Shown: positions 1-55,003 of the stretch, one piece after another
How the letters are laid out: every line of letters starts with the position of its first letter
Position numbering within the stretch: the first letter of the stretch is position 1
Position numbers and translations under genes: made by a program
NCBI GenBank assembly: GCA_022760335.1
Contig: JALEGE010000190.1
Coordinates: forward strand, 1-55,003
DNA length: 55,003 bases
From: Hyphomonadaceae bacterium
Lineage (GTDB): Bacteria > Pseudomonadota > Alphaproteobacteria > Caulobacterales > Hyphomonadaceae
Direction of reading: 5' to 3'
Notes under the pieces: generated by a model
Databases searched by the model: none
The model's input: only the letters and a program-made list of their open reading frames with translations
Told to the model about the DNA's origin: nothing

Positions 1-962
<962 letters not shown>

Positions 963-980
963 TAGAGAGGAGCGCACGCC

Positions 981-1511
981 ATGCGCCTGCGCCTTGCCAC
1001 GCTTTCCGATCTGGATCTGATCCGGCGCTGGGACGAGGAACCCCACCTCGAAGGCGCCGGCGGGGACCCGGACTGGAATAAATGGGATTGGGAAAACCAG
1101 CTCGGCCGCACTGTGGCCTGGCGGGAATTTCTGATTGCCGAGGTGGAAGGCCGCCCCATCGGCTTTCTTCAGATCGTCGATCCGAAGGAAGAGGAAAGCC
1201 ATTATTGGGGCGAGTGCGCGCCCAATCTTCGTGCCATCGATATCTGGATCGGTGAGGCCGAGATGATCGGCAAGGGCCATGGCCGGGAGATGATGACGCT
1301 CGCGATTGAGCGCTGCTTCGCCGACCCGGCCGTGACCGCGATCCTCATCGACCCGATGGCCGACAACATACGCGCTCATCGTTTCTATGAAGCGATGGGT
1401 TTCCACTTCGTCGAGCGCCGCATGTTTGGCCCCGATGATTGCCTCATTTACCGACTGACCCGCGCCGAATGGCGCATGGAGACTGAAAATGCCCAAAGTT
1501 CTCATCGCTGA
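981..1511 (+). CDS. GNAT acetyltransferase, AAC(6')/Acetyltransf_8-like, between serC and serA
   Basis: This 176-residue GNAT protein transfers an acetyl group from acetyl-CoA to an unidentified amine. The acetyl-CoA-binding loop is visible as IGKGHGREMM, followed by the late GNAT motif NIRAHRFYEAMGFHFVERR. The early LIRRWDEEPHLEG and the IDIWIGE strand resemble aminoglycoside 6'-N-acetyltransferases and siderophore-type acetyltransferases. The start is supported by GAGGAG about 9 bases upstream. It begins 18 bp after serC, and its last 23 bp overlap the start of serA in another frame, so it is probably cotranscribed and translationally linked with both. Its substrate is unknown; an antibiotic-resistance role should not be assumed from fold similarity. 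Confidence 0.85.
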   Translation: MRLRLATLSDLDLIRRWDEEPHLEGAGGDPDWNKWDWENQLGRTVAWREFLIAEVEGRPIGFLQIVDPKEEESHYWGECAPNLRAIDIWIGEAEMIGKGHGREMMTLAIERCFADPAVTAILIDPMADNIRAHRFYEAMGFHFVERRMFGPDDCLIYRLTRAEWRMETENAQSSHR

Positions 1512-3084
1512 TAATCTCAGCCCCGCCGCCGTGGATATCTTCAAGGCGCGCGGCCTGGACGTGGATCTCAAGCCCGGCCTGAGCAAGGACGAGCTAATCG
1601 AGATTATCCCGCACTATGATGGCCTCGCTGTGCGCTCGGCCTGCAAGCCGGACGCAGATGTCATTGCCGCCGCTGAAAACCTGAAAGTCATCGGCCGCGC
1701 CGGGATTGGGGTCGACAATATCGACATCAAGGCGGCCACGGCCAAGGGCGTCGTTGTGATGAACACGCCTTTCGGCAACGCCATCACCACGGCGGAACAT
1801 GCCATCGCCATGATGTTCGCCGCCGCACGCCAGATCCCGGCGGCCAATGCCGGCACGCAGGCGGGCGAATGGCCAAAAAAGGCCTTCATGGGCCGCGAGC
1901 TGAGCTTCAAGACGCTCGGCCTGATCGGCTGCGGCAATATCGGCTCCCGCGTGGCCGAGCGGGCGCTGGGCCTGACCATGAAAGTGGTGGCCTTCGACCC
2001 CTTCCTCACCGAGGAACGCGCCGTGGAACTGGGCGTGGAGAAGGTGGACCTGGAAACCCTGCTCGCGCGCGCCGATGTCATCACGCTGCACACGCCGCTC
2101 ACCGATCAGACGCGGAATATCCTGTCTGCCGAGGCGCTTAAGAAGACCAAACCCGGCCTGATCCTTGTGAACTGTGCCCGCGGTGGCCTGGTGGATGAGG
2201 CAGCCGTGCGTGAGCTGCTCGACAGCGGCCATATCGGCGCGGCGGCTTTCGATGTGTTTGCCGAGGAACCGGCCAAGGAGAACGTCCTCTTCGGTGCGCC
2301 AAACTTTGTCGCAACGCCCCATCTTGGCGCTGCGACATCCGAAGCCCAGGAAAATGTCGCCCTGCAAGTGGCCGAGCAGATGAGCGATTATCTGCTGACC
2401 GGCGCGGTGACCAACGCGCTCAACATGCCCTCGATCACGGCTGATGAGGCTCCGCGCCTGAAACCCTTCGCGGCGCTGGCGGAAAAGCTCGGCCTGTTTG
2501 CCGGCCAGATCTCCGATTTCGGCTTTGATGAAGTGGTCATCGAATATGAGGGCGAGGTCGCCGAGCTGAACCGCAAGCCGCTCACCGCAGCGCTGCTTGC
2601 CGGCCTTCTGCGCGCCTCGCGCGGGGATGTGAATATGGTGTCGGCTCCGGCCATTCTAGCCGAAAGCGGGGTGAAACTCACCGAAACCAAGACTGAGGAC
2701 AGCCCGGTCTATGACAGCCTGATCCGCGTGAAGGTGAAGACCAAGGCGACGGTGAATGCCCCGGAAGGCGGCTGGCGGACCCTCGCCGGCACGCTCAGCG
2801 CCGGGCGCCCGCGCGTGGTGGAAGTCAAGGGCATGGCGCTGGAGGGGGATTTCGCCCCGGTCATGCTCTACGTCAACAATCACGACAAGCCGGGCTTTAT
2901 CGGCGCGCTGGGCGCCATGCTGGGCGAGGCGGGCGTGAACATCGCGACTTTCCATCTTGGTCGCACCGAGGCTGCAGGCGAAGCCATCGCCCTGATTGGC
3001 GTGGACAGCGAACCGCCGGCCGACTTGGTTGAGAAACTGAACGGCCTTGAACATGTCCGCTATGTGAAAGTGCTGCAGTTCTAA
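1489..3084 (+). CDS. serA: D-3-phosphoglycerate dehydrogenase SerA, long form
   Basis: SerA oxidises 3-phosphoglycerate to 3-phosphohydroxypyruvate with NAD+, the first step of serine synthesis. The 531 residues fit the long type-1 form: substrate and NAD domains, an allosteric substrate-binding (ASB) domain, and a C-terminal ACT domain. The NAD motif LIGCGNIGSR lies near residue 145. The catalytic triad is visible as R231 (NCARGG), E260 (FAEEPA) and H278 (TPHLGAAT). The ACT domain reads DKPGFIGALGAMLGEAGVNI, which suggests possible serine feedback control (family knowledge). A GGAGA sits just upstream of the ATG, inside the preceding GNAT gene. A strong terminator follows 28 bp after the stop, so the serC-GNAT-serA unit probably ends here. 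Confidence 0.96.
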   Translation: MPKVLIADNLSPAAVDIFKARGLDVDLKPGLSKDELIEIIPHYDGLAVRSACKPDADVIAAAENLKVIGRAGIGVDNIDIKAATAKGVVVMNTPFGNAITTAEHAIAMMFAAARQIPAANAGTQAGEWPKKAFMGRELSFKTLGLIGCGNIGSRVAERALGLTMKVVAFDPFLTEERAVELGVEKVDLETLLARADVITLHTPLTDQTRNILSAEALKKTKPGLILVNCARGGLVDEAAVRELLDSGHIGAAAFDVFAEEPAKENVLFGAPNFVATPHLGAATSEAQENVALQVAEQMSDYLLTGAVTNALNMPSITADEAPRLKPFAALAEKLGLFAGQISDFGFDEVVIEYEGEVAELNRKPLTAALLAGLLRASRGDVNMVSAPAILAESGVKLTETKTEDSPVYDSLIRVKVKTKATVNAPEGGWRTLAGTLSAGRPRVVEVKGMALEGDFAPVMLYVNNHDKPGFIGALGAMLGEAGVNIATFHLGRTEAAGEAIALIGVDSEPPADLVEKLNGLEHVRYVKVLQF

Positions 3085-3111
3085 GGACTTGAAGACAGAA
3101 TATGACTTATG

Positions 3112-3140
3112 CCCACCCGGCCACTGCCGGGTGGGTTTTT
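3112..3140 (+). terminator. Rho-independent terminator of the serC-GNAT-serA unit
   Basis: A perfect 9-bp stem, CCCACCCGG (3112-3120) with CCGGGTGGG (3127-3135), encloses a 6-base loop and runs straight into TTTTT (3136-3140). It lies 28 bp after the serA stop and before the ribosome binding site of the next gene. Confidence 0.9.
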
Positions 3141-3182
3141 CTTTGCCATTTGAGGCTCTGACGAGCTGTAAGGAGACTCTCA

Positions 3183-3770
3183 ATGGCAACGATCGCAATT
3201 GTATATCACTCAGGCTATGGCCACACCGCAAAGGTGGCCGAGCATGTACGCAGTGGACTGGAAGCTGCCGGTGCGCAGGCAAAACTCTACACCGTGGATG
3301 CATTCGTGGATGCTGAAACGGGTCCCTGGGACGAGCTGGCCGCTGCAGATGGCATCATTTTCGGCTCGCCGACCTATATGGGCAGTACTTCAGCTGCGAT
3401 GGCGAAATTCCTGGAGCTGACCTCCAAGGCCTGGTTTACGGATGGTTGGAAAGACAAGATCGCTGCCGGGTTCACCACCTCCGGTTCCCTGGCAGGTGAC
3501 AAGAATGAAACGCTGCAGCGCTTTGCCACGCTGGCGAGCCAGCATGCCATGATCTGGGTGAATTTCGGCGCAAAGCCGGGATACAGCATGTCGAATTCAG
3601 ATTTTGCGACAGTGCTCAATCGCGCGGGGCACTTCCTTGGTCTTGCAACTCAATCCCTGAACGACCTTCCACCCGAGCAAGCGCCGGACGCTGCCGATCT
3701 CCAGACTGCAGAGGTTTTCGGGCAGCGTGTTGCAGAGGCGACCAAACGCTGGGTTCGCGGGGCGGCCTGA
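3183..3770 (+). CDS. WrbA-like flavodoxin-family NAD(P)H:quinone oxidoreductase
   Basis: This 195-residue single-domain flavoprotein probably reduces quinones by two electrons with NAD(P)H, using FMN. The FMN phosphate-binding loop is IVYHSGYGHTAKVA at the N-terminus. The second and third flavin-contact segments are visible as GSPTYMGS and FTTSGSLAGDKNETL, as in the WrbA/flavodoxin_2 group. Length fits WrbA (about 190-200). AAGGAG lies 8 bases upstream of the ATG. It follows the serA terminator, so it is probably its own unit. A hairpin without a T-run follows the stop (TGGGCAC 3788-3794, GTGCCCA 3822-3828). Assignment to WrbA rather than another flavodoxin-like reductase is moderate. Confidence 0.85.
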   Translation: MATIAIVYHSGYGHTAKVAEHVRSGLEAAGAQAKLYTVDAFVDAETGPWDELAAADGIIFGSPTYMGSTSAAMAKFLELTSKAWFTDGWKDKIAAGFTTSGSLAGDKNETLQRFATLASQHAMIWVNFGAKPGYSMSNSDFATVLNRAGHFLGLATQSLNDLPPEQAPDAADLQTAEVFGQRVAEATKRWVRGAA

Positions 3771-3864
3771 TCAAGCTTCCGGCCTTGTGGGCACGCCGCA
3801 CTGTTGCGCTCGCAGCGCGGGGTGCCCATCTTGTCGTCAGACAGACAAGGCAAGGATCCGCAGT

Positions 3865-4773
3865 ATGGACATTATCGGCACAAGTGACGCGGCTGGAACA
3901 GCTGAACTCGTCAAGGACAGTACCGATCAGGCCTTCATGGCTGATGTGATCGAGGCCTCTCGTGAAGTCCCGGTGCTGGTGGATTTCTGGGCACCCTGGT
4001 GTGGGCCCTGCAAGACACTGGGCCCGATGATTGAGCGCGCCGTGACCAGCAAGGCTGGCAAGGTCAAATTGGTCAAGATCAACATAGATGAGAATCCGGG
4101 CGTTGCTGGCCAGCTTGGTGTGCGCTCCATTCCTGCGGTTTTCGCATTTCAAGGCGGGCAGCCCGTGGACGGCTTCATGGGCGCCTTGCCCGAGGGCCAG
4201 ATCAATCAGTTCATCGACAAGCTGTTGTCAGGAACAGATGATGGCAAGGCCATTTCGGAGGCCATTGCGCAGGCCGATGCCATGCTGGCGGCTGAAGACA
4301 TTGGCGGGGCGGGTCAACTCTATGCCGCTGTGATCCAGCATGACCCGGCTCAGGTGGCGGCGATTGCCGGCCTGGCGCGCTGTTATCTCGCTGGTGGCGA
4401 TGTGGAGCGCGCGCGCGAAGCACTGGCCATGGCACCTGAAGACAAGCGCGATGACCCGGCTATGGCAAGTGTGCTGAAAGCCATTGAAATGATGGCCGAT
4501 GCCCCGGCGCCAGATGAGTTTGCTGCTGCGATCGAAAGGGTTGAAGCCGCTCCGGAGGATTATGCCGCGCGCTTCGACCTTGCGGAAAAGCTGGTTGCGG
4601 CCGGCCGCAACAAGGCGGCGGTGGATCAACTTCTGACCATCCTGTCAGCCGATCTCGGCTGGGAAGATGGCAAGGCGCGGGCGAAACTGCTTGAGGTGTT
4701 TGAGGCAGCTGGTCCGAAGGATCCTGTAACGATTGAAGGCCGGCGCCGGCTCTCCTCGCTTCTGTTCGCCTGA
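3865..4773 (+). CDS. cnoX: Thioredoxin domain plus TPR protein, CnoX/YbbN family
   Basis: A thioredoxin fold (residues about 20-125) is fused to a C-terminal TPR-like helical region (about 130-302). This is the architecture of CnoX/YbbN, a redox-regulated holdase that hands clients to DnaK and GroEL. The active site is intact WCGPC (C46, C49), whereas E. coli CnoX has lost the dithiol pair, so this version could be redox active like its Caulobacter relatives (family knowledge plus inference). The start at 3865 is chosen because AAGGCAAGGA lies upstream and the N-terminus then matches the family; an upstream GTG at 3727 would add 46 residues of wrbA shadow. 302 residues is normal. LON-domain, Trm112-like and DUF971 genes follow on the same strand. 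Confidence 0.9.
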   Translation: MDIIGTSDAAGTAELVKDSTDQAFMADVIEASREVPVLVDFWAPWCGPCKTLGPMIERAVTSKAGKVKLVKINIDENPGVAGQLGVRSIPAVFAFQGGQPVDGFMGALPEGQINQFIDKLLSGTDDGKAISEAIAQADAMLAAEDIGGAGQLYAAVIQHDPAQVAAIAGLARCYLAGGDVERAREALAMAPEDKRDDPAMASVLKAIEMMADAPAPDEFAAAIERVEAAPEDYAARFDLAEKLVAAGRNKAAVDQLLTILSADLGWEDGKARAKLLEVFEAAGPKDPVTIEGRRRLSSLLFA

Positions 4774-4844
4774 ACGCAGACATCTGGACGTGAGGTCATT
4801 CAAGCCCATCTAGTCAGTATCGGGGGCAAGGAAAGGCCGCGTCC

Positions 4845-5495
4845 ATGAGTGCACAGACCTATCGACAGACAACCGATCTCCCCCGGGAGATTGCCCTGTT
4901 TCCGCTTGCTGGCGCAGTCCTTTTTCCGCGCTGGACGCTGCCCCTGAACATTTTTGAGCCGCGCTATTTGAACATGATCGACGATGCCATGTCTGGCACG
5001 CGCATGATCGGCATGGTGCAGACCATGGGGGGACCGAAAGCATATCCGGAACTGGCGCAGGTCGGCTGTGCAGGCCGCATCACGTCGTATTCGGAAACCG
5101 AGGATGGACGCTATCTCATCGTGCTGACTGGGATCTGCCGGTTCGGGGTGAACGAGATTCCCGATGTTGCGACGCCTTATCGTGTGGCCCGGCCAGACTG
5201 GGCGCGTTTCGAGCAGGACCTCGCCGCGCCGTCTCTGGCCGAGTTGCCAAGCCGAGAGGACCTCTCTGTCGCCTTGAAGGCCTATGTGGCGCGCAACGAA
5301 ATGACTGTGGACTGGGCCGCCATTGACGAGGCACCGCTGGAGACCTTGATCCATGCTCTGAGTGCAAGTTGCCCTTTCGATCCCATGGAAAAACAAGCCC
5401 TGTTGGAAACGCCCGACTTGTGCGCGCGGGCCGAAACCCTGATCGCCTTGCTGGAGTTGGACATCCCCGGCAGTGACACCGGGCGGCTGCAATGA
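4845..5495 (+). CDS. LON substrate-binding-domain protein, no protease domain
   Basis: 216 residues form a stand-alone Lon N-terminal (LON/PUA-like) domain. Characteristic pieces are [26 protein letters not shown] near the start (shown in segments), then GMVQ and a VGCAGRI strand. There is no AAA+ ATPase and no Ser-Lys peptidase, so it is not Lon itself. Related YcaA/LON-domain proteins are widespread but poorly characterised; a role in recognising unfolded proteins is only inference. AAGGAAAGG precedes the ATG. Its stop overlaps the start of the Trm112-like gene by 4 bp (ATGA), so the two are translationally coupled, and a thioredoxin/CnoX gene lies 71 bp upstream. Confidence 0.88.
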
Positions 5496-5722
5496 GTGAA
5501 GATGCACGAGAAAGCAAACTGGCCGATCCCGTGCGCGCGTCGGGTGTGGATCCGCGCCTGCTCGAGCTATTGATCTGCCCGCTCACGCGCCAGCCCCTGG
5601 CATATGACAAGGCTCGCGGCGAGCTTGTCTCCAAGAAGGCAGGCCTTGCTTATCCCATCCGTGATGGACTGGTTCTGATGACGGAGGCGGATGCGCGCAA
5701 GTTCGATCCGGATGCCCCATGA
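5492..5722 (+). CDS. Trm112-family small protein (UPF0434/YcaR-like)
   Basis: 76 residues, matching the Trm112p/YcaR family in length and in the core [14 protein letters not shown] and [15 protein letters not shown]. Eukaryotic and archaeal Trm112 activates methyltransferases; the bacterial partners are largely unknown. Only one cysteine of the zinc ribbon is retained (ICP), as in many bacterial members, so zinc binding is doubtful. It overlaps the LON-domain gene upstream and the DUF971 gene downstream by 4 bp each (ATGA at both junctions), so the three are read as one coupled set. Confidence 0.88.
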
Positions 5723-6036
5723 GTGAAACAGGTTTATCACCATGGCCAACGCGGCTGATCTTCCGCAAGGCAGCATCTTGTCTGCATGTCGTTTTCGAGG
5801 ATGGCAGCGAGGGGGAGGTCAGCTACCCCCTTCTGCGCGCGCAAAGCCCATCGGCTGAGGTGCGTGGCCATGGCAGTGGACCGCCTCCACCGCAGGCGCC
5901 GATCCCGCCAGATATTACTGTGGACAAAGCCGAACCAGTTGGCCGCTACGCTGTGCGTATACATTTCAGCGACGGCCACAATAGCGGCCTTTATACATGG
6001 GCGCTGCTGCACAGCCTGGCGGTTCAAGCTGGCTAG
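5719..6036 (+). CDS. DUF971 (GBBH-like N-terminal) protein
   Basis: 105 residues carrying a complete DUF971 domain. The signatures are [60 protein letters not shown]. The same domain forms the N-terminus of gamma-butyrobetaine hydroxylase and the C-terminus of the plant Fe-S carrier HCF101, where it is fused to a Mrp-type ATPase. Function of the stand-alone form is unknown; a link to Fe-S maturation is inference. The ATG overlaps the Trm112-like stop. Its TAG stop lies in CTAG, which also supplies the TAG of the convergent ubiH-type gene, so there is no space for a separate terminator between them. Confidence 0.88.
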
Positions 6037-7253
6037 GAGCCGGGATCCTGCATCAGGCTGGGCAAGTGATCCTGCGCCGCGCTGGCCTGACGCGCGAGGG
6101 CTGAGCGCAAGGGTGTGGCACGGTTGGCCACGGCAAGGGCGAGACCGCGCAGGGGCTTTAGAATGGCATTGTCATTGGAAAAGACCCGGTCGATGAGATC
6201 CATGCCGAGCGCTGTGGCAAGACCGTCGGGACGGCGCCAGGACTGGTAGCGCTCCAGCGCAAGGACATCGCCTGGATCAAGGCCGGCCCTTATCTGGTCC
6301 GCGCAAACTTCTGCCAAGGCCGCGACATCCTTGAAGCCGAGATTAAGCCCCTGCCCGGCGAGCGGATTGATTCTGCGCGCCGCGTCCCCCACCAGCGCGA
6401 CACGCTCACTGATCATGCTGGCCGCCACTTGCAGGATGAGCGGATAGGCGCGCACCGGGCCGTCAATCCTCATATCACCGGCAAACGCGGCAAATCGGGC
6501 GTTCAACTCGGCGGTGATTTCTTCAACGGGCCTTTCGGCAAGGGCTTCGGCAGCACCTGTCTTCATATACCAGGCGAGATTGGCGCGGTTGCCGGAGAGC
6601 GGCAGGGTGGCGAAAGGGCCTTCCGGTGTGAAGAGCTGACGCGCGATACCGTCATGCGGGCGAGAAAGCTGCACATCGGCAGCAAAGACCGATTTTCCAT
6701 AATTGCGCCCCTCGGTGGGAATGCCCGCTGCCTGGCGTACCGGCGAGTGGAGCCCGTCGCAGCCGACCAGAAGGCGCGTGGGCAGCTCTGTTTCGTCTTC
6801 CAAATGAACAATCACGTGTCCGGGAGCGTGCTCATAGCTGTCGAATCGTGCAGGCGCATGGTGTTGGATCTGGTCTGATGCGGCCAGTGCGGCATCAATC
6901 GCAGCCTGCAGATGTTCGGCTTCCAGCATGACGCCCAGTGTTGCGTCTTCAGCTGTTTCCGGCAGATCAAATCCTGTAAAGCATGCGCTTGGCGCCCCCA
7001 GCCAGTGTCGTGCGCCATCAATTGCTTCCAGTCCATTCAGGGGTTCAGCATGAGGCCGCAAAGCCTCTTCAAGTCCTGAAAAAACAAGGAGATTCCAGCT
7101 TCCACGTACGATCGCGAAATTGCGTGTGTCGCGTGGCGGACTGGCTTTCGGGTCGCGCGCATCGACCAGCGCGACGCGCAAACCCAGGCTCGCGCAGGCC
7201 AGTGCCAGCGTTCCGCCGGTCGGGCCAGCACCGATGATGACAAGGTCAAACAT
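6033..7253 (-). CDS. ubiH: UbiH/UbiF/VisC-family FAD-dependent hydroxylase (ubiquinone biosynthesis)
   Basis: 406 residues of the flavoprotein monooxygenase family that hydroxylates the ubiquinone ring at the membrane. Three hallmark motifs are present in order: the Rossmann GxGxxG at the start (VIIGAGPTGGTLALA), the DG motif (LVGCDGLHSPVRQAAG), and the GD motif (ALVGDAARRINPLAGQGLN). UbiH, UbiF and UbiM paralogues cannot be told apart from sequence alone here, so the symbol is tentative. GGAGA lies 7 bases upstream of the ATG. The gene is convergent with DUF971 and shares a CTAG stop with it. Its start faces the ammonium transporter gene across 241 bp. Confidence 0.88.
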   Translation of the reverse strand: MFDLVIIGAGPTGGTLALACASLGLRVALVDARDPKASPPRDTRNFAIVRGSWNLLVFSGLEEALRPHAEPLNGLEAIDGARHWLGAPSACFTGFDLPETAEDATLGVMLEAEHLQAAIDAALAASDQIQHHAPARFDSYEHAPGHVIVHLEDETELPTRLLVGCDGLHSPVRQAAGIPTEGRNYGKSVFAADVQLSRPHDGIARQLFTPEGPFATLPLSGNRANLAWYMKTGAAEALAERPVEEITAELNARFAAFAGDMRIDGPVRAYPLILQVAASMISERVALVGDAARRINPLAGQGLNLGFKDVAALAEVCADQIRAGLDPGDVLALERYQSWRRPDGLATALGMDLIDRVFSNDNAILKPLRGLALAVANRATPLRSALARQASAAQDHLPSLMQDPGS

Positions 7254-7494
7254 GAAGGTCTCCAGCGCGTGTCATCCTGATGAACAGGTAAGTATGAGAG
7301 GAAACCGGGTCTACCACTGGCGCGTGATTGGGCGAACGTGCCGCACTGTGCACAGGAATTAACCAGTTCGCTCGCTTCTGCTCATTCGTGCAGCGTCCCA
7401 TCTGCCCGCGCCATGGCCCACCTGCAAGAAAGCGGTGAGGGGTCGCATGCGGAGTGCCTGCGAACTTTGCGCAATGTGATGGGAGAAACGGTTC

Positions 7495-8865
7495 ATGACC
7501 CACAGTTTACGTTCACTAGGCCGATGGGCCGGACTGGCCTTGGGGGGACTCGCAACAAGCGGGTTTGCCATGGCTCAGGAGGTCGATCCGGAGCTACTTG
7601 CCCGGATTGAGGCTCTGGAAGGTTCTGCCAGTTCCTATGTCGACAGCAGCTATCTGTTCCTGATCGGCGGCCTGATTGTTATGTTCATGGCAGCAGGTTT
7701 TCTCTGCCTGGAAGCGGGCCTTGTCCGCTCCAAGAATGCCTCGATGCAGTCGCTGAAAAACGTGGCACTGTTCTCCGTGGCCGGCCTGATGTTCTGGTTC
7801 ATCGGTTATAATATGGCCTATCCGGCCGCCACGATCGACCCAATGGGCCTGATCGGCGTTCCGGCCTTTGTATGGGTTGGCGAAGAGTCGCTCGACACCG
7901 GCTATGCGGCCAGTTCTGACTGGTTCTTCCAGATGGTGTTCGTGGCTACTGCAGCCTCGATCGTCTCCGGTACTGTGGCTGAGCGTGTCAGCCTCTGGGC
8001 CTTCCTGATCTTCACCGTGATTCTCACCGCGCTGATCTATCCGATCGTTGTGTCCTGGGAATGGGGTGGCGGTTATCTCGACAGCGCCTGGGCTTTCTCA
8101 GACTTTGCCGGCTCCACCCTGGTGCACTCCACCGGTGGCTGGGCAGCGCTTGTCGGTGCCATCATCATCGGGCCGCGTCTCGGAAAATATGTCGACGGTG
8201 TAGTGAACCCCATGCCGGGTTCGAACATTCCTCTGGCGGCTCTGGGTACTTTCATCCTCTGGTTTGGCTGGTTCGGCTTCAACGGCGCCTCGCAGCTTGC
8301 CGCGGGTACCTTTGATGACATCAATGCTGTCGCCAAGATCTTCGCCAACACCAACATGGCCGCTGTCGGCGGTGTGCTTGCGGCGATGATCCTCACGGCG
8401 ATCCTCTACAAGGGCAAAGTCGACCCGACCATGGCCTTCAACGGCGCCATCGGTGGTCTTGTCTCAATCACGGCTGAACCGCTGGCGCCCACCATGGGTG
8501 GATCGGTCCTGATCGGCGCCATCGGCGGTATCCTCGTGGTGCTGACCGTGCCATTGCTCGACAAGTTCAAGATTGACGACGTTGTCGGCGCCATCCCGGC
8601 CCACCTTGTGTGCGGTATCTGGGGCACGATGATTGTGCCGGCGTCCTATACGGCGGCGATCATGCCGAATGAAGCGGGCGACCCGAACTTCGTTGGCCAG
8701 CTGGTCGGTGTGATCCTGACCGGTGTGTTCGTCAGCATCTTTGCCGGTGCGATCTGGTTCCTGCTGAAAGTCACCATCGGTGTGCGTGTCAGCGAAGAAG
8801 CAGAGCAACTCGGGCTCGACCGTGCCGATACCGGTGTGGAAGCCTACCCGGATTTTGCCAGCTAG
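7495..8865 (+). CDS. amt: Ammonium transporter, Amt/MEP family, with signal peptide
   Basis: 456 residues: a cleavable signal peptide (about 1-27, ending GFAMAQ), then 11 expected membrane helices that conduct ammonium across the inner membrane. Visible landmarks are MAAGFLCLEAGLVRSKN, the pore histidine in STLVHSTGGWAALVG, FNGASQLAA, and the second pore histidine in IPAHLVCGIWGT. GGGAGAAA precedes the ATG. A PII gene (glnK) often sits directly upstream of amt; none is here, and no convincing sigma-54 promoter was seen in 7254-7494, so nitrogen regulation cannot be read from the sequence. A very strong terminator follows. Confidence 0.95.
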   Translation: MTHSLRSLGRWAGLALGGLATSGFAMAQEVDPELLARIEALEGSASSYVDSSYLFLIGGLIVMFMAAGFLCLEAGLVRSKNASMQSLKNVALFSVAGLMFWFIGYNMAYPAATIDPMGLIGVPAFVWVGEESLDTGYAASSDWFFQMVFVATAASIVSGTVAERVSLWAFLIFTVILTALIYPIVVSWEWGGGYLDSAWAFSDFAGSTLVHSTGGWAALVGAIIIGPRLGKYVDGVVNPMPGSNIPLAALGTFILWFGWFGFNGASQLAAGTFDDINAVAKIFANTNMAAVGGVLAAMILTAILYKGKVDPTMAFNGAIGGLVSITAEPLAPTMGGSVLIGAIGGILVVLTVPLLDKFKIDDVVGAIPAHLVCGIWGTMIVPASYTAAIMPNEAGDPNFVGQLVGVILTGVFVSIFAGAIWFLLKVTIGVRVSEEAEQLGLDRADTGVEAYPDFAS

Positions 8866-8908
8866 ACAGCGTTCTGGCGGCGATCCCGAGCCGCCATCCG
8901 CAAACAGG

Positions 8909-8937
8909 CCCCCGGAGGTTCGCCTCCGGGGGTTTCT
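8909..8937 (+). terminator. Rho-independent terminator of amt with UUCG loop
   Basis: A perfect 10-bp stem, CCCCCGGAGG (8909-8918) with CCTCCGGGGG (8923-8932), is closed by a TTCG tetraloop and followed by TTTCTT. It is 43 bp after the amt stop and separates amt from ftsK. Confidence 0.92.
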
Positions 8938-9044
8938 TATTGAGGCCGTATCGAATTCAATGAAATTTCGCCCATTTGCCGGCTGTTAAGCTCGCCGGGT
9001 TAGCTCTGGGTCATGGTGATGGCTTCAGACCACAGAGCGAAAAA

Positions 9045-11456
9045 ATGACTGATATGACTGCGCCCATGGCGCCTGAACGCTCTGCCAGCGATCCTGTCTG
9101 GCGGATTCTGACTGGTACGGCCTTGTTCGGCCTTGGCGTTTTCATCTGCGGCAGCGTGGCTTCCTATGCGCCGACCGATCCCAGCTGGAATTCAGCGACA
9201 GGAACAGAGCCGGTCAATCTCTTTGGCTCCGGCGGTGCGGTCTTTGCGGATCTTGCACGTCAGTGCCTTGGCTGGTCGAGCTGGATTGCGGGTGTTTCGC
9301 TGATGATTGGCGGGGCTATGCGCGCTGTCCTGATCGGCCGGCCCCAGCGCCGGCGCTGGCTGCTCGGTGCAGCTGTCCTGCCCTTGTCGGCGGCGTGTTT
9401 CGCGGCCTGGCCGGTGCCGGCCAGTTGGCCGCTTGCATCTGGTCTGGGCGGCCTGGTTGGAGACAGCTTGTTCTCCTTGGCTGTGATGCCGTTCAAGGCC
9501 CTGCTCTTGCCTGCGCCGGAGCTGCTCTGTGGCTTGGTTCTTGGTGTTTTGACCTTTCTGTGCGCCGTCCTGGCGCTTGGCTTTGGTCGCCGCGATGCGC
9601 GCGCATTGCAACTGGCTGCCAGCATGTCGGGCCGCGGTGCCGCGCGCAAGGCAGGCTTGGCAAGCCGCCGTGCCGCGACGGGCTTTTCCGGCTTGTTGCA
9701 GCGTTGGCGTGCGCGCCGGGCTGAGCGCGGCATGACGGATGAAGATTATATGCGTCACCGCGCGCGCGATCATAGTGATCGACTGGTCCTGCCCGAACCG
9801 GAGTCAGATGAAGATGATACCGTGCTTGAGGCCGACGGCGAGGAAGAACTGGATGACCTCCCTGCGCTGAAGACCCCGGCTGCCGCAGCGATGCAGCCGC
9901 ACACGCCGAAAGTGCGCGCGCGCCGCCGGGCTCAGCGCGCCAGCACCAAGCTGCCTCCCATTGACCTGCTCACCGAGCCGCCGGCCGATGGCCGCGATAT
10001 TGATGAGGAAGCCTTGATCGCGCGCGCCGGCCAGCTCGGTGAGGTGCTGAAGGAGTTTGGCGTACGTGGCCGTATCAAGGAAGTGCGCCCCGGCCCGGTC
10101 GTCACCTTGTTCGAGATGGAGCCGGCACCCGGCGTGAAATCCTCGCGCGTCATTTCCCTTGCTGATGATATCGCGCGCTCAATGTCTGCGGCTTCGGCGC
10201 GTGTGGCTGTTGTCCCTGGCAAGAATGCGATCGGCATTGAGCTGCCCAATGATGGCCGTGAGACGGTGTATCTTCGTACCCTGCTGGAGAGCCCGGCTTA
10301 CCAGCAGACCAAGGCGAAGCTGCCCATGGCGCTGGGCGCCGATATTGGCGGGACGCCGACTGTGGTAGAGCTCGCCAAAATGCCCCACTTGCTGATTGCC
10401 GGTACGACCGGTTCTGGTAAATCGGTCGGCGTCAACGCGATGATCCTGTCGCTGATGTACAAGCTGACCCCGGCCCAGTGCCGTTTCATCATGATCGATC
10501 CGAAAATGCTGGAACTGTCGATCTATGAGGGCATCCCACACCTGCTTTCGCCGGTCGTGACCGATCCGACCAAGGCTGTGAATGCCCTGAAATGGACCGT
10601 GCGGGAGATGGAGCAGCGCTATGAGCTGATGTCCAAGGCCGGCGTGCGCAACCTGGCCGGCTTCAACGAAAAGGCCGAGAAGTTCCGCGCCGCCAACAAG
10701 CCGATGACGCGCCAGGTCCAGACGGGCTTCGATGAGAACGGCAAGCCGGTTCACGAGACCGAGCACCTGCCGACCGATCACATTCCAAATATCGTGGTGG
10801 TGATCGATGAGATGGCTGACTTGATGATGGTTGCCGGCAAGGAGATCGAGGGCTGTGTTCAGCGACTCGCGCAAATGGCCCGCGCCGCCGGTATCCACCT
10901 GATCACGGCCACCCAGCGCCCGTCAGTGGATGTCATCACTGGCACGATCAAGGCCAATTTCCCGACACGCATTTCCTATATGGTGACGACGAAAATCGAC
11001 TCGCGGACCATTCTGGGCGAGCAGGGTGCCGAACAGCTGCTCGGCATGGGCGACCTCCTTTACCAGGCGCCCGGCGGCAAGACCAAGCGTTGCCACGGCC
11101 CCTTTGTCAGCGATGAAGAGGTTGAAGCGATCACCGACTGGCTGCGCGAACAGGGCGAGCCGGATTATGTGCCCGAAATCCTGGAAGAACCGGAGGATAC
11201 CTCCCCGGTCATGGATGCCATGCTCGGCACAGCCGGAGGAGGTGGTGGTGAGGACGATCTTTACGAGCAGGCCAAGGCAGTGGTCATTCGCGACAACCGG
11301 GCTTCGACCTCCTATGTCCAGCGCCGCCTGAAGGTGGGCTATAACAAGGCGGCCTCACTGATCGAGCGGCTTGAGGAAGATGGCGTGGTTTCAGCGCCGA
11401 ACCATGCCAACAAGCGTGAAGTGCTGATGAGAGCCGACGGGGCATCGGCGCACTAA
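9045..11456 (+). CDS. ftsK: DNA translocase FtsK
   Basis: FtsK anchors at the septum and pumps chromosome ends towards dif for XerCD resolution. The 803 residues show an N-terminal membrane region with about four helices (residues 20-175), an acidic linker, and the alpha/beta/gamma motor. Walker A is GTTGSGKS (about 453-460) and Walker B is IVVVIDEMADL. The gamma winged helix at the C-terminus, which reads KOPS, includes YVQRRLKVGYNKAASLIERL. The linker is short compared with E. coli (about 800 versus 1329 residues), as is usual in alphaproteobacteria. The ATG at 9045 is preferred; an upstream TTG at 8976 would add residues without family support. The stop overlaps that of the convergent MscS gene by 4 bp. 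Confidence 0.96.
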   Translation: MTDMTAPMAPERSASDPVWRILTGTALFGLGVFICGSVASYAPTDPSWNSATGTEPVNLFGSGGAVFADLARQCLGWSSWIAGVSLMIGGAMRAVLIGRPQRRRWLLGAAVLPLSAACFAAWPVPASWPLASGLGGLVGDSLFSLAVMPFKALLLPAPELLCGLVLGVLTFLCAVLALGFGRRDARALQLAASMSGRGAARKAGLASRRAATGFSGLLQRWRARRAERGMTDEDYMRHRARDHSDRLVLPEPESDEDDTVLEADGEEELDDLPALKTPAAAAMQPHTPKVRARRRAQRASTKLPPIDLLTEPPADGRDIDEEALIARAGQLGEVLKEFGVRGRIKEVRPGPVVTLFEMEPAPGVKSSRVISLADDIARSMSAASARVAVVPGKNAIGIELPNDGRETVYLRTLLESPAYQQTKAKLPMALGADIGGTPTVVELAKMPHLLIAGTTGSGKSVGVNAMILSLMYKLTPAQCRFIMIDPKMLELSIYEGIPHLLSPVVTDPTKAVNALKWTVREMEQRYELMSKAGVRNLAGFNEKAEKFRAANKPMTRQVQTGFDENGKPVHETEHLPTDHIPNIVVVIDEMADLMMVAGKEIEGCVQRLAQMARAAGIHLITATQRPSVDVITGTIKANFPTRISYMVTTKIDSRTILGEQGAEQLLGMGDLLYQAPGGKTKRCHGPFVSDEEVEAITDWLREQGEPDYVPEILEEPEDTSPVMDAMLGTAGGGGGEDDLYEQAKAVVIRDNRASTSYVQRRLKVGYNKAASLIERLEEDGVVSAPNHANKREVLMRADGASAH

Positions 11457-12463
11457 TCCGCGCTCTTGCCCTTTGTGAGGCTGGTATCAGGTTCGAAATC
11501 TGCGCCGGCAGGGGCCTTGAAGGGCTCCATCTCCGATTGTTCCACGCGGAAGCGGGGCAGGGCGTGGGGATAGGTTTCCTGCAGCCAGCTGACCATTTCC
11601 TCGCGAATGAGGCAGCGCAGATCCCAGGCTTCCGGAGAGGTGCGCGCGCTGGCCAGGGCGCGTATCTGGATGGTGCGTTCGGTCGTATCCGATACTTGCA
11701 GGTTCACGACATTCCCGTCCCATAGCTGCGTCCCTTCGCAAATTTCCTTCAGTTTCTCGCGTACGGCGCCGACAGGCGTACGGTAATCCAGGTTCCAGAA
11801 CACGCTGCCTATGATGCTGGCTGACTGGCGCGTCCAGTTCTGGAAGGGTCTTTCGATAAAATAGGACAGGGGCACCACGAGACGGCGCCAGTCCCAGACC
11901 TTGATCACGACATAGAAGAGGCCGATTTCCTCGATCCAGCCCCACTCGCCCTCCACGACAACCGCATCATCAATGCGGATCGGCTGGGTGAAGGCGATCT
12001 GGATGCCGGCGATGAGATTGCTCAGCACAGGCCGCGCGGCCAGACCAAGTGCCAGGCCGGCAATACCGGCCGATGCAAACAGGCTGATCCCAATCTGGCG
12101 CACACCCGGGATCATGGTGAGGGCGGCAGCGATGGTGATCAGTCCCGTCAGCACAATCCAGATACGCCGGGCGACATCCAGGCGCGTGGCCGTCTTGCGC
12201 GCGCTCAAATTGTCAAATTGATCAAGCTTCAAGCCCGCAATCTGACGTTTCAGGAAGGCGTCAACAACGGTTCCAATCGCCCAGCCTATGGCGATGACGA
12301 CGCAGATGCGGCCCAGAATCCCGATGACACCGCGCACCGTCTCGCCAAGATCGAGATAGGGGGTCAAAAAGGGCGTGCCGAAGAGCAAAACCAGACCGAC
12401 CAGCAGAAACAGGACCGGCGGGCGAAAACGCTTCAGCCAGCGTGTGCGATTGGGGGTTGGCAC
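11453..12463 (-). CDS. MscS-family mechanosensitive ion channel
   Basis: 336 residues with helices at about 12-32, 42-65, 98-118 and 130-150, then a MscS beta domain. The pore-lining helix is glycine/alanine rich (ASAGIAGLALGLAARPVLSN), followed by the family signature QPIRIDDAVVVEGEWGWIEEI and the cytosolic VPLSYFIERPFQNW segment. It probably opens under hypo-osmotic membrane tension to release solutes. The likely start codon is GTG at 12463; no strong Shine-Dalgarno is seen, so the start is uncertain. The stop (TAG) overlaps the ftsK stop (TAA) in CTAA. It lies downstream of dapF on the same strand after a 112-bp gap that contains a small hairpin. Confidence 0.9.
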   Translation of the reverse strand: MPTPNRTRWLKRFRPPVLFLLVGLVLLFGTPFLTPYLDLGETVRGVIGILGRICVVIAIGWAIGTVVDAFLKRQIAGLKLDQFDNLSARKTATRLDVARRIWIVLTGLITIAAALTMIPGVRQIGISLFASAGIAGLALGLAARPVLSNLIAGIQIAFTQPIRIDDAVVVEGEWGWIEEIGLFYVVIKVWDWRRLVVPLSYFIERPFQNWTRQSASIIGSVFWNLDYRTPVGAVREKLKEICEGTQLWDGNVVNLQVSDTTERTIQIRALASARTSPEAWDLRCLIREEMVSWLQETYPHALPRFRVEQSEMEPFKAPAGADFEPDTSLTKGKSAD

Positions 12464-12545
12464 TCCAGCGATGGCGAACCTCTCATCCAGATTTGAGATT
12501 GCAATGATAGGCCACAGCTTGTGAGGGATGCGGGTGTCAGTTCAA

Positions 12546-12558
12546 CCCCCTGCGGGGG
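12546..12558 (-). terminator. Weak hairpin after dapF
   Basis: CCCCC (12546-12550) pairs with GGGGG (12554-12558) around TGC. Read in the dapF direction the stem is followed by TTGAA rather than a real T-run. It is a possible weak terminator between dapF and the MscS gene. Confidence 0.35.
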
Positions 12559-12575
12559 ACTTCCGCCCGCATTGC

Positions 12576-13418
12576 CTAAAGATCGATCTGCAACTGGCGT
12601 TCAAGCTCGACCGGGCCGGTCATCAGCACATGGTCATCGCTCTCGCGCCACTCGATGGTCAGCGTGCCGCCATCCAGGATGAGATCTGCCTTGCGGGCGG
12701 TCTTTTTTGCACGCGCAGCGCAGACCAGAGCGGCGCAGGCGCCCGTACCGCAGGCCTTGGTCAGGCCTGCCCCGCGCTCCCAGACACGCAGTCGGATCGT
12801 ACCCCGGTCGATCACCTGGGCAAAGCCGACATTGGTCCCTTCGGGAAACAGCGGATGCCATTCCACAAGCGGGCCAAGGGCCGGAATGTCATAAGCCTCG
12901 ACATCCTCCACAAAGAACACCGCATGGGGATTTCCCATGGAGACCACAGCCGGGCGTGAGAGATAAGGCGCGTCCATCGGGCCGATCTTCACATCCACGC
13001 CGCGCACATCCATCTTTTCCGCAAGAGGAATATCTTCCCATCCCATCAGGGGTGAGCCCATATCCACGGTGACCAGGCCACCATCGGCGCGACTCGCGCG
13101 CAGCGTATCGGCTTCTGTGCGAATGGTCGCCATTTGCTTGCCAGTCTCGCCAAGAATGAGATGGCCGACACAACGGGTGGCATTGCCGCAAGCAGATACC
13201 TCGGTGCCGTCGGCATTCCAGATCCGCATGAAGGCGTCTTTTTCCGCGTCACGCTCGATCGCGATCACCTGATCGGCGTTGAACAGGCGGGCGATCTCGC
13301 GGATCTGCTCTGTTCTCGGTCCGAAAGGTGTCGCGCGCGCATCGAAAATGGCGAAAGCATTGCCTGCCCCGTTCATCTTCCAAACGCGCATGGGCTGTGT
13401 CTGCGTTACTGCACTCAT
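12576..13418 (-). CDS. dapF: Diaminopimelate epimerase DapF
   Basis: DapF interconverts LL- and meso-diaminopimelate without a cofactor, supplying meso-DAP for peptidoglycan and lysine. Both catalytic cysteines are present: C77 in SACGNATRC and C223 in KACGTGAC. The substrate-binding segments MNGAGNAF, MGNPHAVFF and NVGFAQV are intact, and 280 residues is the usual length. The start at 13418 overlaps the stop of the upstream small membrane protein in ATGA, with AGGTG about 7 bases before it. An internal Met at 13391 (MRVWKMNG) would also fit the family. The enzyme supplies the residue added by MurE, which is encoded in the same window. Confidence 0.95.
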   Translation of the reverse strand: MSAVTQTQPMRVWKMNGAGNAFAIFDARATPFGPRTEQIREIARLFNADQVIAIERDAEKDAFMRIWNADGTEVSACGNATRCVGHLILGETGKQMATIRTEADTLRASRADGGLVTVDMGSPLMGWEDIPLAEKMDVRGVDVKIGPMDAPYLSRPAVVSMGNPHAVFFVEDVEAYDIPALGPLVEWHPLFPEGTNVGFAQVIDRGTIRLRVWERGAGLTKACGTGACAALVCAARAKKTARKADLILDGGTLTIEWRESDDHVLMTGPVELERQLQIDL

Positions 13419-13831
13419 TTTGGCACCTGCGTGGCAAAAACCCAGCTTGCGACCTGCGCGGCGAAGGCGGCCAGCAGCGCGAGGTTCATGAGCGGATGAT
13501 TGATGAGAAACGAGGCCACCGCAATGCCCAAGCAGACATAGTCGAAAATTTCATTGCTCATCAGATGGCCAAGGGGGCGACGCGCGGCTTTGACGTCTGC
13601 TCTTGTGACCTGGCGCCAGACCCGCCCCATATCCGGCGGGCCAAATGTGTCCTGCAGAATTTCCGGGCTCAGAATGCCGGTCAGCTCACACAGATCCTGC
13701 GCCCGGGCCTGGCCCAGGTCGACCGCGCGCCAACGCGCGCCCGCGGCAATCACGGAAATGATCGCTGAGAGGATCACCACCAGTGCCGCGGCCGTGGCGG
13801 CCAAGCCATCGAAGGGAGGATATCCACTCAT
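13415..13831 (-). CDS. Small membrane protein of unknown function, coupled to dapF
   Basis: 138 residues, not recognised. There is a membrane helix near the N-terminus (about 10-30, rich in A, V and I), a soluble middle with conserved-looking CELTGILSPEILQDTFG, and one or two helices at the C-terminus (about 98-132). AGGCGG precedes the ATG. The TGA stop overlaps the dapF start by 4 bp, so the two are probably translated together. No function is inferred; the coupling only suggests shared expression with DAP synthesis. Confidence 0.7.
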   Translation of the reverse strand: MSGYPPFDGLAATAAALVVILSAIISVIAAGARWRAVDLGQARAQDLCELTGILSPEILQDTFGPPDMGRVWRQVTRADVKAARRPLGHLMSNEIFDYVCLGIAVASFLINHPLMNLALLAAFAAQVASWVFATQVPK

Positions 13832-13889
13832 GCCGCCTAGATAGGAGCTCTTGCAAGACGGGAACAGTAGGGCGAACTCAAGCTAGGCT

Positions 13890-14939
13890 TTAGCGCCGTG
13901 GAATAGCGGCCCAATAATCGAAATCGAGCAACACACCGGGCGCGTATTTGCCGTCCTCACCGCGCAGAGGGAAAGTCTCGCAGGACTGGTCCTTCACCGC
14001 CACCAGGCGCAGGCGCAGTGCGCCCACACTCTCGGAAAGCAGCTCGGCCTTGTCCAGCACCTCGCTCCATGCATAGATCGTGTCGCCGGCAAATAGCGGG
14101 CCGACATGCGTGCCGGCATTGATGGCGATCATTTCCGCCGCATTGGCGAGGCCATTGAAGCTCAGCGCGCGGGCGATGGAGATCACGACCCCGCCATAGA
14201 TGAGGCGCTTGCCGAAGCGGCTCTCCTTCTGTGCATGGGCGTCGAAATGCACCTTGGCGGTGTTCTGATAAAGCCGCGTGGCGGTCTGATGTTCGGCTTC
14301 CTCGACCGTCATGCCGTCGACATGGTCGATCTTCTCGCCCACTTCATAGTCTTCGAAACGGTGCGTGCTGCCGGCGAGAGCGTCGTCCCAGGCCGCATAG
14401 GCATGGCGGGCCGGCAGACTGCCTGCGGGGACGGCGTCCAGCAGCTCCGGCACCACGGCCTCGGGGGCCGGTGAGGCGGCATCACGCTTGTGCACCATCA
14501 CCCAGCGGACATAGCTGATCACAGTCTCGTCGCGTTGGTTCAGCCCGGTGGTGCGCACCCAGACCACACCGGTCTTGCCGTTGGAGTTTTCCTTGCGCCC
14601 GATCACTTCGCTCACCGCGCGCAACGTGTCGCCGGGATAGATATCGGCCAGGAACTGGCCTTCAGCATAGCCGAGATTGGCCACGGCATTCAGCGAAATG
14701 TCCGGCACGGTCTTGCCGAACACGACATGAAATCCGAGCAGCGGGTCCACCGGCATCGCGGCGTATCCGTTGGCGGTGGCAAACGTCTCGGCGCTATAGA
14801 GTGCATGGCGCGAGCCGGTGAGCGCGCGGTAGAGCGATATATCGCCTTCGCTTACCGTCAGTGGTGTCGCGTGCACCAGTTCACGGCCGATATGGAAGTC
14901 TTCGAAATAATTGCCGGGATTGGATTTCGCGCTGGCCAT
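13890..14939 (-). CDS. mch: Mesaconyl-CoA (2-methylfumaryl-CoA) hydratase, double MaoC-like domain
   Basis: 349 residues with two hot-dog/MaoC-like halves. The enzyme hydrates mesaconyl-C1-CoA to beta-methylmalyl-CoA in the ethylmalonyl-CoA pathway of acetate assimilation. Segments I associate with this enzyme rather than generic MaoC dehydratases are ARYF-like NYFEDFHIGRELVHATP, TGSRHALYS, FGKTVPDISLNAVANLGYAE, and NSNGKTGVVWVRTTG. The second half carries the typical MTVEEAEHQTATRLYQNTAKVHF pattern, quoted in part. The start at 14939 is chosen over 14954 because AGGGGA lies 6 bases upstream. Nearby phaB and phaR also act on C4 acyl-CoA metabolism. The alternative is another MaoC-family hydratase. 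Confidence 0.82.
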   Translation of the reverse strand: MASAKSNPGNYFEDFHIGRELVHATPLTVSEGDISLYRALTGSRHALYSAETFATANGYAAMPVDPLLGFHVVFGKTVPDISLNAVANLGYAEGQFLADIYPGDTLRAVSEVIGRKENSNGKTGVVWVRTTGLNQRDETVISYVRWVMVHKRDAASPAPEAVVPELLDAVPAGSLPARHAYAAWDDALAGSTHRFEDYEVGEKIDHVDGMTVEEAEHQTATRLYQNTAKVHFDAHAQKESRFGKRLIYGGVVISIARALSFNGLANAAEMIAINAGTHVGPLFAGDTIYAWSEVLDKAELLSESVGALRLRLVAVKDQSCETFPLRGEDGKYAPGVLLDFDYWAAIPRR

Positions 14940-14989
14940 GTCTTCCCCTGCCATTGTGGTGTCAGGGCAGGGAGTTACGGCCAGAGGCG

Positions 14990-15250
14990 CTAGAGGTCAA
15001 ACGAGATGGCCTGTGCCGTCGCGACAGTCTGCGAGAATGCCGCACCGCCGGATGTGATCGAGACACTCGCCAGAGGTGCGAGAACCGCCATCAGCGCGAC
15101 AGTTGCGACCGTGCCGCCCAGAAAGCGCATTTCAGGTCCGCCTAGTGCCCGCAACCGGTGACCAGGGCCGGCCCAGACGATCGGCCAGGCAAAGACCAGA
15201 AGGCCTGCAAGCACGAGAAGAAGGGTGGCTATGGCATAGGCGATGACCAT
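14990..15250 (-). CDS. Small two-helix membrane protein of unknown function
   Basis: 86 residues, unrecognised. There are two strongly hydrophobic stretches: residues about 2-24 (IAYAIATLLLVLAGLLVFAW) and about 43-62 (GGTVATVALMAVLAPLAS). The start at 15250 is preferred because AAGGA lies 8-12 bases upstream; a longer frame to 15337 has no such support. It sits between the mesaconyl-CoA hydratase gene (51 bp away) and the ArsC-like gene (126 bp away) on the same strand. No function is inferred. Confidence 0.55.
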   Translation of the reverse strand: MVIAYAIATLLLVLAGLLVFAWPIVWAGPGHRLRALGGPEMRFLGGTVATVALMAVLAPLASVSITSGGAAFSQTVATAQAISFDL

Positions 15251-15375
15251 CGGGCGGTCCTTTTCGTCGTCAACGAAAAAGACATAGACCAGACGTCCTT
15301 TCGGCCCGGTTTGGGGAAAGGATGAAATTTGATGCATTGGGGCAGAAACCGCAGTGGAGCTTGCATCCTACTAGG

Positions 15376-15720
15376 CTAAAGAATCTCCAGCATGCTTTCG
15401 ATTGGCCGCCCCAATGCAGCCCTGTCGCCCGCGATCAGGATCGGGCGCTGGATCAGGCGCGGCTCGGCGGCCATGGCGGCGAAAACCTCGTCATCTCCGG
15501 CCTCAGGCGAGAGCTCGAATTTCACCGCATCCTTCTCGCGCAGGAAACTGCGTGGGCCTGTGCCGAGCTTTTTCGCGATCTCACGCAGTTCGTCTTCACC
15601 GAGGCGCTCGGACGCGTTCATATATTTGCGCAGCTCCGGCTCAATGCCCTTTTCCTGCAACAAGGCCAGCCCCTTGCGGGACGTGCCGCAGCCGGTGTGA
15701 TGAAGAAGGATATCGGTCAT
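15376..15720 (-). CDS. arsC: ArsC-family (glutaredoxin-dependent) arsenate reductase-like protein
   Basis: 114 residues of the ArsC/Spx/YffB thioredoxin-fold family. The N-terminal HHTGCGTSRKGL places C11 exactly where E. coli ArsC has its catalytic cysteine, followed by the same TSR. Arginines that could hold the oxyanion appear in GPRSF, PRLIQRP and DRAALGRP. It probably reduces arsenate to arsenite with glutaredoxin and GSH. However, no arsR, arsB or acr3 is adjacent, so a different thiol role is possible. AGGAGG lies 6 bases upstream of the ATG, and a perfect 21-bp palindrome lies just upstream of that. Confidence 0.78.
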   Translation of the reverse strand: MTDILLHHTGCGTSRKGLALLQEKGIEPELRKYMNASERLGEDELREIAKKLGTGPRSFLREKDAVKFELSPEAGDDEVFAAMAAEPRLIQRPILIAGDRAALGRPIESMLEIL

Positions 15721-15739
15721 GGCGCCCTCCTGGCCGTTC

Positions 15740-15760
15740 GATCTGGTCTGAGACCAGATC
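15740..15760. promoter_or_regulatory. Perfect 21-bp palindrome upstream of the arsC-like gene
   Basis: GATCTGGTCT (15740-15749), a single G, then AGACCAGATC (15751-15760). The 10-bp arms are exact. A one-base centre is too tight for a stable RNA hairpin loop, so a dimeric protein site is more likely than a terminator. It lies 20 bp upstream of the arsC-like ATG and 51 bp after the rhlE stop, both on the minus strand. Confidence 0.5.
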
Positions 15761-15810
15761 TAGGGCTCGAGGTGCATTTACAAAGCCCTTGGGCCCTGCC
15801 GCGCGGCAAA

Positions 15811-17142
15811 TTAGCCTGCATTCGCCGCTGCGCCCTGGCGGGGGCGACGGCGGCGCTTGTGGCGTGGCTTGTCAGAATTCTGGCTATTGCCCGCAGATGC
15901 GCCGCCCTCTGTTCTCGGCTTGCGCGGACCGCGATTGCGGCGGCGCGGGCTCTTGCCGGCGGGGCGCTCTGACTTGCCGAGCGGAGCCGTGTCGATCGGC
16001 GTTGGAACCTCGAACCCTTCCGGCAGGTCACGTTCCTCGATCTTCATGCGGATCGTCTTTTCGATATCACGCAGGAGAGGACGCTCTTCGGGGGCGACAA
16101 AGGCTATGGTTTCGCCGCTGGCACCGGCACGGCCCGTGCGTCCGATGCGGTGGACATATTGCTCCGGCACATTTGGCAGATCGAAATTGATGACATGTGT
16201 GAGGCCATCAATATCGAGGCCGCGCGCGGCAATATCTGTTGCCACCAGCACCCAGGCCTTGCCGGATTTGAACGCGTCGAGCGCTTTCAGGCGTTGGTTC
16301 TGGGACTTGTTGCCATGAATGGCGACGGCCTCGATGTTTTCCTTTGCCAGATGTTTCACCAGCCGGTCAGCCCCATGCTTGGTGCGCGAGAAGACCAGGA
16401 CGCGGCGCACCTCGGGTTGTTTCAGCACATGCGCCAGCAGGGCGGGCTTGGCCTTCTGGTGAACATGCATGACGGCTTGGTCGACACGCTCAGCGGTAGA
16501 AGAAACCGGCGTGACCGAGACCTTCACCGGATCTGTCAGGAAGGATTGCGACAGGGTGGCGATCGCTTTCGGCATGGTGGCCGAGAAGAACAGGGTCTGG
16601 CGCTCGGGCGGGACCATTTTCGCGATCTTGCGCAGGGCATGAATGAAGCCGAGATCCAGCATCTGGTCGGCCTCGTCCAGGATCAAGGTTTCAATCTTCG
16701 AGAGATCGACGGCGCTTTGTTCATGCAGGTCGATCAGCCGGCCGGGTGTGGCGACGAGCACATCGCTGCCACGCGAAAGCGCGCGGATCTGGCGCCCGAT
16801 CTTCACACCGCCAAAGATGCAGTCGATCTTGATGCGCTGGCCGGCACTGTAGGTCTTGAAGCTCTCGGCGATCTGACCGGCAAGTTCGCGGGTCGGGGCG
16901 AGCACGAGTACGCGGGGCATGCGCGCGGTCAGCGGTTTGGGCTCGGCGGCCAGGCGCGACAGGGTCGGCGCGGCGAAGGCGAGCGTCTTGCCGGTGCCGG
17001 TCTGGGCGATTCCGAGCACGTCGCGGCCTTCCAGCACCGGGCCGATGGCTTGGGTCTGGATCGGGGTCGGCGTTGTATAGCCGGCCTCGGCGATGGCCTC
17101 GCGCACAGGCGCAGCGAGGGCAAACTGGTTGAAATCGGTCAT
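15811..17142 (-). CDS. rhlE: DEAD-box RNA helicase, RhlE type
   Basis: 443 residues. The core holds all DEAD-box motifs: Q motif (GYTTPTPIQ), motif I AQTGTGKT (46-53), Ia PTRELA, Ib TPGR, II DEAD, III SAT, V ATDIAARGLDI and VI HRIGRTGRAG. It unwinds short RNA duplexes with ATP, in ribosome assembly or RNA decay. After the core (from about residue 375) comes a basic low-complexity tail rich in R, K, P and G (RRRNRGPRKPR, KPRHKRRRRPRQG) that should bind RNA without sequence preference. Such tails are usual in RhlE. About 290 bp of non-coding DNA upstream may hold a long leader, which is common for these helicases. Confidence 0.93.
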   Translation of the reverse strand: MTDFNQFALAAPVREAIAEAGYTTPTPIQTQAIGPVLEGRDVLGIAQTGTGKTLAFAAPTLSRLAAEPKPLTARMPRVLVLAPTRELAGQIAESFKTYSAGQRIKIDCIFGGVKIGRQIRALSRGSDVLVATPGRLIDLHEQSAVDLSKIETLILDEADQMLDLGFIHALRKIAKMVPPERQTLFFSATMPKAIATLSQSFLTDPVKVSVTPVSSTAERVDQAVMHVHQKAKPALLAHVLKQPEVRRVLVFSRTKHGADRLVKHLAKENIEAVAIHGNKSQNQRLKALDAFKSGKAWVLVATDIAARGLDIDGLTHVINFDLPNVPEQYVHRIGRTGRAGASGETIAFVAPEERPLLRDIEKTIRMKIEERDLPEGFEVPTPIDTAPLGKSERPAGKSPRRRNRGPRKPRTEGGASAGNSQNSDKPRHKRRRRPRQGAAANAG

Positions 17143-17382
17143 GTGTAACTTTCAAAAAAGCGCGCAGCACACATCGGCCACCATGGCCGGGGCGCGCGCG
17201 GGAAGCTGTAGCGGCCCCGCGTGAAACAGGGTGCGTAATCTCAAAGGAGAGCCTTAAGGGTCCTGGCGCAGGTTCGGAGTCTGGTTGCTCCGCGCGTGCT
17301 TCACGCCGCCAGCCCATATGGACGCGTCACCACGTTCACAGGCTGTGCCGGAGATGCGCTGGAATGTTTTGAAAGTCAAATG

Positions 17383-17419
17383 CTTTGTGCAACGCAGCAC
17401 GAGTCCGCGCTGCACAAAG
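17383..17419 (-). terminator. Inverted repeat downstream of phaB
   Basis: CTTTGTGCA (17383-17391) pairs exactly with TGCACAAAG (17411-17419) across a 19-base GC-rich centre that contains GCAGC and GCTGC. It is 17 bp past the phaB stop. There is no T-run after it in the phaB direction, so it is either a weak terminator or a protein site. The rest of 17143-17436, between rhlE and phaB, shows no gene. Confidence 0.4.
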
Positions 17420-17436
17420 ATATGAAAGGTGCGGCT

Positions 17437-18162
17437 TTAACCCGCGATATATTGTGCGCCATTCACAGTCATGGTCGCACCATTGATGAAGGCGGCTTCC
17501 TCGCTGGCGAGATAGGAGACCATGGAGGCGATTTCCTCAGCCTTGCCGAGCCGGCCAACCGGGATCGTGGCGATGATGCCGTCCAGCACTTCCGGTTTCA
17601 CGGCCTGCAGCATTTCCGTGTCGATATAGCCTGGCGCGACGACATTGGTGGTGATGCCTTTCTTTGCGCCCTCATAGGCCAGCGCCTTGGTGAAGCCGAT
17701 CAGGCCGGCCTTGGCGGCGGAATAATTGGCCTGGGTGAACTGGCCCTTCTGGCCATTGATCGAAGAGATATTGATCACACGTCCAAAGCCGCGCTCGCGC
17801 ATGCCGTTCCAGACCTGATGGGTCACGTTGAAGGCGCTGTCGAGATCGACATTGATCACCTCGCTCCACTGATGCTTGCTCATCTTGTGGAAAGGTGCGT
17901 CGCGCGTAATGCCGGCATTGTTGACGACCACATCAACCGGGCCAAGCTCGGCTTCGATCTTGGCGATGCCTTCACCGACCGCTTCATAGTCACCGACATT
18001 GAACTTGTAGCATGAGATGCCAAGCTCTTCGGCGCATTGTTGGGCGGCAGCATCATTGCCGCCATAATTGGCCGCGACCGTGAAACCATCAGATTTCAGT
18101 CGCTCGGAAATGGCACGGCCAATACCCCGCGTTCCACCCGTGACCAGTGCGATTCTCGACAT
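17437..18162 (-). CDS. phaB: Acetoacetyl-CoA reductase PhaB
   Basis: PhaB reduces acetoacetyl-CoA to (R)-3-hydroxybutyryl-CoA with NADPH, the second step of polyhydroxybutyrate synthesis. 241 residues of the short-chain dehydrogenase family: cofactor motif TGGTRGIG (8-15), NNAG (81-84), catalytic S134, Y147 and K151. The stretch SSINGQKGQFTQANYSAAKAG (quoted in part) is diagnostic of PhaB. The start at 18162 is chosen because GGGAGGA sits 6 bases upstream; the reading frame continues 46 codons further without support. phaA (thiolase) and phaC (synthase) are not in the window. The divergent neighbour is the regulator phaR. Confidence 0.94.
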   Translation of the reverse strand: MSRIALVTGGTRGIGRAISERLKSDGFTVAANYGGNDAAAQQCAEELGISCYKFNVGDYEAVGEGIAKIEAELGPVDVVVNNAGITRDAPFHKMSKHQWSEVINVDLDSAFNVTHQVWNGMRERGFGRVINISSINGQKGQFTQANYSAAKAGLIGFTKALAYEGAKKGITTNVVAPGYIDTEMLQAVKPEVLDGIIATIPVGRLGKAEEIASMVSYLASEEAAFINGATMTVNGAQYIAG

Positions 18163-18310
18163 ATTGTATCCTCCCGTTGTCGAATTTGCTGCATATGCGA
18201 AAGCCGTACTTAATGAGACTTTGCTACCGTAACTATAGAGACGTTGGTCGAAAGGCCCGTTTTGTGCAAGACTTAGGCAAGATAGAAATTTTCCGCACAA
18301 ACAGCATTCA

Positions 18311-18326
18311 TTGCTGCGCAGCGCAA
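18311..18326. promoter_or_regulatory. Candidate PhaR operator in front of phaR
   Basis: The 16-bp segment TTGCTGCGCAGCGCAA is a near-perfect inverted repeat: TTGC and GCAA on the outside, CTGCGCAG inside. It lies 16 bp upstream of the phaR ATG. PhaR proteins of Paracoccus and Rhodobacter are known to bind TGC-rich inverted repeats and to repress their own gene; that this is such a site is inference. A second TGC-bearing near-palindrome (TTTGCTGCATATGCGAAA) lies close to the phaB start, around 18185-18203. Confidence 0.45.
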
Positions 18327-18342
18327 CCTATGAGGAAGCACC

Positions 18343-18948
18343 ATGGCACGTCATAAGGGCGACGGTCCGATCATCATCAAGAAGTATGCAAACCGGCGCC
18401 TCTATGACACGTCGACATCGTCTTATGTGACGCTTGATCATCTGTCGGATCTGGTGCGCGCGGGCACGGATTTCGAAGTGCGCGATGCAAAGTCGGGCGA
18501 GGATCTTACGCGCTCGGTGCTGACCCAGATCATTTATGAAAACGAAACCAAGGGCGAAGGTGCGCTGCCACTGAACTTCCTGCGTCAGCTGATCGGTTTT
18601 TACGGCGGGGGCGCACAGTCCATGCTGCCGGCCTGGCTGGACATGTCGATGAACCAGTTCGCTGAAGCGCAGGAACGCTGGCGCTCGGCCATGGGCGGGG
18701 CAACGCCGATGGCGTTGTTCGAAAAACAGGCCAAGCGCAATATGGCCATGTTCGAGAATGCCATGCGGATGTTTAACCCGGCCATGGCGCCCGTCGACAC
18801 CAAGCTGGATGATGAAGATGAAGATGAGCCTGTGGACACCGCCACGGAAACTCCGGCCGAGCGCACTTTGAAACTCATGCAGGCCCAGATGGTTGAGATG
18901 CAGCGCCAACTGGAAGTTCTCTCCGGCAAGGACAGCAAGAGCAAGTAA
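18343..18948 (+). CDS. phaR: Polyhydroxyalkanoate synthesis repressor PhaR
   Basis: 201 residues. The N-terminal PHB/PHA accumulation DNA-binding domain begins IIIKKYANRRLYDTSTSSYV, the family signature. A second conserved segment, SVLTQIIYENETKGEGALPL, and the FLRQLIGFYGGGAQSMLP region follow. The C-terminus is acidic then coiled-coil-like (LKLMQAQMVEMQRQLEVLS). PhaR binds PHB granules; when granules are scarce it represses phasin and its own gene (family knowledge). GAGGAAG precedes the ATG. It is divergent from phaB, so the 180 bp between them can hold control sites for both. A dispersed palindromic repeat starts 9 bp after the stop. Confidence 0.94.
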   Translation: MARHKGDGPIIIKKYANRRLYDTSTSSYVTLDHLSDLVRAGTDFEVRDAKSGEDLTRSVLTQIIYENETKGEGALPLNFLRQLIGFYGGGAQSMLPAWLDMSMNQFAEAQERWRSAMGGATPMALFEKQAKRNMAMFENAMRMFNPAMAPVDTKLDDEDEDEPVDTATETPAERTLKLMQAQMVEMQRQLEVLSGKDSKSK

Positions 18949-18956
18949 GCTGGCTT

Positions 18957-19060
18957 TAGAGTGCCGGGCGAAAAAGTGGACTCCGGTTTTTTCGCAAAAC
19001 CGGCGCGACCACAAAAAACCTAGAGCATCGAGCGTTTCACATATAACGCCCGATGCTCTA
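18957..19060. repeat. Dispersed intergenic palindromic element, copy 1
   Basis: About 104 bp, nearly identical to 54909-55003. It contains two structures. The left one pairs GTGG with CCAC on the outside and CCGGTTTT with AAAACCGG inside; an alternative fold pairs GCGAAAAA with TTTTTCGC. The right one pairs TAGAGCATCG (19021-19030) with CGATGCTCTA (19051-19060), enclosing GCGTT and AACGC. The last three bases are the stop codon of the convergent 2OG-oxygenase gene. It resembles REP/RIME-like intergenic mosaic elements of alphaproteobacteria and could act as a two-way terminator between phaR and that gene. Confidence 0.85.
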
Positions 19061-19789
19061 GCCGAATTCTTCCGGTGCCCCGGCTCGGTACCATCCAGTA
19101 ACTGAAACGCGCGCGCCGCGGGCCTTTTCATTGACCGGGTCTACCCGGTGCGCCGTGGGCACAGCGAAAATTGATAGTGTATTGAAGCTGGGCACGAAGC
19201 GCTGTGTCACCTCGCCTGCCTCATCAAGGAAACTGAGTGTGCCCCCCCAGCTGGCTTTCCAAGGGTCAGCGAGACTGAGCGTATAAGCAAACAGCCGATT
19301 TTTGCCCGGCACATCGTCGTCATGTTCGTTTAACATGGCGCCAGTTCGAAAACGTGTGATTTGAGCATCGCAAAAGTCAGCGGGCAGGCCAGTAATCCTG
19401 TACAGGAGAGAAAGCATTTCCTGACTGTTCAGGGCCTCATAGACGTTGCGAATTTGCCCCGGCAGCGCGTCCGGCCCCCGTCCATGATAGATGTCGTGGA
19501 CGGGGTAGTTCTCGAAGAAATACTGAAACTGGTGCTGTGCCCGCTCTGCTGCTGCAAGGCGCAATTGGCGATACTGGCGCCCGGTCATGCTGGCGAGTTG
19601 GTTGGGCTGAATGTCGAAATGCTTGTCGCCCTCATTTAGGACAAGCCGCCAGTCGAGCGAGTCAACGGCTGCTCTGAGAGACCTAGCCGCCTTGGGATGC
19701 AGGATCTGCGTCACTTGAACCCGGCCTTCAGCATGAAACCGGGCATGCAGGGTGTCGAGTGAGTCGAGAATGGCCGAAGCGTTGATCAT
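19058..19789 (-). CDS. 2-oxoglutarate/Fe(II)-dependent oxygenase, prolyl-4-hydroxylase-like
   Basis: 243 residues. The iron-binding facial triad is visible as H156 and D158 (NEHDDDV) and H214 (PTAHRVDPV). R227 (GARVSVTGWYR) is placed to hold 2-oxoglutarate. The fold and the segment TLSFLDEAGEVTQRFVPSFNTLSIF resemble the Tpa1/OGFOD1-type prolyl hydroxylases, which in eukaryotes modify ribosomal protein uS12. The substrate here is not known. The TAG stop is donated by the end of the dispersed repeat (CTA at 19058-19060). The ATG at 19789 has no strong Shine-Dalgarno. Confidence 0.85.
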   Translation of the reverse strand: MINASAILDSLDTLHARFHAEGRVQVTQILHPKAARSLRAAVDSLDWRLVLNEGDKHFDIQPNQLASMTGRQYRQLRLAAAERAQHQFQYFFENYPVHDIYHGRGPDALPGQIRNVYEALNSQEMLSLLYRITGLPADFCDAQITRFRTGAMLNEHDDDVPGKNRLFAYTLSLADPWKASWGGTLSFLDEAGEVTQRFVPSFNTLSIFAVPTAHRVDPVNEKARGARVSVTGWYRAGAPEEFG

Positions 19790-19842
19790 GCGTATCAGGC
19801 CATAGCAGGTGGCCCGTAAACCAGGCCACCCGAAAGCAGGGC

Positions 19843-20418
19843 TTAGCCAGCGAAACCTTCGCCAACCGCAAAGTCGCGGCGGGCCGAGACGATTGTCACA
19901 ACCACGCCGGCCAGAACGTCCAGCAGCGTCATGACTGTGAGTACGAAAAAGGTCGAGGTCGCGAAATTCTGCATCAGCAGGAACTGCATCAGGCAGACAA
20001 TAAACAGGACCATCGAAACGGCGTGATTGATGATTGTCGCCGTCCCGGTGGAGGTGGATTTCAGGATCTCGATGAACAAGAGCGCCAGGGCGATCAGGAC
20101 AAGCAGGTCACCATTGGTGAGTTGCCACTCCACACCGGATATCATGTTCAGCTTCATGGCACTGGCATTCAACTGGCCAGCGAGAGGAGCGACATTCGCG
20201 GTAATGCCATCCACGGCGGCGGGATCTGCACCACCGGCAAAGAAGGCCATGAAATTGTAGATGGCCACAGGGATGACCAAGAGCGGGAAAACCGAATACA
20301 GAGCGCGCAAGACACCCCTCCTTTGTTGACCAGAACCGCCTTCTGAGGCCTGGGATCGTTTACGCTGTTCTTCCAGGCGTGCTGCTGCTGCGGCAGAGAA
20401 GAAATGCTTGAAAGACAC
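19843..20418 (-). CDS. Membrane protein of unknown function, four predicted helices
   Basis: 191 residues. A basic, Gln/Arg-rich N-terminus (1-36) is followed by four hydrophobic segments at about 40-62, 105-124, 130-149 and 155-176. The loop between helices 1 and 2 (about 63-104) should face the periplasm. I do not recognise a named family. The gene sits alone between the 2OG-oxygenase gene (53 bp downstream) and the glycosyltransferase gene (109 bp upstream) on the same strand. No function is inferred. Confidence 0.75.
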   Translation of the reverse strand: MSFKHFFSAAAAARLEEQRKRSQASEGGSGQQRRGVLRALYSVFPLLVIPVAIYNFMAFFAGGADPAAVDGITANVAPLAGQLNASAMKLNMISGVEWQLTNGDLLVLIALALLFIEILKSTSTGTATIINHAVSMVLFIVCLMQFLLMQNFATSTFFVLTVMTLLDVLAGVVVTIVSARRDFAVGEGFAG

Positions 20419-20527
20419 GCGCGATGATCCCCGTCTGATGGTTACCTTATTTGAGTTTCCTCACTAAGCAAAGCGGCGCGAATGCAGGAATCAGGTCATC
20501 GAAACCGTAATTTTTTTGTAAGCCGTC

Positions 20528-21259
20528 TCAATATTCGTCTACGCCGGCTGGATTTCGGCGCCGGCGGATCAGCCAGGTGACACCGCGCAGGTCGGAAAAC
20601 GCAGCCCACAGGCGTCCGAAATTGGTGTATTTTGACTGTCCTGCGCCGCGTTCTCGGTGGTTCACATCATGAAACTCCACCTTGTAGCCCTCGGCATTCA
20701 TGATGGCGGGCATATAGCGGTGCATATGGTCGAAATAGGGGAGCGAGAGGAATGCCTCGCGGTCCATCACCTTGATGCCACAGCCACTATCGTCGCAATC
20801 ATCCTTCAATAGCCGTTTGCGGATGGAGTTGGCAAAGCGCGACCCAAAGCGTTTCCAGGCGGTGTCCTTGCGGCTGGCGCGGCGACCCATCACCATTTTC
20901 AACTCAACTGGCGCATCTGCCCGGGTTAGCTGGCGATAAAGATCGGGCAGGTCGGCGGGGTCGTTCTGGCCATCACCGTCCAGAGTGCCGACCACGCGTC
21001 CCTTCGCGCCGCGAATGCCCGTGCGTATAGCGCGTGACTGGCCGGCATTGTTGCGGTGGCTGAGCACGCGGAGCATGGGGAATGCCTGCTTCAGGCCAAC
21101 CAGAACCGCGCGTGTGTCATCGGTGGAGGTGTCATCCACGAAAACCATTTCGAAGGACCGGCCTTCCAGGGCGGTCGCAATCTCGCGGACAAGCTGTTCC
21201 ACATTCCCTGCCTCATTATGGACGGGCACGACGATTGAGAGTTCTAGCGGGGCAGGCAT
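20528..21259 (-). CDS. Family 2 glycosyltransferase, DPM1/ArnC-like
   Basis: 243 residues with a GT-A domain: ELSIVVPVHNEAGNVEQL at the N-terminus, the nucleotide-binding acidic residues in VDDTSTDDT, and GTLDGDGQNDPADLPDL. The GSRFANSIRKRLL and GCGIKVMDREAFLSL segments are typical of polyprenyl-phosphate sugar transferases. It probably moves a sugar from a nucleotide donor to a polyprenyl phosphate at the inner membrane. No membrane helices follow the catalytic domain, unlike ArnC. ATG at 21259 is preferred; the frame also has a TTG at 21283. Donor and acceptor are not predictable from context. Confidence 0.85.
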   Translation of the reverse strand: MPAPLELSIVVPVHNEAGNVEQLVREIATALEGRSFEMVFVDDTSTDDTRAVLVGLKQAFPMLRVLSHRNNAGQSRAIRTGIRGAKGRVVGTLDGDGQNDPADLPDLYRQLTRADAPVELKMVMGRRASRKDTAWKRFGSRFANSIRKRLLKDDCDDSGCGIKVMDREAFLSLPYFDHMHRYMPAIMNAEGYKVEFHDVNHRERGAGQSKYTNFGRLWAAFSDLRGVTWLIRRRRNPAGVDEY

Positions 21260-21283
21260 GGGCAGGCTTTCAGAAATCGACAA

Positions 21284-21607
21284 GTCAGTTTGTCCGCGCC
21301 CTTAACGCACCTCGCGTTTGATGGCGAGGGGGCGCGGCATTGCAACTGCGGTCTGGAGAGTGGCCCTGGTCTGTTCTGGCATGCGTGCAGCCTGGGCCTC
21401 AACTTCCACCCGCCAGGCCGATGGCGCGCTTCGAGGGTGGTGACCTTTTATCCCGCCACAAGGCCGGCAATCCCCGCGCTCAGAATGCCCGACCTTGGCC
21501 AAGCCCCAGATTTGGCATGGCCGAGGGGGCCCGACTGGTGTCTCCCCACGGAACAAGCCGCAGCAATAAATGCAAAGAAGATTATTTTGGCGGGCGCATT
21601 AAGCGGA
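21284..21607 (-). other. Gene-poor 324-bp stretch with a possible frameshifted small lipoprotein gene
   Basis: No intact gene is supported. On the minus strand an ATG at 21599 is stopped after five codons by a TAA in CCAAAATAATC. If the A-run had one more A, the frame would read MRPPKIIFFAFIAAACS, a plausible lipoprotein signal peptide with lipobox, and would continue to a TAA at 21448-21450. A different minus frame then stays open to a TAA at 21302-21304. This may be a decayed gene, a sequencing error in a homopolymer, or chance. Confidence 0.3.
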
Positions 21608-21967
21608 TCAAACGGCGATCAGTTTGCGCAATTCCTTGTCGAGTTGATCATAGTCGACGGGTTTCGACAGTACACGGTAATCTATCATGTCTTCTGGCAG
21701 GGCACCGGAATCGTTTCCTGAAAGAAAAAGTGTGGGCACGCCGCGTGTCTGGAGCTCTCGGGCCACGGGAAAGGACTTTTGGTTTCCGAGATTCATATCC
21801 AGAACTGCTGCGCTCAAACCTGTTGTTCTGGCCACCTCAAGCGCGGTTTCCAGGTCAGCAGCTGGGCCGATAGGGGCATAGCCACGGTCGAGCAATTCCT
21901 GTTCGACATCGAGGGCAATAAGATAATCGTCTTCCACGATCAGTATGCGGGGGCGCTCAAGCGTCAT
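21608..21967 (-). CDS. Single-domain response regulator receiver
   Basis: 119 residues consisting of one receiver domain and no output domain. Key residues are present: acidic pocket E12/D13/D14, phosphoacceptor D57 (VLDMNLG), S83 (FLSGND) and K102 (SKPVDY). The ATG overlaps the stop of the upstream kinase in ATGA, so kinase and receiver are made together. Such receivers beside HWE kinases act as phosphate sinks or relay intermediates (family knowledge). The output protein is not in the window. Confidence 0.92.
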   Translation of the reverse strand: MTLERPRILIVEDDYLIALDVEQELLDRGYAPIGPAADLETALEVARTTGLSAAVLDMNLGNQKSFPVARELQTRGVPTLFLSGNDSGALPEDMIDYRVLSKPVDYDQLDKELRKLIAV

Positions 21968-23733
21968 TGTGCGGCGCTTAGGGGAAGCCTGAACCGGGCA
22001 TCAAGTCCTGATTGAGCGTAGCTGATAGAAGTGGTCCCGCCGAGCCCGTGTGACAAACTTTGCTCTATCAGGAGGCTGCCAAACCCGCGCTTTTTGGGGG
22101 GCATGACAGGCGGCCCGCCTGACTCCTTCCAGATGATTTCGATGCACTTGATGCCATCGTCTCCCAAGCTATCGCCCCAGGAGATATGCACCTTGCCCTT
22201 TGGTGTTGAGAGAGCGCCATATTTGGCGGCGTTGGTGGCCATTTCATGTAGCACCAGGCCAAAAGCGTGAGCGGCCTCTCCGCCCAGAACCAGCGGCTTG
22301 CCGCAGATTTCCAGGCTTGTGCCATCATCGCGCGTCAGCGCCCGGATCTGGGTTTCGATCAGGCTGCGCAGATTGACCTTGGTATGGTTGGTGGCGACCA
22401 ATAACTCATGGCATCGCGCAATGGCCTGCAAACGCCCCCGATAGGCGGTCTGGAAACTCTCGAAATCTGACGAGGTGCGCATGGTGTGCCCGGCCATGGC
22501 CTGGACCGTCGCGAGGGTGTTCTTGACTCGGTGACTGAGCTCCTGGAGCAGCATCTCGCGGTGTTTCTCCGCTCTCTTGCGCTCCGTGATGTCGACGCCG
22601 GAAGGGATGAGATCGATGATCTCGCCACTGTCATCATAGTTTGGGGCAAGCTGGAAATCGATATGCATGGGGACATTGTTCGCCACCCGGATTTCAGCGT
22701 CGAAGCGAACCGTTTCGCCCTCTGCTGCGCGCCGAACAGCTTCGCGAATGAGGTTTTTGCTCTCCTCGCTATAGTTCCACCAAAAACAGTCCCAGAAAGG
22801 TTTGCCGATGACATCCTCTCGGGTCAGGTCCGCCGCTGCCAGCGCAGGTTCATTGGCAACCAACAAAGTGCCGTCCAGGGACAAGACCCCGATGAAAGCG
22901 ACCACATTGTTGAGCACGCGGCGCAGGCGCTCTTCGCTGTGGCGCAAAGCCGTGATGTCGGCAAAGGAGACCGCGAGTCCGTTGCCCGCGCGGGCGGCTG
23001 TCGTATGAAAATGTGCCTTTATGCCATCATGGTCGTATCGAAATTCATTCTGCCAGGTTTGACCGGTTTCAATCACCTGGACATATGCATCGAACAGACC
23101 TTCTTCCCGGTTTCCAGGCATTTCCTCCAAAAGGAGCTTGCCGTTCAGGTCGTCTGCGCTTCGCCCGACGATCCGTTCTGCCGCGGCGTTGATATAGGTC
23201 CAGCGCAGATCGCAAATCGTGCCAGATTTATCGCGAACAGCTTCGAAGGTCATGAACCCGTCCGGGCTGGTTTCCTGTACGGCGCGAAACCGCGCTTCAC
23301 TTTCCTCCAGCGCCATGTGCATACGCTTGAATTCGGAGATATCTTCCAAAACAGAAACGAAGTGGACAAATTCCCCGTTATTGGTGCGAACAGCCGCGAC
23401 TGTAAGATTGGCCCAGACGGTGTGTCCGGCCTTGTGAAAATAGCGCTTTTGCATCTTGTAGCGCTCAAGATCGCCGCTCAGCACCTTCCCGGCGAGATCG
23501 ACATCGGTGTTCACGTCATCAGGATGGGTAAGATCCTGGAATGTGAACTCCATCAACTCTCTCTCGGTATAGCCGAGCATCTCACAGACATGCGTGTTGA
23601 CGCGAAGCCAGCGACCATCCGCGCCGACATGAGCAATGCCGATAGGTGCAGCATGGAAGGTCTGCTCCCATGCGCGTAAGCCGCCGGTCATGTCGGTCGG
23701 GACAGGCTTGGCCGCTTGAGCGAGATCGGTCAT
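21964..23733 (-). CDS. HWE-family sensor histidine kinase with three PAS domains
   Basis: About 589 residues, cytosolic, without membrane helices. Three PAS/PAC units occur in tandem: about 25-140 (FHAAPIGIAHVGADGRW... VLEDISEFKR), about 145-265 (EARFRAVQETSPDGF... SFADITALRHSEERL) and about 268-385 (NNVVAFIGVLSLDG... GVDITERKRAEK). The kinase core has the HWE box LLQELSHRVKNTLATVQ with the phosphorylated histidine, LHEMATNAAKYGAL as the N-box, and the trailing W-x-E (IIWKESGG). No GxNCRFLQ motif occurs, so none of the PAS domains is a LOV photosensor. The start at 23733 is chosen on PAS layout; an ATG at 23787 would add 18 residues. The signal sensed is unknown. Confidence 0.9.
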   Translation of the reverse strand: MTDLAQAAKPVPTDMTGGLRAWEQTFHAAPIGIAHVGADGRWLRVNTHVCEMLGYTERELMEFTFQDLTHPDDVNTDVDLAGKVLSGDLERYKMQKRYFHKAGHTVWANLTVAAVRTNNGEFVHFVSVLEDISEFKRMHMALEESEARFRAVQETSPDGFMTFEAVRDKSGTICDLRWTYINAAAERIVGRSADDLNGKLLLEEMPGNREEGLFDAYVQVIETGQTWQNEFRYDHDGIKAHFHTTAARAGNGLAVSFADITALRHSEERLRRVLNNVVAFIGVLSLDGTLLVANEPALAAADLTREDVIGKPFWDCFWWNYSEESKNLIREAVRRAAEGETVRFDAEIRVANNVPMHIDFQLAPNYDDSGEIIDLIPSGVDITERKRAEKHREMLLQELSHRVKNTLATVQAMAGHTMRTSSDFESFQTAYRGRLQAIARCHELLVATNHTKVNLRSLIETQIRALTRDDGTSLEICGKPLVLGGEAAHAFGLVLHEMATNAAKYGALSTPKGKVHISWGDSLGDDGIKCIEIIWKESGGPPVMPPKKRGFGSLLIEQSLSHGLGGTTSISYAQSGLDARFRLPLSAAQ

Positions 23734-23858
23734 GATTTGAGTCCGCACTGAACAGGTCCCAAGAAGCTGCCCTTCACGCATGAACAATTGGTTTCACATA
23801 TAGGCCTTTGGGGACGCTTTTTGCAGCACTTACAGTTTTCATATTGGCGCAGAAAGCA

Positions 23859-23890
23859 AAGCGCCCCCACCCAAATGGATGGGCGCGCTT
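23859..23890 (-). terminator. Terminator after the M13 peptidase gene
   Basis: A 14-bp imperfect stem (arms 23859-23872 and 23877-23890) with a 4-base loop lies 34 bp past the M13 stop. Read on the minus strand it is followed by TTTGCTTT. The structure is nearly symmetrical, so it could also stop transcription from the other side. Confidence 0.75.
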
Positions 23891-23923
23891 GATGGTTTGT
23901 GCTGTTGTTCAGCAGCATGAGTA

Positions 23924-26137
23924 TTACCAGATGCGGATACGCTCTTCCTGCGGCAAGTAGAGTTCATCTTCTTCTGTTACGTCGAAAGCCTCGTACCATT
24001 CATCGAAATTGCGCACGATGCCGTTGACGCGGAACTCGGCCGGTGAGTGCGGGTCGGTCAGCAATTGCTGGCGCTTGGCTTCGTCGCGATATTTCGACCG
24101 CCAGACCTGGGCCCAGGCCATGAAGAAGCGCTGATCGCCGGTCAGGCCGTCAATCACCGGGGCCTGTTCGGCTTCACTGACCGTGCCGTCGCCATCATTA
24201 TCCAGGCTGAGCTGGTAGGCGCGATAAGCCAGCGAGAGTCCACCAAGGTCGCCGATATTCTCGCCCAGGGTAAGGCGGCCATTGACACACGGATCGTCCT
24301 CGCCGAGTGGGCAATACTGGTTGTACTGATCGACCAATGCGGTGGTCAGCTCCTCAAACGCGTCGCGATCTTCTTCGGTCCACCAGTTGGCAAGCACGCC
24401 ATGGCCGTCGAATTTCGAGCCCTGATCATCAAAGCCATGCCCGATTTCGTGGCCGATGACGCCGCCAATGGCGCCATAGTTCACGGCCGGGTCGGCAGAG
24501 ATGTTGAAGAAAGGCGGCTGCAGGATGGCGGCCGGGAAGACGATCTCGTTATAGCTTGGATTGTAGTAGGCATTGACCGTTTGCGGGGTCATGAACCATT
24601 CGTCCCGGTCCGGTTCTTCCTCAAGGCGGGCGATGTTGTCGGCCAGTTCCCAGCGTCCAGCATTCATGGCGTTCTCGAAGGCACTGTCGCCGATTTCGAG
24701 CGTGTCATAGCTTTCGAACGCTTCCGGATAGCCGATCTTCGGGTTGAACATGTCCAGCTTTTCGACAGCCTTCAGGCGCGTCTCGGGGCCCATCCATTCC
24801 AGATCTTCCAGATTGGCGTGCATGGCGCTGCGCAGATTGGCGACGAGCTGGTCCATCGCCGCCTTGTTCTCCGGCGGGAAGTGACGCTCGACATAGACCG
24901 CTGCAACCGCCTCGCCGAGCGTACCCTGAACTGTTGAGACCCCGCGCTTCCAACGTGGGCGCTGTTCCGGCTGGCCACGCAGAACTGTTCCATAAAAGGC
25001 GAAATTCGCGGCATCGATCTCAGCTGGCAATACGCTGGCATGGTCTGACAGGAAGTGGGCCGTCATATAGGCTTTCCAGGTGTCGAGATCGGCCGTCTGG
25101 GCGATCTCGAACACGGCCGGCATGCCGGGGCCAAGTTTTTCAGCGTCTTCCTCGGACATGCCAACTTCGTCCAGTTCTTCCTGGGTCGGCGGCACTTCGG
25201 CCACAAGAAACTCATTCTGTCCGGCAAGACCTATGGTTTCCAAAGCTGTATCGAGCGGGAAGTCGCCAGCAAAGGCGCGCAGCTCGTCGAGGGAGACCTT
25301 GTTATAGGTCAGCTCCGGATTGCGGCTGAGGGCGCGATCCCAGTCGGCCTTGGCGATCTCGGTTTCTAGCGCCAGGACATCGCCGGCCTTGGCCTCGGCA
25401 TCCTCGTAGCCGGCCTGAGTGAGCAGGAAGGTCAAAAGGCCGAGATAATCCTCGCGAATTGAGACCGACTTTTCATCGTCCTTGAAATAGTATTCGCGGT
25501 CGGGCAGGCCGAGTCCACCAATGCTCATCTGAGGGATGTAGACATTTGGATCCTTGTCATCGACCCAGACAAAGGCGTTGATCGGCGACGCGAAACCGGA
25601 TGTTGCAAAAAGAGTTGCGAGGTCTTCGCGCGTCTCCATGGCCGCAATCATCTCAAGATAGGGCTGGGCCGGGGCGAGGCCGGCGGCTTCGATGTTGTCG
25701 GTGTCCAGATAGGCCGAATAGAGTGCGGCCACCTTGCCTTCGGGTGTCTCGGTTGCAGGCGAGTCCGCAGCCAGATCTTCAATGATGAACCGGGTCTGCT
25801 GCTCGGACTTTTCACGCAAAAGATCAAAGGCACCATAGCGGACCTTGTCGGCTGGAAGCTCGAATGTGTCGAACCAGCCGCCATTCACATGCATGAAGAA
25901 ATTATCGCCCGCCGTGACATCCTCACTCATCGCGCCGGTATCAATGCCCCAGTCGCCCCAATAATCTGGCGAGGTGGTTTCAACCTCATGGGCGGGGGCC
26001 TCAACCATTTCGGTTCGGGTCGGGGCGGTCTCAACCGTCGGCGCTGGTTCTGCAAGGTCCGTGATTTCGGTTTCCGGGACGCTCGTGCATGCCGCGAGCA
26101 GGGCGATGCCAGCGGCGCCCATCAAAAGATGTCTCAT
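23924..26137 (-). CDS. M13-family (neprilysin-like) metallopeptidase, lipoprotein, with EF-hand-like loop
   Basis: 737 residues. The N-terminus MRHLLMGAAGIALLAAC is a lipoprotein signal with lipobox LAAC, so the enzyme should be anchored in the cell envelope. Zinc ligands are H563 and H567 in HEIGH with catalytic E564, plus E626 in GENIGDLGG (D630 also conserved). The C-terminal ERIRIW resembles the conserved CRVW end of neprilysin. M13 enzymes cut short peptides. Unusually, residues 646-657 (DNDGDGTVSEAE) form a textbook EF-hand calcium loop in the spot between YRAYQ and the PVIDGLTGDQ helix, where relatives usually have a short linker. GGAGAGG precedes the ATG. It follows the efflux operon by 79 bp and may be partly cotranscribed. 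Confidence 0.93.
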   Translation of the reverse strand: MRHLLMGAAGIALLAACTSVPETEITDLAEPAPTVETAPTRTEMVEAPAHEVETTSPDYWGDWGIDTGAMSEDVTAGDNFFMHVNGGWFDTFELPADKVRYGAFDLLREKSEQQTRFIIEDLAADSPATETPEGKVAALYSAYLDTDNIEAAGLAPAQPYLEMIAAMETREDLATLFATSGFASPINAFVWVDDKDPNVYIPQMSIGGLGLPDREYYFKDDEKSVSIREDYLGLLTFLLTQAGYEDAEAKAGDVLALETEIAKADWDRALSRNPELTYNKVSLDELRAFAGDFPLDTALETIGLAGQNEFLVAEVPPTQEELDEVGMSEEDAEKLGPGMPAVFEIAQTADLDTWKAYMTAHFLSDHASVLPAEIDAANFAFYGTVLRGQPEQRPRWKRGVSTVQGTLGEAVAAVYVERHFPPENKAAMDQLVANLRSAMHANLEDLEWMGPETRLKAVEKLDMFNPKIGYPEAFESYDTLEIGDSAFENAMNAGRWELADNIARLEEEPDRDEWFMTPQTVNAYYNPSYNEIVFPAAILQPPFFNISADPAVNYGAIGGVIGHEIGHGFDDQGSKFDGHGVLANWWTEEDRDAFEELTTALVDQYNQYCPLGEDDPCVNGRLTLGENIGDLGGLSLAYRAYQLSLDNDGDGTVSEAEQAPVIDGLTGDQRFFMAWAQVWRSKYRDEAKRQQLLTDPHSPAEFRVNGIVRNFDEWYEAFDVTEEDELYLPQEERIRIW

Positions 26138-26216
26138 GTTTGCCTCTCCAGTCTTTTGGTCGATTTTTCGGGCAGGAGACCGGGCGTGCCGGCCCCCTGA
26201 GGGAAACGGTCGGTGG

Positions 26217-29200
26217 CTATTCGGCCGGCTTCAGGTCGCCATGAGCGCTGGTGCCGATCAGCTCTTCCTCGTCGATGGTCGCATGGCCGGAATAGGTTTC
26301 CCCGATCTGGCGGAAGGGGCGGCCATTCCAGGACCAGTTGAAGATCCGGCCAACCTCGACACCAATGGCATAAAGTGCCGGCACGAGCAGCAGCGACACG
26401 AACAGGGCGAAGGTCACCGCCGATCCAAGCGACACCACCATCGGCTTCAGGAATTGAGCCCCCACCGAGCGCTCAGCGATCAGCGGCAGCACGCCGACAA
26501 AAGTGGTCACCGAGGTCAACAGGATCGGGCGGAAGCGTGAGACCCCGCCATCCACCACTGCCTGCAGGGCGCCGACACCTTCATCTCGCCGCCGGTTGAT
26601 GAAATCCACCAGAACGAGGTTGTCATTGATCACGACGCCCCCAGCGGCCGCGATCCCGAAGAAGGAAAACATGGCGAGGGGCACCCCGGAGATGAGGTGG
26701 CCGAACACCGCGCCGGCATAAGCGAAAGGAACAGCCGTCAGCAGAAGGGCCGGCTGGCTATAAGAGCGGAAGGCGATGGCCAGAAGAATATACATCGCCC
26801 CAAGAGCAATAAAGAAGAACCTCATAAGCTCGGCAAAGAACTCCTGCTCGGCCTCATATCCACCTGAGCTTTGGCGAGAAACAGTGGGAAAGCGTTCGGC
26901 AAAGCCGGGCCAATAATTGGCCTCCATATCAGCGATGATCTGTCCGCGGACATCGTCGGTAAGCTCCGCGCGAACCGTCACCGAGCGTGTCCGGTCGCGC
27001 CGGATGATGACATTGATACCGGGCGCGAACTCGAAATCGGCCACCTGGTTGACCGGGATTTGCCGACCATCAGATGTGCGAATGCGCAGATTGCCCAGGG
27101 AATCGAGGTTCCGTCGTGTGTCTTCAGGCAAACGAACACGAACTTCCACATCGTCACCCTCACGTGGCAAACGATAGACGAGTTCACCGAAATAAGCCTG
27201 GCGGATCTGGCTGGTCACATCCGCAAGGGTCACGCCTAGCGATTCTGCGCCTGGTTTCAGGGTGACGCGAATCTCATCGGCCGCTGACGATAGATTGTCG
27301 CCGATATCATAGGTCGTGGAATAGGTCGCCAACTGGCCTTTCACATCTTCGGCCGCAGCGCGCAGGAGATCGAGATCTTCATTGTTCAGGGAGAAGCGAA
27401 TGCCACTTTCATCCTGGTTGAAGGTCGCGGTTACCTCGATTTCCTCGGCATCCTGAATGGGGCCGACAAGCTCACGGAAGCGGTTGGAGATCTCTGTTGA
27501 GGAGAGCGTTTCCGGTCGCACCTCGGGAGGTGTCAGTCCAATCCAGGCCTGCACGCGGCGTCCTGAGGCGACAACTGAGCTGTCGCGAATGAGTCCATTG
27601 ATCTCAGGATAGGTCTCCCGGCTTTCGACATCCATCAGGTCGATTCCGTTCTGGACCTGTTGTTGAACTTGCTCCGTCCTTGTGAATGGCGTGCCGTCTG
27701 GCAGTTCCACACTCACCTGGATCATGTCGGCTTCGATCTTGGGCATGAAGTTGAAGGGGACATAATTGTTCCCGACAAGCTGTGTCGCCCACAAGAACAA
27801 TACGATGAAGAATGCCATCGTGGCGTACCGGAACTTCACAGCCAGTTCGAGTATTGGGCGATAGATATGATCGGCAAACCAGAGCAGTGAGTCCGCGATA
27901 GACCGCTGGACTTTCAGGATCGAGCCGCCAGGGCCGTCAAAGCGCTGGGGCTTCAGGTGAGCCAGGTGTGCTGGAAGGATCAGCATGCTCTCAATCAGGG
28001 AGAATGTGAGCGCGGCAACCACCACGAAGGTGATCTGCTCGGTAAAGGAGCGCACCGGGCCAGTCAGGAAGGCCCAGGGCAGGAAGGCGATAATGGTGGT
28101 CAAAACGCCGAAGATCACAGGCTTGAGCACCATCTGTGTGCCGATGATCGAAGCATCCAGACCCTGGCGCCGGCCGCTCTCGACTTCCTTGTGAATATTC
28201 TCACCGACGATAATGGCATCGTCCACAATCACGCCGATGACCAGCAAGACGGCAAAAAGGGAGAGAATGTTCAGTGAGACGCCGAACAAGGGCAGCAAAA
28301 ATACGCCCCCCGCAAAAGCGGTGAAAATGCCAATCGTCACCCAAAAGGCCACAATCGGGCGCAGGAAGAGTACGAGAACGATCAGAACCAGCACACCACC
28401 CAACAAGGCGGATTGGCCGATTGTTTCCATCCGGGCCTTGAAGGCGTCTGAATTGTCCCAAAGGATATTGATCTTCAAGGCCTCAGGCAGAATGCCGGAG
28501 GCGGGATCGTTCGCGCGTTCGATATAGTCCTTGAACCCGTCCGTATAGTCGACAATCTGCATATTGTCCGGCGCCACCACCATGACGAAGGCGGCAGGCT
28601 GGCCATTATGTTGGGCGCGCAATTCCTCATCTACAAAGCCATCAACAACATCTGCGATATCGCGGAGCCGAATGACCGCTCCCTCAGGCGTTTGCGTGAC
28701 GACGATACGCTCAAATTGAGCGGCAGTATCGGCCTGCTCCCGCGCCTGGATGCTGACATTGCCAGTATCTGTACGCACGCGGCCACCAGAGGCATTCAGT
28801 GCGGTTTCCCGAATAGCCTGGGCCACTTGTGAGAAGGTAAGATTATACTGGCGCAGGGTCTCTTCCGTCACCTCGATAGAGACCTGCTCGCCAAGCGTGC
28901 CGTTCACAATTGCGAGTTGCCCACCGCTCATTTCGGCAATGTCGTCGCGGACTTCATCCGCGATCCGTTTTAGCTCGCGCGGACTGGCCTCACCATAGAT
29001 AGCCATCCCGAAATACCAGTCACGATCCTCCCACTGGGTGATCTGTGGCCGGAAGGCCGATTGTGGGAAATTGTTGATCTGGTTCACCCGGCGCTCGATG
29101 TCCCGGATGAACTTGTCCATGTTGATATCGTCGCGGCCGCGAATATTGACCGTGGCGCCGCCCTCATAGGCGATGGAGGTGATGCGGTCGATCCCATCCA

Positions 29201-29423
29201 GATCGGCGATCGCCTCTTCAATCCGAACAACCAGTTGTTCCTCGGTTTCTGCCGGCGATGCGCCCGACCAGGCGACGGAGACGCTGGCCCCGGCCACGGG
29301 CACCACTGGGAAGATCTCGCGCTCAAGACTGAAATACGCAAAGATGCCGCCAATAAACGCGACGGCCATCAGCAGGTTTGCCGCAATGGCATTGCGGGCA
29401 AACCAGGCAACTATCCCATTCAT
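26217..29423 (-). CDS. RND-family efflux permease
   Basis: 1068 residues with the RND layout: helix 1, a large periplasmic loop, helices 2-7, a second loop, helices 8-12. It exports drugs or other amphiphiles using proton influx. The proton-relay aspartates of helix 4 are visible in VIGVIVDDAIIVGENIHKE. Helix 10 has GGVVINDNLVLVDFINRRR in place of the lysine-bearing AcrB version; this N-D variant occurs in a recognised subgroup of RND pumps, so substrates may differ from AcrB. AGGAG precedes the ATG, which overlaps the stop of the fusion-protein gene in ATGA. The operon order is outer-membrane factor, fusion protein, pump. Confidence 0.95.
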   Translation of the reverse strand: MNGIVAWFARNAIAANLLMAVAFIGGIFAYFSLEREIFPVVPVAGASVSVAWSGASPAETEEQLVVRIEEAIADLDGIDRITSIAYEGGATVNIRGRDDINMDKFIRDIERRVNQINNFPQSAFRPQITQWEDRDWYFGMAIYGEASPRELKRIADEVRDDIAEMSGGQLAIVNGTLGEQVSIEVTEETLRQYNLTFSQVAQAIRETALNASGGRVRTDTGNVSIQAREQADTAAQFERIVVTQTPEGAVIRLRDIADVVDGFVDEELRAQHNGQPAAFVMVVAPDNMQIVDYTDGFKDYIERANDPASGILPEALKINILWDNSDAFKARMETIGQSALLGGVLVLIVLVLFLRPIVAFWVTIGIFTAFAGGVFLLPLFGVSLNILSLFAVLLVIGVIVDDAIIVGENIHKEVESGRRQGLDASIIGTQMVLKPVIFGVLTTIIAFLPWAFLTGPVRSFTEQITFVVVAALTFSLIESMLILPAHLAHLKPQRFDGPGGSILKVQRSIADSLLWFADHIYRPILELAVKFRYATMAFFIVLFLWATQLVGNNYVPFNFMPKIEADMIQVSVELPDGTPFTRTEQVQQQVQNGIDLMDVESRETYPEINGLIRDSSVVASGRRVQAWIGLTPPEVRPETLSSTEISNRFRELVGPIQDAEEIEVTATFNQDESGIRFSLNNEDLDLLRAAAEDVKGQLATYSTTYDIGDNLSSAADEIRVTLKPGAESLGVTLADVTSQIRQAYFGELVYRLPREGDDVEVRVRLPEDTRRNLDSLGNLRIRTSDGRQIPVNQVADFEFAPGINVIIRRDRTRSVTVRAELTDDVRGQIIADMEANYWPGFAERFPTVSRQSSGGYEAEQEFFAELMRFFFIALGAMYILLAIAFRSYSQPALLLTAVPFAYAGAVFGHLISGVPLAMFSFFGIAAAGGVVINDNLVLVDFINRRRDEGVGALQAVVDGGVSRFRPILLTSVTTFVGVLPLIAERSVGAQFLKPMVVSLGSAVTFALFVSLLLVPALYAIGVEVGRIFNWSWNGRPFRQIGETYSGHATIDEEELIGTSAHGDLKPAE

Positions 29424-30685
29424 TGCACGGCTCCTTCTGCGTTACTCTCTCCGCTGGCCTCGGCCACGGCTTCACCATCATCGTCAGTTTCAGGCTCGTG
29501 GCTGATAATGGATCCATCAGGCTGGCGTTCCAGAACCTTGATGCGCATTCCATCGAAAGCAGCCTGGATCGGTGAAACGACGGCCAGTTCGCCGGCGGCA
29601 ACACCACGGGTGAGATAGGCACCCTCATCGCTGGAATAGACCACATCCACCTGGCGGATGCTGAGCGTGCCTTCCTTGGGGTTGCCGATATAGATTTCGT
29701 TCTCACCGCGCAGGGCTGAGCGAGGGACGATCATGACATTTTCCAGTGTGGCACCCTGAATTGAGGCATTCACAAACAGGCCAGGCGCCATCGGCGCACC
29801 ATTGTCGGCGCCTTCGCCATACGGATCGATCAGTTCCGCGATGACATCAAGTTGGCGCGAGCGCGGATCAATTGAAGCGGCGGTGCGGGTCACCTGGCCA
29901 TTCCACTCTCGCATCTGGCCTGCGACACGAGCGGTGAACGTCACCGTCGGGCCAGGGTTTTCCTCGGATGCCGCAAAGGCGAGCGGCAGTCCAATCCGGC
30001 CCAGCTCGGCATCAGAAATTGGCAAGCTCACTTCGACAATATCGGTCGAGAAGATGCTTCCAAGAGACTGCCCCGGGCTGGCATATTGGCCGATATCCAC
30101 ATCACGCTCGCGGACGCGGCCGGTGAAGGGGGCGCGCACAGCCGTCCGGCGCAAATTCAGTTCGGCTTCGGCAAGTTGAGCCTTGGCGCTGTCCAGCGCT
30201 GCCCGGGCTTGTGCCAGTTGTGGTTCGCGGCGTGCAAGCGGACTTGCGTCGGTAATGCCGAGATCTTCCAGATCCTGAAGTGCAAGCTCAGCTTCGGCCT
30301 GCTCGCGCGCCAGCGCTTGCTCGGCGGAAGCCACGCTGGAGCGGGCACGCGTCACGGCAAGTTCGTAATCCTCAGACTCCAGGCGAACGAGCACCTGGCC
30401 TTCACGGATAAAACCGCCATCGATGAAGTCCGGCGACAGGGAGGCGACCCGACCACCGATCTGGGGCGACACAATAATCTCGCGTTTTGGCGCCACCTCG
30501 CCCTGTGCGTCGACGGTCAGGGTGAACCGGCCTTCTATGATAGGCTCGGCAAAGACTGCCAGGCCCGCCGGAACCTCATCGGTTTCTTCCGGAACGGGTT
30601 TGAAGGCTTGCAGAGCCGCAAAACCGCCGCCGCCAAGGAGCAGGAGGATCAGGATGGGCAGGGCAATGGCGAGGATACGACTCAT
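29420..30685 (-). CDS. RND efflux periplasmic adaptor (membrane fusion protein, HlyD/AcrA family)
   Basis: 421 residues. An N-terminal membrane anchor (about 4-24, ILAIALPILILLLLGGGG) is followed by a split lipoyl domain (GEVAPKREIIVSPQIGGRV and TAVRAPFTGRVRERDVDIGQ), a coiled-coil hairpin between them (about 112-180, alanine/glutamate rich), a beta-barrel and a membrane-proximal domain. An acidic tail ends the protein (HEPETDDDGEAV). It joins the pump to the outer-membrane channel. It overlaps both neighbours by 4 bp, so stoichiometric coupled expression is likely. Confidence 0.94.
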   Translation of the reverse strand: MSRILAIALPILILLLLGGGGFAALQAFKPVPEETDEVPAGLAVFAEPIIEGRFTLTVDAQGEVAPKREIIVSPQIGGRVASLSPDFIDGGFIREGQVLVRLESEDYELAVTRARSSVASAEQALAREQAEAELALQDLEDLGITDASPLARREPQLAQARAALDSAKAQLAEAELNLRRTAVRAPFTGRVRERDVDIGQYASPGQSLGSIFSTDIVEVSLPISDAELGRIGLPLAFAASEENPGPTVTFTARVAGQMREWNGQVTRTAASIDPRSRQLDVIAELIDPYGEGADNGAPMAPGLFVNASIQGATLENVMIVPRSALRGENEIYIGNPKEGTLSIRQVDVVYSSDEGAYLTRGVAAGELAVVSPIQAAFDGMRIKVLERQPDGSIISHEPETDDDGEAVAEASGESNAEGAVQ

Positions 30686-32136
30686 GGGGTGGGGCTCCCG
30701 CCGGGGCTGCCGGCATTCGCTGAGGGTTGAGTAAGGCCGGGCCCATCAGGGCCGCCGCCTAAGGCAAGATAGTACTGAACGCGGTTTGTTGCACGGGCTG
30801 TTCGTGCGCTGACAAGTGCGGATTCTGCATTTAGCCTGCGCGTTTGGGCGTCAATCAGGTTAAAAATGGTCACTGTGCCGGCCTGATATTGCCGTTCGGC
30901 CAGGTCTTCAGCGAAGGCGGCTTCTTGTAGCGCGCGCTTTTGGGCGTTTTCCTGAGTGGCGAGATAGCCGTCTGCGGCGAGGGCATCTTCCACTTCGCGC
31001 CAGGCGACCAGCACTGTGGACGCATAGCTGGCAAGAGAGATTTCCACACGCTCCAGAAAGGCTTCGGCGCGTGCCGACAACTGTCCACCCGCATAAAGCG
31101 GCTGGGTCAGGTTTGCCAAAGCATTGGCCGCGATAAAGGCCGGGTCGAAAGTTTTCGACAGATCATCGGAACTGGTCGACAGGCTGGCGGTCACATTCAG
31201 GCTTGGGAACAATGCAAGACGTGCCTGTTCGGCCCGCAGACCGGCCTGGACCACGCGTGCCTCCGCACTTGCAATGTCCGGCCGGCGCGCGAGCAGGCGC
31301 GTGGGGCTGGAGATCGCGCCGATCGGGGTCATTGCGGGCAGATTCGCCGGCGCGGCGATCTCGGCCGCGGGATAGCGACCAAGCAGGACTTCCAGACGCC
31401 GTGCAGCTTCGCCGACCGCTTGGCGCCGCGCGGCGATCGAGGCTTCCGCGCCGGCAAGGGCGCTGCGGGCGAGCCGCACATCCAGTGCGGTGGCAAGGCC
31501 GCGCGAAAAGCGTCGCTCAGTCAGTTCGGTGGTGCGTGAGCGCGCTTCAAGTGTTGCCTGAGCGACGCTCTCCTGGGCCACTGCGGCGTTTAAATTGATC
31601 CAGGCTATTGCGGTCTGACCGGCAATAGAGAGCTGGGCGGCTGCGAGATCGGCTTCGGCAATGGCCTGGTCGGCCTCAACAATGTCGACCCCGGCAGCCA
31701 GGCGCCCCCACAAATCGGCTTCCCAGCTGGCGTTCAGGCCGAGACCGTATGTAGCGCTATCATTGGTTACCGCATCGCCATTGGCATCTTCTGCCACAGA
31801 GCGCCGGCCGCCTGTGGAGGCCGATCCGGAAATGAAGGGCAGCAGCGAGCCGCGCTGGGCGCGAGCATCGGCCGCCGCGGCGCGCAGCGTAGCGAGCTGC
31901 GCAGCCAAGGTGTAATTGTGCTCAAGTGCTTCGCCGACAAGCGATTGCATCACCGGATCGTTGAAGTTGTTGAGCCATGGACCTTCTTCGGCGACACCAA
32001 CAATACCTGCGGCCGCCCAGACCTGCGGCGCATTGGGCGCAACGGGGACGGCATCAATTTGTCCGGTCTGAAAAGCCTCCCAGGAGGCGCAACCGGTAAG
32101 CATGAGTGTGCCAACGAGGGCGGTTTGTCGCTTCAT
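30682..32136 (-). CDS. RND efflux outer-membrane lipoprotein, NodT/OprM family
   Basis: 484 residues. The N-terminus MKRQTALVGTLMLTGCAS is a lipoprotein signal with lipobox LTGC, which is typical of NodT/OprM rather than TolC. Two repeats of the outer-membrane efflux domain follow, with the usual alanine-rich coiled coils (for example QLATLRAAAADARAQRG) and the family box LARRPDIASAEARVVQAGLRAEQARLALFPSLN (quoted to show the RPDI/ARLALFPS core). It forms the outer channel of the pump encoded downstream. It is the first gene of the operon, with two tandem promoter candidates upstream. No adjacent transcriptional repressor is present. Confidence 0.93.
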   Translation of the reverse strand: MKRQTALVGTLMLTGCASWEAFQTGQIDAVPVAPNAPQVWAAAGIVGVAEEGPWLNNFNDPVMQSLVGEALEHNYTLAAQLATLRAAAADARAQRGSLLPFISGSASTGGRRSVAEDANGDAVTNDSATYGLGLNASWEADLWGRLAAGVDIVEADQAIAEADLAAAQLSIAGQTAIAWINLNAAVAQESVAQATLEARSRTTELTERRFSRGLATALDVRLARSALAGAEASIAARRQAVGEAARRLEVLLGRYPAAEIAAPANLPAMTPIGAISSPTRLLARRPDIASAEARVVQAGLRAEQARLALFPSLNVTASLSTSSDDLSKTFDPAFIAANALANLTQPLYAGGQLSARAEAFLERVEISLASYASTVLVAWREVEDALAADGYLATQENAQKRALQEAAFAEDLAERQYQAGTVTIFNLIDAQTRRLNAESALVSARTARATNRVQYYLALGGGPDGPGLTQPSANAGSPGGSPTP

Positions 32137-32162
32137 GGTGAGTGATTTCCCAATCTGGTGTG

Positions 32163-32230
32163 CATGTACGCCTGGACTGATCGACTGTCAATGAACAATT
32201 ATCGAAAATCAATATGTTTTGTCAGTGAAC
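32163..32230 (-). promoter_or_regulatory. Two tandem sigma-70-like promoters of the efflux operon
   Basis: On the minus strand the distal promoter is CTGACA (32225-32220), a 16-bp spacer, then GATAAT (32203-32198). The proximal one is TTGACA (32191-32186), a 17-bp spacer, then TACATG (32168-32163), a weak -10. Both -35 hexamers lie within an 11-bp direct repeat, TGTCARTGAAC on the plus strand (32186-32196 and 32220-32230). The repeat could also be a repressor or activator site. Confidence 0.5.
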
Positions 32231-32343
32231 TCCAGCGGCGATTAGAAAGCGAGCCATAGGGTGCTTTGCGGTCGGTGCGCCAGTGCTGTTCGGGCACACA
32301 GTTTGTCTTTGTTCGCTACGCTGGCGGGTGTTATGGGGCGGGT

Positions 32344-33813
32344 ATGTCTAATGTGCCCGAGACGCCTGAAGAGCAGAGCGCGCCGTTGGCGCGTCGGCTG
32401 GCGCCGCGCGTGCGCGATCTCTGTGTCATGGCGGCTTTGTGTGTCGGGGTTGTCTTTTTGCTGGCGCTTTCGGGGGCGTTGGGGTGGGTTGAGGCGATTA
32501 CCGCCTCGATCGTCATGATTGCGGCTGCCATGGCGTATTATGTCGGGTCTTCGGCGCCTGATCCTGTCAAACAGGATCTTGAGCATTCAAGCCAGGCTTT
32601 GGTGGTCGATGCGCCAGGGGCTGCATTGCCTGCGCTGCTGGATGCGCTCCCGGTTCCGGCGTTGTTTATTGGTCTGGACCAGCGGATCCACGCGGCGAAT
32701 TCAGCGGCACGGGGACTCTTTCGGATCCGCGGTGAGCAAAACAGCCTTGCCGCCTCGGTTATCCGCAATCCTGCGCTCCTGTCTGGTCTCGATATAGCGC
32801 TTTCGCCCATGGGGGCGGCGTCAAATGTGGAGGTGGTGCTTGGCAGTGCCAGCGACCAACTCTGGCTGGCGCACATTGCGCCTTTCAATGTTGGAGCGGG
32901 AGGTGCGCTGATTGTGATGGAAGATCACACAGCCTTGCGTCGTGCGGAGAAGGCGCGCGCAGACTTCCTGGCAAATGCCAGTCATGAACTGCGTACGCCG
33001 CTGACCTCGCTTGCCGGCTTTATCGAGACCATGCGTGGCCCCGCGCGAAATGATCCTGAAAGCTGGGGCCGGTTCCTCGACATCATGTTCAATCAGACCG
33101 AGCGGATGAAGCGGCTGATTGCGGATCTTTTGTCCTTGTCGCGTATTGAGTTCAGTGAGCACAGGCCACCCCAGACCGTTGAAGACATCCCAGATCTGGT
33201 CGGCATGACCGTGGCAGCCTTGCGCCCAGTGGCGTTTGAACGCGAGATCGAACTTGTCAGGACAGGTCCGGAGACTGGTCTGCGCGCGGTGGCTGATGCC
33301 GATGAGGTGACGCAGGTGGCGCAGAACCTCGTCGTCAATGCCGTGAAGTATTCTCCGGAACGCTCAAGGGTTGTCATTTCCTGCGGTATTGAGTCGAGCA
33401 TGGAAGCTGCGGAGGCGAAAGCCGGTCGCCAATGGGGCAATGTGGGGCGCATCACAGTGCTGCAGGCCAGTCAGCGCGGGCCTGTTCCCGGCATCTGGTT
33501 GCGCGTGGAGGATGAAGGCCCGGGCATAGATCGCGAGCATCTGCCGCGTCTTGGCCAGCGTTTCTATCGTGTGGATGAAAGCCGGGGTGGCGATGTTGGG
33601 GGGACGGGGCTTGGTCTGGCCATCGTCAAGCATATCATGACCCGACACCGTGGTGGCTTCGTGGTGGAAAGCGAGCCAGAGCATGGCTCTGCGTTTGGTG
33701 TCTGGTTTCCAGCCCTGGAGTACACCCCACTTGCAACCGAACCGGGCAAGGATGCCGAAGATCCGGGCGAGCCTAGGCAAGTGCCCAGGGATGCGTTAGC
33801 AAAAAGCCTCTGA
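32344..33813 (+). CDS. phoR: PhoR-like sensor histidine kinase
   Basis: 489 residues. Two closely spaced membrane helices (about 22-42 and 46-62) tether the protein to the inner membrane. A PAS-like domain (about 90-195) is followed by the dimerisation/phosphoacceptor box FLANASHELRTPLTSLAGFIETMRG (core HELRTPL). The ATPase domain has N-box NLVVNAVKYSPE, G1 DEGPGI and G2 GGTGLGLAIVKH. This layout matches PhoR, the phosphate-limitation kinase. However, phoB and the pst genes usually beside it are absent, so the symbol is tentative. The start at 32344 follows GGGGCGGG; an upstream in-frame ATG at 32266 adds 26 residues of doubtful value. Confidence 0.83.
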   Translation: MSNVPETPEEQSAPLARRLAPRVRDLCVMAALCVGVVFLLALSGALGWVEAITASIVMIAAAMAYYVGSSAPDPVKQDLEHSSQALVVDAPGAALPALLDALPVPALFIGLDQRIHAANSAARGLFRIRGEQNSLAASVIRNPALLSGLDIALSPMGAASNVEVVLGSASDQLWLAHIAPFNVGAGGALIVMEDHTALRRAEKARADFLANASHELRTPLTSLAGFIETMRGPARNDPESWGRFLDIMFNQTERMKRLIADLLSLSRIEFSEHRPPQTVEDIPDLVGMTVAALRPVAFEREIELVRTGPETGLRAVADADEVTQVAQNLVVNAVKYSPERSRVVISCGIESSMEAAEAKAGRQWGNVGRITVLQASQRGPVPGIWLRVEDEGPGIDREHLPRLGQRFYRVDESRGGDVGGTGLGLAIVKHIMTRHRGGFVVESEPEHGSAFGVWFPALEYTPLATEPGKDAEDPGEPRQVPRDALAKSL

Positions 33814-33862
33814 TTGGCGAGGACATAGTCTGGCGCCTTCATGTCACAGGGCAGGGCTCCCC

Positions 33863-35398
33863 ATGCGTGCTTTTACCAGCTTTCTGATCGGTCTCGTGTT
33901 CGTGGGCCTCGCCATGGCGCAGGAAAAGCCTGATGGTGCGCCTTCCGAGATTCCGGCGCCGTATTCTGTGACACGCGAGATGTCCTTGCGCCTGGATGGG
34001 CGGCAGGTGAACTTTATTGCCACGGCGGGTGAGTCCTATCTGCGCAGCGAGAATGGGGCTCCTCGTGCTGCGATCTTCTCCATCGCTTATGTGGAAGATG
34101 AGTTGGATGATCCCACTGAGCGGCCGGTGATTTTCGTTTTCAATGGAGGTCCGGGATCGGCCTCGCTTTGGCTGCATATGGGGGCCTGGGGGCCTAAACG
34201 CGTAATCACGCCGAGCGATGGGACAGATGTCGGCGCACCGCCTTATCGGGTGGAAGACAATCCGCATTCGCTGCTGGATGTTGCCGATCTGGTGTTCATC
34301 GATCCGGTTGGCACAGGCTATTCCCGCGCGCTGGGCAGCACGGATGCGAAAGAGTTTTACGGCGTGAATGAAGACGCCGAGAGCATTGCTGAGTTCATCC
34401 GCATCTGGATCACGCGCAATGGTCGCTGGAACAGCCCGAAATATCTTGCCGGTGAGAGTTATGGCGCCACGCGTGCCGCCGCCGTGGCGCAGGAGCTTCA
34501 GGGCGGTTGGAACGGCATTGCGCTGAACGGGGTTGTGCTGGTCTCGGCCATTTTGGACTTCCAGACGGCGCGTTTCGCGCCCGGCAATGACACCGCCCAT
34601 ATCGCCTTCTTCCCGACCATGGCGACCACGGCCTGGTATCATGACAAGGTCGACCGCGCGCGCTGGGGCGGTGATCTGGAGGCTTTCGCCGAGGATGCGC
34701 GCAGTTTCGCGACGCATATTCTTCCGCCCGCACTGATCCGTGGAGCGACTCTCAGTGAGGCTGAGCGCGGTGACCTTGCCGATCAAATGTCGGACTATCT
34801 CGGCGTATCTGCGGATTGGATCCTCGACACCAATCTGAGGGTCGATCCCACACAGTTTCGCAAGGAATTGCTGCGTGACCGTGATCTCACGGTCGGGCGT
34901 TTCGACAGTCGCTATACCGGTGTGGATAGTAACAGTGTCGGCGATACACCGGATAATGACCCCTCTGGCTATGGCATGGATGCCGCCTATACGGCGGCTA
35001 TCAATGACTATCTCACCCGCGAACTGGGCGTGAATTTCCGCGAAGGCGGACGCGCGGAGGGCGAACCGCTCGACCGCCTCTACAAGGTGCTGACGGGCGA
35101 GCCGGGCAGCAACTGGAACTGGAGCCAGGATTCTCGTGGCTGGCCGGCCTATGTGAATGTCGCGCCCTGGCTGGGCCAGGCCATGCGCGAGAATGATGAA
35201 TTCCGCGTGCTGCTGGCTTCGGGCTGGTATGATCTGGCCACGCCATTCTTTGGCGCTGAGATGTCGCTCTACAAGAATCGGGTCGTTCTCGATCGGGTCG
35301 ACTTCACCTATTACGAAGCCGGCCACATGATGTATCTCGTGGCAGATGAGGCTGAAAATTTGTCACAAGATGTGAGAAATTTCATCCGTGGCGAATAA
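33863..35398 (+). CDS. Secreted serine carboxypeptidase, peptidase family S10
   Basis: 511 residues. A signal peptide (about 1-20, ending AMAQ) sends it to the envelope. The S10 catalytic triad is visible: S199 in GESYG, D457 in SGWYDLATPF and H488 in EAGHMMYL. The oxyanion-hole segment VFVFNGGPGSASLWLH is also present. Members remove C-terminal residues from peptides at acidic pH (family knowledge). The gene lies 49 bp after phoR and may be cotranscribed with it. A small hairpin (CGTGGC / GCCACG, 35387-35404) spans its stop codon. Confidence 0.93.
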   Translation: MRAFTSFLIGLVFVGLAMAQEKPDGAPSEIPAPYSVTREMSLRLDGRQVNFIATAGESYLRSENGAPRAAIFSIAYVEDELDDPTERPVIFVFNGGPGSASLWLHMGAWGPKRVITPSDGTDVGAPPYRVEDNPHSLLDVADLVFIDPVGTGYSRALGSTDAKEFYGVNEDAESIAEFIRIWITRNGRWNSPKYLAGESYGATRAAAVAQELQGGWNGIALNGVVLVSAILDFQTARFAPGNDTAHIAFFPTMATTAWYHDKVDRARWGGDLEAFAEDARSFATHILPPALIRGATLSEAERGDLADQMSDYLGVSADWILDTNLRVDPTQFRKELLRDRDLTVGRFDSRYTGVDSNSVGDTPDNDPSGYGMDAAYTAAINDYLTRELGVNFREGGRAEGEPLDRLYKVLTGEPGSNWNWSQDSRGWPAYVNVAPWLGQAMRENDEFRVLLASGWYDLATPFFGAEMSLYKNRVVLDRVDFTYYEAGHMMYLVADEAENLSQDVRNFIRGE

Positions 35399-35434
35399 GC
35401 CACGCCCGGCACATTAACCTTTTGAAAACCAATT

Positions 35435-35468
35435 GAATTCCAAGGTGGACCTCTGGTCTGTGGAATTC
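35435..35468. promoter_or_regulatory. Inverted repeat between the S10 peptidase gene and mraZ
   Basis: GAATTCCA (35435-35442) and TGGAATTC (35461-35468) are exact inverted copies separated by 18 bp that include AGGT-GG-ACCT. It could be a stem-loop ending the phoR/S10 unit, but no T-run follows. It could also be a protein-binding site in the long dcw leader. Confidence 0.4.
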
Positions 35469-35548
35469 TTTGCGCCCTCAGGTTCGCGTATCTTCCGCAA
35501 ATGTTCGGCATATCTTCACGGCGTGAGGGGCTTGTGGGATTCTTTCAT

Positions 35549-35593
35549 CCCTCATTAGCCCATTGGCGCCCATGCTGACCCATGGTAGCCCAT
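35549..35593 (-). promoter_or_regulatory. MraZ-box array in the dcw promoter region
   Basis: CCCAT occurs at 35559-35563, 35569-35573, 35579-35583 and 35589-35593, exactly every 10 bp, with a degenerate in-phase CCCTC at 35549. On the minus strand this is ATGGG with 5-base spacers. MraZ is known to bind TGGGN repeats with 5-base spacers upstream of its own gene, so this is the expected autoregulatory operator. A GATTC (GANTC, CcrM methylation site) lies just upstream at 35538-35542. A weak promoter candidate (CTGACC 35575-35580, TAGTAG 35598-35603) overlaps the array. Confidence 0.75.
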
Positions 35594-35638
35594 TTCTTAG
35601 TAGGGTTTTTCCAAACGGCTGATGGATCGGGACGGAGC

Positions 35639-36142
35639 ATGTTTGTCTCCACCTATGAGGGTGCAATTGACACGAAAGGACGGGTCAGCGTGCCCGCACC
35701 CTTCCGTTCGGCCCTTGGTGGCGGCTCCCGGATCTTTCTCTGGCCGGCTCTGGATGGGTCGAAATGTCTGGAAGGTGGCGGTGAGGCGCTGATGCGGGTG
35801 TATCACCAGACCATTTCCCGGCTGCCGCTGCTCTCGCGTGAGCGGAAGATCCTGACGACCGCCATTGTCTCGCGCTCGGCTGATCTGAAAATGGATGATC
35901 CCGGCCGCATCAAGATTCCCGAAAACATGCTGAAAAGCGTCGGCATCACTGACAAGCTGATCTTTGTTGGCGCACTGGAAAGCTTCCAGATCTGGAGCCC
36001 GGAAGCCTATGAAGCACACGAGCTGGAAATGGCCGAAGCCGCGACCGATCCCAATGTCGTCAACGCCATGGCCGGACCATACAATGCTGCCATGGCCGCG
36101 GGCGGTGTGCCGGGGCTGACCATTTTCGGGGAGGGCGAGTGA
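35639..36142 (+). CDS. mraZ: Transcriptional regulator MraZ
   Basis: 167 residues with two AbrB-like MraZ domains. Each carries the DxxxR signature: DTKGRVSVP near the N-terminus and DDPGRIKIP in the second half. MraZ forms a ring of subunits that binds spaced TGGGN repeats and represses the dcw operon, including itself (family knowledge). The ATG at 35639 is chosen because GGGACGGAG precedes it and MFVSTYEGAIDTKGR matches the family start; the frame upstream to 35582 lacks support. It is the first gene of the cluster, 1 bp before rsmH. The box array sits 46-90 bp upstream. Confidence 0.95.
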   Translation: MFVSTYEGAIDTKGRVSVPAPFRSALGGGSRIFLWPALDGSKCLEGGGEALMRVYHQTISRLPLLSRERKILTTAIVSRSADLKMDDPGRIKIPENMLKSVGITDKLIFVGALESFQIWSPEAYEAHELEMAEAATDPNVVNAMAGPYNAAMAAGGVPGLTIFGEGE

Positions 36143-36143
36143 C

Positions 36144-37136
36144 ATGGCCCATATCCCGGTTCTCCTGAATGAAGTGGTCAAGGCGCTGGCGCCTGTGGAT
36201 GGCGAGGTCTATCTCGACGGCACATTTGGCGGCGGTGGCTATGCTCGTGCCATCCTGGCGGCGGCGAAATGCACGCTGTTGGGTGTGGACCGCGATCTTG
36301 ATGCCATCGTGCGGGCCGAGGCCATGGCCGAGGAGCTGCCCGGCTTGGTGCCACTGCTCGGGCGGTTTGGCGATCTCGATACTCTTGCCTATGAGGCAAG
36401 CTACACCGTCTTGAATGGCATTGTTCTGGATCTCGGCGTCTCTTCCTTTCAAATCGACGAGCCCGAGCGCGGCTTTTCCTTCCAGAAGGATGGCCCGCTG
36501 GATATGCGCATGGGGCGCAGCGGGCCGAGCGCGGCCGATGTCGTCAATCAGATGGGCGAGAAGGATCTGGCTGCCATTCTCTGGCGCCTGGGCGATGAAA
36601 AGGCTTCCCGTCGTATCGCCCGCGCGATTGTTGAGCGGCGCAAGAGCGTATCATTTTCCTCGACGCTGGATCTTGCCGATCTCATTTCCGATGCCGTGGG
36701 GGGGCGCAAGGGCGCGCGCACCCATCCGGCCACGCGCAGTTTTCAGGCCATCCGCATCTATGTGAATGACGAGCTGGGCGAATTGGCCCGGGCTTTGACG
36801 GCTGCGGAATCCATGCTGGTGCCTGGTGGGCGGCTGGTAATCGTCACCTTCCATTCCCTGGAAGACCGTATGGTGAAACAGTTCTTCCGTGAGCGCGCCG
36901 GCCAGCAGGGTGCTGGCTCACGCCATCTTCCGGGCAAGGCCGTCGGGCCTGAGCCAAGCTTTGAATTGATCACGCGAAAAGCTGTCGAGCCAGGCGAAGT
37001 GGAACTGAATGCTAACCCCCGTGCGCGATCCTCTCGCCTGCGGGCGGTTCGGCGCACTGAAGCGCCGGCCTGGGATGTGCCGGCGGAAGCCGCGCTCAAC
37101 CTGCCGCCCCTGGCCAATCTGGAGGTGAGCGGATGA
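36144..37136 (+). CDS. rsmH: 16S rRNA m4C1402 methyltransferase RsmH
   Basis: 330 residues. RsmH methylates N4 of C1402 in 16S rRNA with S-adenosylmethionine. The SAM-binding motif is LDGTFGGGGYARAILAA near the N-terminus. Other conserved pieces are GIVLDLGVSSFQ, ERGFSFQKDGPLDMRM (in part) and the C-terminal LVIVTFHSLEDRMVKQFF. The ATG follows the mraZ stop by 1 bp, and the stop overlaps the ftsL start (ATGA), as is usual for the cluster head. Confidence 0.96.
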   Translation: MAHIPVLLNEVVKALAPVDGEVYLDGTFGGGGYARAILAAAKCTLLGVDRDLDAIVRAEAMAEELPGLVPLLGRFGDLDTLAYEASYTVLNGIVLDLGVSSFQIDEPERGFSFQKDGPLDMRMGRSGPSAADVVNQMGEKDLAAILWRLGDEKASRRIARAIVERRKSVSFSSTLDLADLISDAVGGRKGARTHPATRSFQAIRIYVNDELGELARALTAAESMLVPGGRLVIVTFHSLEDRMVKQFFRERAGQQGAGSRHLPGKAVGPEPSFELITRKAVEPGEVELNANPRARSSRLRAVRRTEAPAWDVPAEAALNLPPLANLEVSG

Positions 37137-37441
37137 GCAAGAAGGCCTTTCTCTTTGGTCTCGCCGTGATCGCGGTGCTGATCGTCAGCCTTTACCGCGC
37201 GAAATATGGCGCTTCGGAAGCGCGCGCGGAAATCGAAGCGGTTGAAACGCAGATTGCTGATGCCGAGCATCGCAAGGCGTTGCTGGAAGCCGAGCTTTCC
37301 CACATGATCCGGCGCGAATGGATCGAAGAATATGCCCGCCGCGAGCTGGGCATGGGGCCGCCGAGCGCCCAGCAGTTCATCCGTCCTGAAGATCTGGACG
37401 CGCGTGTCGGGCCGGTCCTGGAAGAGGAGGCCGGCCAATGA
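37133..37441 (+). CDS. ftsL: Cell division protein FtsL
   Basis: 102 residues of a bitopic division protein: a short cytosolic start, one membrane helix (about 5-20, FLFGLAVIAVLIVSLY), then a periplasmic coiled coil (about 26-65) that should pair with FtsB. Sequence conservation in this family is low, so the call rests on topology, size and position between rsmH and ftsI. It overlaps both neighbours by 4 bp. FtsL helps activate FtsW-FtsI at the septum. Confidence 0.85.
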   Translation: MSKKAFLFGLAVIAVLIVSLYRAKYGASEARAEIEAVETQIADAEHRKALLEAELSHMIRREWIEEYARRELGMGPPSAQQFIRPEDLDARVGPVLEEEAGQ

Positions 37442-39123
37442 GCTATGTGCAGAGCCTCTGGGGCAGTGAGCAAAAGGCCGGCGCGCGGGTGCGTATCGTA
37501 GCGCTCACCATCGCGCTTCTCTTCATCGCGGTGGCTTGTAAAGGCGCCGTGGTCGCGCTTCAGCCGGTGGCCGAGCGCACCGGTATTGCCGGCGTCTTCA
37601 GCGAGGCGCCTGGCCGCGCCGACATCCTGGATCGCAATGGCGAGCTGCTGGCGACCTCGGTCGATGTCTACAGTCTGTTTGCCGATCCACGCGCGATCTG
37701 GGATCCGCGCGCGGTGGCCGAAGGGCTGTCCACAGTGTTCGAGGATATGGACGCGGACGAGGTCGAGACTTTGACGGCGCGCTTTTCCAATCGCGAGCGG
37801 GCCTTTGTCTGGGTGCGCCGGGGGCTGACGCCCCGCCAGCGCCAAGCGGTGTTCGAGCTTGGCCTGGAAGGACTTGGGTTTCGCAAGGAAAGCCGCCGGG
37901 CCTATCCGCGTGGCACGCTGGCCGGCCATGTGCTGGGCTATACCGGGATCGACGGCAATGGGCTTGCCGGTGTCGAATATGCCATGGATGGGCGCCTTTC
38001 CAGCTCAGAGGCGCCTTTGCGTTTGACCATCGACTCCGGTCTCCAGTTCGCTCTTGAATCCGAACTCGCGGCGGCGGCCGCCGCCCATGATGTGGACGGC
38101 GGTGCGGGTGTGCTGATCGATGCGGCGACCGGCGATGTTCTGGCCATGGCAAGTTGGCCGCCGGTCAACCCAAACCGGGCAGGGCAGTTGCCGGAAGACG
38201 AGCCGGCGCGACTCGACCGCGCCGCGCTTGCCGTCTACGAATTGGGCTCGGTCTACAAGCCTTTGACCGTCGCGCTGGCTCTGGATGCTGGCCTTGTGGC
38301 GCCGGAAGAGCGTTTTGATGTCAGCGCGCCGCTGGTGATCAATGGCGAGACCATCTCCGACGATCATCCGATCCATGGCCCCGCCTCTGTGACCACGGTG
38401 CTGTCGCAAAGCTCCAATATCGGCACGGTGAAAATCTCCATGCGCTCGGGTGCGCGGCGCCAGCAGGCTTTTTATGAAACCCTCGGCCTGTTGGAGCGCG
38501 CGCCGGTGGAAGTCTCCGGGAGTGCAGCGCCGATCCTGCCGCGCGACTGGGACGAACTCTCTTCGGCCACGGCCAGCTATGGCCATGGCATCGCGGTTTC
38601 GCCACTCGCTTTTGCTTCGGCCTTTTCCAGTCTCGCTAATGGCGGAGAATGGGTCTCGCCGGGCCTCATTTATAATCCGCGCGCACCGCGCGATCGCCGC
38701 CGGGTCATGGCCGCGCCCACAGCTGCCATGGTGACCGCCATGATGCGCGTTGCGGTGACCGATGGCACAGGCTCGCACGCCGATGTCGCCGGCTATCGCG
38801 TGGCGGGCAAGACCGGCACGGCGGAAAAGCCGATCGCCGGCGGATATTCCGAAACCGAGAATATCTCCAGTTTTGCGGCGATTTTCCCGGCTGAGCGCCC
38901 TCAATACGCCCTATTGATCGTTCTCGATACGCCCAAGGTCTCCGACCATAGCGAGACCTACGGAGTGATTGCGGGTACAGCAGCCGCCTGGAACGCCGCG
39001 CCAACGGCGGGCCGGGTGATCGAGCGTATAGCGCCGCTTCTGGGAGTCGCGCCCAGATTCGACGCGCCGGCGAGATCTGGCCCCGCGGCCTACTCCGTGT
39101 CAGAGACAAGGAGTACGCTGTGA
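37438..39123 (+). CDS. ftsI: Septal peptidoglycan transpeptidase FtsI (PBP3)
   Basis: 561 residues. An N-terminal membrane helix (about 22-42) leads into the pedestal domain (RADILDRNGELLATS) and then the penicillin-binding transpeptidase. Active-site motifs are complete: S271-x-x-K274 (SVYK), S325-S326-N327 (SXN) and K458-T-G (KTGTAEK). FtsI cross-links septal peptidoglycan with FtsW. Its TGA overlaps the GTG start of murE. Length and order are normal for a class B PBP in the dcw cluster. Confidence 0.96.
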   Translation: MSYVQSLWGSEQKAGARVRIVALTIALLFIAVACKGAVVALQPVAERTGIAGVFSEAPGRADILDRNGELLATSVDVYSLFADPRAIWDPRAVAEGLSTVFEDMDADEVETLTARFSNRERAFVWVRRGLTPRQRQAVFELGLEGLGFRKESRRAYPRGTLAGHVLGYTGIDGNGLAGVEYAMDGRLSSSEAPLRLTIDSGLQFALESELAAAAAAHDVDGGAGVLIDAATGDVLAMASWPPVNPNRAGQLPEDEPARLDRAALAVYELGSVYKPLTVALALDAGLVAPEERFDVSAPLVINGETISDDHPIHGPASVTTVLSQSSNIGTVKISMRSGARRQQAFYETLGLLERAPVEVSGSAAPILPRDWDELSSATASYGHGIAVSPLAFASAFSSLANGGEWVSPGLIYNPRAPRDRRRVMAAPTAAMVTAMMRVAVTDGTGSHADVAGYRVAGKTGTAEKPIAGGYSETENISSFAAIFPAERPQYALLIVLDTPKVSDHSETYGVIAGTAAAWNAAPTAGRVIERIAPLLGVAPRFDAPARSGPAAYSVSETRSTL

Positions 39124-40565
39124 AACTGAAGCAACTCATCGGTGCAGAAGCAGCCGGCGAGAAAGGCGAGCATACGGTGGCGGCACTGACGGCAGACAGC
39201 CGGTCCGTGCGGCCGGGAACCGTGTTCGTTGCCCTGAAGGGCGTCGCTGCGGATGGGCATGACTATATTCCGGATGCGTTGGAGAACGGCGCGCTGGCGA
39301 TTGTCGCTGGCCGGCAGGTGGAAGCGGGCGGTGTGCCGCTGCTGGTCGCGCCGGAAACGCGCGGCTGGCTCGCCGATGCGGCCGCGCGCTTCTACAAGGA
39401 CCAACCTGGAACGGTGGTCGCCATCACTGGCACGAACGGCAAAAGCTCCAGCGTGGATTTCCTGCGCCAGATCTGGGCTGGCGCGGGCCTGAAAGCCGCC
39501 AGCCTCGGCACGCTCGGCGCGATTGGCCCGGCCGGCGTGGTCGATCTGGGCCACACAACGCCCGATCCGGTAGCTGTGCACGAGACCCTCGCCACGCTGG
39601 CGCGCCAGGGCGTGTCGCATATGGCCATGGAGGCCTCCTCTCACGGGCTTGAGCAGCGCCGTCTGGATGGCGTGAAGCTGGCCGGTGTGGCTTTCACCAA
39701 TTTCACCCAGGATCATCTGGATTATCACCCCACAATGGAGGCCTATCTCGCCGCCAAGCTGCGCCTGTTCACGGATCTGGCGCCGGCGGGCGTCCCGGCG
39801 GTGGTGAATGCCGACAGCCCGCATTGCGAGGCGTTCGAGCGCGCGGCTGTGGGCGCGGGGCTGGCCGTCTTTTCCGTCGGCTGGCGTGGGCGCGACCTGA
39901 AGATCGCCGAACTGATGCCGCGCGCTACCGGCCAGGCGCTGACGCTGAAATGGCAGGGCGCCGAGCATAAACTTGTGTTGCCGCTGATCGGAGAGTTCCA
40001 GGCGTTGAACGCGCTGACAGCGGCGGGCCTCGCTTTGTCGCTCGGCATGGACTTCAAGGCGGTTCTGGCGGGCCTCTCGAAACTCCAGCCTGTAAAGGGA
40101 CGCCTTGAGTTTGTCGGGCAAACCTCTGATGGCGCAGCAGTTTTTGTCGATTATGCCCACACGCCCGATGGCCTGGATGTGTTGCTACGCGCCGCGCGTC
40201 CGCACACGGCGGGTCGACTGATCGTCGTGTTCGGCTGTGGTGGGGACCGCGATGCGCTCAAGCGCCCCTTGATGGGTGAGATCGCTGCCAAACAGGCCGA
40301 TATTGCGATCGTCACAGATGATAATCCCCGCACCGAAGATGCTGCCAGAATCCGCGCTGCTATCCTGAAAGGCGCAGGCGCCGCACAGGAGATCGGCGAC
40401 CGGGCCGAGGCCATCCGCGCTGGCACCGCCATGCTCAAGGCAGGCGACACGCTGGTGATCGCCGGCAAGGGCCACGAAACCGGGCAGATCATCGGCGACA
40501 CGGTGATCCCTTTCTCCGATCAGGAAACAGCCCAAGCCGCGCTGAAGGAGGCTGCTAATGTCTGA
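39120..40565 (+). CDS. murE: UDP-MurNAc-L-Ala-D-Glu:meso-DAP ligase MurE
   Basis: 481 residues. MurE adds meso-diaminopimelate to the peptidoglycan precursor with ATP. The ATP loop is ITGTNGKSSSVDF. The MEASSHGLEQRR segment and the DAP-specific DDNPRTED near residue 400 show that the substrate is meso-DAP rather than lysine. The start codon is GTG overlapping the ftsI stop (GTGA). The 3' end overlaps murF by 8 bp. DapF in this window supplies its amino acid. Confidence 0.96.
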   Translation: MKLKQLIGAEAAGEKGEHTVAALTADSRSVRPGTVFVALKGVAADGHDYIPDALENGALAIVAGRQVEAGGVPLLVAPETRGWLADAAARFYKDQPGTVVAITGTNGKSSSVDFLRQIWAGAGLKAASLGTLGAIGPAGVVDLGHTTPDPVAVHETLATLARQGVSHMAMEASSHGLEQRRLDGVKLAGVAFTNFTQDHLDYHPTMEAYLAAKLRLFTDLAPAGVPAVVNADSPHCEAFERAAVGAGLAVFSVGWRGRDLKIAELMPRATGQALTLKWQGAEHKLVLPLIGEFQALNALTAAGLALSLGMDFKAVLAGLSKLQPVKGRLEFVGQTSDGAAVFVDYAHTPDGLDVLLRAARPHTAGRLIVVFGCGGDRDALKRPLMGEIAAKQADIAIVTDDNPRTEDAARIRAAILKGAGAAQEIGDRAEAIRAGTAMLKAGDTLVIAGKGHETGQIIGDTVIPFSDQETAQAALKEAANV

Positions 40566-41991
40566 TCCGCTCTGGACCTCTGAAGATATCGAAGCGGCCA
40601 CGGGCGGGCAGGCGAGTGCACCTTTTGCCGTCTCGGGTCTCTCCATCGACACACGTACGCTGAAACCCGGCGACTTGTTCGTGGCTCTGAAGGATGCCCG
40701 CGATGGGCATGACTTCACCACGCGCGCCTTTGAGGCTGGGGCGACCGGCGCATTGGTCAGCCGCGTTGCGGATGGTCGCGGGCCATTCCTGCAGGTCGAC
40801 GATGTGCTTCCCGCCGTAGAGGCCATGGCCGTGGCGGCGCGAGCTCGCTCCGGCGCCATCCGCACGGCTGTCACCGGTTCTGTCGGCAAGACCAGCGTGA
40901 AGGAAATGCTGGCGCGCATCTTCCGCGCCGCCGGCCCGGCCCATTGGCCGGAGAAGAGCTTCAACAATCACTGGGGCGTGCCGCTAACACTGGCGCGCAT
41001 GCCGGCGGAGACCCAGCGCGCGGTGTTCGAAATCGGCATGTCGACGCCGGGCGAGATTGCGCCACGCTCGAAACTGGTGCGCCCCCACCATGCGCTGATC
41101 ACCAAGATTGCCCCGGCCCATCTGGAGGGCCTCGGCTCGGTTGAGGGCGTGGCGGAAGAGAAAGCCGGGATCTTTGTCGGCCTTGAGGCTGGCGGCACGG
41201 TGATCGTGCCGGAGGACGACCCGTTCCGGGATCTGCTCGCCGAGCGTGGTCGCGCGGCCTGCCCAACCGCGACGGTGGAAAGCTTTGGCGTCGGCGAGGA
41301 TGCGACGGCCCGGTTAGTCGAGGCTACCAGCGACGGCGTGGCCTCGCGCTTTGTCGTGAATGTCGCTGGCCAGCGCGCCGTGGTCTCGCTGAACGCTGTG
41401 GGCGAGCATTGGGGCGTGAATGCCGCTGCGGCTTTGCTTGTGGCGACGCTGACCGGTATTTCGGTGGTTGATGCCGCCGAGGCGCTTTCAGGGTTTGGCC
41501 CGCCGCCGGGGCGGGGCACGGCAGAGACCCTGGCCCTGCCAGGCGGCGGCACGTTCACGCTGGTGGACGATGCCTACAATGCCAATCCGGAAAGCATGCG
41601 TGCGGCGCTTTCCGCGCTCGCTGTGCGCCCGGCTGGCCGACGCCTGGTCGCGCTTGGCGAAATGCTGGAAATCGGCGGCGGCAGCGCGGCGGCGCATGCC
41701 GGTCTGGCAGAGCCGATTCTCGCTTCTGAGGCGAAAATCGCTTTTCTTTCAGGGGCTGGAATGGCGCCCTTGAACGAGGCCCTCAACGGGCGAATCGAAA
41801 CCCGATTCGAGGCAGGTGCGGACGGGCTGTTTGAAATGGTGAAAAAAGTACTAACCAACGGCGACATCCTCTTGATCAAAGGCTCGAATGCCTCCGGGAT
41901 GGGGAAGCTGGCAGACGCGTTGCGGGAGTGGGCCGCTGTAGAGTCTGTGATGGAAACGGGTGCCCAGACAGAACGTGATGGGCGGGGTTAA
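40558..41991 (+). CDS. murF: UDP-MurNAc-tripeptide:D-Ala-D-Ala ligase MurF
   Basis: 477 residues. MurF adds D-alanyl-D-alanine to complete the precursor pentapeptide. The ATP loop is [13 protein letters not shown]; the central domain has [18 protein letters not shown] and [12 protein letters not shown]. The last domain has [16 protein letters not shown]. Its ATG lies inside the last 8 bp of murE. Two base pairs separate its TAA from mraY. Confidence 0.95.
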
Positions 41992-41993
41992 GA

Positions 41994-43187
41994 ATGCTGT
42001 ATGAATTTCTCGCCTCCGACCGAGGCCTGTTCAACCTCTTGAATTACATAACGTTTCGCACGGGCGGAGCGATTGTGACCGCATTCCTGATCGCCGCGCT
42101 GTTCGGTGGGCCGATCATCAATGGTCTGCGCCGTCGCCAGGGCCAGGGCCAACCCATCCGTGATCTGAGCTTTGAAGACCAGATGGCCAAGCGTGGCACA
42201 CCGACCATGGGCGGGTTCATCATCTGGCTGGGCCTGTTCGTGGCCGCGCTGATCTGGTCGAACCTGTCCAATCCCTACACCTGGGTCATCCTGTTCGTGA
42301 CCGCCTCCTTCGCGTTCATCGGCTATCTCGACGATGCGGCGAAAGTCGCCAAGCAGACCGATGCTGGCGTTTCTGCCGGTGTGCGTCTCATGGCAGAGTT
42401 TCTGGTGGCCGGTGTGGCGTGCGCCTTCATCATGGGATTGCACGGCGCACACACACCGCTCGGCCATGCCGATTGGGGCGTGCTGACCGGGCTGGCTGAA
42501 CAGATCGCCGCGCTGGCGCCGCCGACCACGATTGAGCCGAACGATCCCGGCTTCTCCGGCGGTATCGCAGTGCCTTTCGTCAATGACTATTTCCTGCCCC
42601 TGGGCGGATTGTTCATCCTTTTCGGCATGCTTGTGGTGGTCGGTTCGGCGAACGCGGTGAACTTCACTGATGGTCTCGACGGGCTGGCGATCGTGCCGAT
42701 GATCTTCGCCTGCGGTTCCTATGCAACGATTGCGTATCTGACAGGCAACTTCATCTTCGCGGATTATCTCGGCATCCAGTTCGCGCCGGGCGCGGGCGAG
42801 ATCGCCGTGATCCTCGGCTCGATGATGGGCGCGGGGATGGGCTTTTTATGGTTCAACGCCTATCCGGCGCAGGTCTTCATGGGCGATACCGGCTCGCTCG
42901 GTCTCGGCGCGCTGCTTGGCGTTGTCGCGGTTGCGGTCAAGCATGAGTTTGCGCTCGTCGTGATTGGCGGCCTCTTCGTGCTGGAGGCCCTGTCGGTGAT
43001 CCTCCAGGTCGGCTGGTTCAAGATCACGCGCAAGCTGACGGGCACGGGCCGGCGCATCTTCGCCATGGCGCCGCTGCATCACCATTTCCAGAAGAAGAAC
43101 TGGCCGGAAACCCGTGTTGTTGTGCGCTTCTGGATCCTGTCGGTCCTCTTTTCCCTGGTGGGTCTTGCGACCCTGAAGCTGAGGTGA
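41994..43187 (+). CDS. mraY: Phospho-MurNAc-pentapeptide transferase MraY
   Basis: 397 residues with about ten membrane helices. MraY moves phospho-MurNAc-pentapeptide onto undecaprenyl phosphate, forming lipid I. Family motifs are present: GTPTMGG in the first cytosolic loop, DDAAKVAKQ with the first aspartates, [13 protein letters not shown] with the catalytic aspartate, FMGDTGSL, and the histidine-rich [11 protein letters not shown]. The length exceeds that of E. coli (360) because of a longer periplasmic loop around 150-190. Confidence 0.96.
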
Positions 43188-43197
43188 CGCGCGCGAG

Positions 43198-44619
43198 ATG
43201 ATCCCTGTCACCGAATATTCCGGGCGCGATGTCGCCGTTTTCGGACTGGGCCGCACGGGTCTCAGTGCCGCCAAGGCCCTCGCGGCTGGCGGTGCGCGCG
43301 TGCACGCCTGGGACGATGACGCAGCGACGCGGGAGCGCGCGGCGGCGGAAGGGGTCGCTCTCAGCGATATCAACAAGCGCGACTGGCAGACCTTTGCCGC
43401 CCTCGTGCTCTCGCCCGGCGTGCCCTACCGCTATCCCCAGCCGCACCGTGTGGTGCGCATGGCCGAGGCTGTCGGTGTGCCGGTGGTGGGCGACATGGAG
43501 CTGTTCGCCCGCGCGGTGCAGGCCTTGCCAGAGCGCGGCCGGCCCAAGGTGATCGGCATCACGGGCACCAATGGCAAATCCACCACCACGGCCCTGATCG
43601 GGCACATTCTGCGCCATGCCGGCATTGATGCGCGGGTCGGTGGCAATATCGGCAAGGGCGTGCTCGACATGGCGCCGCTGCACGCCAATGCGGTCTATGT
43701 GCTGGAGTTGTCGTCTTATCAGCTCGATCTCGCCAAATCCCTGCACTGCAATGTGGCGGTGTTTTTGAATCTCTCGCCGGACCATCTCGACCGGCATGGC
43801 GGCATGACCGGCTATCTCGACGCCAAGAAGCGTATCTTCAACAGCCAGGAAGCCGGCGACACCGCGATTGTCGGGGTTGATGATGTCTATGGCCAGTCCA
43901 TGGCCATTGGCCTGAAGCGCAAGCCGGCGCGGGTCTGGCAGGTCTCGTCTGATTTCGCGCTCGGCAAAGGCGTTTCCGTGGTCGACAGCCATCTGTTTGA
44001 CAGCCTGACGGGCAAGGCTGTGCCCGTGGGCGATCTGCGCGAGGCCAAGGCTTTGCCGGGCACACACAACCATCAGAATGCCGCGGCGGCCTACGCTGCA
44101 TGCCGCGCATTGGGCGTAGCGCCGGAGACGATCTTGAAAGGTCTGGAAACCTTTCCCGGCTTGCCGCACCGATTGGAAATCGTCGGTCAGCAGGGTGGGG
44201 TGACCTTTATCAATGATTCCAAGGCGACCAATGCCCAGGCCGCCGAGCAGGCCCTAAAGGCGCTGGGGCGCGTCTACTGGATTGCCGGCGGGCAGGCCAA
44301 GGCCGAAGGCATCGCGCCGCTCGAGCCTTATTTCCCGAAAGTCGCGCGCGCCTATCTGATCGGCGAGGCCGAAGAGGCGTTCGCCCGCACCCTGAAAGGC
44401 AAGGCGCCGACCCGGCGCTGCAGTACATTGGATCAAGCCGTTCAGCAGGCGTTTGAGGATGCTCGCTCAAGCGGCGAGAAAGACCCGGTCGTCCTTCTCT
44501 CGCCTGCTTGTGCGAGTTTTGACCAGTTTACCAGTTTTGAAGCTCGCGGAGACAGGTTCCGGGATATTGTGAAGGGATTGGGGGCCGCCTCGCCCCTTGG
44601 CGCCATGGAGAGTGCATGA
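43198..44619 (+). CDS. murD: UDP-MurNAc-L-Ala:D-Glu ligase MurD
   Basis: 473 residues. MurD adds D-glutamate to UDP-MurNAc-L-alanine. The N-terminal UDP-binding domain has VFGLGRTGLSAAKAL; the ATP loop is GITGTNGKSTTTALIG; ELSSYQLD and NLSPDHLDRHGG mark the central domain; NDSKATNAQAAEQAL begins the third. It starts 10 bp after mraY and overlaps ftsW by 4 bp. Confidence 0.95.
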   Translation: MIPVTEYSGRDVAVFGLGRTGLSAAKALAAGGARVHAWDDDAATRERAAAEGVALSDINKRDWQTFAALVLSPGVPYRYPQPHRVVRMAEAVGVPVVGDMELFARAVQALPERGRPKVIGITGTNGKSTTTALIGHILRHAGIDARVGGNIGKGVLDMAPLHANAVYVLELSSYQLDLAKSLHCNVAVFLNLSPDHLDRHGGMTGYLDAKKRIFNSQEAGDTAIVGVDDVYGQSMAIGLKRKPARVWQVSSDFALGKGVSVVDSHLFDSLTGKAVPVGDLREAKALPGTHNHQNAAAAYAACRALGVAPETILKGLETFPGLPHRLEIVGQQGGVTFINDSKATNAQAAEQALKALGRVYWIAGGQAKAEGIAPLEPYFPKVARAYLIGEAEEAFARTLKGKAPTRRCSTLDQAVQQAFEDARSSGEKDPVVLLSPACASFDQFTSFEARGDRFRDIVKGLGAASPLGAMESA

Positions 44620-45758
44620 CCTATCTGGCGGCGCCGGAACTGTCACGGGCGGATACGTCCTGGATGACAGAGTGGCGCCGTACGGTTGACTGGCCCATCC
44701 TGCTGGCCGCCCTGATGTTGTTGGGTTTTGGCTTGCTTCTATCCTTGGCGGCTGGACCACCTGCTGCAGAGCGGATGCACTATTCCGATCCGTATTTCTT
44801 TGTCGTCCGCCAGGCCGTTTTTGCCTGTGGTGCCGGGGTGCTGTTGCTGGCCGGTTCGATAATGGATCGCCAACTGACGCGCCGGCTGGCCGCGCTCGTA
44901 TTTATTCTCGCTTTCCTGCTGATGGCGATCATTCTGCTGGCTGGGCATGAGGCCAAAGGAGCGCAGCGCTGGATTCGCCTTTTCGGCTTTTCGCTCCAAC
45001 CCTCGGAAATGGTCAAACCGGCATTGATTGTCTTGATCGGTTGGCTGTTGGCCCAGCGCCAGCTGTTTCCCAACGGGCCATGGGCGGTTCTCGCCTTCAG
45101 CCTTTATGCCGTGACGCTGGGCCTGCTGCTGTTGCAGCCCGATGTTGGGCAGTCCGTATTGCTCACCGGAGCCTTTGTGCTGACTTTCTTTATATCCGGC
45201 TTGCCGCTGCGCTGGGCGGCGGGGTTTGCCGGGGGAGGCCTCCTGATTTCCAGCAGCCTCTATGCGCTGCTTCCCCATGTGCGCCAGCGCATCAACAGCT
45301 TCCTCAATCCCAGCGCGTATGACACCTATCAGATCGACAAGGCCGCCGAGGCCATCTCGCGCGGCGGCGTTTTCGGCGCCGGGCCGGGGGAGGGCACGGT
45401 AAAGTCCAGCCTCCCGGACGCGCATACCGATTTTGTCTATGCCGTTTTGGGCGAGGAATATGGCTTGATCGCCACGCTGGTCGTGATCGGCATATATGCC
45501 TTCATCACGCTTCGCGGTTTGATGCTGACGGCAAAGATTGAAGACCCCTATGCGCGCGCGGCCGCGACCGGGCTTTTCTCACTTTTTGGCCTGCAAACCG
45601 TCATCAATGTCGGGGTAAATGTTGCCCTGTTCCCGCCCAAGGGGATGACGCTGCCCTTTATCTCCTATGGTGGCTCCTCACTGGTGGGAACGGCCCTGAC
45701 CCTCGGCTTTGCGCTCGCCCTTGTGCGCCGGTCGACCCATTGGCGGAGACGGATATGA
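44616..45758 (+). CDS. ftsW: Septal peptidoglycan glycosyltransferase FtsW
   Basis: 380 residues, SEDS family, about ten membrane helices. FtsW polymerises lipid II at the septum together with FtsI. Recognisable segments are [42 protein letters not shown] (in part), [14 protein letters not shown] and the C-terminal [17 protein letters not shown]. Both ends overlap neighbouring genes by 4 bp (murD upstream, murG downstream). Confidence 0.95.
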
Positions 45759-46843
45759 GCCAGCCCCTCTTGATCATCGGCGCCGGCGGCACCGGTGGGC
45801 ATATGTTCCCTGCCGCCGCCTTTGCCGAGGAAATGCGGGCACGGGGCTGGCAGGTCGGCCTGGTCAGCGATGATCGCGGCCTGCGGTATGGCGCGAATTT
45901 TCCCGCCGACTGGAAAGCTGAAGTAGAAGCCGCCAGCCCGAACACGCGCAAGCCCTGGACCATTCCCGGCACGCTGATGAAGCTGAACAAGGGCGTCGGT
46001 GCGGCGCGCAAGATGATGCGCGAGCGCCGGCCCGACCTGATCGCCGGCTTTGGCGGCTACCCCGCCTTTCCGGCGCTGGCGGCCGGGCGGCGCGAGGGCA
46101 TTCCGCTGATCATTCATGAGCAGAACTCGGTTCTGGGCCGTGTGAACCGGCGGTTTGCCAGTCATGCGGCTGTGGTGGCGAGCGGCTTTCCGCGCCTGGA
46201 TCGCCTGCCAGCGGGCGTGAAACATGTCCCGCTCGGCAATCCCGTGCGCGCGCCCATCGCGGCGCTGCGCGATCTGCCCTATCCGGACCCAACCGGGCCG
46301 CTGAACATTCTGATCACAGGTGGCAGTCAGGGCTCGCGCATTCTCGGCGAGGCCCTGCCGCTCGCCATCGCCAATCATCTGCCCGATGAGATCAAGTCCC
46401 GTGTGCGCGTGGTTCAGCAGGTGCGCGAGGAACAGGTCGAGGCGGTCGAGCAGATTTACCGTCATGCCGGCATCGCGGCGGAGATCTCGACTTTCTTCTC
46501 CGACATGGCCGACCGGCTGGCCGCGGCGCATTTCATCATCGCGCGCTCGGGCGCCGGCACGGTCAGCGAGATCGCCGCCGTGGGCCGGCCCTCCATCCTG
46601 ATCCCGCTGAAAATCGCCATGGACGATCACCAGACCGCCAATGCCGCCGCCCTGACGGATGTCGGCGCGGCCGATCTGGTGGTGGAGGACAATCTCTATC
46701 CCAATCTGGTCGGCGAGCTGCTCGCTGTGCGCTTGGGCGACGCCGAAGACCTCCGCACCCGCGCCGCCGCCGCGTATGGGGCAGGAAGTGTCACTGCGGC
46801 GAAGGATTTGGCCGATCTGGCGGGGCAGGTGACCCGGACCTGA
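45755..46843 (+). CDS. murG: UDP-GlcNAc:lipid I GlcNAc transferase MurG
   Basis: 362 residues, GT-B fold. MurG adds GlcNAc to lipid I on the inner face of the membrane, making lipid II. The N-terminal glycine loop is [28 protein letters not shown] and GGSQGSRIL follow, and the UDP-GlcNAc site includes [15 protein letters not shown]. The ATG at 45755 overlaps the ftsW stop (ATGA) and has GGCGGAGACGG ahead of it. It is the last gene of the unbroken plus-strand run; an inverted Uma2-family gene follows. Confidence 0.95.
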
Positions 46844-46862
46844 CCGGCCTCGTGCGCGATGC

Positions 46863-47450
46863 CTATTTGACGAGATCGGCCAGCCGAAGCGAGATTTCGG
46901 GAAAGGCAAGCGCCGTGATAGCGTCTTCGAAGCCAAGACTGCGCTGCTCGCGATAGATTGCCTGTTCCGTGTCCGGCGTGCGCAGTACATGCACGCGTTT
47001 TTCATCCAGATCGATCAGCCAAAGCTCCGGCACGCCGGCCCTGGCATAGATCGGGCGTTTCAGCTCCATATCGCGGTGCTGGCTGGTCTTCATGATCTCG
47101 GCGACCAGGAAAATGTCATCCCCAGACATCTCATTGCTGGTGATATCGGCGCGATAGATGATCAGGTCCGGGCGCAGTTCGGTGTCATGGGAGAAGAAGA
47201 TACTGCCTTCCGATCCCACCCGGTACGAGCTGGGAAAGCCCAATGCCGCGCTGAAAAAATGCACCAGCGCCGTACGCGCATCCATATGTTCAAAGCCCTC
47301 GCTGCCCATTTCGAACCAGGCCCCCCGGATCAATTCCCAACGGTCTTCGGGGTCAATCAAACCTTGCTCGACCATGCGGGCCATGTCCGCATTGGTGAAA
47401 TAGCGCTGGCCGTTGGGCCGCGTATGATAGGAGATGAAGCCGTCTTCCAT
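46863..47450 (-). CDS. Uma2-family (DUF820) restriction-endonuclease-fold protein inside the dcw cluster
   Basis: About 195 residues. The PD-(D/E)xK-like core is visible: LRPDLIIYRAD, LVAEIMKTSQHRDMELKRPIY (in part; E then K) and GVPELWLIDLDEKRVHVLR. Uma2 proteins are abundant in cyanobacteria and scattered elsewhere; their role is unknown, with links to mobile DNA suspected. The gene lies on the opposite strand between murG and murC, 20 bp from the murG stop. The start is uncertain: 47450 fits the family's short N-terminus, while an ATG at 47525 has a strong GGGGAGGG upstream and would share CATG with the murC start codon. Confidence 0.78.
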   Translation of the reverse strand: MEDGFISYHTRPNGQRYFTNADMARMVEQGLIDPEDRWELIRGAWFEMGSEGFEHMDARTALVHFFSAALGFPSSYRVGSEGSIFFSHDTELRPDLIIYRADITSNEMSGDDIFLVAEIMKTSQHRDMELKRPIYARAGVPELWLIDLDEKRVHVLRTPDTEQAIYREQRSLGFEDAITALAFPEISLRLADLVK

Positions 47451-47523
47451 GGCTTGATTTAACCGCATTTGCGCTGTGAATGCCAGATTTCGTGTTCTTC
47501 GCCTTGGTCTATAAGAGTGTTTC

Positions 47524-48963
47524 ATGCGTAATCCCTCCCCCTTCGATCTCGGCCCGGCGCATCTTGTCGGCATTGGCGGTATTGGCATGTCTGGCATTGC
47601 CGAGATTATGCTGACCTTGGGCTATGAGGTGCAGGGCTCGGATATTCGCGAGAGCGATATTGTGGCGCGGCTGCGTGAGAAGGGCGCCCATATCCATATC
47701 GGGCATGCGCCGGAGAATGTGCATGGCGCTGGGGCGGTGATCGTGTCGACAGCGATCAAGCCCGGCAATCCCGAAGTGGTGGCCGCCCGCGCGCTCGGCA
47801 TTCCGGTGGTGCGCCGGGCAAACATGCTGGCCGAGATTGTGCGCCTGAAATGGACGGTCTGTGTGGCCGGCACCCATGGCAAGACCACCACGACGAGCAT
47901 GGTGGCGGCTGTCCTGGATGGCTGCGGCATTGACCCGACCGTGATCAATGGCGGCATCGTGAATGCCTATGGCTCCAATGCGAAAGCCGGGGCCGGGGAG
48001 TGGATGGTTGTCGAGGCCGATGAGAGCGACGGTACCTTTACAAAGCTCTCGCCCACGGCTGCCATCGTCACCAATATCGACCCGGAACATATGGACCATT
48101 ACGGCTCGATGGAGGCCCTGCGCGCGGCCTTCGACACTTTCGTCGAGAACATCCCCTTCTATGGTTTCGCTGTCCTGTGCACCGATCATCCCGAAGTGCA
48201 GGCCCTGGCGGCGAGGGTCACCGACCGGCGGCGGATCACCTATGGCTTCAACCGCCAGGCCGATGTGCGCGCGGTGAACCTCACCACTGATCTCAACGGC
48301 TCGCATTTCGATGTCGCCCTGCGCCGGCCCGGCTCGGCCCAGCCTTTGCTCATTGAGGGACTGACCCTGCCCATGGCGGGTGAGCATAATGTTCAGAATG
48401 CGCTGGCTGCGATCACCGTGGCGCTGGAACTTGGCGCGACCGATGTGCAGTTACGCGATGCGCTTGCCGGGTTTGGCGGGGTGAAACGGCGTTTCAGCCC
48501 GGCGGGCGAGTGGAGCCCGGTTGCGGGTCAGCCGCCCGTGCGCATCATTGATGATTATGGCCACCACCCGGTAGAGATTACCGCCGTGCTGAAGGCTGCG
48601 CGCGCCATGGTGGGCCAGGGCCAGCTGATCGCGGTGCACCAGCCCCACCGTTACACACGTCTTGAGGCTCTGTTCGAAGAGTTTTCCACCTGCTTCGACG
48701 CGGCCGATGATGTGCTGATCTCACCGGTCTATCCGGCTGGCGAGGATCCGATTGACGGGATCGACCATGAGACCCTTGTGGCGTCCATGCGCCGGCATGG
48801 GCATCGCAATGCCGGCGTGCTGGAGGATCTGGACGCCTTGCCGGAGGTCATTCGCGGCCTGGCCCGTCCTGGCGCATTGGTTGTCTGTCTCGGCGCGGGC
48901 AGCATTACCGCGCATTCCAACGCGTTGGCGGCAAAGCTGCAGCAGGCGCCTAGCGCGCTTTAA
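47524..48963 (+). CDS. murC: UDP-MurNAc:L-alanine ligase MurC
   Basis: 479 residues. MurC adds the first L-alanine to UDP-MurNAc. The N-terminal nucleotide loop is [17 protein letters not shown]; the ATP loop is [22 protein letters not shown] marks the catalytic centre; [10 protein letters not shown] and HQPHRYTR belong to the third domain. Upstream sequence has only a weak AAGAG as ribosome site. The TAA stop forms the edge of a large palindromic repeat. murB, which usually follows, is not here. Confidence 0.95.
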
Positions 48964-49114
48964 GTTTCAGTCGAATCGCATTTTCTCCGCAGACACCTGC
49001 GAAAGCAGGTGTCCATGGACCATTGCATCAACCGGGAGCGCTTGGCAGCTTCTTTCGTCCATGGATCCCTGCTTTCGCAGGGATTCGCGGAGACGAGTGA
49101 TTCCACTGAAACTT
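48962..49114. repeat. Composite palindromic repeat (REP/BIME-like) after murC
   Basis: Outer arms AAGTTTCAGTcGAATC (48962-48977) and its inverse (49099-49114) match in 15 of 16 positions. Inside them TCTCCGC (48984-48990) pairs with GCGGAGA (49087-49093), and CCATGGAC (49013-49020) pairs with GTCCATGG (49057-49064). Two side hairpins are ACACCTGC-GAAA-GCAGGTGT (48993-49012) and ATCCCTGC-TTTC-GCAGGGAT (49065-49084). The element could fold as a cruciform. Its left arm overlaps the murC stop codon. Confidence 0.85.
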
Positions 49115-49153
49115 TAGATGCACTAGACTCGGTTGCACTTAGCTTGAGCCACA

Positions 49154-49193
49154 CTCAGCCCCATGGTTCGACTTCGCTCACCATGAGGCTGAG
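49154..49193. repeat. Second REP-like palindrome
   Basis: CTCAGCCCCATGGT (49154-49167) pairs with ACCATGAGGCTGAG (49180-49193) with one mismatch around a 12-base loop. It differs in sequence from the element just before it. It lies 26 bp before the end of the convergent flavodoxin-like gene and may act as a terminator for it. Confidence 0.75.
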
Positions 49194-49219
49194 AGCGGCT
49201 TAAGTTGCAGACTACCAGC

Positions 49220-49717
49220 TCAGAAAGCACCCATCGCCAGGCCGGCGCCGAGCGCGGCGCCAAGCTCGCGGCATTTTTCCAGATCTGGCTGGGAGATGGT
49301 CTTGGGTGCGAGGATCTCTTCCGGGCTCTGTGCATGGGTGCAGATGATCAGTGGTGGCTGGACCTCTTTCAGCCGCCAACCCGTGGCGATGCGCGCGGTC
49401 TGGCGCGCGGCGTTTTCGCCGTCCGAACCGGCGCAGATCATCTGCGCGTAAGGCCGGCCCTCAAGTTCTCCCAGCACCGGATAATAACACCGGTCGAAGA
49501 ATTCCTTCATCTCACCGGTTAGAGCGGCAAGGTTTTCCGGCGCAGCAAAAAGATAGCCGGCGGCTGAGAGCAAATCTTCTGGCCCGGTATCGCAGGCGTG
49601 CTTGATATGCGTTTCCGCTTCGCCTTGTGCGCTGGAGAGAGCAGCGCGGGCCATTTGCTCTGTTCCGCCCGTGCGGGAATGGTAGACGATCAGAAGATGC
49701 GTGCCGGGCATTGGCAT
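49220..49717 (-). CDS. Flavodoxin-like NAD(P)H oxidoreductase
   Basis: 165 residues, flavodoxin fold. The FMN phosphate loop is LIVYHSRTGGTEQMA; the second flavin contact is in GYLFAAPENLAALTGEMKEFFDR (in part), and the third is in QMICAGSDGENAARQ. It is shorter than WrbA and lacks the WrbA insert. The two methionines at 49717 and 49711 are both possible starts. It lies 9 bp after mrp on the same strand, so cotranscription with an Fe-S carrier gene is likely; electron supply to Fe-S assembly is a guess. Confidence 0.82.
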   Translation of the reverse strand: MPMPGTHLLIVYHSRTGGTEQMARAALSSAQGEAETHIKHACDTGPEDLLSAAGYLFAAPENLAALTGEMKEFFDRCYYPVLGELEGRPYAQMICAGSDGENAARQTARIATGWRLKEVQPPLIICTHAQSPEEILAPKTISQPDLEKCRELGAALGAGLAMGAF

Positions 49718-49725
49718 GGGAAAGA

Positions 49726-50919
49726 TCAGTCCTCGAAGAGGATTTCGGGCACCGGCTTGCTCAACAGCGCGTCAATAGCGAGTGCTGTCGTGCGTCCCAG
49801 TTCAGCAAACAGCGATGCGGCAGGTCCATCGCCCAGCGCGGCCGGAGCCCCCCTGTCGCCGCCCTCGCGAATTTCTTGCACCATCGGGATCTGTGCGAGT
49901 AGCGGCAGGCCCAGGGCCTCGGCCATGCGCGCGCCGCCACCTTCGCCCATAAGATGGTGGCGCCCCCCCGTCGGATCCTCAAACCAGCTCATGGTCTCGA
50001 CAATGCCCAGCACCGGCACATGGGTCTTGGCGAACATGGCTGCGCCGCGCCGAACATCGGCCAGTGCCACTTCCTGCGGCGTGGTGACGATGATGGCAGC
50101 GGTAACCGGCACGCGCTGGGCAATGGCGAGCTGTGCATCGCCAGTGCCGGGCGGGGTGTCGATGATCAGGATGTCGAGCGGATCATCTGCAGGTGCCCAG
50201 TCGGCATCATTCAGCATCTGGCTGATGGCCGACATAACGATGGGACCGCGCCAGATCATCGGGGAATCGGGATCTGAGAGATAGCCGATAGAGAGCGATT
50301 TCAGGCCATGAGCTTCTACGGGCTTGAGTTTCTTGTCAGCGGTCGTGACCGGTTCGGCGTCAACCGTGCCAAGCATTGTGGGGATTGAAGGGCCATAAAT
50401 GTCTGCGTCTAGCAGGCCGACTTTCATGCCCACGCGCGCCAGTGCCGCGGCGAGATTGACAGACACGGTGGACTTTCCAACGCCGCCCTTGGCGCTGGCC
50501 ACCACGAGAATGCGCGAAATGCCGGGGATCTTGTGTGCCTCCGGTCCGCTTGGCGCGCTGACATTTCCTTGTTTGTGCGCCTCGTCAGAAAGTCGCGCGC
50601 CCTTGCGCACGCGGCGCTGCTCTGCGGCGGGGCTGGGCGTCAGTTTGACCGGGCCGGAGGGGGCGGGCGCCGCGCCTTGGGCGCGCTCGCTTGTCAGCAC
50701 AGAATCCACCTCGCGCACGCCTTTCACGCCGCGCGCGGTGCTTTCGGCTTCGAGCCGCAGGGCCTCGAAACGTGGCAGGTCTTCCGGGTTGGCGGAGATC
50801 ACCAGGACGGCTCGGCCATCATCACGAACTGTGACGGCTTGCAGCCAGTCGGGTGCCCCCAATGCATTGCGGATCGCGCGCTCAAGCTCCTGCGACGATT
50901 TCGGTTTTGCTCGGAACAT
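49726..50919 (-). CDS. mrp: Mrp/ApbC-family Fe-S cluster carrier ATPase, lacking the CxxC
   Basis: 397 residues. An N-terminal MIP18/DUF59-like domain (about 8-75) and a charged linker precede a P-loop ATPase with deviant Walker A SAKGGVGKST (142-151) and Walker B LIIDTPPGTGD. Mrp/ApbC proteins carry [4Fe-4S] clusters on a dimer-bridging CxxC. Here the equivalent segment is MSWFEDPTGG (310-319) with no cysteine; many alphaproteobacterial Mrp proteins have a similar APDTG segment. The start at 50919 is chosen because AGAAGG lies 10 bases upstream. It is divergent from hflK. Confidence 0.9.
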   Translation of the reverse strand: MFRAKPKSSQELERAIRNALGAPDWLQAVTVRDDGRAVLVISANPEDLPRFEALRLEAESTARGVKGVREVDSVLTSERAQGAAPAPSGPVKLTPSPAAEQRRVRKGARLSDEAHKQGNVSAPSGPEAHKIPGISRILVVASAKGGVGKSTVSVNLAAALARVGMKVGLLDADIYGPSIPTMLGTVDAEPVTTADKKLKPVEAHGLKSLSIGYLSDPDSPMIWRGPIVMSAISQMLNDADWAPADDPLDILIIDTPPGTGDAQLAIAQRVPVTAAIIVTTPQEVALADVRRGAAMFAKTHVPVLGIVETMSWFEDPTGGRHHLMGEGGGARMAEALGLPLLAQIPMVQEIREGGDRGAPAALGDGPAASLFAELGRTTALAIDALLSKPVPEILFED

Positions 50920-51013
50920 GCGACAGCGCCTTCTTGATAGACGATAAGTGATGGGCCACATATCGGGCCTGATGGCAATTATTCAAAGACTGAACGACGA
51001 GGAGCGCTAGGAC

Positions 51014-52162
51014 ATGCCCTGGAAGGATGAAAGTGGCGGGGGGGATGAACCTCACGCCGCAGGAGGCCCCTGGGGGTCTGGCTCAGGCGGAAACAAGAAT
51101 GGTGGCTCGCCCTGGAATCGCCCTGGCGGCGGTGGAGGAAGTGGCGGCCAAGGTGGCGGCAGTGGCGGTGGCGGATCTGACATTGAAGATCAGATGCGCC
51201 GCATGCAAGAGCGGTTTCGGCGCGGCGTCGGTGGACGTGGTGGCGGCAACGGTGGTTCTGGCCGCAGTTTCAATTTCGGGCCGTTTGGTTTTCTCATTGT
51301 CGCCCTGGTCGGCCTGTTTGCCTGGCTGGCGACAGGCGTTGTGGTCGTTGATGCCGGTTCGCAAGCGTCTGTTTTCCGTTTCGGCAAATGGCAGACCAAT
51401 CTTGGCCCGGGCTTTCATGTTCACCTGCCCACGCCGATCGAGACCCATGTGCCTGTGAACACCGAATCCCAGAACCAGATCCTGATCGGCGACAATCGCG
51501 ATGAAAGCCTGATGCTGACCCAGGACGAAAACATCGTCGATATTCAGTTCTCCGTGTTCTGGAAGATCAAGACCGATGTGCCCCAGGACTATATCCTGAA
51601 TGTGAAGGAGCCGCGCGCGGCTGTCGCAATGGTGGCCGAATCGGTGATGCGCGAAGTGGTTGGCAAGTCGACCCGCCAGGAAGTTATCACTACGGGCCGT
51701 GACCGGGTGCAACAGGAAGTGCGTGACCAGATCCAGGGTCTTTTGGATGAGTACAATGCTGGTATCGACATTATCGATGTGCAGCTGGCCAAGTCTGACG
51801 TGCCCCAGCCCGTGATCGCGGCCTTCAACGATGTGAACGTGGCCGAGCAAGATGCCGAACGGAACATCAACGAGGCCACGCGTGATGCCAATCAGGTTGT
51901 CCCGCGCGCCCGTGGTGAGGCTCAGCAGATCCTGCAGCAGGCCGAAGCCTATCGTGAGCAGGTGATCGCCGATGCGTCCGGTGAGGCCGCGCGTTTCCTC
52001 TCAATCTATGAGGAATACCGTCAGGCCCCGCAGGTAACCCGTGAACGCATGTATCTTGAGACGATGGAAAAGGTGCTGGGCAGCGCCGACAAGACCATCC
52101 TCGATTCCCAGTCCGGCGCGGTGCCTTATCTGCCGCTCGAACGGACTGGTACCCAGCGCTAG
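51014..52162 (+). CDS. hflK: HflK, SPFH-domain subunit of the FtsH-associated complex
   Basis: 382 residues. A glycine/serine-rich cytosolic start (about 8-90) leads to one membrane helix (about 95-118, GPFGFLIVALVGLFAWLATG), then a periplasmic SPFH/prohibitin domain beginning VVVVDAGSQASVFRFGKW. A long helical part with alanine and glutamate repeats (RARGEAQQILQQAEAYREQ) follows. With HflC it builds a cage around the protease FtsH and modulates its access to membrane proteins. GAGGAG precedes the ATG. hflC follows after 11 bp. Confidence 0.94.
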   Translation: MPWKDESGGGDEPHAAGGPWGSGSGGNKNGGSPWNRPGGGGGSGGQGGGSGGGGSDIEDQMRRMQERFRRGVGGRGGGNGGSGRSFNFGPFGFLIVALVGLFAWLATGVVVVDAGSQASVFRFGKWQTNLGPGFHVHLPTPIETHVPVNTESQNQILIGDNRDESLMLTQDENIVDIQFSVFWKIKTDVPQDYILNVKEPRAAVAMVAESVMREVVGKSTRQEVITTGRDRVQQEVRDQIQGLLDEYNAGIDIIDVQLAKSDVPQPVIAAFNDVNVAEQDAERNINEATRDANQVVPRARGEAQQILQQAEAYREQVIADASGEAARFLSIYEEYRQAPQVTRERMYLETMEKVLGSADKTILDSQSGAVPYLPLERTGTQR

Positions 52163-52173
52163 GAGGCCAAGAC

Positions 52174-53064
52174 ATGAGAACCTTTACCCTGATCCTTGGT
52201 GTTTTGATCGTCCTGTCCGCCATTATCGCGGTCAATGCCTTCTATACCGTCCGCCAGGACCAGCAGGCGATTGTCTTGCAGTTCGGCAACCCCGTGGCCG
52301 TGCGCAATGCGCCAGGCACCGATGAAGCGGGCCTCTATTTCAAGATTCCGGTGATGCAGCAGGTCACCCTGCTGGACCGGAAAAATCTGGGGCTCGATAT
52401 ATCCGATATCGATGTACTGGCCTCTGATCAGCGTCGTCTGACCGTGGACGCCTTTGTGCGCTGGCGGATCAAGGAACCGCTGCTTTTCTATCAGCGTCTA
52501 CGCGATGAACGCGCGGCTGAGGCGCAGCTTGACCGGTTTACGGAATCTGCGATCCGGGAAGCCTTGGGCGATGTTCCCGTGCCGGAAATCGTTTCCGGTC
52601 AGCGGACCGCTCTGATGAACCGCATCCGGGACAATGTGAACCAGAACCTCCTGGCCACCGGCATCGACATCATTGATGTGCGTATTCGCCAGGCCGACCT
52701 GCCGACTGATATTGCCGAAGGTGTTTATAACCGTATGCGGACAGACCGCTTGCAGGAAGCCGAGCGCATCCGCGCCGAGGGTGAAGAGCGTGCACGTCTG
52801 ATCCGCGCCACCGGCCAGCGTGAGGCGACAGTCTTGCTCGCCCAGGCGCGCGAACAGTCCGAGCGTATCCGTGGTGAAGGTGATGCCCGCCGGAACGAGA
52901 TCTATGCCAGCGCGTACAATGTTGATCCGGATTTCTTCCGATTCTACCGCTCATTGATCGCCTGCGAGCGTTCGATCCAGCAGGGCACAAAGCTGATCAT
53001 TGACCCGAGCAATCTCGGTGTGTGCGATATCTTCTCCGAAGAAGCCGAACGCACTGGACGCTGA
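52174..53064 (+). CDS. hflC: HflC, SPFH-domain partner of HflK
   Basis: 296 residues. The N-terminal membrane helix (about 4-22, LILGVLIVLSAIIAVNAF) is followed by an SPFH domain (TVRQDQQAIVLQFGNPV, DIDVLASDQRRLTVDAF) and a helical stretch (RIRAEGEERARLIRATGQRE). The final part (FYRSLIACERSI) is typical of HflC. AGGAGG lies 8 bases upstream of the ATG. A perfect 14-bp hairpin follows the stop. Confidence 0.95.
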   Translation: MRTFTLILGVLIVLSAIIAVNAFYTVRQDQQAIVLQFGNPVAVRNAPGTDEAGLYFKIPVMQQVTLLDRKNLGLDISDIDVLASDQRRLTVDAFVRWRIKEPLLFYQRLRDERAAEAQLDRFTESAIREALGDVPVPEIVSGQRTALMNRIRDNVNQNLLATGIDIIDVRIRQADLPTDIAEGVYNRMRTDRLQEAERIRAEGEERARLIRATGQREATVLLAQAREQSERIRGEGDARRNEIYASAYNVDPDFFRFYRSLIACERSIQQGTKLIIDPSNLGVCDIFSEEAERTGR

Positions 53065-53076
53065 CACGCCTTGTTT

Positions 53077-53107
53077 CTGCGCCGCATGCTTAGAGCATGC
53101 GGCGCAG
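53077..53107 (+). terminator. Hairpin after hflC
   Basis: CTGCGCCGCATGCT (53077-53090) and AGCATGCGGCGCAG (53094-53107) form a perfect 14-bp stem with a 3-base loop, followed by TCTTCCTT. The T-run is broken, so it may only partly stop transcription before the DUF2065 and degP genes. Confidence 0.7.
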
Positions 53108-53157
53108 TCTTCCTTGTGTGCAGCCGGGGATGTCGCTGACAGTTTGAATGTGTCCGA

Positions 53158-53376
53158 ATGCGTATGTTTTCTCAGATCTCTCCGCTCGCCCTGTTCCTGG
53201 CCGCCTTGGGGCTTTGGTTCCTGATGGAGGGGCTCGCCTATGCTGTCGCGCCTGATGCGATGAAACGCTTCCTGGATTGGGCGGCACGTCTGGGTGTGCC
53301 GGAGATCCGGTCAGCGGGGCTGTGGACTGCTGCGATGGGCGCGATCTTCCTTTATGTCGCCCTTCGGCTGATCTGA
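53158..53376 (+). CDS. DUF2065 small inner-membrane protein
   Basis: 72 residues with two hydrophobic helices (about 10-29 and 54-70). The core ALGLWFLMEGLAYAVAPDAMKR (in part) and the final MGAIFLYVALRLI match the DUF2065/YjeT family, which often lies next to hflK-hflC. Function is unknown. The Shine-Dalgarno before the ATG is weak. Confidence 0.85.
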   Translation: MRMFSQISPLALFLAALGLWFLMEGLAYAVAPDAMKRFLDWAARLGVPEIRSAGLWTAAMGAIFLYVALRLI

Positions 53377-53459
53377 AAGATTGCCGATTGACCAAGAACC
53401 GCCATAGTTTTCCTTAGCTTGTCGGTGAAGACATCTGAAATTCTGGAGCCTGACCCTCA

Positions 53460-54911
53460 ATGTTGCGTATTGCCCGCCCCCTTTGCCTGGCCGCTCTTCT
53501 TGCCCTTGTGCCCTTTGGGGCGGGGGCCCAGTCGCTGAGCGATCATGCCGAAGCGGTGGATATGAGCGATGCGCCGGAGAGCTTTTCCGAGCTGGCAAAG
53601 CGCCTGATGCCCGCGGTGGTGAACATCACCACGCGCCAGACTGTGGCGCCGCGTGGCCTGCCGGAATTTCCCGAGGGCTCGCCGCTGGAGCGGTTCAATC
53701 CCTTTTTCGGGCGCGATGAGGAAGGTTATCGCCAGGAAGGCTCGCTGGGCTCGGGCTTCGTGATTTCAGCTGATGGCTTGGTCATCACCAACAATCACGT
53801 CATCGAGAATGCCGATGAAATTACAGCGGTGTTTTCCGATGGCACGGAATTGCAGGCCGAACTGATCGGCACCGATCCGGAAACCGATGTTGCGGTTTTG
53901 CGTCTGATCAGCTCCGACCCATTGCCTTATGTGGAATTTGCGGACAGCGAGAGTACCGAAGTCGGCGATTGGGTGATGGCCATCGGCAATCCGTTCGGCT
54001 TCGGTGGCTCTGTTTCCGCAGGTATCATCTCTGCGCGCAACCGGAACACCGGCGGTCGTTATGATGATTTCCTGCAGACCGATGCCGCGATCAACCGGGG
54101 CAATTCCGGTGGTCCGCTGTTTAATCTGGCAGGCGAAGTTGTCGGTGTGAACACGGCGATCATCTCGCCTACGGGCGGTTCTGTGGGCATCGGCTTTGCC
54201 ATTCCGTCCAATATGGTTCGCCGGGTGGCAGACCAGCTTGTTGAGTTTGGCGAGTTGCGGCGCGGCTGGCTCGGCGTTTCTGTGCAGGGCATTGATGCCG
54301 ATATCGCTCGCGCCTATGGCGTCGACAGTGCTTCAGGCGTCATCATCACGCGCGTGGAAGAAGACGGCCCGGCCGCTGAGGCAGGCCTGGAAGTCGGCGA
54401 TCTCATCCGCACCTTCAATGGCGAGGACGTCAGTGATACGCGCGCGCTGACCCGAATTGTTGCTGATGCTGGGGTGGATGTTGCCGTGGATGTGGAACTA
54501 GTGCGTGACCGCCGTACGCGTATGCTGGAAGTCACCCTTGGCGAATTGGATACTGGGCGGGACGAGCCGGAAATCGAGGAAATCCCTGAGCTTTCGATCA
54601 CCGACAATGCACTGGGTGTGGAGTTTGTCACCCTGGATGAAACCACGCGCCGGCGCTATGGCATTCCCAGCGACATTCTCGGCGTGGTCGTCAATTCCGT
54701 CAGCCCGCGCGGGCCGAGCTTCGGCAAGCTGGAAAAGGGTGATGTGATCCTTGAGATGGGGTTTGATCCGGTTTCTTCCGTCGCCGATGCGGTAGAGGAA
54801 ATGGAAGAGGCCAACACGCGGCCTGAAACGCCGCTCCTGATTCAGGTCTGGCGTGGCGGGCGTGGTGGCTACAAGGTCTTCTTCTCGATCCAGCTGGATG
54901 CGACGAGCTAG
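53460..54911 (+). CDS. degP: Periplasmic serine protease, DegP/HtrA (Do) family
   Basis: 483 residues. A signal peptide (about 1-23, ending GAGAQS) is followed by a trypsin-like domain with triad H113 (TNNHVIE), D143 (ETDVAVL) and S216 (RGNSGGPL). Two PDZ domains follow (about 255-350 and 385-475). The enzyme degrades or refolds damaged envelope proteins. GGAG lies 12 bases upstream of the ATG. Its neighbours hflK and hflC also handle envelope quality control. The TAG stop lies at the edge of the second copy of the dispersed repeat. Confidence 0.95.
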   Translation: MLRIARPLCLAALLALVPFGAGAQSLSDHAEAVDMSDAPESFSELAKRLMPAVVNITTRQTVAPRGLPEFPEGSPLERFNPFFGRDEEGYRQEGSLGSGFVISADGLVITNNHVIENADEITAVFSDGTELQAELIGTDPETDVAVLRLISSDPLPYVEFADSESTEVGDWVMAIGNPFGFGGSVSAGIISARNRNTGGRYDDFLQTDAAINRGNSGGPLFNLAGEVVGVNTAIISPTGGSVGIGFAIPSNMVRRVADQLVEFGELRRGWLGVSVQGIDADIARAYGVDSASGVIITRVEEDGPAAEAGLEVGDLIRTFNGEDVSDTRALTRIVADAGVDVAVDVELVRDRRTRMLEVTLGELDTGRDEPEIEEIPELSITDNALGVEFVTLDETTRRRYGIPSDILGVVVNSVSPRGPSFGKLEKGDVILEMGFDPVSSVADAVEEMEEANTRPETPLLIQVWRGGRGGYKVFFSIQLDATS

Positions 54912-55003
54912 AGCGCCGGGCGAAAAAGTGGACTCCGGTTTTTCGCATGAGCCGGCGCGACCACAAAAAAACCTAGAGCATCGAGCGTTTCACATATAAC
55001 GCC
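54909..55003. repeat. Dispersed intergenic palindromic element, copy 2 (cut by the window edge)
   Basis: 95 bp matching 18957-19050 with few changes: a T/C near the start, one base fewer in the first T-run, AAAA replaced by a TGAG segment in the left stem, and one more A in the later A-run. The first three bases are the degP stop codon. The right palindrome arm lies beyond the window. The left CCGGTTTT/AAAACCGG stem of copy 1 is reduced to CCGG/CCGG here. Confidence 0.88.

Follow-up and report, generated by a model that had tools for sequence, protein, structure and literature searches.

A two-armed, CIR-like intergenic repeat of a Hyphomonadaceae genome lies at YTAR sites and shares stop codons with adjacent genes

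Introduction

The RIME (Rhizobium-specific intergenic mosaic elements), reportedly described by Osteras et al. in 1995, are said to be intergenic palindromic repeats of alphaproteobacteria. The Caulobacter CcrM-associated intergenic repeats (CIR; Chen and Shapiro 2003) are about 110 bp long and intergenic, and consist of two arms and a linker, with GANTC in a loop and TA at the ends (PMC2229807). A 2007 review gave the target duplication of CIR as '?', stated that more information was needed on their mobility and mentioned, as unpublished, multiple stops in all six frames (PMC2229807). In Brucella, Bru-RS1 and Bru-RS2 (Halling and Bricker 1994) are palindromic intergenic repeats of 103-105 bp (PMC2267715, PMC2266754), and the insertion sequence IS711, whose target is YTAR, has a reported preference for them (PMC2266754). 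ERIC, Correia and RUP are further short, non-autonomous repeats; they have TA ends and duplicate their target (PMC2229807).

Here we describe a repeat with a comparable architecture that occurs twice in the window analyzed, a stretch of 55,003 bp that is the whole of contig C120 of a draft genome (G000; 215 contigs, 3.5 Mb).

Results

The window copies and the number of copies in the genome

Two near-identical palindromic copies had been pointed out in the first-pass annotation of the window, and a DNA search of the 3.5-Mb genome confirmed them with E-values of 6e-50 (copy 1) and 4e-33 (copy 2). Copy 1 (18957..19060, plus strand) is 104 bp long, runs from TAG to CTA and matches the covariance model with 114 bits. 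Copy 2 (54909..55003, plus strand) is interrupted by the contig end after 95 of its 105 bp and continues for 10 bp on contig C211 (L007); it is 94% identical to copy 1 across the shared part. The same search found the element, full or partial, at 27 places, with fixed ends and different flanks, and excluded that the two window copies are alike by chance. Copies in this genome are 104-106 bp long. The number 27 was rejected as the copy number. Eight of the places are at contig ends, four of them with a left flank (L009, L012, L017, L018) and four with a right flank (L004-L007), and the contigs that end within a copy are C120, at copy 2, and C7, C36, C43, C109, C172, C183 and C211. The simplest reading is that the assembler broke four physical copies into these eight halves, which leaves about 23 copies in total. 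The overlap between C120 and C211 is identical along 95 bases, and the joining of both contigs at copy 2 is supported by synteny, since degP directly precedes the gene at the start of C211 in a genome of the same genus (G002).

Both window copies touch stop codons in the manner initially claimed. Gene calls, obtained with a home-made codon-usage finder, place degP at 53460..54911 (plus strand), and its TAG stop (54909..54911, plus strand) is formed by the left terminal TA of copy 2 and the first G of the element. The convergent neighbor across copy 2 is a gene on C211 that is SerB-like by sequence inspection, and the stops of both genes are supplied by the element. At copy 1, the last CTA (19058..19060, minus strand), made of the element's last C and terminal TA, is the TAG stop of a convergent gene (19058..19789, minus strand) that was named as a putative 2OG-oxygenase in the first-pass annotation. 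The gene upstream of copy 1 (18343..18948, plus strand), tentatively named PhaR-like by sequence inspection, has a TAA stop 8 bp before the element. No copy in the genome interrupts a called gene, and overlap is confined to stop codons.

Anatomy and folding of the element

The element consists of two hairpins and a linker, and its consensus in this genome is TAGAGCGCCGGGCGAAAAAGTGGACTCCGGTTTTTCGCATGAGCCGGCGCGACCACAAAAAACCTAGAGCATCGAGCGTTTCACATATAACGCCCGATGCTCTA(G). The left terminal TA of copy 1 (18957..18958), which is probably the duplicated target, is preceded by T; a pyrimidine occupies this position in 25/25 ends of this genome and in 26/27 ends of other genomes. Hairpin 1 (18961..19006, plus strand) has the outer stem GYGCCGG/CCGGCGC and the inner stem GCGAAAAA/TTTTTCGC, as indicated by folding and by pair counts for helices 1-3, and its loop includes GACTC (18979..18983), a GANTC sequence, i.e., a CcrM methylation site. 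The linker GACCACAAAAAACC (19007..19020) contains an A-run; read on the minus strand, this is a T-run 3' of hairpin 2. Hairpin 2 (19021..19060, plus strand), the right half of the element, is formed by TAGAGCATCG...CGATGCTCTA and is followed on the minus strand by GGTTTTTT in a terminator-like arrangement. When compared to shuffled sequences, the element is far more stable, with z = -6.4 and -5.9 on the two strands.

In four divergent copies (L021-L024) and in copies from other genomes, hairpin 2 is altered on both sides (GC to UA, GC to AU, UA to AU). These are the compensatory changes that the first-pass annotation had proposed to look for. Double-sided changes were found at six hairpin-2 pairs, whereas slid controls had them at one or two, and pairing holds in 95.7% of cells, although the relatedness of the sequences limits what covariation shuffles prove. 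Relative to the consensus, copy 1 has GTGCC in place of GCGCC in the left stem, CGCAAAACCGG in place of CGCATGAGCCGG on the loop side, and homopolymers of different length, in agreement with the initial description, in which the changes were placed in the left stem and the homopolymers. The right palindrome had been considered unchanged, which could not be seen in the window, where copy 2 stops 10 bases short; once completed from C211, the arm has a single C-to-T change (CGCCTGATGC).

GANTC is present at all but three of the 27 places (the exceptions are L023, L024 and L027), and six out of seven groups in the comparison keep the GA-TC frame with a variable middle base (GACTC, GAGTC, GAATC). 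It is absent from 11/11 scored copies of genome G044, and the four copies of genome G464 that were inspected have GAAAC or GAGAC instead. Since these copies are numerous and do without it, GANTC is dispensable for spread.

Empty sites and target sequence

A DNA search of the same-genus genome G002 with the element gave zero matches. A query made of the joined flanks aligns continuously to G002 across several insertion points. Six junctions (L015, L002, L025, L023, L021 and the degP-serB junction of copy 2) are empty and contiguous in G002, with 71-81% identity. Each one has a single TA, located inside a TAG stop, and the protein C-termini end at the same residue as in G000. At L015, L025, L023 and L021 the TAG of the left gene in G002 is exactly where the element starts in G000, and at L002 and copy 2 the stop TAG of the right-hand gene (CTA) is at the insertion point. 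The coincidence of the G002 TAG stops and the aligned C-termini indicates that the stops at these junctions predate the element and survived its insertion. At the copy 2 locus, the degP stop in G002 is TGA, approximately 10 bases upstream of CTAG, and about 10 bp present in G002 are missing from G000; this stretch would have been either already lost in the ancestor of G000 or removed with the insertion. The comparison was less clean at copy 1 (L001), where G002 has TCA rather than TA, and the junctions at L022 were not clean.

Of the left ends scored, 51 of 52 have a pyrimidine (C/T) ahead of the TA, and of the right ends scored, 50 of 50 have a purine (G/A) following it. The target is then YTAR. 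As for a TA-inserting MITE, filled and empty sites give six clean single-TA junctions, from which we infer that the TA is duplicated upon insertion; this is favored as the simplest reading, an element that carries its own TA being not strictly distinguishable from it.

Stop-codon sharing and convergent bias

In 12 of the 19 internal copies in G000 (L001, L002, L008, L013, L015, L016, L019, L021, L022, L023, L025, L026) a called gene next to the element uses its terminal TAG or CTA as stop codon; the right end of L025 is truncated, and its left TAG is the one counted. At least three of the split copies also share a stop, for an overall count of at least 15 of about 23, which answers a question on distance to stop codons raised in the first-pass annotation. 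As background, 444 kb of the genome were inspected. Outside gene interiors, 90 of 362 YTAG/CTAR sites (24.9%) were on stop codons, and for any TA the value was 9.5%. The excess over 24.9% has P = 5e-4 for 12/19 and about 5e-5 for 15/23; copies within one genome share descent, yet each site is a separate insertion. The availability of YTAG as the sole cause of stop sharing was rejected, as it accounts for 25%, not 65%. In addition, 13 of 16 scorable copies have convergent flanks, as compared to 14.5% of tolerated YTAG/CTAR sites (P about 5e-9). The case of only two copies with no positional bias, considered in the first-pass annotation as one that would speak against the element, does not agree with 27 places, about 23 copies and a strong bias. 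In the right flank of L013, the copy meets the stop codon of what by eye resembles an IS6-type transposase gene.

Genome G464, which belongs to another family, gave similar results. Twelve of 20 scored copies share a stop, 11 of them strictly (L172 has a TGA beside the element end), and 12 of 19 are located between convergent genes. Stop sharing and convergent bias are thus replicated in a second family. Stops are shared by 5/9 copies in G452 and by 1/6 in G478, where the copies have decayed ends. A search of open-licence papers found none describing repeats that share stop codons.

Spread and candidate mobilizers

The exact core pattern is rare, being present in 3 of the 385 genomes searched in the class, against 0 for a control pattern. 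A related covariance model was matched over its full length in 38 of the 120 genomes searched in the order, which belong to 18 of its 29 genera, with a maximum of 33 copies. Short palindromic repeats of this kind are present in many alphaproteobacterial genomes. Sister species often have no copies, a patchy distribution as is the case for mobile elements. Methylocapsa aurea has a variant with different outer stems, and relatives also occur in Alphaproteobacteria MAGs. In G058, related repeats are arranged head to tail with 113-bp spacing in arrays of three or two units (L048, L050). An Rfam search gave zero families above their own thresholds; RF02600 (Brucella sRNA CI27) aligns to both hairpins in 18949-19104 with E = 0.008 and 21.3 bits, compared to a threshold of 59.8 bits. 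The annotated sRNA CI27 may itself be a copy of a related repeat.

Profile searches of G000 with PF13340 and PF01609 gave no match, and no IS5-type transposase was detectable. The PF13358 search found one degraded IS630-type relic (L099:1406-1843), the ends of which are not shared with the element. No autonomous partner with the element's ends was found in G000. Searches with the left-end pattern returned only the element with 0-1 mismatches and no clear excess over a control pattern with 2-3 mismatches, and a plasmid search produced only weak matches in Martelella and Terrarubrum. Three other genomes include elements with a PF13340 transposase, which we take to be the IS427-like group, with TA duplications at YTAR. 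These elements adjoin covariance-model repeats exactly at the terminal TA in G464 (L199:1415-2371), G285 (L201:1407-2348) and G044 (L204:878-1813), i.e., in three of the four cases with clear ends; the scores of the abutted repeats are modest (34, 34 and 19 bits, respectively, the last with E = 0.0085). This abutment may indicate that repeat ends are landing sites for the insertion sequences, that the repeats are moved in trans, or both. The IS427-like elements have ends (GGGTCTGT..., GGCCCTGT...) unlike those of the element, which is therefore not a simple internal deletion of them. IS427-like insertion sequences are the leading, still unproven, candidate mobilizer.

Discussion

We propose, with a probability of about 0.78, that the element is a non-autonomous, mobile, MITE-like repeat of the two-armed alphaproteobacterial group that includes CIR, and that it inserts at YTAR and regenerates stops. 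Transposition, for which an IS5/IS427-type transposase is the best candidate enzyme, would account for what sequence comparison established on the repeat family, its filled and empty sites, its YTAR flanks and its shared stops, next to the convergent bias and the covariation. The element would insert at YTAR and, in the simplest case, duplicate the TA in the middle of this target; its mobile body starts with G and ends with C. After landing in the TA of a stop codon, TA+G would be read as TAG by the left gene and C+TA as CTA (a minus-strand TAG) by the right gene. With a body that begins and ends in this way, insertion at gene ends would keep the stop codon and leave the protein unchanged. Copies persist mostly where two genes converge, since an insertion there leaves both promoters and the coding sequence intact. 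Copies at these locations may double as extra terminators, hairpin 2 and the T-run being similar to an intrinsic terminator for the right gene.

It is conceivable, albeit doubtful, that the element is instead kept mainly for such a function, as a domesticated bidirectional terminator or 3'-end insulator between convergent genes that provides one hairpin per transcript. The convergent bias exceeds what target sites explain, hairpin 2 is preserved by compensatory changes, and on the minus strand of one copy (L003) GTTTTTTG comes after a 17-pair hairpin 2, which together look like a canonical terminator. However, the plus strand has no T-run after either hairpin, and other lineages have linkers without a T-run (CTCTTCTCAACAATAG, CAAATCAATAGGCTAG). 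Furthermore, G002 does without the element at the junctions examined, and at L002 an ordinary-looking hairpin precedes the insertion point in both genomes. The absence of the sites from the sister genome also weighs against a regulatory DNA or RNA element, dedicated to control by CcrM methylation at the conserved GANTC or belonging to a small-RNA family. A CcrM-like RAMA protein is encoded in G000, the GA-TC frame persists with a changing middle base in 6/7 groups, and the CI27 model aligns hairpin by hairpin, but numerous copies in G044 and the four inspected G464 copies do without GANTC and the Rfam score is below its threshold, so a regulatory role is improbable.

In other bacteria, palindromic extragenic repeats are associated with RAYT transposases. 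A REP-like repeat moved by such an enzyme (Y1), acting on single-stranded hairpins, would be palindromic, intergenic and multicopy as the element is. The element is, however, longer and two-armed, and the constant YTAR target, the TA on both sides and the clean junctions suit a DDE-type enzyme better, which makes this route very unlikely. Under the preferred reading, a mobile repeat that inserts at YTAR, a broader proposal can be made, although we regard it as speculative: CIR-like repeats could be stop-codon-regenerating parasites moved in trans by IS427/IS711-type transposases with which they have the YTAR target and TA duplication in common. Selection would have favored their G...C termini because these make an insertion harmless to both genes, whether it hits a TAG stop, a TAA stop or the CTAG of two overlapping convergent TAG stops.

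While the type of element was already known, filled and empty sites, the YTAR target, regenerated stops, a bias toward convergent genes that holds in two families, and a type of transposase as candidate are new here. The contact with stop codons noted in the first-pass annotation appears to reflect the YTAR insertion target, as judged from the empty sites in the sister genome. Filled and empty sites thus supply a target rule, explain the contact and point to a testable transposase type. An element of this kind would spread without damaging genes, the stop being rebuilt from its own first or last base, and stops, 3' UTRs, predicted terminators and some annotated small RNAs in such genomes may come from a mobile repeat.

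Compared to the systems known, the element is short, non-autonomous and TA-ended like ERIC, Correia and RUP; those carry terminal inverted repeats and fold from one end to the other, whereas the element has two separate arms. It resembles RIME, by description and not by sequence, in being intergenic, palindromic and alphaproteobacterial. The likeness to Bru-RS is in length, palindromic form and intergenic position and in the neighboring insertion sequences, IS711 (YTAR target) preferring Bru-RS and IS427-like elements adjoining the repeats described here; the sequence link is indirect, through the sub-threshold alignment to RF02600, which is not equated with Bru-RS. The element matches the CIR of Caulobacter and Brucella in several traits. 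The element, at 104-106 bp, is multicopy, alphaproteobacterial and strictly intergenic in G000, has two inverted-repeat arms joined by a linker and TA at both termini, and carries GANTC in the hairpin-1 loop at most places in G000, the motif being absent in G044 and the four inspected G464 copies. It differs in having stop-free frames (two in copy 1 and one in copy 2), although stops in all frames are a reported rather than a defining property of CIR, and in the empty sites, YTAR target and stop sharing seen here, the target duplication of CIR being given as '?' (PMC2229807). The assignment to alphaproteobacterial intergenic mosaic-type elements in the first-pass annotation is then supported, since the architecture fits the CIR family as described (PMC2229807). 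Compared with CIR by description, not through the CIR1-4 sequences, the element is a new member of the two-armed CIR-like group.

Follow-up and report, generated by a model that had tools for sequence, protein, structure and literature searches.

The window, i.e., the whole stretch of 55,003 nucleotides that was analysed, comes from a Henriciella-like bacterium and contains an intact open reading frame for an M13 zinc endopeptidase, the features of which are listed in Table 1. Both M13 domains are found far above the Pfam cut-offs, Peptidase_M13_N with 348.8 bits (E 6e-104; cut-off 32) and Peptidase_M13 with 249.7 bits (E 3e-74; cut-off 24.5), and the gene is present as a single copy, with one match in its own genome. 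The zinc site consists of HEIGH (residues 563-567), whose residue roles we take to be those usual for M13 enzymes, and ENIGD (626-630); H563, E564, H567, E626, N627, and D630 are invariant in the 62 aligned rows. The nearest PDB sequences are Zmp1 of Mycobacterium tuberculosis (E 1e-154) and PepO enzymes. An AlphaFold2 model built with 62 aligned sequences has a mean pLDDT of 91.3, and a Foldseek search with it gave 19 matches at E <= 0.001, all of which are M13 enzymes or a Haemonchus complex, whose matched chain is named putative zinc metallopeptidase. The model shares fold and zinc site with Zmp1 (3zuk) and PgPepO (9fma), with target-normalised TM-scores of 0.94-0.95 and 38-40% identity. 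With both domains, the zinc site and a neprilysin-like fold, the peptidase belongs to family M13. The protein start, MRHLLMGAAGIALLAAC, reads as a lipoprotein signal and contains the lipobox LAAC at residues 14-17, in agreement with the envelope-bound location assumed in an earlier reading of this DNA from the sequence alone (hereafter the sequence-only reading), and a lipobox-like pattern is present in 48 of the 51 scorable relatives that bear the loop described below. Directly upstream on the same strand lie RND pump genes for an outer-membrane channel, an HlyD-type adaptor and an AcrB-type transporter (26217-32136, minus strand), and the transporter also precedes the peptidase in the compared Henriciella and Hyphomonas loci. 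A PAS/HWE histidine kinase and a single-domain response regulator are encoded just downstream (21608-23787, minus strand).

Table 1. Positions in the window of the peptidase gene and of the features in its product.
Feature	Position	Strand	Basis
M13 (neprilysin/PepO/Zmp1-like) zinc endopeptidase, 737 aa	23924..26137	-	Pfam PF05649 and PF01431; Zmp1 match
12-residue Dx[DN]xDG...E calcium-type loop, residues 646-657, including a 9-residue insertion relative to loop-less orthologues	24167..24202	-	
Predicted helix 624-645, with E626 and D630 near its start, ending where the loop begins	24203..24268	-	AlphaFold2
HEIGH, presumed zinc ligands H563 and H567, presumed catalytic E564	24437..24451	-	translation; invariant columns in 62 aligned sequences
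Lipobox LAAC, residues 14-17, predicted lipoprotein anchor	26087..26098	-	translation

Residues 646-657 read DNDGDGTVSEAE, and E626, the third zinc ligand within GENIGD, precedes D646 by 20 residues. Sequence and spacing are therefore as given in the sequence-only reading, which had described an exact DxDxDG...E loop at this distance from the zinc ligand and had taken it for an insertion in the peptidase. The latter is confirmed by a 9-residue gap both in Zmp1 and in loop-less relatives, while the loop itself is complete. At the same place Zmp1 reads SLNGNPAPVIDGL and the window protein SLDNDGDGTVSEAEQAPVIDGL, a difference of nine residues. Although Zmp1 and PgPepO are alike to the window protein in fold and zinc site, they have 9 residues fewer in the turn that follows the zinc-ligand helix, and no calcium-type loop there; in ECE-1 the site is shorter by 6 residues, and none of the five alignments listed with solved M13 enzymes shows a calcium-type loop at this site. 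The difference is also found among close relatives. In Henriciella mobilis (L029) the enzyme, with 74-75% identity to the window protein, is loop-less (SLDGEEAPVIDGL), whereas that of Henriciella sp. PW1 (L004), 75% identical to the window protein, bears the loop (SLDANGDGMVSEDEQAPVIDGL), and these two enzymes are 83% identical to each other.

How common the insert is among bacterial M13 enzymes, a question to be settled by alignment according to the sequence-only reading, was determined in several samples. Among 105 genomes of the family, 102 had an M13 match, and 90 family sequences were read, one per genome, leaving out second copies and 12 matching genomes; the loop is present in 49 of these 90. 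A further 80 named loci overlap partly with the genes of the family survey, and after 11 duplicate rows had been dropped 159 distinct sequences were obtained, 52 of which have the loop. Seven of the 80 named loci carry it, four titled Henriciella and three titled Porticoccaceae; 73 of the 80 entered the 159-row counts, and the seven left out (L048, L049, L050, L055, L059, L067, and L072) are all without the loop. The wider surveys used a strict DNA pattern of fixed spacing, which loops of other spacing escape. With this pattern, 32 of 299 genomes of the order were positive, all of them in the own family (32 of 61), and none of the 238 genomes of the order's other families. In the class it occurred in 2 of 385 genomes, namely the own genome and one with a match in another protein that has a stop codon before the pattern end, and in the phylum in 4 of 398, namely the own genome, two relatives and the same chance match as in the class. 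Only 35 of the 385 class genomes have an M13 match. Thirty of these matches were read, two of which were already in the own-family set (the window gene, with loop, and L095, without), and the loop is absent from all 28 new loci. The M13 enzymes of Maricaulis, Hyphobacterium and Vibrio pelagius (L061, L071, and L245) have a turn that is a few residues longer at this site, without the motif; the one of V. pelagius is plasmid-borne.

Wherever the insert occurs, it has the same place and the same length. Counted from GENxxD to QRFF, rows with the loop have 44 residues; of the 107 loop-less rows, 102 have 35 and the remaining five 36 to 38. All 9-residue inserts are EF-type loops (52/52), and none without the motif is present among the 159 distinct sequences. 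The 52 insert-bearing rows contain 41 different loop sequences, all of which combine D1, D/N3, D/N5, G6, and E12. D1, G6, and E12 are kept in 52 of 52 and D5 and S9 in 50; position 3 is N in 33 rows and D in the other 19, position 8 is always one of V, I, and L, and position 4 is G in 50, whereas positions 2, 7, 10, and 11 are variable. Accordingly, the mean entropy is 0.37 bits for positions 1, 3, 5, 6, 8, 9, and 12, but 1.62 bits for positions 2, 4, 7, 10, and 11. Since synonymous codons differ in the rows compared for this, the constraint acts on the protein. Thus, instead of being poorly conserved among orthologues, which would have spoken against the loop, the ligands are kept wherever the insert occurs, and the Dx[DN]xDG motif with its downstream acidic ligand is conserved among the insert-bearing orthologues. 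This is the pattern that would be expected of a working calcium loop. A chance origin of the motif is untenable because of this conservation among relatives, and the DNA form of the 12-residue pattern, which occurs once in the window, was found in none of 100 dinucleotide shuffles. The own genome contains 14 occurrences of the pattern compared to none of the reversed control, and several of them fall in evident multi-loop EF-hand proteins. Open reading frames with Dx[DN]xDG are located at L206-L207, L208, L210-L213, and L215 of the own genome; by reading of their sequences these include one EF-hand protein with four loops, two with two loops each, and a TonB-receptor-like protein that has just one. 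A chance or neutral insertion, with no selected role, would agree with the patchy presence of the loop and at least seven changes on the tree (see below). However, 41 different loops that all retain the main ligands make this explanation very improbable.

The 12 residues match the canonical EF-hand pattern D-x-[DN]-x-[DN]-G-x-[ILV]-x-x-x-E, and they are preceded by an entering helix as in calmodulin or calcineurin B. This predicted helix (624-645) has 10-residue pLDDT block means of 92-95, and the loop stretch has block means of 92 and 90, so that the loop is also modelled with high confidence. After the loop the model has only one helical turn (655-657), to which the exiting helix is limited, followed by proline 660 and the next helix from residue 667. 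The model of the loop-less H. mobilis enzyme shows the same elements around the site, i.e., a helix 624-644, then a short turn, and another helix from residue 658. Unlike in a canonical EF-hand, no paired second loop is present in the peptidase and no Pfam EF-hand family matches it, as only the two M13 families were found up to E 10. A PDB search with a 70-aa fragment gave weak matches to glucosidase II beta, calcineurin B and calmodulin (E 0.003-0.09). Due to the one-turn exiting helix, the lack of a second loop and the lack of a Pfam match, the site is predicted to be a Dx[DN]xDG site of the helix-loop-turn type, and a full EF-hand is ruled out. Of the EF-hand loop named in the sequence-only reading, the 12-residue loop and the entering helix remain, whereas the exiting helix, the partner loop and the Pfam match do not.

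Calcium binding by the linear Dx[DN]xDG motif is described for many contexts, including helix-loop-turn ones, and EF-hands are one of at least twelve families that use it (Rigden et al., 2011; PMC3123361). Neprilysin, M13 and peptidase do not occur in the main text of that article. The loop described here resembles the motif in its DNDGDG, the acidic position 12, the preceding helix, and in being a short insertion in an unrelated enzyme fold. It differs in that loop-bearing and loop-less orthologues of the M13 peptidase exist side by side.

From the conserved ligand positions, the insert is very likely a real calcium site. Glutamate at position 12 is a calcium-type ligand, and one Ca2+ would be held by D646, D648, D650, the backbone of residue 652, S654 (directly or via water) and E657. 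Bound there, the ion would cap the zinc-ligand helix, which carries E626 and D630, at its C-terminal end and make this end and the following surface turn more rigid. Calcium is plentiful outside the cytoplasm, and as the peptidase is a predicted lipoprotein outside the cytoplasm, the site would probably be filled most of the time. We infer calcium binding, occupancy and stabilisation from sequence and model, and it is probable that the insert is a true calcium-binding Dx[DN]xDG...E loop that stabilises the catalytic domain and does not act as a switch.

The sequence-only reading had also considered that calcium could control the folding or activity of the enzyme. As a switch, the loop would respond to low calcium by unfolding of the turn, a shift of the zinc-ligand helix and lowered activity, so that the peptidase would be active only outside the cell or in calcium-rich water. 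One continuous predicted helix indeed joins the loop to E626 and D630. However, about 30 angstroms of this helix (calculated from 19 helix residues at 1.5 angstroms) separate the loop from the zinc, and a direct catalytic role is therefore unlikely. Moreover, there is no sign of a calcium change to sense, and close homologues such as the one of H. mobilis have no loop altogether, so that control of activity by calcium is unsupported and the loop is dispensable for the chemistry of the family. Stabilisation is favoured because of the distance from the zinc and because the site is probably filled most of the time, and a switch appears quite improbable.

Proteins of marine bacteria often have acidic surface loops, and the insert might be one of these, used for protein contacts or for another cation than calcium. 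The present experimental record is compatible with this explanation, but the conservation tracks the EF ligand positions and not general acidity: G6 and S9 are kept as well, and positions 10 and 11, which are often acidic, vary. It is thus an unlikely explanation. Results for a comparable loop count to some degree against a structural calcium site. PepX of Lactobacillus helveticus has, like the M13 enzyme, an aspartate-rich calcium loop in the catalytic domain of a peptidase, and there the results reported were mixed: no significant effect of EDTA was seen and one single mutant resembled the wild type, whereas a double mutant was inactive (PMC10536834). PepX differs in being an alpha/beta hydrolase with a calcium site seen in the crystal structure, whereas the M13 loop is known from sequence and model. 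The marine M13 enzyme PepS is described as barely affected by calcium (105% at 2 mM, 95% at 4 mM), and the paper makes no use of the term EF-hand (PMC4701951).

The loop is inherited patchily. On a loop-masked FastTree of the 159 proteins at least seven changes of loop state are needed, five of which are forced by starred branches, and all of them lie within one clade of 102 rows, 52 with and 50 without the loop. As 50 of the 102 rows do without it, any benefit of the loop is not essential. In a subset of 47 rows chosen from the 159 for spread, 25 of them with the loop, at least seven changes are needed as well, four of them forced by starred branches. A tree forced to group all loop rows is worse by 754 log-likelihood units (p-AU 4.9e-5), and for these 47 rows the AU test thus rejects that the loop arose only once on the gene tree. 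Since the loop rows do not form one clade, the site was gained, lost or exchanged several times.

The codon of the serine before the loop is AGY in 50 of the 52 loop rows (TCN in one, another in one), whereas in the 50 loop-less rows of the clade it is TCN in 32, AGY in nine and another in nine. The codon class changes along with the loop in about four of five independent pairs (sign test, median p 0.125). Over the 60 bases to either side of the site, the H. mobilis gene has only loop-less sequences among its eight nearest neighbours. In a sliding-window control the loop site of this gene ranks 28th to 58th of 674-694 windows, and that of L094 49th to 104th. Because this control failed to single out the site, local recombination as the cause of the loop-less H. 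mobilis gene is only suggestive and can be taken as a lead.

Porticoccaceae is a gammaproteobacterial family, and three loci of this title carry loop-bearing peptidase genes. Apart from the peptidase gene and the open reading frames overlapping with it, no open reading frame of these loci matches any of the 21 comparison loci from Hyphomonadaceae and others, and two of the three have neighbours in common, with protein identities of about 92-96%. Provided that the records are titled correctly, this would fit with a transfer of the loop-bearing gene to another class. In Henriciella aquimarina (L006, 1680-7202) the transporter is closer to that of L004 (83% identity) than to that of L007 (60%), whereas the peptidase is closer to the one of L007 (68%) than to the one of L004 (59%). 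Since both identities point to different relatives, another peptidase gene may have taken the place of the original one. More broadly, the complete calcium site could be a small exchangeable module in an orthologous peptidase that comes and goes through short recombination tracts as well as gene transfer across species, also into gammaproteobacteria of the Porticoccaceae; this is a tentative idea that we regard as possible, but doubtful.

No report of a calcium loop in an M13 peptidase was found in the literature on M13/neprilysin, Hyphomonadaceae or Henriciella with EF-hand or calcium. The neprilysin-type M13 fold would therefore be a new host for a well-known calcium motif. If the site is indeed an exchangeable module, nature would have provided enzyme pairs with and without it. 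Natural pairs such as the enzymes of Henriciella sp. PW1 and H. mobilis would differ by a whole calcium site, and pairs of this kind would allow a direct measurement of how gaining a calcium site affects the stability of an enzyme.
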